A DNA stretch of 41,138 bases from Sedimentisphaerales bacterium (GTDB lineage: Bacteria; Planctomycetota; Phycisphaerae; Sedimentisphaerales; Anaerobacaceae): the NCBI GenBank assembly GCA_016932095.1, contig JAFGDN010000002.1:1-41138 (forward strand), given 5' to 3'. This document shows, one piece after another, positions 1 through 41,138 of this stretch. A program made the translations under genes and the position numbers. How positions within the stretch are numbered: position 1 is the stretch's first letter; each line of letters opens with the position of its first letter. Below the pieces are notes generated by a model. It had not been told where the DNA came from and made no database searches. It saw only the letters and a list, made by a program, of their open reading frames with translations.

Positions 1-1743
<1,743 letters not shown>

Positions 1744-1766
1744 AAAAACAAATGGTGAATTTCAAG

Positions 1767-1798
1767 GGGCGACCGTAAAAGCGGTCGCCCTTTTTTCT
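1767..1798 (+). terminator. Rho-independent terminator after gdhA
   Basis: A perfect 9-bp stem, GGGCGACCG (1767-1775) with CGGTCGCCC (1782-1790), has the 6-base loop TAAAAG and is followed by six T residues. It lies 23 bases after the gdhA stop codon. Confidence 0.93.
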
Positions 1799-1835
1799 TG
1801 CCTGAATTCCATTTTAAATCTAAAATTCTAAACCG

Positions 1836-2603
1836 ATGGAACATCAGACAGACATAAACAAGGCGGTTCGCCAGCACGCAGAAATGGCGGAGTATTTCAG
1901 CGGGGGGATTACTGTAAAAAAATTCACCGCGGAGCACGCAGAGACCACAACGAAAGAAATTAAATTAAACCCTGTGAACTCCGAGGTCTCGGCATTGAGA
2001 AAAAACGCATCGCTGGAAACCATCAAGGAGATTGATGGTATTGCCGAAGAATCGCGACGATGCCGAAAGTGCGACCTCGGTGAGCTTCGAACAAATGCAG
2101 TGCCGGGGGAAGGAAGCCCGTCGGCCCGGATTATGTTTGTCGGCGAGGCGCCCGGGGCGGATGAAGACGCACAGGGCAGACCATTTGTGGGCCGAGCGGG
2201 ACAACTGCTTGATAAAATCATAGCGGCCTGCGGTCTTAAACGGCAAGATGTGTGGATAGGTAACATTCTCAAGTGCCGGCCGCCGGATAACCGCGACCCG
2301 AGGCCCGAAGAGATAGTCGCGTGTCTCCCCTTTCTGCAAAGACAAATCGAGCTGATAAATCCGGAGGTCATCGTCGCCTTGGGCGCTCACGCGGCAAAGA
2401 CACTTCTCGATACTCCGAAGTCCATAGGACAATTACGGGGATTATTTCACGATTATGTACCCGGCATCGGCCATCGTCCTATAAAACTTATGCCTACATT
2501 CCACCCGGCATATCTTCTGCGAAATTACAGCGATGAAAACCGCAGAAAGGTCTGGGAAGATATGAAAAAAGTCCTTACAGAAATCGGTTTGCCAATCCCT
2601 TAA
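1836..2603 (+). CDS. family-4 (iron-sulfur) uracil-DNA glycosylase
   Basis: This enzyme removes uracil from DNA in base-excision repair. Visible hallmarks are the first cysteine pair CRKC near residue 76, the uracil-pocket motif GEAPG near 102, then [13 protein letters not shown]. The third and fourth cluster cysteines are in NILKCRPP and EEIVAC, spaced as in family 4, and the C-terminal motif is [10 protein letters not shown]. The 255 residues exceed the usual length of about 200 because of an N-terminal extension. That extension has a short helix-like part (1-27), then a segment at about residues 30-54 that is the translation of a dispersed palindromic repeat. There is no good Shine-Dalgarno sequence before the ATG at 1836. 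I keep this start because the first 27 residues look like a genuine N-terminus, but a later start is possible. Confidence 0.93.
1925..1993 (+). repeat. family A palindromic repeat, in-frame copy inside the udg gene
   Basis: The left arm starts ACCGCGGAGCACGCAGAGAC (from 1926). The right arm (about 1971-1993) is a degenerate inverted copy of the same unit, around an AT-rich centre. Read in the gene's frame it gives [20 protein letters not shown]. Compare the copy in holB at 30633-30703, which gives TAEHAEAAEKKHKINSACSA in the same frame. Confidence 0.8.
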
Positions 2604-2702
2604 AGGGCCGATAAATAACGGCCATTTAATCAAATTTTTCCTTGTCGCAGCAAATATTTCATAAAATTTTCTAATGATAGCTGCTTAATTATTTATAATA
2701 TT

Positions 2703-2742
2703 GGTTTTTGGGCCAAAAACCGCCTTTTTTCTTAAAAAAGGC
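2703..2742. repeat. two adjacent hairpins, AT-rich palindromes
   Basis: GGTTTTTGG (2703-2711) pairs with CCAAAAACC (2713-2721). Directly after it GCCTTTTTT (2722-2730) pairs with AAAAAAGGC (2734-2742). The second hairpin could act as a terminator on either strand. The pair might also be a dispersed palindrome. Confidence 0.55.
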
Positions 2743-2787
2743 CTCCAAAAAAATCTTGCTATTTTTGGAAAAATTCCTATTTTCTTC

Positions 2788-2817
2788 TTGACATTCAAGA
2801 CCGGCTCAGTGTATTCT
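2788..2817 (+). promoter_or_regulatory. sigma-70-type promoter of the PEP-CTERM gene
   Basis: A perfect -35 TTGACA (2788-2793) is followed after 18 bases by TATTCT (2812-2817). The expected start near 2824 gives a leader of about 100 bases before the coding region. Confidence 0.65.
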
Positions 2818-2926
2818 ATTAGTTAAGAGAATCAGCGAAAACCTGAGTAGAGAGTAAGGTTAACGCTGAGAAAAGTTAAAGAGAAGGGTAGTAGGAAAGA
2901 AAGTTAAGAAGGAGGAGTTGAAGAAA

Positions 2927-3784
2927 ATGATGCAACCAAGGATGTACATCGCGATAGTTGCGATAGGAATTATGATTTTAGGAGGTGTGGCATCGGCCGA
3001 CTGGGAACCCGGTCAAGATGCGCTCTTTTATCAATTGCCTGATTTTACCGGATGGGATGTCTATTCTGAATGGGGCGACGGACCTTGGTATCACCACCCA
3101 GTCCCCGACGCGGATGGATATGGAGCAGCAAACGATTGGACTGCCACTGTAACTGAGGCTGTAAGGGACATTCATTTCTGGGGCTCGTGGAAAGATGACC
3201 ACGTCGGCACTACCGGCGATATACTTATACAAATATACAGCAACGATTCTACCCACTACGCATTCGATCAGCCAGACGACCTGCTCTGGCAGCGCGTTAT
3301 TCATCAGGGTGAATATCAAGGAACTCCATATCATCAAAGTGAATGGCAGGTGCAGGGCTGGTATGACCCTCGGTATTCCGACAGCGAGCCGTGGCTTCAG
3401 TACGATGAAGAAAATCATGTAGGAATGTATCAGTATAACATACCGTTTATAGAGGATCCATTCATACAGCAGGCAGGAGAAACCTACTGGCTGATGATAT
3501 CCATGAACTTCGAGGGCTGCCAGTGGGGCTGGAAGACATCCGAAACCGTTGAAGGCAATCCTTCGTTATTCTGGGATGCTTATTATAATTACTACACGCA
3601 GGGTTCATGTCCGTGGTGGCAGCATCCTGAGGTTGACTGGAGATGGGTGCAATTACACGAAGGCGGATGGTGTCAGCCGCCCGGAGAGATGCTGGATTTG
3701 GCATTTGTAATTACGCCTGAACCGACCTCGTTATTGCTTCTGGCGGCAGGTGCAGCGATGGTCTTAAGAAGACGCAAAATTTAA
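2927..3784 (+). CDS. PEP-CTERM sorting-domain surface protein
   Basis: This is a secreted protein of unknown function. It has an N-terminal signal peptide (hydrophobic core IAIVAIGIMILGG, cleavage probably after ASA). The middle domain of about 230 residues is rich in Trp, Tyr and Asp. The C-terminus TPEPTSLLLLAAGAAMVLRR is a classic PEP-CTERM anchor: a PEP motif, a membrane helix and an Arg-rich tail. Such tails are recognised by exosortases. No exosortase gene is in the window. A TTG at 2918 would extend the frame by three codons but lies one base from AAGGAGGAG, so the ATG at 2927 (or the next ATG at 2930) is preferred. The gene has its own promoter and terminator. Confidence 0.88.
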   Translation: MMQPRMYIAIVAIGIMILGGVASADWEPGQDALFYQLPDFTGWDVYSEWGDGPWYHHPVPDADGYGAANDWTATVTEAVRDIHFWGSWKDDHVGTTGDILIQIYSNDSTHYAFDQPDDLLWQRVIHQGEYQGTPYHQSEWQVQGWYDPRYSDSEPWLQYDEENHVGMYQYNIPFIEDPFIQQAGETYWLMISMNFEGCQWGWKTSETVEGNPSLFWDAYYNYYTQGSCPWWQHPEVDWRWVQLHEGGWCQPPGEMLDLAFVITPEPTSLLLLAAGAAMVLRRRKI

Positions 3785-3822
3785 TAAAACAAGCGAAGAA
3801 GGGGGCAGAAAGATAAAAAAAG

Positions 3823-3850
3823 CCGTGATTGAATCACGGTTTTTCTTTTT
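3823..3850. terminator. bidirectional terminator between convergent genes
   Basis: The stem CCGTGA (3823-3828) and TCACGG (3834-3839) is flanked by an A run upstream and a T run downstream. It can terminate both the plus-strand PEP-CTERM gene and the minus-strand RCC1 gene that ends at 3885. Confidence 0.85.
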
Positions 3851-3884
3851 TCAGGTAAGCGGGCAGCCCTTCAACAAGAAAAAA

Positions 3885-5759
3885 TCACTTCGGCACGCAG
3901 GCGGGATTTTCGGGCTCGTTTACACAATCAACAAGCCAATTGCCGGTCAATAAAGCAAAATCCATCAGGTCAACGTTATTATTCCCGTCAAGGTCGGCTA
4001 TACCGGTGAGCTGAAGCCATTGTTCGGTTAAGATTAGCAAGTCCTGCGAATCGACCCTGCAGTCATCATTTACATCGCCGGCGATGAGATATCTGCAGGA
4101 TTCCATTATAGCAGGACTGGTATATTCTCCCGCTGCGATTGCAATAAATTTGTTTTGTGCCGGCGGCGTTGCCTGGCCATAGGAATTTTGGCCCCACCCG
4201 ATTATCGTGCCGTCGTGTTTTAATGCCAAGCTGTGATAACCTCCCGCGGCTATTGAGACAAAATCATTGCCTTCGGGCGAGCCGGTCTGGCTGTAATCGT
4301 TACGACCCCAGCCGACTACGGAACCATTTTGCTTAAGACCTAAACCATGGTAACTGCCCGCGGCAATTGCGATAAATTCGTTGCTGGTCGGCGTCGAGGT
4401 CTGTCCATAATCATTGCGACCCCATCCCACTATCGAACCGTTACTCTTCAGCCCCAAACTAAAGAACCTTCCCGCCTCAACGGCGACAAAATCATTGCCC
4501 GCCGGCGGGGCGGCCTGGTTATAATTGTTTCTGCCCCATCCAGCTATGGAACCATCCTGTCTCAATGCAAGATTGTGATAACCGCCTGCCGCTATGGTGT
4601 TGAAATCGTTACCAGAGGGGATATTAAGCTGATTGTAAAGGTTGCTGCCCCAGCCGACAATCGTTCCATCTTGCTTCAACGCGATGCTGTGCATACTGCC
4701 CGTTTCGACGGCGACATAATCGTTGCCCTCTGGCGCTGCGGCCTGGCCGTAATAATTATCGCCCCAGCCAAAAAGAGTACCATCCCGCTTCAATGCGAGG
4801 TTGTGCATGTCGCCTGCGCTTGTTTTGACAAAGTCGTTTCCTACGGGCGGTGCGGCCTGACCGTAATTATTCCGGCCCCACCCCACAAATGTGCCGTCTT
4901 CCTTTAAGGCAAGGCAATGATATAGCCCTCCGGCAATGGCCACATAATCGTTGCCTTCCGGCGGGCTTGCCTGCCCCGCCCAGTCGGCCCCCCAGCCGAC
5001 AAGCGAGCCATCCTGTTTCATCGCTGCAGCGTGCTCGCCGCCGGCGGCTATCGCGACAAAATCATTGCCCTCTGGCGGCTCCACCTGGCCATAGCTGTTC
5101 TGACCCCACGCAACAATAGAACCATCCTGCTTTAATGCAAGCCCGTAATACTCGCCGGCCGCTATGGCCACGAAATCGTTACCCTCGCAGGGGTCTGCTT
5201 GACCATAATCGTTATTGCCCCAGCAGATGATTGAACCATCCTGTTTTAACGCAATGCTGTGTTTATCACCCGCTGCTATAGCTACAAAGTCATTTCCCTC
5301 CGGTATATTTATCTGACCGAAATTATTGCATCCCCATCCCACTATCGAGCCGTTGCTTTTTAAGGCGATGCTGTGCTCGAAGCCCGCCGCCATAGCGACA
5401 AAGTCGTTTCCTTCGGGCGGCGTTGCCTGGCCTAATGAATTGTTACCCCACGCGACAATGGAGCCATCCTGCTTTAGCGCCAAGCTGAACTGAAATCCCG
5501 CGGCTATTGCTGAAAAGTCATTACCCGCAGGAGGAATCGCCTGGCCGAAGCTATTGCCTCCCCATCCAACGATTGAGCCGTCTGCCTTCAGAACAAGGGT
5601 ATGGTATCCGCCTGCGGATATTGCGACAAGATTGGTTAATGGTGATTGAGGGGTTGCCGTCTCACCCCAGCCCAAAATCGTGCCGGCGCGCACTATAACC
5701 GTTACTACCCCCACAAGTGTTAAAATAACACCTGTAAAGAAATACAGCCGTTTTATCAA
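3885..5759 (-). CDS. secreted RCC1-type propeller protein with dockerin-like C-terminus
   Basis: An N-terminal signal peptide (residues 1-26) is followed by 13 complete 38-residue repeats of the form GNDFVAIAAG...ALKQDGSIVGWG.N.YGQ..PPE. A half-repeat at the N-terminus (GTILGWG) and a half at the C-terminus (NKFIAIAAGEY) would combine into a fourteenth. RCC1-type repeats fold as beta-propellers and usually mediate binding. The last 55 residues contain two EF-hand-like loops (DVNDDCRVDSQDL and DLDGNNNVDLMDF), the dockerin-like tail common on planctomycete exoproteins. The start is a TTG at 5759 with GGAG eight bases upstream. The substrate or partner is unknown. Confidence 0.9.
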   Translation of the reverse strand: MIKRLYFFTGVILTLVGVVTVIVRAGTILGWGETATPQSPLTNLVAISAGGYHTLVLKADGSIVGWGGNSFGQAIPPAGNDFSAIAAGFQFSLALKQDGSIVAWGNNSLGQATPPEGNDFVAMAAGFEHSIALKSNGSIVGWGCNNFGQINIPEGNDFVAIAAGDKHSIALKQDGSIICWGNNDYGQADPCEGNDFVAIAAGEYYGLALKQDGSIVAWGQNSYGQVEPPEGNDFVAIAAGGEHAAAMKQDGSLVGWGADWAGQASPPEGNDYVAIAGGLYHCLALKEDGTFVGWGRNNYGQAAPPVGNDFVKTSAGDMHNLALKRDGTLFGWGDNYYGQAAAPEGNDYVAVETGSMHSIALKQDGTIVGWGSNLYNQLNIPSGNDFNTIAAGGYHNLALRQDGSIAGWGRNNYNQAAPPAGNDFVAVEAGRFFSLGLKSNGSIVGWGRNDYGQTSTPTSNEFIAIAAGSYHGLGLKQNGSVVGWGRNDYSQTGSPEGNDFVSIAAGGYHSLALKHDGTIIGWGQNSYGQATPPAQNKFIAIAAGEYTSPAIMESCRYLIAGDVNDDCRVDSQDLLILTEQWLQLTGIADLDGNNNVDLMDFALLTGNWLVDCVNEPENPACVPK

Positions 5760-5814
5760 AACGCCGACTCCTCTCTCTCATTACTACTCGCCCCTTATCT
5801 CGAAATGCGGGGCT

Positions 5815-5843
5815 ATTATACAGCGTCCTAAAAGGAAAAGCAA
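5815..5843 (-). promoter_or_regulatory. promoter of the RCC1-type protein gene
   Basis: On the minus strand TTGCTT (5843-5838) is followed after 17 bases by a perfect TATAAT (5820-5815). The predicted transcript start near 5808 gives a leader of about 50 bases before the TTG start codon. Confidence 0.65.
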
Positions 5844-5988
5844 GAAAAATATCGGAATTTTTTTGTAAAATCTTAAGCTGGAAAACGGGTTATTGGGACG
5901 GTTAGATGCCTGATTATTGGCTTATTTCCCCTGTTTGGCCTTTTTGGCCTTGATAAACGGGCAATTTCCGCTATAATCCTTCTGAACT

Positions 5989-6140
5989 CTTAGCGCAGAG
6001 ACCGCGACTTGACCGGTTGCGTTAATACGGTTGCGGTTACGCGGCTTTTAATACGCAACCGTAAGCCGATAGACGAAACGAGCGTCGCAACCAATTTACG
6101 AAAAACGTAACCTTAGGTCTGGCGTGCTCTGCGGTAAAAC
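5989..6140. repeat. family A palindromic repeat, split by a nested family B element
   Basis: The left piece around 5989-6008 (TTAGCGCAGAGACCGCGAC) and the right piece around 6117-6136 (GTCTGGCGTGCTCTGCGGT) are the opposing arms of the same repeat family found in udg and holB. The normal short AT-rich centre is replaced by a different, roughly 105-base palindromic element. Confidence 0.7.
6009..6116. repeat. family B palindromic repeat (GGTTGCG/GTTACG type)
   Basis: The left arm contains GGTTGCGTTAATACGGTTGC (from 6014). The right arm (about 6074-6113) ends CGAAACGAGCGTCGCAACC...AACGTAACC and is its imperfect inverse. The second copy lies at 19495-19606. Both share the core GACGAAACGAGC. Confidence 0.7.
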
Positions 6141-6152
6141 GACTGTTTTCAG

Positions 6153-6225
<73 letters not shown>

Positions 6226-6250
6226 TTGTCATTTCGTATTATACCGAAAA

Positions 6251-9200
6251 TTACCAAGCCGGGCCAAATACCGCAAAATCGTAAAAATCAATAATGCCGT
6301 TATTATCGAAATCGCCCTCCCCTGCAATAAGCCAATCCTCACAGAATATCGCAAGGTCAATTATATCGATATATCCGCTTCTATCGAGGTCCTCTAACCG
6401 AAAGGCGGCATAGTCCTGATTTGTCTGGTCGCCGGTAATGTCAGTATATGACCTGCTGTTCGGTTCAAAGACATAGCCGGTCTTGAGCGGTGACACTTCG
6501 GCACTGAAGCCGGAATTTACCGCAACTGTGTAGAAACCGTCGTTATCTGTGAAGATGCCTAATCCGACCATATTCACATCAGCAACGCCCAAACCGTCAC
6601 AGGTTATCGTCCCGCTGATTGTAAACTGCTCAGGACCAAGAGAAACAACAAGGTCAACTGCGGAACCACACGGTATCGTTGTCCCGCCAACCGGGGCTTG
6701 AACGATTACATTTCCTGCAGGAACACTGTTGCTATATTCATTACTGACTATGCCCACAACAAGACCGGCGTCGTTAATAGCAGTTGTAGCAGCCGCTTGA
6801 GTCAAACCGACAACGTCAGGAACCATAGCCAAAGTCGTGAAGTTCCAGAGGGTTCCAGTCGTTACGCCGGAGTCATTCCTTTCATCGATACGCCAATAAT
6901 AAGTTTTATTATAACTCATTGTTCCCGTGTCAAAAGTTGTTTCGCCCTGGTTACCCTGAAGCGGAGGCGGATTTGCAGTGCCGAAATAAACATCGTGTGA
7001 TGTCGCATTGGCGCCGGCTGTCCAGCTTAGGTCCTGTGTTATGCTGACGTCTGTCGCTCCGATAGAGGGATTCGGATTGGCAGCCGGATTAGGAACAGGC
7101 AGCGTCGTGAAACTCCAAACCGTGCCCGTAGTCGTGCCGGAACCATTTTTCTCATCGATACGCCAAGAGTAAACAACGCCGGGATTCATTGTTCCGGTGT
7201 CATAAGTTGTGCCTGTCTGACTGCCGCGGAACGTACCCGGACTTACAGTGCCAAAATAAACATCGTGCGACATAGCGCCGGGTCCGGGCGTCCAGACAAT
7301 ATCCTGCGTAATGCTGACTCCTGTCGCTCCGTTAGATGGACTCGGAGATGCGGCCTGTCCTGGAGGTGTTACTGCTGATGCGGCTTTGATTTCAATCGCC
7401 GCGATGGCCCAATCGTCACTGACGGCGGCTGTCGCGTTAAATGTATATACACCGGGCGTCGCCGCTATTCTCCTCCCACCCCAAAGACCCGCATCATAAT
7501 AAGTGCTGGTGCCGGTTTCAGCGTCCCACATTTCTGTGATTCCTGAACCCGGGGTATAGGGATTGGTGTCGGCTCCATGACCGGTAGCCGCACCTAAGAC
7601 AAGCGAGTTAACATCCCTTGTTGTAATATTCAGGGTTACGTTTGTGCCGCTTGCAGCGTTCGCTGCTGAAATCGCCCCTATGGGGCTGTCCTGGTTGACT
7701 CCCGTTAAGTTGACGGCTGTGATGCCGGAGGGATTAACAGAAGTTCCAAAATTCACGACGACACTGGCTGTTCCTACCGGTGGTGCGACCAGATACCAGA
7801 TATCGACTCCGCAGCCGGAACTCGTTCCTGATGCTGTAACAATAGCCCTTGTGAGGGTATTCCCCGCATAAGAAACAGAACTTACAGCATCGTTGCCTTC
7901 AAACATCACGCTTATAACAAGAAGACGGTCATTACCGGCTGCTACAGTATGGTTGAAAGTCGCACTTGTCCTGGCTGACGATGAAGTATTCTTTGTAACA
8001 GCGCCGCAAACCGGTGGAGATAACAAAAGTGGTGTTATGGCAGAGGCGGTTAAAGACCAGCCGGTTTCGTTCTGGGCAGAGCTCTTATCGCGTGCCTTTA
8101 CCTGATAGTTATATACAGTATTCGTTTGAAGTCCCTTGTCTTTATAATAAGCGTTGCTCTGCCAGCCGCTGTCGTGGGACGGGTCGGTAATGTTATTGAA
8201 ATAATACTCAACGCCTGCCGGGTCGCAGGCAGCCGATGCTATCATTGTAATTGAGGCGCTTTCAGTCGCGTTAGGCACAAACTTCCAGGTCATCGGGTCA
8301 GGCATCGGCGCTGTAGTGTCAGGAATATTGCGAAGTGTGCTAAAATCCTGAACTTTTGAGCCGCCGGCGTATATATTTGGCGAGCCAAACGTGCTCGAGG
8401 AACCGTCATCATAATTGGCTCTTTCGGTTATGGAAACTGCCGGATCTTCTTCCAGATGGAAAACCTCATCGTTGCCGATGCCGGATACCGGCTTGATTCC
8501 CTCGCCTGCCGGCCCGAAGATTGTTGTTCCGTTACTATCACGGATTGTTATTTGCGAATTAGTTTGCGAAACATCGAAGCTTAAAGCCGTGATATAAATA
8601 CCGCTGGCGCCATTTTTGGCCTGAACATTTATCCACCACTTGCCGCTCTCAGGGTCGTAATTGTTAATATCATCCGGCAGATTCTCCGAAACTGTGATAA
8701 TTGTACCTGAACGCAAATCCGACCAGAGATTGTTATTAGTAACAGTTAATGTCTTGACGGTTTGACCGGCTCCGCCGGTGTCATTGCTGACGACAAGCTG
8801 CCAACCCCGAATATCGAGGTGGTCCTGTGTGACTACAAGCTCGAACCAGTCGCCGCCATTGCCCATGATACGACCCCAGTAAGTATCCGAGGCATTGTCC
8901 TTAAGAAATTTGTTATCCGCCACGCCTGAATATTCATTAAGTATAAGGGGAACGGGGATTATGTAGTTCTGCCCGGCCGGGGTTGGCAGCGCAAGCTCGC
9001 GCAGCGTTCCGAACCCGTCAGGGAATTTGCCGTAAGATACGTCTGCCTGCAAAGCGCCATAGTTTAAGTAATCGATGGCACCGCCGTTGTCTGAATAAAG
9101 ACACACAACTCCGCCCGCGGCATTCAATGAGAAATTCGTATGCAGAGGGCCTTCAGCTAACTCGGCGTCCGCCCAGAAAATCATCCACCGGCCTTCATCG

Positions 9201-12004
9201 AGCATTGTATTAACTGGTATAGCACACTTGGTCGGATTGTTATAATCATCCGTCAGGAACATTCCGCCGAGGTCCACGGCAGCCGGTGAGGCATTATAGA
9301 TTTCAATCCACGGGGCATATTCACCCATTTCATCGGTGTTGGTTGAAGTGTTGACAGGCAGGACTTCGTTGATCCAAAGGTCGGGAACGAACGGAGAGGT
9401 TCCTGTCATACTATTAATGGCACCGGGAGTGCCGCCCGCTGAAGCGCTGGCCGCCCAGTTCATAGGATGGTTATTGCTCTGTGAGGCGTCTATAAGTTCC
9501 AGCGACTGCCTGCCGCCGTCTGGCGACACAGGCCAGGGGATATTGTCGTCGTATTGCACCTGGTCTATGACGTTACCCTGTCGGTCTGTAAGGATAAGAA
9601 CTTCTCCACCGTTGTCTAGAACGCCCTGGTATTGCGCAGCCACAAAATGGCCGCTGCCGTATGTTGTGCGGAATTGAACGTCATTTTTAACTGCGACCAA
9701 GAAGCTTTGAGGGAGCACTACCGTTCCAAAGGAAAAAATAAGCCCAACGCCGCTGAGCTGCCAGCCGGACATATCGACCGACTCAGTCGCCGAGGGATTG
9801 TAAAACTCGATAAATTCATCGTTATCGCCGCCCGGGGGATTATACATAATTTCGTTTATAACAATCGGGGGCTTCGATGATTGTGCCTCCGGGATTTCAC
9901 CTGTGACGCGATGAGTGACGAATAAGTGTGTGCGTCGAACAGCCAGGTAGTTATCTTTCAATATTTGTGCCGCCTGTGCAATCGTCTGATACTGCCCCCA
10001 GGAAAACCATTTCGATATATCCATCGCCGCCTCGGTATCCTGCAGGTTGACCAGCTCATCGATGCGTTTCTCGATTTTTAGCTCCTGATACGGCGTGCTC
10101 GAGGGCTGAAGCTGCTCGTCCATTACCGTGCGTAATCGGCGGAAATACATATTGCGGAAATCCGGTTCATTGAAAAGTATTTCTATCAAACGATTCCACA
10201 GGTAATCATACTTCTTGTGTTCCTGGTCTCCATACAGGGGGTGACTGGGTGAAACGTTTGCGCGTCCTGAAATTGTGTCAACGTTGGCCCATATTGCGTC
10301 ATTCAGAACGGCTCCCTGGAAATTACGGCCCCAGGTCAGGTCCTTGTCCCAGGGCAACATATACCAGTGCCGAGTGGCTGCGGTATCGCGATAGAGATAG
10401 TAGTTCTTGCCTACGCAGTCATTATCGTGAATGGTAACCATCGCTGCCAAGTAATTCATCATACGAGGCAGGTCAAGATTGTCGAAAATGAAGTTTTTCC
10501 TGTCTTGTCCGGTAAGGTTGTTGATGCCGTTCAGGAATTCGTGAAGGTTGTTGAAGTCGCCGTCATCAGGTCTGTGCTTTTCATACCAGCCCGGAAGCTC
10601 CGCAAGGGGAAAATAACGGCAGTCAGATGCGTCGCCGGGCGTTGCCTCATAAAGAGCCCCTGTTTCCACATCCAGGCCATTGCGTTTCAGATAGTCGTCA
10701 TCGGGATGTTCAAAAAACTGGTACAGCCCGAAAAACTGCCCGTTTTGATAAAGTCGAACAGGAAAAAACTGACTTGTAGGATGACCGACATCACCAAACA
10801 GATGATATGCAAGGTTTTCACGCATATAACTTTTATCAGCATAGGAGGCCTGCATATTGAACTGGTCAAGCGGCGTCTCAATCAATCCCGGGGCGAAGAA
10901 ATCATGATTCCTGGGGAAGTAAAATTTCCAGTTCTTTTTTGAAAAATTGCGGCTGGTTCCCCCGCGAACACGTATCTGCACGTTGTCGTAGAGAGTTCCA
11001 TTGTAATACAATAGCGCCGGCTCACATATATCAGTGAGTGCGTTATTTACCGCATTATCGTAGTCAGCGGGGTCTATCAGCCAGTGGAAGATGGGCAGCC
11101 CTGTTATCACCGAGACGTCATCCTCGATGAAAGTGCCTGTATAATTGACGGTATCGTCATCTCGCGGGAATCCCATTAATCCGGTCGTGCCTGCAGCATC
11201 GATACGATAACGAATCAGCGTGTTAAGGGGCTGTGCCGATATCGCCGCGGCATATACACAATCACCAGCATCGCCATCACCGCTTAAGCCGTCGTCATAC
11301 ATAGCGATTACCACAGGCGTGCCGAAGTTTATGATGTACTCCAGATTTACTGTCGTTGCATCCTGCACATAAGCCGTCACGATAATTTGTGCCCCCGGCT
11401 GAATCGTGCCGTGCTGAACGTTGGTAATCCATGGAGGCAGACCCGCTGCATTCACGCTGTTAACAGCACCGGCAGTATGTCCTACGGGGGCAATCGATGC
11501 CCGCCAGTTGCGCGGGGTATTACCATCCTGTGTCAGGTCAATCCGCTCCAGAGAAGGCCCCATCTCGTCAGTGGTCACTGGCCAGGGCGGGTAAGTGTCG
11601 TAAACCACTTCATCAATGACGATACCGTTGGCATCAAGAATCCTCAATAGCTCACCTGAATTGCTCAACTTACCGGCATAGACATAGTTCGGCTGAAAGC
11701 CATAAGCGGCCTGGAAATGGTTCGCATCTTTTGCTAAGACCAGATACGCACTGGGTGCGATAGATGCCCCGGCGCCAAATTGAAAACTAATGCCGTCAAT
11801 AACCCAGTTTTGCAGATTTACGTCAGAAGTTCCTGTATTACAGAGCTCAAGAAACTCATATTCCTCGTCGAGAAGCTGCGGCGGATGATACATAATTTCA
11901 GAAATGACGATATTTGCGGAAGCCGATACAGCCGGTATTGCTAGGGCTAACAATAAAAGCAGGCCCGCTGCCGTTTCTCTCCTCGTCAATAATGCTTTCG
12001 TCAT
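6251..12004 (-). CDS. giant secreted LTD/CotH-kinase/PASTA multidomain protein
   Basis: At 1917 residues this is the largest gene of the window. A signal peptide (1-30) is followed by lamin-tail domain 1 (31-150, starting NIVISEIMYHPP). A CotH-type kinase-like domain (about 300-660) has HDNDCVGKNYYLYRD near 530 and MLPWDKDLTWG near 550. Further lamin-tail-like modules begin near 712, 873 and 1020. An Fn3-like segment (1231-1325), a beta-rich domain (1331-1530) and two duplicated FN3-like modules (near 1551 and 1641, each with GATxVSITQD) come next. A PASTA domain starts at 1727 (VPDVVGLTQAAA), then a carboxypeptidase-regulatory-like domain (1789-1860) and a dockerin-like pair of EF-hand loops (1868-1917). 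It is probably a cell-surface or matrix protein. CotH proteins can phosphorylate extracellular proteins, but activity here is inference. AGGT precedes the ATG. Confidence 0.88.
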   Translation of the reverse strand: MTKALLTRRETAAGLLLLLALAIPAVSASANIVISEIMYHPPQLLDEEYEFLELCNTGTSDVNLQNWVIDGISFQFGAGASIAPSAYLVLAKDANHFQAAYGFQPNYVYAGKLSNSGELLRILDANGIVIDEVVYDTYPPWPVTTDEMGPSLERIDLTQDGNTPRNWRASIAPVGHTAGAVNSVNAAGLPPWITNVQHGTIQPGAQIIVTAYVQDATTVNLEYIINFGTPVVIAMYDDGLSGDGDAGDCVYAAAISAQPLNTLIRYRIDAAGTTGLMGFPRDDDTVNYTGTFIEDDVSVITGLPIFHWLIDPADYDNAVNNALTDICEPALLYYNGTLYDNVQIRVRGGTSRNFSKKNWKFYFPRNHDFFAPGLIETPLDQFNMQASYADKSYMRENLAYHLFGDVGHPTSQFFPVRLYQNGQFFGLYQFFEHPDDDYLKRNGLDVETGALYEATPGDASDCRYFPLAELPGWYEKHRPDDGDFNNLHEFLNGINNLTGQDRKNFIFDNLDLPRMMNYLAAMVTIHDNDCVGKNYYLYRDTAATRHWYMLPWDKDLTWGRNFQGAVLNDAIWANVDTISGRANVSPSHPLYGDQEHKKYDYLWNRLIEILFNEPDFRNMYFRRLRTVMDEQLQPSSTPYQELKIEKRIDELVNLQDTEAAMDISKWFSWGQYQTIAQAAQILKDNYLAVRRTHLFVTHRVTGEIPEAQSSKPPIVINEIMYNPPGGDNDEFIEFYNPSATESVDMSGWQLSGVGLIFSFGTVVLPQSFLVAVKNDVQFRTTYGSGHFVAAQYQGVLDNGGEVLILTDRQGNVIDQVQYDDNIPWPVSPDGGRQSLELIDASQSNNHPMNWAASASAGGTPGAINSMTGTSPFVPDLWINEVLPVNTSTNTDEMGEYAPWIEIYNASPAAVDLGGMFLTDDYNNPTKCAIPVNTMLDEGRWMIFWADAELAEGPLHTNFSLNAAGGVVCLYSDNGGAIDYLNYGALQADVSYGKFPDGFGTLRELALPTPAGQNYIIPVPLILNEYSGVADNKFLKDNASDTYWGRIMGNGGDWFELVVTQDHLDIRGWQLVVSNDTGGAGQTVKTLTVTNNNLWSDLRSGTIITVSENLPDDINNYDPESGKWWINVQAKNGASGIYITALSFDVSQTNSQITIRDSNGTTIFGPAGEGIKPVSGIGNDEVFHLEEDPAVSITERANYDDGSSSTFGSPNIYAGGSKVQDFSTLRNIPDTTAPMPDPMTWKFVPNATESASITMIASAACDPAGVEYYFNNITDPSHDSGWQSNAYYKDKGLQTNTVYNYQVKARDKSSAQNETGWSLTASAITPLLLSPPVCGAVTKNTSSSARTSATFNHTVAAGNDRLLVISVMFEGNDAVSSVSYAGNTLTRAIVTASGTSSGCGVDIWYLVAPPVGTASVVVNFGTSVNPSGITAVNLTGVNQDSPIGAISAANAASGTNVTLNITTRDVNSLVLGAATGHGADTNPYTPGSGITEMWDAETGTSTYYDAGLWGGRRIAATPGVYTFNATAAVSDDWAIAAIEIKAASAVTPPGQAASPSPSNGATGVSITQDIVWTPGPGAMSHDVYFGTVSPGTFRGSQTGTTYDTGTMNPGVVYSWRIDEKNGSGTTTGTVWSFTTLPVPNPAANPNPSIGATDVSITQDLSWTAGANATSHDVYFGTANPPPLQGNQGETTFDTGTMSYNKTYYWRIDERNDSGVTTGTLWNFTTLAMVPDVVGLTQAAATTAINDAGLVVGIVSNEYSNSVPAGNVIVQAPVGGTTIPCGSAVDLVVSLGPEQFTISGTITCDGLGVADVNMVGLGIFTDNDGFYTVAVNSGFSAEVSPLKTGYVFEPNSRSYTDITGDQTNQDYAAFRLEDLDRSGYIDIIDLAIFCEDWLIAGEGDFDNNGIIDFYDFAVFGPAW

Positions 12005-12354
12005 TGTTACCTGCTTATAATTTCAGATATATAAATTACCCTGTTCTCTCCGGCCGTCGATAATGTGAGATTTCAGCGATTACCTCCTTGTGTGAAGGGT
12101 GCGTGGCTGAGAGCAAAACGTGTGTTACGTCTCACTTCTGTTGTATTACCCGCCTATTCCCGCTAATCGTCCGTGCCGCAAAAAATGCCTGTTTCCTGCA
12201 TAGGGCATATTGTAAATGTAAAAGCTGAAAAGTCAAGATATATTTGAAATATTTGGGATAGCTAATACGGCGCTCCCCGTTAAGAAACCATTAAAAGCCG
12301 GGCAACATTCTTAACGGGGAGCAGTAAACCTCCACAGGCCTAAATGTGGTTCAA
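12005..12354. other. intergenic region upstream of the giant LTD/CotH gene
   Basis: No gene was seen. It contains a long perfect inverted repeat at 12272-12322. A minus-strand AAGGAGGTAA (complement of about 12080-12089) resembles a strong ribosome-binding site but no start codon follows at a suitable distance. A tandem TGTAAATGTAAA lies at 12211-12222. No clear promoter for the giant gene was identified. Confidence 0.5.
12272..12322. repeat. 15-bp perfect inverted repeat with 21-base loop
   Basis: GCTCCCCGTTAAGAA (12272-12286) pairs exactly with TTCTTAACGGGGAGC (12308-12322). It lies 33 bases after the VWA gene (minus strand) but is not followed by a T run on that strand. It is therefore more likely a palindromic element, a protein-binding site or an mRNA 3'-end stabiliser than a standard terminator. 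Confidence 0.75.
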
Positions 12355-13518
12355 TCAATACACGGGGCCCTCCACGTATTTGATATCCCTTTTCCCGGCT
12401 TGTGTCTTTATGCATTCGTAAACCTGGCGGTCGAGAGAGTCCTTTTCCTTAAGATTCTTTTGGTTAATCTCTTTCTGGATGTATTCCTGTCTCTGGGCAC
12501 TGAGTTTTTGGATTTTCTGCTGAAGGTCGTCTCGTTTTTTAGCCATATCGGCTACGTATGTTTCCCGGTCTTTTTCGGACATCGCGCGTAATTTCTCATC
12601 CATCTGTTCGGCCTTCAATTCCGAAAGAGCTACTTTACCTTTCGCTATGTCGCTTACCAGTTCCTGGCCGCCGGTGAAATTATCTGTTCCGGCTTCTTTG
12701 GCGTTGAATGACGCGCGGCTGGCGACTGCGCTTGCAGGAGCCATTTCGTAAAACTCTTCGCTTTTCTGTACCCGGTCTGTCTGTACGGAACGCTCCCGTT
12801 CAGTTCCATAATATAGACGTGTTCCATCCATCTCTTTCGACAGGGCCGCGATTTCACCGTCAAAGGGTGTTGACGCTGCGATGGCGCTGCCTGACTGCTC
12901 TACGCGGAAGAATTCGCCTTCTGCATTTTTTGCGATTTGACGCCAGAACGGCTCGGTATCGGGGCATTTGCCGCATTGAACGGTGTTAATGACAATACCG
13001 TTTTTGCAGGCCAGCCGGCAGCTTTCCGCGTGCTTGATGTCATCGTTGTAGTCCATATGCGGCGGGTAGTCGCCGACGAGGAATATTACCTTGTAAGTTT
13101 TTGTGTCGCTGCTCCACTTCATTTTCGTAACCGCCTCATGAAGGGCCTGATTGACGCTTTCAGGGCCGTCGCCGCCGCCATTGGCCGAAAAACCCATAAG
13201 GAACGCGTAAACAGCGTCAAGGTCGTTGGTCAGCTCAAAACATTTGGTCACATAGTCATCTCCGCGGTCGCGATAACCAACCAGACCCATTTTAATTTCA
13301 GGCGCCGGCTGTGTCATCGCAAGTGTATTGGCAATCGACCATATTTTCTCTTTTGCGGCGGCGATCAAACCCGACATACTGCCCGTCGTATCGAGGACAA
13401 AAACGACCTCGATTTTGGGCTGCGTTGTCGTTTTGACTGCTTTTTCGGCTTCAGTCGCACCGACAACCGACGTCAGCACGACAATAACCATTAGCATACT
13501 CACGAGAAAACGTTTCAT
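12355..13518 (-). CDS. secreted VWA-domain protein
   Basis: This 387-residue protein starts with a signal peptide (MKRFLVSMLMVIVVLTSVVG). The von Willebrand A domain (about 32-225) has a metal-site motif DTTGS, where the classical form is DxSxS. The characteristic stretch FSANGGGDGPESVNQAL and a second aspartate strand (FLVGDYPPHMDY) follow. The last third (about 290-375) is strongly charged and probably coiled-coil. It starts 41 bases after the upstream VIT-VWA gene with GAGGTG before the ATG, so the two are likely co-transcribed. Metal-dependent protein binding in the periplasm or at the surface is the expected role; the ligand is unknown. Confidence 0.87.
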   Translation of the reverse strand: MKRFLVSMLMVIVVLTSVVGATEAEKAVKTTTQPKIEVVFVLDTTGSMSGLIAAAKEKIWSIANTLAMTQPAPEIKMGLVGYRDRGDDYVTKCFELTNDLDAVYAFLMGFSANGGGDGPESVNQALHEAVTKMKWSSDTKTYKVIFLVGDYPPHMDYNDDIKHAESCRLACKNGIVINTVQCGKCPDTEPFWRQIAKNAEGEFFRVEQSGSAIAASTPFDGEIAALSKEMDGTRLYYGTERERSVQTDRVQKSEEFYEMAPASAVASRASFNAKEAGTDNFTGGQELVSDIAKGKVALSELKAEQMDEKLRAMSEKDRETYVADMAKKRDDLQQKIQKLSAQRQEYIQKEINQKNLKEKDSLDRQVYECIKTQAGKRDIKYVEGPVY

Positions 13519-13559
13519 TTTTACACCTCACTTTCTTTTATTTGGCTTTCGTAATTTGG

Positions 13560-15821
13560 TTATCTCGGCCCAGGTCCTTTGACGAGGACGGGTTCTCCAT
13601 CGACCATCAGCAGAATATCTCCCTGACGCGCGACACTGCCCTGCTGACTGGCTTTGGCGAGCTTTGCCACAAGCTCGAAATATTCCGGCGTCGCAAATTC
13701 AATCACACGCGAGGGTTTAATGTCCGATTCCCTGCTTACAAGCCGGCTATCGACCCAGCGATTACCCTTGCGATAATACGCCTGGCTATTAATTTGCTGG
13801 ACGTTGGTTACTAAAACCTCTTCCATGTGGTCATTCAAATAAGTGTTATGTATATTCAGCGTTTGCTGTGCCTTCTGAGCCATCACATTTTTACTTTGAC
13901 TAACGCCGGCGCTGCCGCTGCGAATTTCCAACGCCCTGTCCAAGCTCCTGCCCGCTTCTCTAAGCACTTCATCGCGGTCGGCAAGGTTAGTTCCATCAGT
14001 TGCCAGAAACGCCGTGTATTCGGTCAGTATTCCATACTCCATCGACAGCTTAACAATCTCATCGACCAGCTCTTTAATTTTTGGGTCAGTGGTTGACGTT
14101 CCCGGCTCGGCTCCCATTTGCCGGACGGCGTCGATAAGCTGGGCAATCTTTCTGCTTGCCCAAAGTCGCGGCACAAAGCCGTTTTTGACGGTCGCCTTGT
14201 CGAATTCAAACGTAAATTGGAACGCCCGTTTTCGGCCCAAGTAATTGCCGTTGAGTTTGAAGGTAATCGGGTCGGTTCCCACATATTGTCCCAGCAGTAT
14301 GACCTGGTCTCCTTCGAAAAGGTCGGGCATCCTGTCGGGCAAGATGTCGCGTGTTCGGCCGACAGCGGGCTTGCCGTTATTGCCGAGAACCTCCAGCTCC
14401 ACGTCTGCGAGAACCGGGCCTTTCAATCCCTGAAATACCTTGCCGATTTTGACCTCGACGTCTTCTTTGGGCAGCACAAATTCCGACTTACCCTTCGATT
14501 CCGAGGCAATTTTGTCCAAAAGCGGGGCATTCAAATCGACGCCTACGCCAAATGTAAAGACCCGCCGCTTATAGGGGTTTGACTTTATAACAAGCTCGCG
14601 AATAGCGACCTCGGATGTCTGGCCCACCGTTGGTAATCCGTCGGTTAAAAACAGGACTATGGGCAGCATATCTTCCGTTGGTTTTTGTTCGAGAGCGGCT
14701 TTGAGGGCGTCGTAGATATTCGTCCCGCCAGAGGCGGTGATTCCCTCGATATACGCCTTTGCGGCCTTTGCGGTTTCGTCAGTTTTGATGACCGCGTTCG
14801 GCGAAAACCGCTGGACGGTATTACTGTAAACGATAATGTTAAACGCCTCGCCTTTTTCGAGGCCGGCGATAACCTGAAGCGCCGCCTCTTTGACCTGCTC
14901 GATTTTTTCATTGCGCATACTTCCCGACTGGTCAATCACAAGCGTAATTTCTCTCTTGATTTTCTGGTCGGCTGATTTTGGGGGTTCCGCGGGGAGGCCG
15001 GCGATTAGAAGAAAATATCCTCCGCCGACCTTGTCATCGGGGTAAGCCAGCATCGATGCCGTTACGCCGTTATGCTCGTGAAGATATGAAAGTCGAAAAG
15101 GCCCCGGCTCCCTTCTGGCTTTTTCGGCAAGCTTTACTTTTAAGTTCTTTTCATCACTACGCACAATCTCAACCTTGTGGCTGGGTGAATAGACGGTCGA
15201 TATCGCTCGTTTTGCCCTGATGTTGACGGTTATTTCCCAGGGCACGTCGTAATCGAGCGATTCGGTCCTCGGCAGGACATAATCGACGCGGTCGCCGTCG
15301 GTTTCGAGCAGGTGCTCGTATGTGATGCGGACTTTCTGCTTGCCCCTCGGCTCAACGGGAAAAACGCTGGAGCGTATCAGCCGATAGCCGATAAATTCGA
15401 CGAGGGCCGGGTCACGAATTTTCGCGACAAGCTGCTCGTAGATTCTTCTGGCCTCATCTTTTGCCAGAATCTTTGCCGTAATTTCACCGCCGGGGCCGTC
15501 GTAGGCGAAGCCGCGAATCACAACGTCATCAGGCACGGGCAGCAGCAATTCCGCCTCCTGCCGACGGTTTGTCCTGTTCTCGAGTCGAATCTCGATTGTC
15601 GTCGTTGCGGTGCTTTCGAGGATGTCTATTAAGACCTTCACATCCGTTATCGCGATTGCCTCTCCCGTCTCTGGCTGGAAAAAAGCAATTCTCCTGCTCT
15701 GCGGGACAATCACGTTTAAGGCGATGGGCCTTTCGCCTATGTGGGTTATTTCTCCCAATACGGTGCCTGCAAAAACCAGCATAAACAATATGCCGAGCCC
15801 TGCGTTTCTAATCTTGGCCAT
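13560..15821 (-). CDS. VIT and VWA domain protein (inter-alpha-trypsin-inhibitor heavy-chain-like)
   Basis: At 753 residues it has a signal peptide (1-23). A VIT domain (about 30-165) contains the typical stretches NRTNRRQEAELLLPVPD and AKDEARRIYEQLV. A VWA domain (about 285-465) has a complete metal-site motif DQSGSM and a later strand VLFLTDGLPTVG. The C-terminal region of about 280 residues includes the conserved helix RLWASRKIAQLIDAVRQ usual in this family. AGGAG lies before the ATG. The promoter in front carries the 11-bp direct repeat shared with the response-regulator gene. Bacterial VIT-VWA proteins are common in Planctomycetes, and most are of unknown function. Confidence 0.9.
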   Translation of the reverse strand: MAKIRNAGLGILFMLVFAGTVLGEITHIGERPIALNVIVPQSRRIAFFQPETGEAIAITDVKVLIDILESTATTTIEIRLENRTNRRQEAELLLPVPDDVVIRGFAYDGPGGEITAKILAKDEARRIYEQLVAKIRDPALVEFIGYRLIRSSVFPVEPRGKQKVRITYEHLLETDGDRVDYVLPRTESLDYDVPWEITVNIRAKRAISTVYSPSHKVEIVRSDEKNLKVKLAEKARREPGPFRLSYLHEHNGVTASMLAYPDDKVGGGYFLLIAGLPAEPPKSADQKIKREITLVIDQSGSMRNEKIEQVKEAALQVIAGLEKGEAFNIIVYSNTVQRFSPNAVIKTDETAKAAKAYIEGITASGGTNIYDALKAALEQKPTEDMLPIVLFLTDGLPTVGQTSEVAIRELVIKSNPYKRRVFTFGVGVDLNAPLLDKIASESKGKSEFVLPKEDVEVKIGKVFQGLKGPVLADVELEVLGNNGKPAVGRTRDILPDRMPDLFEGDQVILLGQYVGTDPITFKLNGNYLGRKRAFQFTFEFDKATVKNGFVPRLWASRKIAQLIDAVRQMGAEPGTSTTDPKIKELVDEIVKLSMEYGILTEYTAFLATDGTNLADRDEVLREAGRSLDRALEIRSGSAGVSQSKNVMAQKAQQTLNIHNTYLNDHMEEVLVTNVQQINSQAYYRKGNRWVDSRLVSRESDIKPSRVIEFATPEYFELVAKLAKASQQGSVARQGDILLMVDGEPVLVKGPGPR

Positions 15822-15872
15822 TTTCCTGTCTCCTAAAAATCGGGTTAACTTTCGGGTTCATCCGCTACCTAT

Positions 15873-15923
15873 AGTATAGTGCATATACTCTGTCCGGTTT
15901 TGTAAATAGTTTGTAAAAAGCGG
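15873..15923 (-). promoter_or_regulatory. promoter and response-regulator-type operator of the VIT-VWA gene
   Basis: Minus strand: two direct repeats TTTACA, written on the plus strand as TGTAAA at 15901-15906 and 15912-15917 with an 11-bp period. They are followed after 22 bases by -10 TATACT (15878-15873). No recognisable -35 is present, as expected for an activator-dependent promoter. The geometry is the same as in front of the response-regulator gene. It resembles the TTAACA-type repeats bound by PhoP of Bacillus and, in spacing, Pho boxes. Confidence 0.7.
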
Positions 15924-15954
15924 CAAGGCAAAAAAGATGATTATACAGAAGTGA

Positions 15955-17277
15955 TTACAACCCGAGTTTGGCAAGCGGGCAAAGCACTATGCCCCGGTTT
16001 GTGGCTATAACCAGCTTGTTCCGCAAAATCCACGGCGGAGCAAGCAAGTCGTTTTCGGTTTTAAGGAATTGTAAAAGTTGTGTAAAACGTCCGAGGTCCG
16101 CGCTTTTGAGCTTGTCTCCGGTATCGCAGTCAAAAAAAGTCACGGTGTTCATCGAATCCACTACCATCACGTAACCGCCATAAAGCCCCAAAGCCGACCG
16201 GTAAGGCCTGTATCCGTAATGGGGATTATCCATTGCGGCCCTGTCAAGATTTGACCGCCAAAGGATTTTTCCCTTGAGCCCGTCAAAACAGACCACCTCA
16301 TCTCTCCCGCCTCTTCTATTATCAACACCTTCTCCAAAAACAACAAATACTTTGCATGTTTGCTTATCCACGAGCGGACAATGAAATACAGAGCCGGCCT
16401 GTTTGTGTTCCCAGAGCCGCCTGCCGTTCACGGGATTGCGGCAGATAACCCATCCTTCTGCTTTTTGAGGGCACAGAAACAGGTCGGTCTCCACGCAAAA
16501 AACGGCGTCATCGGCAAAATCAACGCCATATCCGTAAGCATCGATAACGTCCGACCATAAAATTTTACCCGAATCCAGCTCAACGGCGGTAGTGGTTTGC
16601 CCCCCGTAGCTGCCCATTCGCGTTTGCACTATCAGCACTTTCCCGTAAACTACAGGTCCCCTGTCAACGTAACCCGTCAGGTCGCGCCTCCAGACGTATT
16701 TTCCCTCCGGGCCAAGACGGACCAGCGTTCTTCCCCGATGATTTTCCACGAAGATTAAATCGTTATCGAACAAAATCATTCCTCGCGTATAATCAGCCGA
16801 GACATTAATACGACTTTTTAATGACAATGTCCTTCTGTCGAACATTATCAGCTCCCTGCGTGTCCCAATAACAACGGTATCTTTGCCCGGCAACGGTTCA
16901 ATAAACGCCGCAAACGTTGATTCCTTGACATCATCCGGCACAAAGGACTCGCGGAACGTCCAGAAATCAGTGTCGAGCAGAGTAAAGCCCTCGCCGGTTA
17001 TGGCGACGAAGTTAATTGAGTTAGCATCACGCCGAAGAGCAAAGAAGCCGTCATTATAGTTGCGAACCACTTTCCAAAAAACGACATCTTCAGAGGCGTC
17101 AACCTCATCTGGCCTGATATCCCTTGGAGCGACAGGCGTCCCAATCGAATCCCAGGGCACAAGAAAAGGCCCGCTCAAACGAGGTTTTTTGACCACGTGG
17201 ATTCTATCGCAGGCATAACTGCTGTTTGTCAGAATTATTGTAAAAATTAACCAGAAATGGATTAACGCTCGAACCAT
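15955..17277 (-). CDS. secreted PQQ-type beta-propeller protein
   Basis: From the chosen start this is a 440-residue protein with a signal peptide (MVRALIHFWLIFTIILTNSS, cleaved near SYA). Several PQQ-like propeller blades follow, recognisable from repeated phrases such as ALxSGKILW, NPVNGRRLWEH and GLKGKILWRS. Such proteins bind partners or serve as scaffolds; the residues needed for PQQ cofactor binding were not verified. A longer frame opens at 17334, but its first 19 codons run through a palindromic repeat and lack a signal sequence. The ATG at 17277, 35 bases after the kinase stop codon, is therefore preferred. It is probably co-transcribed with the regulator and kinase genes upstream. 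A similar sensor-side role is only a guess. Confidence 0.78.
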   Translation of the reverse strand: MVRALIHFWLIFTIILTNSSYACDRIHVVKKPRLSGPFLVPWDSIGTPVAPRDIRPDEVDASEDVVFWKVVRNYNDGFFALRRDANSINFVAITGEGFTLLDTDFWTFRESFVPDDVKESTFAAFIEPLPGKDTVVIGTRRELIMFDRRTLSLKSRINVSADYTRGMILFDNDLIFVENHRGRTLVRLGPEGKYVWRRDLTGYVDRGPVVYGKVLIVQTRMGSYGGQTTTAVELDSGKILWSDVIDAYGYGVDFADDAVFCVETDLFLCPQKAEGWVICRNPVNGRRLWEHKQAGSVFHCPLVDKQTCKVFVVFGEGVDNRRGGRDEVVCFDGLKGKILWRSNLDRAAMDNPHYGYRPYRSALGLYGGYVMVVDSMNTVTFFDCDTGDKLKSADLGRFTQLLQFLKTENDLLAPPWILRNKLVIATNRGIVLCPLAKLGL

Positions 17278-17312
17278 AGCAATCCTGAATCGAAAAAAAG
17301 AGATTTTAATAC

Positions 17313-19460
17313 CTATCTGCCTGCCGGCAGACATACACGAAGAACCGCTCCCTTTGGTCTGGCCGACAGAATCTCCACGAAGCCGTTGTGGGCCTCGGCG
17401 AAACGCCTCACCAGCGCCAAGCCCAGACCCATTCCCTGCGTCTGACGCGTGTTTTCGGCCTCGGTGCGGTAAAATTCCTCGAATACCTTTTTTCGCTGGT
17501 GATGAGGGATTCCCGGCCCGTGGTCCTCCACCTCTATCACAACGAACCGGCCTTGGTTTTGAGTTCGGACAATAATTGTCTTATCCTCGGCGTCGCGGGC
17601 GTATTTGACGGCGTTGTCAATAAGGTTTACGACTATCTGTGTAACCGTGTCGCCGTCAAACGACGTCTCGCCGACCACGTTACATTCGAGGATTATTTTG
17701 AAGCCGTTTTGCGCCGCGTACGGTCTCATCATTTCCACCACGCCCTCAACGCATTTATCGATTCGGCCTGCGCGGAAGTTATAAGATTTCCGCCCTTTTT
17801 GTATTCGCGAAAAGTCAAGGACGTTTTCAATCAGCCGGCTGAGCCGTTCACTTTCCTGGCGCATACTCTTGTAATATTCCCGTTGCTTGTCCTGTGATTT
17901 GACCCAGTCCTTATCGAGCATTTCCGAATACATTCGAATTGAAGTTAAGGGCGTCCTTAGCTCATGTGATACGGCCGATATGAAATCGTCTTTCTTCTGC
18001 GTCAATTTCACCTGCTCGCGGACGTTTCTCCACAAGCTGACAAGCCCGCCCGTCGCCGCTATCACAACCACCGCGACGATACTGAAATACCAAACTCGAA
18101 TCCTGCCAATCTGGCTGCTTATCCACGCAGGGTCGGTCTCCATAATGTTGAGAACGAAACTGCCGAAGCCAAAATCCAGTATCGCTGAATACCCCGCTTC
18201 CGGATTCTGCTCCTTTGCAAGCTCATAACGCATCCCTTTTCTCATAAAGCGCTGGGCTGAGTCCTTTACTTCATCGAGCAAGCGCTTTTCATTGAGCTTG
18301 AATCCCTGTAAAAAGTGGCTGTCTTCAATCTGAACGTGCCTCAATAGGAACACCTGCCCGCCGAATACAGATTCTCTTGAGTCGCCGCCTTTGACGACCA
18401 ATGGCACAAACGGCTCGATACGGACCCTGACCTTGTCAGTTTCCAATTCCTCGAAATGGTCAGGGATAATTTCTCTGACACGCGCCGTTTGCAACAACCG
18501 CTTGCTTTCCTCCATCGATTTTGCTTTAACATCCGTGGCCGCCAGTTTGCCCTGCGGTTTCATACCCTCCAGCTTATTTAGCTCCTCGGCAATTCTCAAC
18601 GCTGACGCCGGCTCGGCCGCTACACCTGATGCCACAGAGGCAACTGTGTGCCCATTTGCGGCGTCGTTATTTTTATCGTTGGCAACAGAACGCTGTTTAT
18701 ATTGCTCCTTCTTCATACTGCGGAATGAGAGCTTTTCTGCGGGCGCCTGCGTGTTTTGAGCAACGTTAAATAAGGCAATATCGCGCTGCTGCTCCACAAC
18801 CTGTGTTGGCCGGGGCGATTCCTGAAGGGTCTCAATCTGGTATGTCTGCACTCTTGCGGATTGTGACGCCGGCGACCTGCCTTTTGCCGATATTACAGCA
18901 TCTTTGGCAGCCCCACCCAGTCGCTCTCCACCCGTCAGAGCTTTGGCCTCGAATTCTTCCCTGTATCGCGATTCTTTTTCTACTCTTAACGCGGGCAAAA
19001 CGCTGCTCTTTATGTTATTCAAATAGTCGCGAAGCTCCTGTGATTGTACTTCCCTGCTGCCATCCGATATTAATTCACCCCGATAATAAGGCGTGCTGAT
19101 TTTCCAGTCCGACTCTATCTGAAAATTGCCGTATGCAAGGTCGTTTTCGATATTAGCCGCAAGCGGCGAACGCAACAGCACCATTTGCTGTTCATCGATT
19201 TCTTTATTCTGTGCCGCTATGTTTTCGGGCACATAATAATAAAGGTAGTCCGTATAAGGCCTGCGCTGCTCGCGCTCCAAAAAGCTTTCCAGCTTGTGTT
19301 TGACGTCCAGTCGAACCTGCTCAGCCACCGCCGCAAATTCGCCGAGGCGCGCCCCTTCGGCGCCCTTTGCCCACAGCCGGACCGAGTGATAACCCAGCAG
19401 GGTCAATCCCACGATGGAGGCGACTATTATCACAGACAAAATTACAAGCCATTTGTACAT
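17313..19460 (-). CDS. membrane sensor histidine kinase
   Basis: A 715-residue kinase. One N-terminal membrane helix (5-30) and a second near 465-490 enclose a large extracytoplasmic sensor region of about 430 residues, part of it low-complexity and Ala/Gln/Lys-rich. The cytoplasmic half has the dimerisation box SHELRTPLTSIRMYSEML with phospho-acceptor His499. The N box is NLIDNAVKYA, the ATP lid starts VEDHGPGIP, and the G2 box is GMGLGLALVRRF. It follows the response-regulator gene in the same direction, 172 bases away with a palindromic element between them. The last codons (LPAGR and stop) coincide with a CTGCCGGCAG palindrome. The stimulus is unknown; the partner is almost certainly the OmpR-type regulator. 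Confidence 0.93.
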   Translation of the reverse strand: MYKWLVILSVIIVASIVGLTLLGYHSVRLWAKGAEGARLGEFAAVAEQVRLDVKHKLESFLEREQRRPYTDYLYYYVPENIAAQNKEIDEQQMVLLRSPLAANIENDLAYGNFQIESDWKISTPYYRGELISDGSREVQSQELRDYLNNIKSSVLPALRVEKESRYREEFEAKALTGGERLGGAAKDAVISAKGRSPASQSARVQTYQIETLQESPRPTQVVEQQRDIALFNVAQNTQAPAEKLSFRSMKKEQYKQRSVANDKNNDAANGHTVASVASGVAAEPASALRIAEELNKLEGMKPQGKLAATDVKAKSMEESKRLLQTARVREIIPDHFEELETDKVRVRIEPFVPLVVKGGDSRESVFGGQVFLLRHVQIEDSHFLQGFKLNEKRLLDEVKDSAQRFMRKGMRYELAKEQNPEAGYSAILDFGFGSFVLNIMETDPAWISSQIGRIRVWYFSIVAVVVIAATGGLVSLWRNVREQVKLTQKKDDFISAVSHELRTPLTSIRMYSEMLDKDWVKSQDKQREYYKSMRQESERLSRLIENVLDFSRIQKGRKSYNFRAGRIDKCVEGVVEMMRPYAAQNGFKIILECNVVGETSFDGDTVTQIVVNLIDNAVKYARDAEDKTIIVRTQNQGRFVVIEVEDHGPGIPHHQRKKVFEEFYRTEAENTRQTQGMGLGLALVRRFAEAHNGFVEILSARPKGAVLRVCLPAGR
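17317..17334. repeat. CTGCCGGCAG-type palindrome at the end of the kinase gene
   Basis: The plus strand reads CTGCCTGCCGGCAGACAT, with a CTGCCGGCAG core. It encodes the final LPAGR of the kinase and lies just upstream of the PQQ gene start. A related inverted pair with CTGCCG and CGGCAG occurs near 296-318. Confidence 0.55.
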
Positions 19461-19494
19461 TTTCTCACAATGCCTTCAAACTAATCTTCGGAGG

Positions 19495-19606
19495 TGGTTG
19501 CGTGCTTCGTTTATCGGTTGCGCGGCTCGCAACGGTTACGTTTAATGTCCTGCGTCCGACGAAACGAGCTGCGCAACCGCAACCGTTTAACGCAACCCAT
19601 ACAACA
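19495..19606. repeat. family B palindromic repeat, second copy
   Basis: The left arm includes GGTTGCGTGCTTCG and GGTTGCGCGGCTCG (19496-19536). The right arm includes GACGAAACGAGCTGCGCAAC followed by CGCAACCGTTTAACGCAACC (about 19558-19600). It is imperfectly inverted and shares the core GACGAAACGAGC with the copy at 6009-6116. It lies between the response-regulator and kinase genes, so it would be part of their common transcript. Confidence 0.7.
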
Positions 19607-19632
19607 TAATACATAAACTCGATTCACATCCC

Positions 19633-20325
19633 CTAACCTTCATATCTATAGCCGGCGCCGCGGACAGTCGTGATGATTTTAGGGTTCTCGGAATCGGCTT
19701 CAATCTTGCCGCGCAATTTGGCTATGTGCATATCCGTTGTTCGGGTCCCGATGTCGGTAACTATATCGTGCCAGACCTTTTCGTAAAGCTCATCCCGGTT
19801 TATGACCCGCCTGGGATTGGCCGCGAAATACTGCATAATGTCGGCCTCGCGTTTTGAAAGCTCAATTTCCTTCTTGCCGCGCCTCGCCTTCAAAGACGAA
19901 ACGTCCACGTCAAGGTCGCCGAACCTGAAAATCTGCCCGACCGCCCTGGCGGGGTCGATTCGCCTCAGCACCGCTTCAATCCGAGCCAACAGTTCTTCGA
20001 GAGAAAAGGGCTTTGTAATATAATCGTCTGCGCCGAGATTAAGCCCCTCGATTTTGTCTTTCTGCTGGCCCTTGGCGGTGAGCATTATAATAGGCGTCTG
20101 AAGTCCCTCCTGCCGCCACCGCCTGCAAACATCCTCACCGCTGACTTTGGGGAGCATTAAATCGAGGAGTATCAGGTCGGGCCTGCTTTTGGCCGCCTTT
20201 TCAATCGCCTCGATGCCGTCAACGGCCTCAACGACGGCAAAACCCTGAAAATCCAGAAAATCCTTCAGGGCGTTACGGATTTTCGCCTCATCTTCGACGA
20301 GCAGTATTTTTTTCTTAATTTCCAT
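19633..20325 (-). CDS. OmpR/PhoB-family response regulator
   Basis: This 230-residue protein has a receiver domain (1-120) with acidic pocket Glu11/Asp12, phospho-acceptor Asp55 (LILLDLMLP), switch Thr in MLTAKG and the conserved Lys in YITKPFS. A winged-helix DNA-binding domain follows (135-228), with the signatures LSKREADIMQYFAANP and TVRGAGYRYEG. It binds DNA as a dimer on direct repeats, consistent with the two TTTACA repeats in front of its own gene. The perfect -10 box is only 14 bases before the ATG, so the leader is very short and a GAG is the only ribosome-binding sequence visible. It is paired with the downstream histidine kinase. The name PhoB/PhoP is not assigned because no phosphate genes are nearby. 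Confidence 0.94.
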   Translation of the reverse strand: MEIKKKILLVEDEAKIRNALKDFLDFQGFAVVEAVDGIEAIEKAAKSRPDLILLDLMLPKVSGEDVCRRWRQEGLQTPIIMLTAKGQQKDKIEGLNLGADDYITKPFSLEELLARIEAVLRRIDPARAVGQIFRFGDLDVDVSSLKARRGKKEIELSKREADIMQYFAANPRRVINRDELYEKVWHDIVTDIGTRTTDMHIAKLRGKIEADSENPKIITTVRGAGYRYEG

Positions 20326-20339
20326 TGCGTTCTCACTAA

Positions 20340-20390
20340 ATTATAGACCGTTTTTACCCTGCAGTTATGTAAATAATATGTAAAAAACCG
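20340..20390 (-). promoter_or_regulatory. promoter and direct-repeat operator of the response-regulator gene
   Basis: Minus strand: TTTACA repeats, read on the plus strand as TGTAAA at 20368-20373 and 20379-20384 with an 11-bp period. They are followed after 22 bases by a perfect TATAAT (20345-20340). A 27-base block (20364-20390) matches 22 positions of the block at 15897-15923. This predicts autoregulation. Confidence 0.72.
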
Positions 20391-20466
20391 CATTCGTGAA
20401 TATGGTAAACAGTTATCCCTTTTTATATTGGCAACTGTTAAGAGTATAACCTGAAAATATCAATCT

Positions 20467-20648
20467 TTGCCAATCATATCCGCCCTGATATATATATGAA
20501 CTTTGAAAACAGGTTTGGATTGAGATAAGGAGGCGAGCAATGAAATAACGGGTATATACGAAAATGGCCGCGAAGAAACAACAACTTTAGGATTCGCTGC
20601 CGGCTGGAAGTTATAGAGGTCAAGCACTCACGCAAAAGCGTGATTTTT
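20467..20648 (+). ncRNA. short plus-strand transcription unit, possible small RNA or decayed gene
   Basis: A plausible promoter, TTGCCA (20467-20472), 16 bases and TATATA (20489-20494), is followed by a perfect AAGGAGG (20527-20533). An ATG sits at a proper distance, but the reading frame is ATG AAA TAA. Shifted by one base, the sequence stays open for 23 codons (EITGIYENGREETTTLGFAA and three more), suggesting a single-base loss in a former tiny gene. The unit ends in a good terminator. It may instead be a regulatory RNA. Confidence 0.35.
20628..20648 (+). terminator. Rho-independent terminator of the short plus-strand unit
   Basis: TCACGC (20628-20633) and GCGTGA (20638-20643) form a stem with the loop AAAA, followed by five T residues. 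Confidence 0.8.
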
Positions 20649-20677
20649 AGATAATCAAGCCGAAGCTTGAACTCCCA

Positions 20678-20914
20678 TTAATCTCTTGACGTCTTGTGGT
20701 CGCCTTTTGTCAGGCCGCTGCCCATCAGGGACAGTACCGCAAGCTCAGCGGCAATAATCAGGTAAACCGGCCCCAATAAAATACTGCAAATAGCAGCGAA
20801 TTCTTTGGCTGGCCTGTCCCAGGACTCCTTGCTGCAACATAAACAGGCGGCTTCAGTCAGGAAATATGCCGTGACCGACGTCATAACCCAAATTAGCACC
20901 CATAGTCCAGCCAT
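20678..20914 (-). CDS. small two-helix membrane protein
   Basis: I do not recognise this protein of 78 residues. It has two hydrophobic segments (about 4-22 and 40-62), a CLCC cysteine cluster between them and a charged tail. An ATG at 20920 directly abuts GGAGG, whereas the ATG at 20914 has the ideal six-base spacing, so 20914 is chosen. An extended -10 sequence TGATATAAT lies at 21003-20995 on the same strand and would serve as promoter. It is a single gene with no obvious partner. Confidence 0.62.
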   Translation of the reverse strand: MAGLWVLIWVMTSVTAYFLTEAACLCCSKESWDRPAKEFAAICSILLGPVYLIIAAELAVLSLMGSGLTKGDHKTSRD

Positions 20915-20994
20915 AATCATCCTCCAATCCGGCTGTTTTGCCGAGTGCGCTGACGTCCCATTCAGCCCTGTTTTTTAAACAGTCCTACACCCTT

Positions 20995-21003
20995 ATTATA
21001 TCA
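20995..21003 (-). promoter_or_regulatory. extended -10 promoter of the small membrane protein gene
   Basis: On the minus strand, TGATATAAT is a complete TGn plus TATAAT element. The -35 region is poor, as is usual for extended -10 promoters. Confidence 0.5.
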
Positions 21004-21096
21004 AAAATCAGGGAAACATCCGAAAAAAACGCAGGAAGGATTAAAATAACGCGAAAAACACGTTTAGGACGTAGATTTAGGGGATTTTCGGCTTAA

Positions 21097-21270
21097 TCAA
21101 GGGTTAAAAATTCTCAATAAAACCAGTATAGTCAGAAGGCCGATGACTAATAAAGAGACCCTAAGTATCCTTGCCTGCTGTGTTTTTGGCTCGATAAGTT
21201 GCCAGAAAAAAGTCCAAATTATGGCTATTAGAGACACCCGTAAAACTAAAAATGCAATACTCCCCATCAT
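21097..21270 (-). CDS. small two-helix membrane protein, probably leaderless
   Basis: About 57 residues (MMGSIAFLVLRVSLIAII..., ending RIFNP) form two membrane helices separated by a short polar turn containing EPKTQQAR. The family is unknown to me. The frame could open at 21306, but that codon lies in the -35 box of a perfect promoter (TTGACA, 18 bases, TATAAT at 21282-21277). The predicted transcript start is at about 21270, exactly on the ATG chosen here, so the message may be leaderless. The alternative is the next ATG at 21267. Confidence 0.55.
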   Translation of the reverse strand: MMGSIAFLVLRVSLIAIIWTFFWQLIEPKTQQARILRVSLLVIGLLTILVLLRIFNP

Positions 21271-21276
21271 ATTTAA

Positions 21277-21306
21277 ATTATACACTATAATAACACATTT
21301 TGTCAA
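21277..21306 (-). promoter_or_regulatory. consensus promoter of the small membrane protein gene
   Basis: TTGACA (21306-21301), an 18-base spacer and TATAAT (21282-21277), both hexamers perfect. Confidence 0.75.
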
Positions 21307-21578
21307 GCAATACCTTGCCTATATTAACTTTTTTAGAGTTAAATCAATTAGAGCCCATAAGTTGAAGAAGAGAACCCCCTGTATCAGTATTGAAAAAGGG
21401 GTTGTTCGGTTTTTCATTCTGTGGCTCGTTGATTTATCAAAAAAGTAATTTCGCCGATAATTTATAAATATTAAAGGAGAATTGAAAGGCAGGCCGAAAA
21501 TTACCACGGGAAGTTCAAATCCGCCGACGCTTTTGCTGCGGCGGGAAAATAATAATGTTTTGGTTTAAGGAGACAAAG
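21307..21578. other. AT-rich intergenic stretch
   Basis: No gene is supported. Short frames exist on both strands but lack ribosome-binding sites. One inverted repeat, AACCCC near 21373 with GGGGTT near 21398, might be a weak terminator. The ribosome-binding site AAGGAGA of the next gene lies at 21567-21573. Confidence 0.45.
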
Positions 21579-21815
21579 ATGCAGTTTTTCACAGAAATCA
21601 AGAAGTGGCTCGGGGAGATTACAGAAATTGCGCTATTGCTGATTGCCCTGGGAGTAGCCGCGGAAATTTTGTTTGGCGACAAGGTATCGTTTTTCAGCGG
21701 TATAGTAAACAACATTACAGTGATTATCGGGTCGCTCGGCGACAAAGGTCTGGTCGGGCTGGTCGCCCTGGCGATTATAGTGTTCCTGTTCTACAGGAAA
21801 AGGGCCACGGCGTAA
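21579..21815 (+). CDS. small membrane protein of unknown function
   Basis: A 78-residue protein. A basic N-terminal helix (MQFFTEIKKWLGEI) is followed by membrane helix 1 (ALLLIALGVAAEILF), a polar loop with GDKVSFFSG, membrane helix 2 (GLVGLVALAIIVFLFY) and the basic end RKRATA. An ATG at 21555 lies upstream of the strong site AAGGAGA (21567-21573), so translation almost certainly begins at 21579, spaced six bases from AGGAG. A strong terminator follows at once, so it is a stand-alone gene. The family was not recognised. Confidence 0.72.
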   Translation: MQFFTEIKKWLGEITEIALLLIALGVAAEILFGDKVSFFSGIVNNITVIIGSLGDKGLVGLVALAIIVFLFYRKRATA

Positions 21816-21850
21816 AACAAAAGACGTAATTCAGAAGGCAGCCGACAGAT

Positions 21851-21879
21851 GACCCCGTTAAGCCGGGGTCGTCTTTTTC
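21851..21879 (+). terminator. Rho-independent terminator
   Basis: The stem GACCCCG (21851-21857) and CGGGGTC (21864-21870) has a six-base loop and is followed by GTCTTTTTCT. It ends the small membrane protein gene and faces the convergent sppA gene. Confidence 0.85.
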
Positions 21880-21914
21880 TCTGATTTCTGCAATCTGTTG
21901 CCCGTTCACAGTTT

Positions 21915-22967
21915 TTACTTCTGTCCCGTCCAGAGGTAGAGGACCTGGGGGACAGAAAGCTCGTAAAGCATTTTCTTGTCGATTTTCAGCGAGGTTTTGG
22001 ACTCTGCTGACAGGACGTCGGCAAATGAGAAGCTCTTTTGGTATTCAAAGACCTGGGCTTTTTCGAGGCCTGCCTGCGACTTTGCCTCTTTGATGGCGTC
22101 TTTGAGATAGCCGATTTTATCAATAAGCTTTTTCTCAACGGCCTGGTCGGCCCAGTAAATGGACCCATCGGCAAGCTGACGGATTTCCTCCTCGGTAAGC
22201 ATTTTTCGGCCGTCAACCACGATTTTGACGAACCGTTCATACGCGGGTGTGATTATCCTTTCCTGCAAATACAACAGTTGCTCATCGGTAGGCGGCTTAA
22301 AGGAGCTGGGCCAGTCCTTTTTCTCGCCTGCCTTGACCACAACCGGCTGTATGCCCAGTTTTTCTTCGAGCAGACCCTGCAAAACGAGGTAATTCAAAAT
22401 GACGCCGATTGAGCCGGTAATGGTTGTGGGTTCTGCGACAATTGTGTCGCAGGCGACGGACGAATAGTAACCGCCGGAGGCGGCGATACCCCGCATAAAG
22501 GCGATGGCGGGCTTTTTCTTTTCGACGCGGTATTTCAGTATCTCGTTATAAATCTGGTCGCTGCCCGAAATGGTTCCGCCGGGGGAATTCACGCGGATAA
22601 TCAGCCCCTTTACGGTTTTATCCGCCCTGGCCGCTTTAATCTGGCGATACACTTCCTGCGCAGTTTGCTCCTCGATTATCCCGTCAACCGAAACAACGGC
22701 TATTCTCGACATTCGGGGGCCGTCCTCGATTACTTTTTCGACAAATTGCCTTTCGTGTGCGGTGCCTGATGTAAAGGTAAACACAACGGCTATGAGTATG
22801 AAAAACATCATTACGTTGGCCAGGACTGAAAAAGCGGTTCCTATAGCCCATAAAACCTTCCAGAACGTGCCTTTTTTAGCCGGCGGGGGCGTAAACTGGG
22901 GTAATCCCGGCACAACCGGGCCGGGACCTGACGGCTGCGTAAAATCGCTCGTATTTCCGGTATCCAT
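21915..22967 (-). CDS. sppA: signal peptide peptidase, S49 family (short SppA type)
   Basis: This membrane-bound serine protease degrades leftover signal peptides. Its 350 residues include a proline-rich cytoplasmic N-terminus (1-33) and a single membrane helix (38-66). The protease domain has RVNSPGGTISGS (oxyanion region), nucleophile Ser164 in GIAASGGYYSS, and the general-base lysine in AGEKKDW (Lys216 or 217). It is the single-domain form as in Gram-positives, about half the length of the E. coli protein. AAAGG lies before the ATG at 22967. It is divergent from dnaE, with a region of about 130 bases between them. Confidence 0.93.
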   Translation of the reverse strand: MDTGNTSDFTQPSGPGPVVPGLPQFTPPPAKKGTFWKVLWAIGTAFSVLANVMMFFILIAVVFTFTSGTAHERQFVEKVIEDGPRMSRIAVVSVDGIIEEQTAQEVYRQIKAARADKTVKGLIIRVNSPGGTISGSDQIYNEILKYRVEKKKPAIAFMRGIAASGGYYSSVACDTIVAEPTTITGSIGVILNYLVLQGLLEEKLGIQPVVVKAGEKKDWPSSFKPPTDEQLLYLQERIITPAYERFVKIVVDGRKMLTEEEIRQLADGSIYWADQAVEKKLIDKIGYLKDAIKEAKSQAGLEKAQVFEYQKSFSFADVLSAESKTSLKIDKKMLYELSVPQVLYLWTGQK

Positions 22968-23065
22968 AATAATCGCCTTTCAATTCGTTGAAGTTGATTA
23001 AAGAACGGTTAGTCGCTACAATTATCAATTATAAATTATCAATAATCAATAAGAAAAAGAACACC

Positions 23066-23086
23066 GGCGGGGTAAACCCCGTCCTA
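23066..23086. repeat. small GGGGTAAACCCC palindrome in the dnaE leader
   Basis: The sequence GCGGGGTAAACCCCGTCCTA forms a tight hairpin just before the dnaE ribosome-binding site. AT-rich direct repeats of the type ATTATCAATTATAAATTATC precede it (about 23020-23050). Both look like dispersed non-coding elements. Confidence 0.45.
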
Positions 23087-23101
23087 CAAAAGGATTTACA
23101 C

Positions 23102-26100
23102 GTGGCAAATAATAACGGATTTATTCATCTTCATCTGCACAGCCAGTATTCGCTTCTCGACGGCGCAATAACGTTCGAGAAGCTTTTTCATCGCTGCAAA
23201 GACCTCGGTATGGATTCCGTGGCCGTAACGGACCACGGCAATATGTTCGGGGCAATCGAGTTTTACACAAAGGCACTGGCGTCTCATATCAAGCCCATAA
23301 TCGGCATCGAGGCGTATATCGCACCTAACAGCCGGCACGACCGCACGAAGACCTCGATAAGCGATGCCGCATATCATCTCGTCCTTTTGGCCGAAAACAA
23401 TACCGGCTATAAAAACCTGCTGAAGCTTGCGACAATCGGTTACACCGAGGGTTTTTACTACAGGCCGAGAATCGATAAACAAATCCTCGCCGAACTCAAT
23501 GAGGGTTTGATTGCCTGCTCTGCCTGCCCCAAGGGTGAGCTTGCGGTTCAACTGTCGAGCGGCGATATAAAAAACGCCCAGGCAGTAGCTGAAAGTTATC
23601 TTAAAATTTTCGGACCCGAAAGATACTTCGTGGAAATCCAAAGCCACGAAGGCGACGACCCCAATACCAGCAAGGCGCTGGTTGAGCTGGCGAACAAACT
23701 CGGTATCGGTCTTGTCGCGACAAATGACGTGCATTTTCTCGAAGAATCCGACCACGAGGCGCACAATTGCCTGTGCGCGATAAGCACAAGTAAAAAGGCA
23801 GACGACCCCGACCGGCTGATTTATCCCAAAGACGTCTTTTTCAAGAGCGCTGAAGAAATGCGTCGGCTCTTCCCGGATTGCCCGCAGGCCTGTGATAATA
23901 CGCTGGCAATTGCCAAACGATGCGACGTTGAAATCGACCTCAAGCGTCGGCATGCGCCGCGATTCAAGCCCGAGGACGGCTCGACGCCTGAGCAATTCCT
24001 GACGAAACTGTGCTGCGAAAAAGCGCAGCAAATCTACGGCAAAATCGACGACAAAGTAAAAGAACGCCTCGAAAGAGAGCTGAACGTCATCGAATCTAAG
24101 GGCTTCGCAAGCTACTTTTTAATCGTCTGGGACTTCTGTAACTTCGCCCACAAGAACAATATCCCGGTCGGCGCAAGGGGCAGCGCCGTCGGCACGCTCG
24201 TTGGCTTCTGTCTGGGCTTGTGCGACGTTGACCCGCTGAAGTATGACCTGCTGTTCGAGCGTTTTATGGACCCTCAGCGAAACGAGATGCCCGATATCGA
24301 CATCGATATATGCCAGGTTGGGCGAGGTCGAATAATCGACTACGTCCGCCAGAAATACGGCCAAGTCGCGCAAATCATAACCTTTGGAACAATGAAGGCG
24401 CGGGCGGTCATACGCGATATATGCAGGGTGCTAAACGTCCCTCTAACCGAGGCCGACCGGCTGGCAAAGCTGGTTCCTGAAACCCTGAATATGACGCTCG
24501 ATGCGGCTCTTGAAACAGAGCCGCAATTAAAACAGGAATACGAGAAAAACCCGGTAATCAAAAGAGTAATCGACATAAGCAAGAAGCTCGAAGGGCTTGC
24601 CCGGCACGCATCGGTTCACGCCGCGGGGGTTGTGATAGCCGATGAGCCGCTGACGAACTTCGTCCCGCTTTATAAGCCCCCCGGAACCGAGGATATAGTA
24701 ACGCAATTCGAAGGCCCTATGGTCGAAAAAGTGGGTTTGCTGAAGATGGACTTCCTCGGTCTGAAGACGCTCAGCGTTCTCGAATGCGCTAGGCAGTTAG
24801 TCGAGCGGATTCACGGCAAAAAGATAAACCTCGAAGAAATCGACCTTACTGACCCGAAGGTCTTTGCGCTTTTCGCGGCGGGCAGGACAAAAGGGATATT
24901 CCAGTTCGAATCGGGCGGTATGCAGGAGCTGCTGATGAAAATGAAGCCCGACAGGATTCAGGACCTTATCGCCGCAAACGCGCTGTATCGGCCGGGGCCT
25001 ATGACGCTTATACCCGACTACAACGACCGCAAGCACGGGTCGAACTGGTCACTGCCGCATAAAATTATGAATGAGGTCCTCGAAGAGACCTACGGCATTA
25101 TGGTCTATCAGGAACAGGTGATGCAAATCTGCAACCTCTTAGGCGATATACCGCTTCGCGAGGCATATACGCTGATTAAAGCCATAAGCAAGAAGCAGGC
25201 GAAGACCATTATTAAGGAAAAGGAGCGGTTCATCAACGGCTCAGTCACCAAGGGTCTTAAAAAACAGGAGGCAGAGCAGATATTCGAGCTAATCGAGCGG
25301 TTCGCCGGCTACGGTTTCAATAAAAGCCACTCGACCCGCTACGCGGTCATCGCCTATCAAACGGCGTTCCTGAAAACCTACTGGCCGGTCGAATATATGG
25401 CGGCGCTGCTCACATACGAAATGAGCGATACCGACAAGGTCGTAGAATACATCGCTGAATGTAACAATATGGGCGTTGAGGTTACAGCTCCCGATATAAA
25501 CGAAAGCGGCGTCGATTTCACGCCTCTTTACAAGGAAACCGACGGCCCCTTGACTTCGCTCGGGGCAGGCAAAAAGGGAATGATTCGTTTCGGCCTGGCT
25601 GCGGTCAAAGGCGTCGGCGAAAAAGCGGTCGAGCAAATCATCGCGGCGCGCGAAAAGGTCGGTCGGTTCCAAAGCTTGTTCCATTTCTGCGAGAACGTCG
25701 AGATGCGGGCTGCCAATAAGCAGGTTATGGAGTCGCTGATAAAAGCCGGGGCATTCGACCGGTTAGGCGGCAGCCGCTCCCAAATGATGGCGGGGCTTGA
25801 AATGGCTATGGAGCACGGGGCCGATACGCAAACTGACCGGCTGAACGGCCAAATGCGGTTCTTCGCCCAGACCGCAGAGCCGGATTACTCACAGGACCAC
25901 AAACGCCTGCCTTACGCGGAACCCTGGCCGGAACCAATGATGTTGATGTATGAAAAGGAAGTCCTCGGCTTCTACGTTACAAGCAATCCCCTTAGCCACT
26001 GCGCCGAGACCATAAATATATTCTCGAACATCAATACCGCCCAGATTTCCGAGACCACACAGGAAAGGGAAGTAACCATAGGCGGTATGATTACAAAAAT

Positions 26101-26575
26101 CAGGTTCAACGTTACCAAGACCGGCAAGAACGTCGGCTCGAAAATGGCGGTATTTACGCTGCTTGACCTCCAGGGGCAGGTCGAGGTTGTTCTGTTTCCA
26201 AATACCTATAATCAGTTCGCCGGTAAGCTCAGGGCTGATGCGGTTGTTTTCGTCAGAGGCCGGCTGGATTTCAGAAGGGAAAAACCAAACGTGATTGCCT
26301 CGGAGTTAATCACCCTCGATGAGGCGACCGACAAGCTGGCCGGCAAGGTGCGAATCGACTTGGACGCCGCCGGTGTTACAAAAGAGAAAGTCGCCGAAAT
26401 TAAAAGTATTTGTATGCACCACAGGGGCAAATCCGCCGTTTACGTGGCCATAAGGACCGACAAGGGCAGGGTTTACGCCGCCGCCGACAGGGGATTGAGC
26501 GTCAACCCCGACCCAGAATTCTGCCGAAAGATGCGGCACTTAGTCGGCCCCGAAAACCTGCAATTGACAAAGTAG
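23102..26575 (+). CDS. dnaE: DNA polymerase III alpha subunit
   Basis: This is the catalytic subunit of the chromosomal replicase. With the GTG start at 23102 it has 1157 residues, close to the E. coli length of 1160. The order is: PHP domain (HLHLHSQYSLLDG at the N-terminus, VTDHGN, IGIEAY, ACPKGEL, TNDVHFL), palm with the catalytic aspartates in PDIDIDI, fingers, then the helix-hairpin-helix region (GFNKSHSTRYAVIAYQTA). A C-terminal OB-fold (VTIGGMITKIRF...GQVEVVLFP) follows. An upstream ATG at 22988 would add 38 residues translated from non-coding-looking repeats. The GTG has AGGA seven bases upstream and puts the PHP motif at the usual distance from the start. The PHP metal ligands look complete, unlike in E. 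coli. Confidence 0.97.
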   Translation: MANNNGFIHLHLHSQYSLLDGAITFEKLFHRCKDLGMDSVAVTDHGNMFGAIEFYTKALASHIKPIIGIEAYIAPNSRHDRTKTSISDAAYHLVLLAENNTGYKNLLKLATIGYTEGFYYRPRIDKQILAELNEGLIACSACPKGELAVQLSSGDIKNAQAVAESYLKIFGPERYFVEIQSHEGDDPNTSKALVELANKLGIGLVATNDVHFLEESDHEAHNCLCAISTSKKADDPDRLIYPKDVFFKSAEEMRRLFPDCPQACDNTLAIAKRCDVEIDLKRRHAPRFKPEDGSTPEQFLTKLCCEKAQQIYGKIDDKVKERLERELNVIESKGFASYFLIVWDFCNFAHKNNIPVGARGSAVGTLVGFCLGLCDVDPLKYDLLFERFMDPQRNEMPDIDIDICQVGRGRIIDYVRQKYGQVAQIITFGTMKARAVIRDICRVLNVPLTEADRLAKLVPETLNMTLDAALETEPQLKQEYEKNPVIKRVIDISKKLEGLARHASVHAAGVVIADEPLTNFVPLYKPPGTEDIVTQFEGPMVEKVGLLKMDFLGLKTLSVLECARQLVERIHGKKINLEEIDLTDPKVFALFAAGRTKGIFQFESGGMQELLMKMKPDRIQDLIAANALYRPGPMTLIPDYNDRKHGSNWSLPHKIMNEVLEETYGIMVYQEQVMQICNLLGDIPLREAYTLIKAISKKQAKTIIKEKERFINGSVTKGLKKQEAEQIFELIERFAGYGFNKSHSTRYAVIAYQTAFLKTYWPVEYMAALLTYEMSDTDKVVEYIAECNNMGVEVTAPDINESGVDFTPLYKETDGPLTSLGAGKKGMIRFGLAAVKGVGEKAVEQIIAAREKVGRFQSLFHFCENVEMRAANKQVMESLIKAGAFDRLGGSRSQMMAGLEMAMEHGADTQTDRLNGQMRFFAQTAEPDYSQDHKRLPYAEPWPEPMMLMYEKEVLGFYVTSNPLSHCAETINIFSNINTAQISETTQEREVTIGGMITKIRFNVTKTGKNVGSKMAVFTLLDLQGQVEVVLFPNTYNQFAGKLRADAVVFVRGRLDFRREKPNVIASELITLDEATDKLAGKVRIDLDAAGVTKEKVAEIKSICMHHRGKSAVYVAIRTDKGRVYAAADRGLSVNPDPEFCRKMRHLVGPENLQLTK

Positions 26576-26644
26576 GGTAGCAAAATATTTTTGCAAAAAA
26601 CCAAAGAATTTGATTGAACCCCCGGATTTTTCCGATTATATTAT

Positions 26645-26720
26645 TAATAGCCCTGATAGGTGAACGTCGGCTCCAAGCCGTGTGGCTGGGCGGTATGACC
26701 GCCTGACCCTAGCCTATTAA
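26645..26720. repeat. structured intergenic element with two hairpins inside a closing stem
   Basis: AATAG (26645-26649) can close with CTATT (26714-26718). Inside are CGGCTCCAAGCCG (about 26668-26680) and GGCGGTATGACCGCC (about 26689-26703), each a clean hairpin. It lies between the 3' ends of dnaE and the convergent DUF3800-type gene, overlapping the end of the latter. It may be a dispersed palindromic element serving as terminator, or a structured RNA. I do not recognise a named RNA family. Confidence 0.55.
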
Positions 26721-27542
26721 GGGTTTTATTTTTTTCAACTCAAGCGGATTGGTATCACTATACCACTCTCCGTATGGCTTATTTCTCTTGTCGTCGAGAT
26801 CCATAATCAGTCGATAATCTTTGGCTATTAGGTTGAAAAACCTGTCCTCTTCCCGCTCAAACAAACGCTGCAATGCCCACAGGTAATAATCAATAATTTG
26901 TAATCCAACAAACTGTGAGGAGTAAGCCGGTATTACGACCGTCTTGCTGTCTGATGGAATCCCAGTTTTGATTTCAAAATTTACCTTAGCTCGCTCAATA
27001 GCCTGCTCAAAAGCATGTTGTCTAAGAGATTTTCCACGAATAGCAAAAACAATCCGGTTTTCTAAAGCTTTATGTTGAAGATTCCTGAACAACCTTTTGA
27101 TAAGGTCGTCATAAACTTCGTCCGACCTGAATTTCTCGCCCCTCTGAAATAAGAAACGAGCTGCACTGACCAGATACTCTTTTCTTCGTATTCCAACAAT
27201 CACTTTGGCGTCAAGTTCTGGAAGCAATCTAAATACCTCGCGTCTCACCTCTGGCAAATCATCTGTCGCGTGGAAATATAGAGCGGTTTTTCCTGCGTCC
27301 AATTGCATTGACGGAACACCTTTGAAATACGCGTCCGCAAGCAGCGCGGCTCTTAATCCGTCGAATTTTTGATGCGCCGTTTTGGGGTCGGGCAGGCGCG
27401 CCACTCCCACCATAAACATTCGTGAAACACCCTGCCGCCCAATAATCACACGACCTCGCTTATCAAAAAGGTTAAGGTCGCCTGCTTCATCCACGTAGTA
27501 ATTGTTTACAGTTTCAGTGTCTATCACTTTAACCTCGGCCAT
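26709..27542 (-). CDS. DUF3800-type protein
   Basis: About 277 residues. Near the N-terminus is YYVDEAGDLNLF, the signature acidic strand of DUF3800 proteins, which are predicted to have an RNase H-like fold. The C-terminal acidic residue is in LQIIDYYLWALQR, again typical. Family members occur in mobile and defence-related gene neighbourhoods; no biochemical function is assigned. The frame opens at 27572, but the promoter found here predicts transcription from about 27566. The ATG at 27542 is therefore preferred, although neither has a clear ribosome-binding site. The gene is the first of a small accessory island placed between dnaE and tmk, and is divergent from the next gene. Confidence 0.72.
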   Translation of the reverse strand: MAEVKVIDTETVNNYYVDEAGDLNLFDKRGRVIIGRQGVSRMFMVGVARLPDPKTAHQKFDGLRAALLADAYFKGVPSMQLDAGKTALYFHATDDLPEVRREVFRLLPELDAKVIVGIRRKEYLVSAARFLFQRGEKFRSDEVYDDLIKRLFRNLQHKALENRIVFAIRGKSLRQHAFEQAIERAKVNFEIKTGIPSDSKTVVIPAYSSQFVGLQIIDYYLWALQRLFEREEDRFFNLIAKDYRLIMDLDDKRNKPYGEWYSDTNPLELKKIKPLIG

Positions 27543-27553
27543 ACAAACAATAT

Positions 27554-27602
27554 TTGACGAACCGCTAGGCATAAATTATTGTGGTATCTGCTACGTTGTC
27601 AA
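27554..27602. promoter_or_regulatory. interlocked divergent promoters
   Basis: Minus strand: TTGACA (27602-27597), 18 bases, TAATTT (27578-27573), driving the DUF3800-type gene. Plus strand: TTGACG (27554-27559), 17 bases, TATTGT (27577-27582), driving the membrane protein gene. The two -10 boxes overlap, so polymerase cannot occupy both at once. Confidence 0.55.
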
Positions 27603-27628
27603 TAAATTAACCAGTTGGAGTTATCACT

Positions 27629-28069
27629 ATGTGGCTGCCAGAAAACGAAAGGCGTTTATTGCAAGCATATTACGATAAGATTGGCGAACATGATAAGGAG
27701 GAGCACTTTTTCTTAAAAGACCTGCTTCAATTCATAAAATCGAATCTGTCTTTTGACAAACCACCCTCCAGTGGAGAAGACATGAAAGCATACTCAAATG
27801 AGTTGTCGAAAATTGTGGTCGCCAACAAAGTTTTGGAAGCTCGAAAACTAATAATCCTCAGAGAAGGCCAACACAATAACTATAGTTCATCGTCTTCTAT
27901 ACCGGTGAAACTGACTCTTACCGGCTACGACCTCGGACGTAAATATAATTCCTGGCTGTCACGAAGCGGTCTTTGGTTTGCGGAATACAAAGACCACTGG
28001 TTTTGGCTCATTGTCAGCTTTCTGGGTGGTATTATTGGCGCCTTAATAGTAAACTGGCTTTCAAAATGA
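27629..28069 (+). CDS. C-tail-anchored membrane protein of unknown function
   Basis: A 146-residue protein. The first 105 residues are soluble, with a charged helical N-terminus (WLPENERRLLQAYYDKIG) and a central region with LTLTGYDLGRKYN that could be a winged-helix-like fold. The last 22 residues (FWLIVSFLGGIIGALIVNWL) form one membrane helix ending in SK. GGAG precedes the ATG at about ten bases. It is divergent from the DUF3800-type gene and 15 bases ahead of the nucleotidyltransferase module, so it may be part of the same plus-strand operon. A membrane-sensing or effector role would be guesswork. Confidence 0.7.
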   Translation: MWLPENERRLLQAYYDKIGEHDKEEHFFLKDLLQFIKSNLSFDKPPSSGEDMKAYSNELSKIVVANKVLEARKLIILREGQHNNYSSSSSIPVKLTLTGYDLGRKYNSWLSRSGLWFAEYKDHWFWLIVSFLGGIIGALIVNWLSK

Positions 28070-28084
28070 TGCTGAAGGGGCTAA

Positions 28085-28339
28085 ATGAATCTAATACCAA
28101 AAGACACGACTATTGAGGCATTGCGAAAGCAGTTTGAGATTTTAGAGCGAATCGGCATAGAAGGCAGGGCCGAGATGACCTTTCAGTTGAGCGATAATTT
28201 GCGTCAAATAATAGAGGATGGCGTTCGGCTTCGTCACCCCGAATACAGTGAATCTCAAATTTTTCAGGAAGTGATTCGCATTACTGCAGGAGATGAGCTT
28301 TATAACAAATTAGTCGGGTCGCAAGACAAACACAAATGA
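28085..28339 (+). CDS. small partner protein of the nucleotidyltransferase (antitoxin-like)
   Basis: An 84-residue, mainly helical, charged protein. The segment RAEMTFQLSDNLRQIIEDGV followed by RLRHPEYSESQIF resembles small proteins found directly upstream of stand-alone nucleotidyltransferases in other genomes. Its stop codon overlaps the next start codon in ATGA (28336-28339), indicating translational coupling. The two-gene layout resembles a toxin-antitoxin or minimal nucleotidyltransferase pair; which partner does what cannot be read from sequence. The ATG is chosen by default, with AAGGGG eight bases upstream. Confidence 0.65.
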   Translation: MNLIPKDTTIEALRKQFEILERIGIEGRAEMTFQLSDNLRQIIEDGVRLRHPEYSESQIFQEVIRITAGDELYNKLVGSQDKHK

Positions 28340-28911
28340 AACGGCAGACAGAATTTCTTGAGAAACTCATTGGTCTTATAGAGGCCGCAGGTATTCCTTA
28401 CGCTGTATGCGGCTCTTTAAGCAGCAGTTTATACGGCCAGCCGCGGGCGACTAATGACGCCGATATTATTATCTCACCTACAGAAAACCAGCTTGCCGCA
28501 CTTCTGAAGTCTCTCGAAGGAGGATGTTATTTAAATCCTGAGACGGCTGTTGAGGCAATGAAGATACGTTCGATGTTTAATGTGATAGACAAGGAATTTG
28601 GCTGGAAAGCCGACTTGATATTTCAGCAGGATAAGCCCTACCAGTTATCGAAATTCAACCGAAGAATGAGAGCAAAATTATGGGGGATTGATCTTTGGAT
28701 GCTCTCGCCGGAAGATGTTATTTTGAGCAAACTTGATTGGGCCAAAGATAGCGGCTCTGAGATGCAATTGAGAGACGTTTTTGGTGTTATGAAGCTCCAG
28801 TGGGACAAACTGGACTGGGACTATCTGCGGCACTGGGCGAAAATACTCGGCGTAGAGAAAAACCTCGAAATTGTAACAGGAGAGGTTAGAAAACTGCGAG
28901 GAGAACAATAA
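28336..28911 (+). CDS. stand-alone nucleotidyltransferase-fold protein
   Basis: A 191-residue protein with the nucleotidyltransferase signature GSLSSSLYG...ATNDADIII: a Gly-Ser pair followed by the metal-binding Asp-x-Asp near residue 47. A third acidic residue in WKADLIF is near 97. The C-terminal part with LSPEDVILSKLDWAK is typical of the AbiEii/DUF6036-like group. Related proteins are toxins that modify tRNA or other RNAs, or antitoxins that modify a HEPN partner; no HEPN motif is seen in the partner here. It overlaps the preceding small gene by four bases and is two bases from the tmk start codon, so its transcription probably continues into tmk. Confidence 0.75.
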   Translation: MKRQTEFLEKLIGLIEAAGIPYAVCGSLSSSLYGQPRATNDADIIISPTENQLAALLKSLEGGCYLNPETAVEAMKIRSMFNVIDKEFGWKADLIFQQDKPYQLSKFNRRMRAKLWGIDLWMLSPEDVILSKLDWAKDSGSEMQLRDVFGVMKLQWDKLDWDYLRHWAKILGVEKNLEIVTGEVRKLRGEQ

Positions 28912-28912
28912 A

Positions 28913-29551
28913 GTGTTTTCGAAAAGCAAATTTGCAGGTAAATTTATCGCCCTTGACGGGCCGGACGGATGCGGGAAAACGACGCAGACAAAATTACTCG
29001 TTGACTGGCTGGCTAAGCAGGGTGTGGACGTGGTCGGTTTCCGTGAGCCGGGAGCGACGGCCATTGGCGAGAAAATTAGAGACATCCTGCTAAATCCCGA
29101 ACACAAGGCGATGGACACCGCTACAGAGGTAATGCTCTATATGGCGGCGAGGGTGCAATTATGGAATGAGAAAATCTCGCCTGCCTTGAAAGACAATAAA
29201 TGCGTTGTTGTTGACCGCTGGTTGTCGAGCACCTGCGCGTATCAGGGTAACGCGGGCGGATTCGGAATGGATAAGGTCATAAAAATCGCGACCGACTGCC
29301 TTGAAAGGCCCTGGCCTGATTTAACAATTATACTCGACATTGACCTCGAAACCGCGGCAAAACGACTCAAAAAAGACCTCGACCGGATGGAGCAAAAAGG
29401 CGACAACTATCACCGAAAGGTGCGCGAGGGCTTTCTAAAACTCGCCAAACAACACAGGGATTTCATCGTCGTTGATGCGACGGGCGATATAAATACAGTG
29501 CAGGAAAAAGTTTTAGAAATAATTTCACAATACAAACAGCCAGCCGGCTAA
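28913..29551 (+). CDS. tmk: thymidylate kinase
   Basis: This enzyme phosphorylates dTMP to dTDP for DNA synthesis. The 212 residues match the family. It has a P-loop GPDGCGKTT near residues 16-24, the DR motif in VVDRWLSSTCAYQG and a lid region with KRLKKDLDRMEQKG. The start is a GTG at 28913, one base after the upstream stop codon, with GAGGAG at 28898-28903. It leads a run of housekeeping genes also containing holB, ricT and metG, an order close to that of Bacillus. The accessory nucleotidyltransferase gene is fused onto its leader by proximity, so tmk expression may depend on the island's promoter. Confidence 0.95.
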   Translation: MFSKSKFAGKFIALDGPDGCGKTTQTKLLVDWLAKQGVDVVGFREPGATAIGEKIRDILLNPEHKAMDTATEVMLYMAARVQLWNEKISPALKDNKCVVVDRWLSSTCAYQGNAGGFGMDKVIKIATDCLERPWPDLTIILDIDLETAAKRLKKDLDRMEQKGDNYHRKVREGFLKLAKQHRDFIVVDATGDINTVQEKVLEIISQYKQPAG

Positions 29552-29567
29552 TCAGGAGAACTAATCA

Positions 29568-30446
29568 ATGAACAATTACAGGAATCAGACCGCATTTTTG
29601 CTTATTGCAGCAGTTATGGTTTTCGCCGCCGGCTGCCCGCAGCAAAGGTATGAGCCGATTGTCCTGGCCGCCGCACAGGGCGAAACAGCGAAGGTTCGCG
29701 CCCTCCTTGCACAGGGCGCCAATATCAATGTCATGGACAGGGGCTTTACGCCGCTGCTTGTCGCGCTTCAAAGGGGACAAATTGAGACCGCACGCATGCT
29801 CATCGAGGCAGGCGCCGACGTCAAAGTTGTTGATGAGCAATGCGGCTTCAGTGCGCTTGCTTTTGCAGCGTTCGAGGGCGACACCGAAATCTGTAAAATG
29901 CTGATAGACCGCGGCGCCGACCTCGAATCGACAAACCGGCTTTGCGCGCCTTTCGGCTCGATGGGGGGAGAAACACCCCTGATTATCGCCGCCATTAAAA
30001 ACCGCGTTGAGGTGGTCAGGATGCTTATTGATTCGGGGGCGAAAATCAACGCGAAAAACAACCTTGACCGCACGGCAATTATGGAGGCCAGCTTTTACGG
30101 CAATACAGGGGTTGTCGAAGTGCTGATACGGGCGGGAGCGGACGTAAACGGCCTCGACGTGAACCGCGGAACCCCCCTGATTTTCGCGACCGTAAAGAAC
30201 CATACAAAAACGATGGAAGCCCTGATTACCGCGGGCGCCGACCTGAACACGACCGATAACGAGGGCTTCACGGCATTGATAATAGCCGTTATCAAAGGGC
30301 ACAAGGAAGCCGCAAAATTATTGATTGACAGGGGTGCCGACCTTAACGTAAGGGCATCCGACGGAAACACGGCACTGTCGATCGCCAAACAAAAGCAAAA
30401 CAACGAGCTTGTTAAAATGCTCACTGCCGCCGGCGCAACGGAATAA
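29568..30446 (+). CDS. ankyrin-repeat lipoprotein
   Basis: A 292-residue lipoprotein precursor. The signal sequence ends in the lipobox VFAAGC (Cys near residue 23). About eight ankyrin repeats of 33 residues follow, each with patterns such as TPLLVALQRGQIETARMLIE and GADVKVVD. Ankyrin repeats mediate protein binding. It is unusual between tmk and holB, two cytoplasmic replication genes, and lies 16 bases after tmk and 12 before holB, so it is co-transcribed. The ATG at 29568 has AGGAG eleven bases upstream. Location in the periplasm or at the membrane is inferred from the lipobox. Confidence 0.88.
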   Translation: MNNYRNQTAFLLIAAVMVFAAGCPQQRYEPIVLAAAQGETAKVRALLAQGANINVMDRGFTPLLVALQRGQIETARMLIEAGADVKVVDEQCGFSALAFAAFEGDTEICKMLIDRGADLESTNRLCAPFGSMGGETPLIIAAIKNRVEVVRMLIDSGAKINAKNNLDRTAIMEASFYGNTGVVEVLIRAGADVNGLDVNRGTPLIFATVKNHTKTMEALITAGADLNTTDNEGFTALIIAVIKGHKEAAKLLIDRGADLNVRASDGNTALSIAKQKQNNELVKMLTAAGATE

Positions 30447-30458
30447 GCCGGTCTTCTT

Positions 30459-31649
30459 ATGATGACACTGAAAGACATTTTCTGCCAGGAAAAAGCAATC
30501 AACGCGCTTCAGCTTGCCTTTGTCGGCGATAAGGTCGCGCACGCGTATATATTCGCGGGAAATGACGGCGTGGGGAAGTTCACTACCGCACGCAAATTCG
30601 CAAAGCTTTTGTTGTGTAAAAACCCATTTTTTACCGCCGAGCACGCTGAGGCCGCAGAGAAAAAACATAAAATAAACTCTGCGTGCTCTGCGGTCTCTGC
30701 GGTGAATGAGTTTGCCGATTCCTGCGGCAATTGCGAATCCTGCCGGCTGTTCGAGGCCGGCTCACATCCCGATTTTGAGCACGTCTATAAAGAGCTAATC
30801 GAATTTACCGAAGACGGCGAGAACAAGGTGCCGCCTGTTGAGTTTCCCATTGATGTCGTCCGCGAATTTGTCATTGAAAAAGTCAGCAGCAAGCCCACCC
30901 TGTCAACAAGAAAGGTTTTTATCCTGACCGAAGCGGAGAAGCTCAACAATCCATCACAAAACTGCCTTTTGAAGGTTCTCGAAGAGCCGCCGGGATATTG
31001 CTGCATTATCCTTATATGCACCCGGCCGGATAAACTTGTGCCGACAATCAGGTCTCGATGCCAAATCCTGCGGTTTGGCCCCGTCGCGGAAAACAAAATA
31101 ATCGAAAAATTGAACGAAATTGGCCTCGATGAAAAACGGGCGAAATTTTTCTCGCGTTTCGTCGGGGGCAGTATCGGCCTTGCCTGTCTTTACGCCCGGC
31201 TCGAACAAAACGGGGCAAACCTTTACCAGACAAAAACAGAGCTTGTGGATGTTATCGCGAAATTAGAGTATAAGGATTCAGTTGAACTGGCTGAGGATTT
31301 CCAGCAGCAATCAAAAGACCTCGCGGCCCTGTGGGCCAAAATAGACCCTGGAACGAGCAAAACAGATATTAACCGCAAGGCCGCTAAAACTATTGTGCAG
31401 GTTGTCATAGCCGCCCTTCACGATGCTATGCTGGTCAACCTTGATAATGGCGACAAAATCGTCAATTTTGACCAGCCGGAGCAAATAAAGACACTCGCCC
31501 GGCGATTCGACGCCGAGCAGGCCGCCCGGGAAATCGCCGACTGCTTTAAAATGCTTAACTGGGTGGAATCATCCGTCAACGAAAAGCTTATTTTCGAGCA
31601 TCTATTGTTAAACCTGGCCGAAACTGATAAAATCATATCGAAACTTTAA
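30459..31649 (+). CDS. holB: DNA polymerase III delta-prime subunit with in-frame repeat insertion
   Basis: This clamp-loader subunit is the AAA+ partner of DnaX. In 396 residues it has a P-loop GNDGVGKFTTAR near 28-40, a zinc module formed by Cys in LLLCKN and the cluster CGNCESC, and the AAA+ segments KVFILTEAEKLN and FLKVLEEPP. The trio of cysteines is separated from the first by about 35 residues instead of the usual 9 or so. That extra stretch (TAEHAEAAEKKHKINSACSA...) is the translation of a family A palindromic repeat. The insertion keeps the frame and sits in a surface loop. The start is ATG ATG at 30459; either could be used. Confidence 0.92.
   Translation: MMTLKDIFCQEKAINALQLAFVGDKVAHAYIFAGNDGVGKFTTARKFAKLLLCKNPFFTAEHAEAAEKKHKINSACSAVSAVNEFADSCGNCESCRLFEAGSHPDFEHVYKELIEFTEDGENKVPPVEFPIDVVREFVIEKVSSKPTLSTRKVFILTEAEKLNNPSQNCLLKVLEEPPGYCCIILICTRPDKLVPTIRSRCQILRFGPVAENKIIEKLNEIGLDEKRAKFFSRFVGGSIGLACLYARLEQNGANLYQTKTELVDVIAKLEYKDSVELAEDFQQQSKDLAALWAKIDPGTSKTDINRKAAKTIVQVVIAALHDAMLVNLDNGDKIVNFDQPEQIKTLARRFDAEQAAREIADCFKMLNWVESSVNEKLIFEHLLLNLAETDKIISKL
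30633..30703 (+). repeat. family A palindromic repeat, in-frame copy inside holB
   Basis: The left arm at 30633-30659 begins ACCGCCGAGCACGCTGAGGC. The right arm at 30677-30703 is its near-inverse and ends CTCTGCGGTCTCTGCGGT. The arms of 27 bases surround an AT-rich centre of 17 bases. No stop codon occurs in the gene's frame. Confidence 0.88.
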
Positions 31650-31654
31650 CAATT

Positions 31655-31738
31655 TCACCGCAGGGCACCCTTTGACAAGCTCCCCTGCCAACGACTTGCA
31701 GGGGCCGGCAGGGCAGGCAGCGGAGACCGCAGAGAAAA
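31655..31738. repeat. family A repeat arm interrupted by a second element
   Basis: TTCACCGCAG near 31655 and CGGAGACCGCAGAGAAAAA near 31718-31736 together rebuild one arm of family A. About 53 foreign bases in between contain a hairpin (CCCCTGCC...GCAGGGG, about 31682-31706) followed by GGCAGGGCAGGCAG. The element fills the gap between holB and ricT and ends close to the ricT start codon. Confidence 0.65.
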
Positions 31739-31750
31739 ATATATACCGAA

Positions 31751-32734
31751 ATGGAAGATACACAAATACAAAGGCCAAAACCGCCGAGGATGAAGAAATT
31801 TATGCTGGTCAGGTACAGCCGGATGCGGCTGTTGGGGATTTTCGAGCATAATGAGACGCAAATACCCCCTGTGCCGACCCGCGTCGTGGTCAAGACCGAT
31901 AAAGGATTCGAGCTGGGCAGCTTAGTAGGCAGCTTGAGCTCATATCGAACGGGGCAGCTCAAGCTGGCTGACGAACAAATCAGGAAATACTTCGACGAAT
32001 CTGAAATCCCCTTCTCAGCGGAGCCGGCAGGCAGGTTTATCAGGTACGCGACCCCTGAAGACATCAACGAGGAAAAGCATTTCAAGAAAATCGCCGGGGA
32101 AGAGACGCGGTTCTGCAGGAACCTTGTCAAAGAGATGAACCTGCAGATGAAAATTGTTGACGCCGAGCATATCATCGGCGGCGAGCGAATCATTTTCTAT
32201 TTTATGGCCGACGGCCGGGTTGACTTTCGCGAGCTTGTTAAAAAGCTGGCACAGGAATACCAGACGAGGATTGAAATGCGGCAAATCGGCTCGCGCGACG
32301 AGGCCAAGCTCTTGGGCGACGTTGAAAGCTGCGGCCAGCAATGTTGCTGCATCAGGTTTCTCAAGTCGTTAAAGCCCGTCAATATGCGTATGGCAAAGCT
32401 GCAAAAGGCGACGCTTGACCCGTCGAAAATCTCCGGCTTTTGCGGCCGCCTGAAGTGCTGCCTGCGATACGAAGATTTGACCTATACTGAGTTGAAAAAG
32501 CTGCTGCCCCACAGGGGAACGCGAGTAAAAACAAGTCAGGGGGCCGGCAGGGTCGCCGATTACCAGATTCTTACCCAGCTTATCGTTGTCGAGCTTGATA
32601 ACCAGACAAGAATAGTTGTGCCGAGGGAAGAAATCGAGATAATATCACAGTCGCAACCCGAAAATATCCGGCAGGAACCGCAGACAAATGCCGACAAGGA
32701 CGAACCCGACAAGAATGAACAGACAAACGTTTAG
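31751..32734 (+). CDS. ricT: PSP1/RicT-family regulatory iron-sulfur protein
   Basis: A homologue of YaaT/RicT, part of the Y-complex that in Bacillus steers RNA processing and development. Its 327 residues contain the cysteine-rich motif CGQQCCC near residue 195 and the signature ISGFCGRLKCCLRYE near 232. Both are PSP1 hallmarks, and their cysteines bind a 4Fe-4S cluster in Bacillus. The gene lies between holB and metG, the conserved order. The start at 31751 follows directly behind a repeat element and has no good ribosome-binding site. The ATG at 31790 (MKKFMLVRYSRMRLLG), with GAGG just upstream, is an alternative and would fit the usual N-terminus of the family. The C-terminus (290-327) is acidic, polar and low-complexity. 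Confidence 0.88.
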   Translation: MEDTQIQRPKPPRMKKFMLVRYSRMRLLGIFEHNETQIPPVPTRVVVKTDKGFELGSLVGSLSSYRTGQLKLADEQIRKYFDESEIPFSAEPAGRFIRYATPEDINEEKHFKKIAGEETRFCRNLVKEMNLQMKIVDAEHIIGGERIIFYFMADGRVDFRELVKKLAQEYQTRIEMRQIGSRDEAKLLGDVESCGQQCCCIRFLKSLKPVNMRMAKLQKATLDPSKISGFCGRLKCCLRYEDLTYTELKKLLPHRGTRVKTSQGAGRVADYQILTQLIVVELDNQTRIVVPREEIEIISQSQPENIRQEPQTNADKDEPDKNEQTNV

Positions 32735-32753
32735 ATTTTCTAATACCATTAAA

Positions 32754-32851
32754 ATCATTGGGAACGAAGCAAAGCAATCTCAACATCTCAAAGCCGACAG
32801 GTTGCCGCGTCGTCCGGCTCGGCGCAGGGCCGCATTTCTCGCAATAACAGG
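32754..32851. repeat. dispersed element in the metG leader (family C)
   Basis: It starts GGGAACGAAGCAAAGCAATC and ends TTTCTCGCAATAACAGGG, with GACAGGTTGCCGCGTCGTCC in the middle. This arrangement (AAGCAATCTC ... GCAATAAC or GCAATGAC) is familiar to me from other bacterial genomes as a non-coding dispersed sequence. It fills most of the gap between ricT and metG and may supply the AGGG of the metG ribosome-binding site. Confidence 0.55.
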
Positions 32852-32859
32852 GAACATTT

Positions 32860-34854
32860 ATGCCTCGTAAAATTGTCGTAACGTCAGCGCTGTACTACTC
32901 AAATGGTCCCATACACATGGGCCACCTCGTCGAGTCAATCCAGACAGATTTATGGGTGCGGTTCCAGAAGATGCTCGGCAACAACTGCCTTTACTTCTGT
33001 GCCGACGACACCCACGGCACAGCGATTATGATTAGCGCCCGAAAAGAAGGCATAACCCCCGAGCAGCTTATCGACCGGGCATACAAAGAGCACCTTACTG
33101 ATTTAAAACGCTTTTTGGTGGAATTCGATAATTACTACACCACCCACTCGCCTGAAAATCGAACTTTAAGCGAGCTTTTCTTCGCCCGCTTAAGAGACGC
33201 CGGCTCAATTACAAAACGAAATATCGACCAGACCTGGTGTCCAAAATGCAATATGGCTTTGCCGGACAGGTTCATCCGCGGCGCCTGCCCCAAATGCAAG
33301 GCCGAAGACCAGTACGGCGATTCCTGCGAGGTCTGCGGCTCAACATACCAACCCACCGACCTGATAAATCCGCGCTGTGCCAACTGCGGGACTGCACCCG
33401 TCTTGAAGCAGTCCGAGCATTATTTCTTCAAGCTGGCCGACTACGAAAAGCAACTACGCGAAATATTCGCCAGGGGTTATATCCAGGAATCCGTTTCAAA
33501 TAAACTTGACGAATGGTTCAGGGCGGGCTTAAAGGACTGGGATATCTCCCGCGACGGGCCGTATTTCGGCTTCAAAATCCCCGGCGAAGAAGATAAATAT
33601 TTTTACGTCTGGCTCGATGCCCCTATCGGCTATATGGCGTCTGCCAAAAACTACTGTGACAAAAACAATCTCGATTTTAACACCATCTGGAACAGTCCCG
33701 AATACGAGCTTTACCATTTCATTGGCAAGGACATTATGTATTTCCACGCCCTGTTCTGGCCGGCGATGCTTGTTGGGGCTGGTTTTAAGACCGCAAACAA
33801 ACTTTTTGTTCACGGTTTCCTCACCGTCAACGGCCAGAAAATGAGCAAGTCGCGCGGCACGTTTATAAATGCCTCGACTTACCTCAACCACCTCGACCCG
33901 GAATACCTGCGATACTACTATGCAAGCAAGCTGGCAGGCGGCATCGACGATATCGACCTGAGCATCGGTGATTTCGTAAATAAAATCAATTCCGACCTCG
34001 TCGGCAAATTCGCCAACCTCGCCTCGCGGGCGGCCCCGATGCTGAAAAACAAGCTCAGTGGCCGGCTCGGCCGGCTGGATGAGCAGGGCAGGAAACTGGT
34101 CGAAACCTTAGCCGCCGCGGCGCCGCAGGTAATCCAGCAATATGAGCAGCTAAATTATGCCGCCCTCGTCCGCACCATCGTGGGCTTATCTGACCTGGCG
34201 GACCAATACATCGAGCAGCATCAGCCTTGGAATGAGATTAAGAACGAACCCGAAAGGGCCCGCACAACGCTGACTACCGCCCTTAATGCGCTGCGAATCC
34301 TGACAATCTATCTCAAACCCGTAATCCCGCGCTTCGCCGAAAACGTCGAGCGCCTGCTGGGCGTTAATAACCTGACCTTCGCGGATGTCGGGACCATTCT
34401 CGAAGAGCATAATATCAACGATTTCGTCCGCCTATTCGAACGCGTCACAAAAGAACAAGTCGATGCTATGATTGAAGAAAGCAAAGAGACAGGAGAGAAA
34501 AAAACTATGACAGCCGAACCAATTAAACCCGAATGTACAATCGAGGATTTCGCCAAAATAGACCTGCGAATCGCCACGGTCACACAGGCCGAACGCGTTG
34601 AAGGCGCAGATAAGCTTCTCCGCCTGCAATTAGACGTCGGCGGCGTCACCAAAAGCGTGATGGCGGCAATCACACTGGCCTATAAGCCCGAAACCCTCGT
34701 GGGCAAAACCGTAATTTACTTCGCCAACCTCAAACCCCGGCAGATGCGCTTCGGGCTTTCCGAAGGAATGATTCTCGCTTCGGGCACGGGCGGCACGGAT
34801 ATATACCTTCTCACCGCCGACGCCGGCGCAACACCCGGGCAGAAAGTCAGTTGA
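32860..34854 (+). CDS. metG: methionyl-tRNA synthetase
   Basis: This enzyme charges tRNA-Met and initiator tRNA. The 664 residues include the class I signature HMGH at 19-22 and a zinc insert with four Cys pairs (CPKC near 127, then CPKC, CEVC and CANC). The KMSKS loop is at 327-331, followed by the anticodon-binding helical domain. From about residue 556 comes a C-terminal tRNA-binding OB-fold (EDFAKIDLRIATVTQAERVE), as in the dimeric enzymes of E. coli and Bacillus. The ATG at 32860 is preceded by AGGG. The next gene starts immediately after the stop codon. Nothing looks damaged. Confidence 0.97.
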   Translation: MPRKIVVTSALYYSNGPIHMGHLVESIQTDLWVRFQKMLGNNCLYFCADDTHGTAIMISARKEGITPEQLIDRAYKEHLTDLKRFLVEFDNYYTTHSPENRTLSELFFARLRDAGSITKRNIDQTWCPKCNMALPDRFIRGACPKCKAEDQYGDSCEVCGSTYQPTDLINPRCANCGTAPVLKQSEHYFFKLADYEKQLREIFARGYIQESVSNKLDEWFRAGLKDWDISRDGPYFGFKIPGEEDKYFYVWLDAPIGYMASAKNYCDKNNLDFNTIWNSPEYELYHFIGKDIMYFHALFWPAMLVGAGFKTANKLFVHGFLTVNGQKMSKSRGTFINASTYLNHLDPEYLRYYYASKLAGGIDDIDLSIGDFVNKINSDLVGKFANLASRAAPMLKNKLSGRLGRLDEQGRKLVETLAAAAPQVIQQYEQLNYAALVRTIVGLSDLADQYIEQHQPWNEIKNEPERARTTLTTALNALRILTIYLKPVIPRFAENVERLLGVNNLTFADVGTILEEHNINDFVRLFERVTKEQVDAMIEESKETGEKKTMTAEPIKPECTIEDFAKIDLRIATVTQAERVEGADKLLRLQLDVGGVTKSVMAAITLAYKPETLVGKTVIYFANLKPRQMRFGLSEGMILASGTGGTDIYLLTADAGATPGQKVS

Positions 34855-34859
34855 AAACA

Positions 34860-35219
34860 ATGGCCGACAAACGCTCCATCGAGGAAATCGCCGAAACCGA
34901 CGACCGGTACAACCCAAAGGCCGTGCGATTCGTGTATGAAGGGCTGGGCTATACCGCAAAGAAAATCGCCGATGAGCCGGGCCACGTCACGGGCCAGGTC
35001 CTCTGCGAAGGATTGCGCCGCATGGCGCTGGAAAAATGGGGCCGACTGGCAATGCTTGTCCTCAATACCTGGCAGGTCAAAACCACAAGGGACTTCGGCC
35101 AAATCGTTTACCTGCTCATAAAGCACAAGTGGATGAAGGCACAGCCAGCCGACTCCATCGACGACTTTAACAACGTTTTCGACTTCAAAACCGCCTTCAA
35201 AGATAGTTTTTCGTTCTGA
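34860..35219 (+). CDS. Minf_1886-like protein restricted to Planctomycetes and Verrucomicrobia
   Basis: About 119 residues. The stretches RYNPKAVRFVYEGLGYT, HVTGQVLCEGLRRMAL and KTTRDFGQIVYLLIKH followed by DDFNNVFDFKTAF fit the small conserved family known as Minf_1886 or Verruc_Plancto-restricted protein. Its function is unknown. It is cytoplasmic with no membrane segment. A TTG at 34851 overlaps the metG stop codon and could also start the gene (12 bases earlier in coding sense, three extra codons). I chose the ATG at 34860. Tight coupling to metG suggests co-transcription. A consensus promoter for the next gene follows. Confidence 0.83.
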   Translation: MADKRSIEEIAETDDRYNPKAVRFVYEGLGYTAKKIADEPGHVTGQVLCEGLRRMALEKWGRLAMLVLNTWQVKTTRDFGQIVYLLIKHKWMKAQPADSIDDFNNVFDFKTAFKDSFSF

Positions 35220-35253
35220 ACCGGCGTTTTTTCGTTAAAAACCCATAACTTTC

Positions 35254-35285
35254 TTGACAAAACACGATGGTTTTGCTAATATAAT
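35254..35285 (+). promoter_or_regulatory. consensus promoter of the FHA-GAF gene
   Basis: A perfect TTGACA (35254-35259) is followed by TAATAT (35277-35282, spacer 17) overlapping TATAAT (35280-35285, spacer 20). The leader would be about 40 bases. Confidence 0.7.
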
Positions 35286-35328
35286 GATGAGTAGAGACAA
35301 TATTAAATACTAACGTAACGGGTGATAT

Positions 35329-36207
35329 ATGCGCCTGATAGTAAAACAAGGTGAGCGCACGGTAAACGAATTTCATTTCGACAAAGGACCCATTTATATC
35401 GGCAGGCACGCCAACAGCCAGGTTTTCCTGCCCGACAAGGTCGTTTCCCGTCAGCACGCCGTAATTTACAACACAAAAGACGGCCAGTGGGTCGTCGAAG
35501 ACCTCGACAGCGCCAATAAAACATACCTCAACGACAACGATATCCGAAAGGCAGAAATCAAATCAGGCGACCTAATTCGCATTTCAGATTTTAATATCGA
35601 GGTCAGCTTCGACACCGCGCCGCCGCAGGACCCGGGTGAAACAGTCGAGCTTGAAGAGGCCCCCGCGACGCTGTCCTCAGGCCCGCAAATCATTATCAGG
35701 AAACTCGGCGCCGAAAAAGCGCCCGCCATCAGGTTCCAGGCCGAACGGGCGACCGATTTCCTGAGGGCAATCGAGGAATTGAAAAAAGCAGACCATCTCG
35801 ACAAGGCCCTGCTCATCCTGCTTGAGATTGTCTCAAAGCAGTTCAAAACCTACCAGGTCTGGGGCGCGGTGCGACCCAAGTCGGGCGGCCCGATGATTGC
35901 GCACGCCGGAAGAAACAAAAGCGGTATGGCTATCGAGCAGGCCGACCTCGAATTCGGCGATAAAATCGGCGATTGCATAGACAAAAAACAGTTTATGCTC
36001 TTCATTTTCACGAGGGACCTTTCCCAGCAAAAGGAAACCCAGATTCGCTCCGTCATTATCGCACCGCTTCTCACCCCCGCCGGCTGTTTCGGCGTAATCT
36101 ACGCCAACAACACCTTCCGCGACGACCACTACAACTTAGGCGACCTCGACTATCTCCTGCTCACCGGCCTCCACACCGCCTCCGTCCTCGCCAAACTACC
36201 GGCATGA
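35329..36207 (+). CDS. FHA and GAF domain signalling protein
   Basis: A 292-residue cytoplasmic protein. The FHA domain (about 20-95) has the phosphothreonine-binding core GRHANSQVFLPDKVVSRQHA and the later Asn-containing loop DLDSANKTYLND. A linker rich in acidic residues and Pro follows (about 100-135). The C-terminal GAF-type domain (about 150-290) includes VIIAPLLTPAGCFGVIYANN, a typical GAF strand pair. FHA-GAF proteins usually act as phosphorylation-dependent readers in signalling; there is no output enzyme here. GGTGAT lies upstream of the ATG. The gene has its own promoter and is followed by a convergent gene. Confidence 0.88.
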   Translation: MRLIVKQGERTVNEFHFDKGPIYIGRHANSQVFLPDKVVSRQHAVIYNTKDGQWVVEDLDSANKTYLNDNDIRKAEIKSGDLIRISDFNIEVSFDTAPPQDPGETVELEEAPATLSSGPQIIIRKLGAEKAPAIRFQAERATDFLRAIEELKKADHLDKALLILLEIVSKQFKTYQVWGAVRPKSGGPMIAHAGRNKSGMAIEQADLEFGDKIGDCIDKKQFMLFIFTRDLSQQKETQIRSVIIAPLLTPAGCFGVIYANNTFRDDHYNLGDLDYLLLTGLHTASVLAKLPA

Positions 36208-36274
36208 AAATCGCGGGAATCGTCTTTTTTCTCAACTTTTCTGACCAACCCATATTTAACTGCGATAGAAAACA

Positions 36275-36616
36275 TCACCGTAACATCTTGTAATATACAA
36301 GCCCAATCACCGGGATTAATAAAAGCAGCCACCCTATGAATTTAATGAACCAAGTTGGTCCCCAATCATCATGTAATTCTACCTCTTCTGAGACATACTC
36401 CCCAAACCAAATACATCCCAGAGAAGTTATTAACCATCCGATTAGCACCAAAATAGAAAGTATAGAATTATTGACCTTATCATAAAAATCATCTTTCGGA
36501 GAGGAAAGCTCACCTTCTGTGCCCCATTGAGGAAAATAGTATATCGCGCAAAAAACAACAAAACCGGCTATAAGCAGTGAAAATATCTTTGGCAAGATTT
36601 CAAAAAATCTCTTCAT
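36275..36616 (-). CDS. three-helix membrane protein of unknown function
   Basis: About 113 residues with three hydrophobic segments: IFSLLIAGFVVFCAIYYF, ILSILVLIGWLITSLGCIWF and FIKFIGWLLLLIPVIGLVYY. A polar acidic loop containing SSPKDDFYDKVNN lies between the first two. The family was not recognised. An upstream TTG at 36628 could extend it by four residues. The ATG at 36616 is preferred, although its ribosome-binding sequence (AAGAG) is poor. It is convergent with the FHA-GAF gene, only 67 bases away. Confidence 0.6.
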   Translation of the reverse strand: MKRFFEILPKIFSLLIAGFVVFCAIYYFPQWGTEGELSSPKDDFYDKVNNSILSILVLIGWLITSLGCIWFGEYVSEEVELHDDWGPTWFIKFIGWLLLLIPVIGLVYYKMLR

Positions 36617-36703
36617 ATCTCTTGGCAAAGAAAATGCGTCAGGAACTTTTTTCTCCAGCCCGATTGTTTAATAAATTTTATCAAATCGCTTAATTTTCCG
36701 CCA

Positions 36704-37189
36704 TCAGACCTGCGCGAGGAGCACGACGTAGTTTTTGCCGTAGTATTTCGCGCACTTCGGGCAGGTCGTGTAGAAGAAATAAAGCTTCTTCATAGCATTG
36801 CCCTTTTCACGGACGTAATCAGTCATCTGATTTATCCACTGGCGGATATTCTTGAATGGCCCTTCAAAGACACAACTCAAAAAAGTCCCCGATAACTTCA
36901 CCATTTCTGCTCCCGGCACGTCTTTGGATACGGCGATATAGACATCCGCACCCCAAAGCGAATTCTCATCGCTGAGCACCATCGGTTCCGGCGCCAATGC
37001 CTGCGCCTTTGAAATCCTTTCCATATTCCGCACCATAACTTTGCCAAAATTCAGCGGTATATGCAGGAAACTTACGACGTGGTCTTTAATAAAGAGCTTG
37101 TCCTTGAATGTTACCTCTTTTTTGTCCCAGGGCCCCGGCACAAACCTCGGACAGCACCCCGTCTCCGAATTTTCATACAACTTTTCCAT
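36704..37189 (-). CDS. hypothetical protein with C-terminal zinc-ribbon-like motif
   Basis: About 161 residues and soluble. The N-terminus has the unusual block TGCCPRFVPGPWDKKEVTFKDKLFIKDH, given here in part (TGCCPRFVPGPWDKK). The C-terminus reads TTCPKCAKYYGKNYVV, a short CxxC metal-binding-like motif. I recall similar uncharacterised proteins in environmental genomes but no function. A TTG frame begins at 37216, but the AAGGAG at 37201-37196 sits inside it and points to the ATG at 37189, which is the start used. It lies downstream of the membrane protein gene in the same direction and may share its transcript. Confidence 0.68.
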   Translation of the reverse strand: MEKLYENSETGCCPRFVPGPWDKKEVTFKDKLFIKDHVVSFLHIPLNFGKVMVRNMERISKAQALAPEPMVLSDENSLWGADVYIAVSKDVPGAEMVKLSGTFLSCVFEGPFKNIRQWINQMTDYVREKGNAMKKLYFFYTTCPKCAKYYGKNYVVLLAQV

Positions 37190-37237
37190 AACGTTCTCCT
37201 TAAAATCCAGCCCCAAAATCTATCGGCTTATTATACA

Positions 37238-37675
37238 TCATTTCCAGGGCAAACTGAACCGGTATCTCGGTCGGCCTGGCTTGCAAAGAAAAACAACTGA
37301 AACCTTCTCTTTTTCGATACGTTCAATATATATACCCGTCTGGCCTAACAAATCTTCAGCGAAGGTAATCGGCTCCCCTGCCTTTACCCAGCCCTGACGC
37401 CGACTATTGTCTGTAATCGACTGAACCACCGCCAGGCAACTTCCGTTATCATCGTTAATGTCTTTAATTGTCAATTGAACAGCAGCGTACGGCTCACAAC
37501 TAAACGTATTCCCCAGCGTCATTTCCCGCGGCGCGCTGACGTATGAGGTGTCAGGCACTTTACTCAGGCAAAGAATTAAAAATTCGACGAACGCCATAAC
37601 AATAAAAATAATCACCAGCAGAAGCAGGCGGGTGCTTATTCTTACTGCCTCTTTTCTCTGTATCAGCCAGCTCAT
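37238..37675 (-). CDS. single-pass membrane protein of unknown function
   Basis: A 145-residue protein. A cytoplasmic start (MSWLIQRKEAVRIS) and one membrane helix (LLLLVIIFIVMAFVEFLIL) are followed by a periplasmic beta-rich domain of about 100 residues with two cysteines (FSCEPYA and GSCLAVV). Its start codon overlaps the stop codon of the purine permease gene (ATGA at 37675-37672), so it is translated in coupling with the permease. A role in permease function is possible but not shown. The family was not recognised. Confidence 0.7.
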   Translation of the reverse strand: MSWLIQRKEAVRISTRLLLLVIIFIVMAFVEFLILCLSKVPDTSYVSAPREMTLGNTFSCEPYAAVQLTIKDINDDNGSCLAVVQSITDNSRRQGWVKAGEPITFAEDLLGQTGIYIERIEKEKVSVVFLCKPGRPRYRFSLPWK

Positions 37676-38991
37676 TGAATACCTTTTACCAAATCGCCCA
37701 ATTTATCGCCTGCCAGAAACGCAACCGACAAAATTGCGATAATCCACATTGCCGGCTTGATATCGCGTATCCTGCCGGAAGCCGACTTGATAAGCACAAA
37801 TGAAATGAAGCCGAAAGCAAGCCCCGTGCTGATACTGTAACTAAGGGCAATCATCACGATAATAATGAAGGCAGGGAACGCCTCCGATAAATTGGCGAAA
37901 TCAATCGCCCTGACCTCCTTCATCATAAATAGGCCAACCATAATCAACGCCGGGGCCGTCGCGTATTCGGGCACTATCCCTACCAGCGGCACAAAAAGTA
38001 TAGCCAGCAAAAACAAGCCGCCAGTTACTACCGACGTTAATCCCGAACGCCCGCCCTGTTCAATGCCCGCTGCCGATTCGATATACGAGGTAGTGGTTGA
38101 CGTGCCAAATAATGCACCCGTCATTGTCGCAATCGCGTCAATCGCCAGTAATCTGTCCAGGCCTCTTATTTTGCCGTCGCCGTCAACCATTTTCGCCTGA
38201 TGGCAGCAGGCGACCAGCGTGCCGATACTGTCGAACATATCCATAAACATCAAGCTGAATATACTGCCGAACAAGCCCCATTTGAGAACGGCCAAAATAT
38301 CAAGTTGAAACGCTATCGGCTTGATGTCAACGTTGAATGAAATCAATTTTTCAGGCCTGTTGACGTACCCAAACGCAATCGCCAATAATGTAGAAAACAC
38401 TATGCCTATAAGCAGCGAACCCTTTATCCCTTTCATTTCAAGAAACAGCATAAACAACAATCCCGCCAGGCCTATAAGCGTCTTTGCGTGGATGGCCCCC
38501 GCCGATACGAGCGTCGCCTCGCTGTGAACTATGACCTTTAGATTGACCAGCCCGATAAACGTTATAAAAAGACCTATGCCTACCGATATGGCAGCGATAA
38601 TCGCCGGCGGTATTGCCTCGATGAGTTTCTTGCGAAGCCCAATCAGCGTCAGCAGCAAAAACAAAAATCCCGAAACAAACACCGCCCCTAATGCCGTCTG
38701 CCATTCCAGCTTGTTATTGAGCACAAGTGTATATGTGAAAAAGGCGTTTAATCCCATCCCCGGCGCCATCGCTATCGGCGCCCTGCCGAAAACGCCGGCT
38801 ATGATTGTTGCAATCGCCGTAACGAGGCAGGTTACCGCCACAAGTGCGGCCTTGTCCATACCGGTCTTGCTGAGCATATCGGGATTCACAAAAATGATGT
38901 AGGCCATTGTTAGAAACGTCGTGATTCCCGCCATGACCTCCGTCCTGATGTTTGTCCCTCTCGCCTTAAGCTCAAAATAATCGCCCGCCAT
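37672..38991 (-). CDS. purine permease, AzgA/PbuG type (NCS2-like)
   Basis: This is an inner-membrane nucleobase:cation symporter for hypoxanthine, guanine or adenine. At 439 residues with 12 or more membrane helices it has the length and layout of the AzgA family. Signatures are GITTFLTMAYIIFVNP, APGMGLNAFFTYT and the loop MDMFDSIGTLVACC with GTSTTTSYIESAAG. AAGGAT precedes the ATG at 38991. The exact substrate cannot be read. The first ten codons (MAGDYFELKA) are nearly identical to those of the next upstream gene, 1.97 kb away. It is followed by a coupled small membrane protein gene. Confidence 0.93.
   Translation of the reverse strand: MAGDYFELKARGTNIRTEVMAGITTFLTMAYIIFVNPDMLSKTGMDKAALVAVTCLVTAIATIIAGVFGRAPIAMAPGMGLNAFFTYTLVLNNKLEWQTALGAVFVSGFLFLLLTLIGLRKKLIEAIPPAIIAAISVGIGLFITFIGLVNLKVIVHSEATLVSAGAIHAKTLIGLAGLLFMLFLEMKGIKGSLLIGIVFSTLLAIAFGYVNRPEKLISFNVDIKPIAFQLDILAVLKWGLFGSIFSLMFMDMFDSIGTLVACCHQAKMVDGDGKIRGLDRLLAIDAIATMTGALFGTSTTTSYIESAAGIEQGGRSGLTSVVTGGLFLLAILFVPLVGIVPEYATAPALIMVGLFMMKEVRAIDFANLSEAFPAFIIIVMIALSYSISTGLAFGFISFVLIKSASGRIRDIKPAMWIIAILSVAFLAGDKLGDLVKGIQ
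38969..38991. repeat. duplicated gene start, copy at the permease gene
   Basis: This block matches 40942-40964 at 21 of 23 bases, including 15 consecutive identical bases (AGCTCAAAATAATCG). It covers codons 1-7 of the permease gene and the corresponding first codons of the HEAT-repeat lipoprotein gene. Confidence 0.75.
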
Positions 38992-39044
38992 TTCAAATCC
39001 TTTCTACGAATTGCTACACAGGGTGTCGATATCCTCGCGCGGCA

Positions 39045-40964
39045 TTAAAACTCTATAATCAACCAGTTTCCGTCGTCATCCTGGGCAAAGTTAACCGGAA
39101 AAGCGATAAGGCCGTCGTCCAGCTCCGTAACCATCTCGTAATACAACATATTTCCCAGCTTCGAGCTGAAATATATTTTCCCTAACCCTTTTGCATAGTC
39201 GCCGCGATTCGTCCCCATCTGTTCGAATATTTCCTCATACTGCTCTTTAACCGGGTACGACATAAGCGAAAGTGCCGTCTTCACATCGTCTTTTAAAAGT
39301 GCTGCTTTGAACTGCTCAAACGTCGCTTTAGGCGTCTTTACCGGGTTCTCAAATTCCGGCAGCTCAGGATTCGTTGATTCTTTTTCATCCATTGCCTTGT
39401 ATCTTTTCTGCATTGCGCTGTCATCGTTGATAATTTTTCTTTCAAACTCTTCTGGTCGTCCGCTTTTTAACGTTTTACAATTTAGATTCCACCAGTCCAT
39501 CCATTTTGCAATGACTTCCTTCTCTTTCTCTGCCGGCATATTTCTCAAACTTTTTCCATCACTAAAATCCTGCCCCGTCATCTCTCTTAGCGCAGCATTG
39601 GCCACCGACCTGCTGTTACTGCTTTTTGATGATAGTTTGGCAATCATCATCGGTATTCCCCTTTTCTCTCCTGCTAAATTCAGGGTTAATGCCGCTTTAC
39701 GCCTGATGTAAACATCTGGATTATAAAGCATGCTTCCAATGCCGTCTTTAGCGTACAGATGATTTGATTTTGCTAATAAATCAATGGCCTTTTCGAATAA
39801 CTCCGGATTCTGTCCTTTCATTTTTATAAAACGCAGTATGTATTCTGTCGCTGATTCGTCATAATTATTTTGTAATTGATTTAATATCTCCTCCTTTTTT
39901 TTGTCGCTTATATCACTTATTAGAAGTTCTGCTTTCGACTCTGTTTGTCTCCTATCCTTATTATTTTGCCACCAGCTCTCTAAATCCTGCATAATCTTTA
40001 TTCGTTCTGAAATGACGTCCTTATCAAGAACATACCTGAGGTCTTCCCTGCCGGTTATTTTCATTATACATCCCAGTAATCTGCCGAAGTCCTGCCGGTA
40101 GAGTCGGTCTTTGAGAGATTTTACAATCACTCCAACGCCGTTATTATCCCCGAATTTACTCAATTCAATGGCGGTTGAAGCTATTTCCTCGACGTTCTTT
40201 GATTCCAGACGAGCGTAAAGCAACTGTATGTATTGGGCCTTGCCAATCTCGCCACGCTCAAATCTTTTCCTGTCTTCATTCATCTTCGAATAGATGTTAT
40301 AAGATTGCCTGTCAAATCCGTTATCGTCCGGCTTTTCTTTTTTGGCAATTGCTCTCTCTTCCGTTAATGCTGCCTCTAACTTCGGCCTGGGCAAATTAAT
40401 GCCGATACTTTGATTAAATCTCTTTATATGCTCTCTGTGCGATAAATTTTCATTCCATGGCTGCAGTTTTATTATGTTATTTTCTTTTTGATATTTTTGT
40501 TTCAGGTCAGGCATATACTCCATAAAAGTATCGGGTTTACCATTATGCACGCTATACCATACATATCCGAACCTGTATGCGATAACATTCTCTGGTCCCA
40601 GCTCCGATGCAAGTATTCCATATTCAATGGTCTTCTTTTGATTCGGAACTGAATATCTCCCGTTAGCATCGGTTATCGACTCATACACAATCAGATTGTG
40701 TGTGCTTGATTGTATAAAATCAAATGTGCCTATATCCCATGAGTAAACCACGACCGCACCGGCCACTGGTAAACCAGTAATCGCATCTACTACCATACCC
40801 GATCTTGTTCCGGTGTTATAAGTCCTTGGAGCTTTAATAATGATTTCGCAGGAATTTAAGTAAACAACTATTATTATAGAAATGGTAACAGTTAATAGAT
40901 TTTTCAAAACTATATTATGCGAATATTTCCTCCTGTTTTTTAGCTCAAAATAATCGCGTGCCAT
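39045..40964 (-). CDS. HEAT-repeat lipoprotein
   Basis: About 639 residues. A hydrophobic segment (VTISIIIVVYLNSC) ends in a lipobox-like LNSC, with Cys at position 39 of this start. A carboxypeptidase-regulatory-like beta-sandwich follows (SGMVVDAITGLPVAGAVVVY), then a charged linker, HEAT-like helical repeats in the middle (IELSKFGDNNGVGVIVKSL, RRKAALTLNLAGEKRGIPM) and an unrecognised C-terminal domain of about 100 residues. The first codons, MARDYFELKNR, are a copy of the permease start, with a GAGG ribosome-binding site. If a TTG at 40907 were used, a normal lipoprotein signal (MKNLLTVTISIIIVVYLNSC) would result, but no ribosome-binding site fits. Its role is unknown. Confidence 0.75.
   Translation of the reverse strand: MARDYFELKNRRKYSHNIVLKNLLTVTISIIIVVYLNSCEIIIKAPRTYNTGTRSGMVVDAITGLPVAGAVVVYSWDIGTFDFIQSSTHNLIVYESITDANGRYSVPNQKKTIEYGILASELGPENVIAYRFGYVWYSVHNGKPDTFMEYMPDLKQKYQKENNIIKLQPWNENLSHREHIKRFNQSIGINLPRPKLEAALTEERAIAKKEKPDDNGFDRQSYNIYSKMNEDRKRFERGEIGKAQYIQLLYARLESKNVEEIASTAIELSKFGDNNGVGVIVKSLKDRLYRQDFGRLLGCIMKITGREDLRYVLDKDVISERIKIMQDLESWWQNNKDRRQTESKAELLISDISDKKKEEILNQLQNNYDESATEYILRFIKMKGQNPELFEKAIDLLAKSNHLYAKDGIGSMLYNPDVYIRRKAALTLNLAGEKRGIPMMIAKLSSKSSNSRSVANAALREMTGQDFSDGKSLRNMPAEKEKEVIAKWMDWWNLNCKTLKSGRPEEFERKIINDDSAMQKRYKAMDEKESTNPELPEFENPVKTPKATFEQFKAALLKDDVKTALSLMSYPVKEQYEEIFEQMGTNRGDYAKGLGKIYFSSKLGNMLYYEMVTELDDGLIAFPVNFAQDDDGNWLIIEF
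40942..40964. repeat. duplicated gene start, copy at the HEAT lipoprotein gene
   Basis: This is the second copy of the block at 38969-38991 (21 of 23 bases). A ribosome-binding-like GGAGG (complement of 40929-40933) lies downstream of the copied codons, inside the present gene. It may be a relic of the original 5' end. Confidence 0.7.
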
Positions 40965-40981
40965 AATCAACCTCATGTCTC

Positions 40982-41046
40982 TTAGCCGCTAATTTATTTT
41001 CTCTGTGTTCTCTGTGAGCTCTGTGGCTAAAAATCTCTGTGGCTTT
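40982..41046. repeat. family A repeat, degenerate copy next to tRNA-Leu
   Basis: It reads CTCTGTGTTCTCTGTGAGCT, then CTGTGGCTAA and again CTCTGTGGC. This is a CTCTGTG-type arm related to family A, with TTAGCC (40982-40987) and GGCTAA (41025-41030) as possible boundary inverted repeats. Only one full arm is visible. Confidence 0.6.
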
Positions 41047-41050
41047 TCAT

Positions 41051-41135
41051 TGCGAGAGAGAGGAGTCGAACCTCCACGTCCTCAACGGACACAGGGTCCT
41101 AAGCCCTGCGCGTCTGCCAGTTCCGCCACTCTCGC
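41051..41135 (-). tRNA. tRNA-Leu (anticodon TAG)
   Basis: Read on the minus strand, the acceptor GCGAGAG pairs with CTCTCGC before the discriminator A (41051). The anticodon loop is CTTAGGA with TAG at 41101-41099. There is a long variable arm (GTCCGTTGAGGAC) as in class II tRNAs, and a T-arm with GGTTCGACTCC. The 3' CCA is not encoded. Confidence 0.95.
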
Positions 41136-41138
41136 GAA

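Follow-up and report, generated by a model that had tools for sequence, protein, structure and literature searches.

How does the gene for an essential clamp loader subunit come to be read, without interruption, through a palindromic repeat? The question is raised by holB in a 41,138-nucleotide stretch of a Sedimentisphaerales bacterium genome (the whole of which we call the window), where a first-pass annotation, made from the sequence alone, proposed that the replication protein HolB had taken up a mobile palindrome. Empty orthologues and repeated copies in the genome support that proposal, and we put at roughly three in four the probability that the insert is a solitary, non-autonomous, MITE-like copy of a dispersed mobile palindrome whose complete copies hold an ORF for a GxxExxY protein. 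The features concerned are collected in Table 1.

Table 1. Positions in the window of the palindrome, its second copy and the genes that carry them
Feature	Positions	Strand	Details
Uracil-DNA glycosylase superfamily gene with second copy	1839..2600	+	PF03167, E 2.1e-42, residues 89-243
Second, degenerate element copy, in frame, 25 residues	1923..1999	+	model R1, 52 bits, E 1.8e-11
holB, DNA polymerase III delta prime subunit, 396 aa	30459..31649	+	PF13177 (DNA_pol3_delta2), E 1.6e-42
In-frame insert, HolB residues 57-84 (FFTAEHAEAAEKKHKINSACSAVSAVNE), 28 aa	30627..30710	+	orthologue alignment; 5 residues in congeners
Left arm	30633..30659	+	three 9-bp units, ACCGCCGAG CACGCTGAG GCCGCAGAG
AT-rich centre (loop), 17 bases, AAAAAACATAAAATAAA	30660..30676	+	place of the GxxExxY ORF in complete copies elsewhere
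Right arm	30677..30703	-	reverse complement ACCGCAGAG ACCGCAGAG CACGCAGAG

The holB product scores 168 bits against the NCBIfam holB model TIGR00678 (cut-off 180.6), and its nearest solved protein is the E. coli delta prime subunit (1a5t, E 3.9e-17). It is encoded by the sole full-length holB detected in the genome, the remaining own-genome matches to the protein being weak dnaX-like or element-only ones. Directly upstream lies a gene for an ankyrin-repeat-like, probably secreted protein (29568-30446), itself preceded by thymidylate kinase (28913-29551). The holB ORF has no stop codon through the palindrome, and the insert falls where the first-pass annotation had placed it, between the first zinc cysteine and the CGNCESC cluster (Cys53 and Cys89-GNC-ESC, with Cys89/92/95), leaving all four zinc cysteines of the module intact. 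The open frame and the insertion stand as first described; the first estimate of about 25 added residues can be made exact, as 28 residues here take the place of 5 in congeners and lengthen the protein by 23 aa (69 bp).

The stretch that reads NPFFTAEHAEAAEKKHKINSACSAVSAVNEF in this HolB corresponds to NPVKRGNF, NPVRKGDF and NPIKKGDF in the three genomes of the same genus (LLLCKNPVKRGNFTDSC, LLLCKNPVRKGDFTDSC, LLLCKNPIKKGDFTDSC). The insert is absent from the 29 orthologue loci listed and from the third congener, among them all three available same-genus genomes, and because all three same-genus orthologues have five residues at this place, the insertion is recent. Absence from relatives had been predicted, together with edges bounded exactly by the arms; the former is what we find, whereas the edges of the insert differ from the arm ends at base level, where divergence prevents exact placement of the junctions. 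The loop itself varies in length among relatives in the orthologue alignment, and in a genome of another genus (G007, genus g5; L024) HolB carries a different foreign stretch in the same loop (GGGCGACGAGCAACGAGCGACGAGCGACGA; repeat GCGACGAGCAACGAGCGACGAGCGACGA), a repeat with about 30 matches in that genome. Unrelated repeats have thus invaded the HolB loop twice, independently, in two genera, which marks it as a tolerant site, and HolB is likely to remain functional with the added surface peptide.

The palindrome has the geometry first described, two 27-base inverted arms around an AT-rich centre, though the arms are imperfect, with 21 of 27 positions paired. When the window was shuffled 20 times, the best arms of like geometry reached 16-18/27. 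Folded as RNA, the hairpin reaches -37.7 kcal/mol (z = -6.1), and none of 200 shuffles does equally well. An automated inverted-repeat finder missed the palindrome because regular mismatches interrupt its arms, whereas direct pairing and folding detected it. The element matches no Rfam family; the sole Rfam hits in the window are two tRNAs. A three-mismatch match to the element at 14757-14774 is probably due to chance.

The element is one member of a dispersed family. The genome holds 35 BLAST matches to the palindrome, and a covariance model finds about 20 loci there (E<1e-9) as well as matches in 22 of 41 genomes of relatives; near-complete copies in the genome number about 20, accompanied by many fragments. 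The AEHAE peptides, whose recurrence had been suggested as a check, are indeed found in other proteins. Fifteen aligned copies give the consensus TTCACCGCCGAGCACGCNGAGACCGCAGAG - A-rich - CTCTGCGTGCTCTGCGGTCTCTGCGGTGAA, 71-80 bp long with conserved ends TTTCACC and GGTGAAA; each arm is a tandem run of three 9-bp units in which CGC-N-GAG comes after a variable pair of AC/CA type, and the asymmetry between the arms is kept across copies. Covariation of base pairs among the copies is weak, so pairing is unsupported beyond arm identity. With genes called on 1.5-kb flanks, the majority of copies are intergenic.

Several copies are nonetheless read as protein. The second copy in the window falls in the N-terminal linker of the uracil-DNA glycosylase (UDG), a site that is occupied by an intact palindrome in congener G001 and by an in-frame shortened copy in G003, and that is free of the element in G002. 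An Agl23-like membrane protein (TIGR03663) also carries an in-frame copy, its congeners being without the insert, and two ORFs of no known family (L011, L018) contain the element or terminate in it. L018 (G000:C14:36330-36373) is a cysteine-rich protein whose C-terminus (DFTAEHAENAE) is encoded by half an element, which has either supplanted or lengthened the original end. The copies in holB, UDG and Agl23 share one orientation and frame (TAEHAE...SAVSAV-like). Of 16 element copies, 8 are open in this frame, and special selection for coding is therefore not needed. Because each 9-bp unit amounts to three codons, an arm could gain or lose units and stay in frame, in keeping with the shortened UDG copy of G003.

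Complete copies hold a gene. The half-copy L019 is the front arm of a GxxExxY gene, in which ACCGCCGAGCACGCAGAGGCCGCAGAG is followed directly by the ATG and the inverted arm stands behind the gene; the front arm of the own-genome GxxExxY gene (G000:C41) is identical to the holB left arm at 26 of 27 positions. Across the order, genes of the corresponding family PF13366 have inverted arms at 27 of 30 loci and at 14 of 20 further loci (41/50 in total). Of 77 genes taken as controls from around holB in these genomes, a single one exceeded an arm score of 13.5; it is itself a GxxExxY gene, which leaves 0/76. A scan of public genomes with a GxxExxY protein alignment yielded 80 loci, of which 79 could be tested: 59 are armed, in 17 phyla and including three archaeal loci, compared with 13 of 163 neighbouring ORFs used as control. 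The arm units at these loci are mostly spaced 8-9 bp apart and belong to the families CGCAGAG/CACAGAG, CACGAAG/CATGAAG, CACAGATT/CGCGGATT and others. The first-pass annotation had missed this nuclease gene in complete copies, as it had the UDG copy at 1923-1999 and the second repeat family in the HolB loop.

Arm family requires 11 changes on the GxxExxY protein tree, compared with at least 21 in 300 shuffles, and the GATT arm type requires 2, compared with at least 7. Arm type tracks the protein tree, which shows joint inheritance, not recognition. One clade, whose proteins start with a (P/F)GPGLLESIYE-like stretch (L230, L235, L237, L239, L241), has no detectable arms and may be immobile or domesticated. 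Where a genome has a GxxExxY gene with CGCAGAG arms, solitary copies are more numerous (p = 0.0045, uncorrected for kinship). G001 and G002 have 15 and 32 solitary-copy matches (both strands counted), and their two GxxExxY genes carry a different arm type from these copies, which leaves those two genomes with no partner gene of the right type; the copies would be accounted for if the partner disappeared once they had multiplied, or if a different helper acted on them. Eight GxxExxY matches lie on plasmids and none in phages.

At thiC the unit was inserted as a whole, in this genome only. Arms and GxxExxY gene (L095, G000:C41:43606-43956 plus flanks) stand between a TPP riboswitch with its terminator and thiC, the riboswitch being confirmed in the own genome and in three congeners. 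The unit is absent before thiC in the congeners G001, G002 and G003 and in the family member G004, where the terminator T-run lies directly 5' of the thiC ribosome-binding site and therefore represents the empty site for the complete unit. No target-site duplication is readable at the empty sites of holB or thiC, which are too diverged or too T-rich for junctions to be placed.

The loop ORF of complete copies encodes GxxExxY (TIGR04256/PF13366; 143-155 bits, cut-off 35), a protein with invariant E, D, E-x-K and Q-x-x-x-Y residues, so that the catalytic E-D-ExK-QxxxY motif is intact. This is the pattern of RecB/Cas4-type PD-(D/E)XK nucleases. A profile search of solved structures returned no sequence relative, and matches came from the fold search alone: the AF2 model (pLDDT 94.6, pTM 0.88) best resembles Cas4 SSO0001 (Z 9.8, 101 residues, 3.8 A), with LHK-Exo, lambda exonuclease and Hjc also among the matches. 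Since most Z values are middling, the assignment draws on the catalytic motif and the Pfam family, and GxxExxY models as a minimal RecB/Cas4-like PD-(D/E)XK nuclease with a predicted intact active site.

The elements also have a sister type. In the same genomes, four-helix-bundle genes of PF05635 (23S_rRNA_IVP; L100-L129) are arm-flanked, at a score of 15 or more, at 24 of 30 loci, and their arms consist of 7-9-bp tandem units unlike the GxxExxY-element units in sequence. In the Coxiella intervening sequence (IVS), a stem of 28 bp carries a loop that encodes an S23 four-helix-bundle protein, and heptamer repeats adjoin this ORF (PMC4990558); from this plan and the armed four-helix-bundle genes we conclude that the GxxExxY and four-helix-bundle families have a common architecture. 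With 23S rRNA IVS the present elements share an inverted-repeat stem, a small loop ORF and short tandem repeats adjoining it, but IVS lie in 23S rRNA and encode S23, whereas the present elements are dispersed, encode GxxExxY and sit in protein genes and intergenic DNA instead of the 23S rRNA location that defines IVS. This resemblance, the strong hairpin (-37.7 kcal/mol) and the arms around four-helix-bundle genes are what would recommend an action on RNA like that of rRNA IVS, with RNase III excising the stem and its loop ORF, and holB mRNA being cleaved or the insert being regulatory. Cleavage of mRNA, however, would not call for the uninterrupted frame that holB, UDG and the Agl23-like gene show across the element, and the base pairs of the element scarcely covary; we consider such an action improbable. 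Less probable by far is that HolB has long had this stretch as a functional part and that its DNA is palindromic by chance, for which the variable loop length among relatives could be adduced. All congeners are without it, and these empty sites already refute an old part. The genome also has some 20 occurrences of the same DNA, most of them not in genes of this kind; in the distant orthologues, where conservation of the stretch would have told against insertion, the loci have no insert.

It is also conceivable, though in our view unlikely, that the palindrome is MITE-like and moved by a REP-associated tyrosine transposase (RAYT) or another ordinary transposase, GxxExxY being a passenger in some copies. 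Repetitive extragenic palindromic (REP) elements are palindromic, sometimes intragenic and linked to RAYT genes, and intragenic REPs encode 20-30 aa and frequently lie in genes of replication and repair, among them uvrA, uvrB and that for DNA polymerase I (PMC3733652). The present elements are similarly palindromic, dispersed, sometimes in frame and found in replication and repair genes (holB and UDG), and the genome has one Y1_Tnp gene. That gene, however, matches its family weakly (25.8 bits; NF047646 23 bits of 80), is flanked by other repeats and not by CGCAGAG arms, and was rejected as a RAYT partner; no RAYT gene in the genome is flanked by the element. The Y1_Tnp gene (L051 1370-2300) lies amid the repeat GGGGGTGCCCGCGTGAGGA, likely a separate REP family of the genome. 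The element ends TTTCACC/GGTGAAA also have no GTAG or CGTC tag, arms flank most GxxExxY loci (59/79) across 17 phyla, and the candidate partner is a PD-(D/E)XK nuclease, not a tyrosine transposase. Like MITEs, the solitary copies are short, multicopy, inverted-repeat, geneless and non-autonomous; unlike for MITEs, no DDE transposase partner was identified. The candidate for an autonomous element with matching ends is the own-genome GxxExxY unit, with its arm identity of 26/27 to the holB copy.

Palindromes in frame within genes are thus already known, from intragenic REPs and from Rickettsia, whose palindromic elements (RPEs) are short, genome-repeated and inserted in frame inside unrelated protein genes (PMC10969869). 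The first-pass likening to RPEs, as a different family, was a fair one: both are multicopy palindromes, with in-frame insertion and empty orthologues here in holB, the Agl23-like gene and UDG (empty in G002). RPEs are longer, at about 150 bp against 71-80 bp here, and the present arms are built of 9-bp tandem units, with a nuclease ORF between arms of the same family.

We accordingly return to the solitary copy of a GxxExxY-associated palindrome as the preferred reading. Such a copy would have inserted into the HolB loop that separates the first zinc cysteine from the second, and would survive there by virtue of a frame open through arms and centre, a net length that is a multiple of three and an insertion-tolerant loop. 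The GxxExxY nuclease may recognise or cut the arm hairpin, for example in single-stranded DNA at the replication fork or in a cruciform, and may mobilise solitary palindromes in trans; both activities are proposed from the association of arms and gene, and no transposition event has been observed for the element. More broadly, we see even chances that these loci represent a class of mobile element that is widespread among bacteria and archaea and as yet undescribed, with arms of tandem 8-9-bp units and a GxxExxY nuclease in the loop (or, in the sister type, a four-helix-bundle protein), spreading solitary palindromes in trans, some of which add peptides in frame to essential proteins, HolB among them. 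On this broader reading, the joint evolution of arm sequence and protein clade would suggest specific recognition.

In the literature searched, in which subscription journals and preprints are few, we found no description of an association between such a nuclease and palindromes, nor, in the portions of the sources available, of palindromic flanks or a mobility role for GxxExxY/PF13366. We know of no mobilising protein for many families of in-frame palindromes. The GxxExxY family is widely annotated, and although almost absent from the literature searched, it can now be named as a candidate partner. As the HolB case shows, a replication protein that is essential can accept foreign peptides of this kind in the loop of its zinc module, and has done so independently in two genera. 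If the nuclease moves the palindromes, they would constitute a mobile element without a recognised transposase, GxxExxY genes would gain a function, and peptides of the TAEHAE/SAVSAV type in environmental proteins would be explained.
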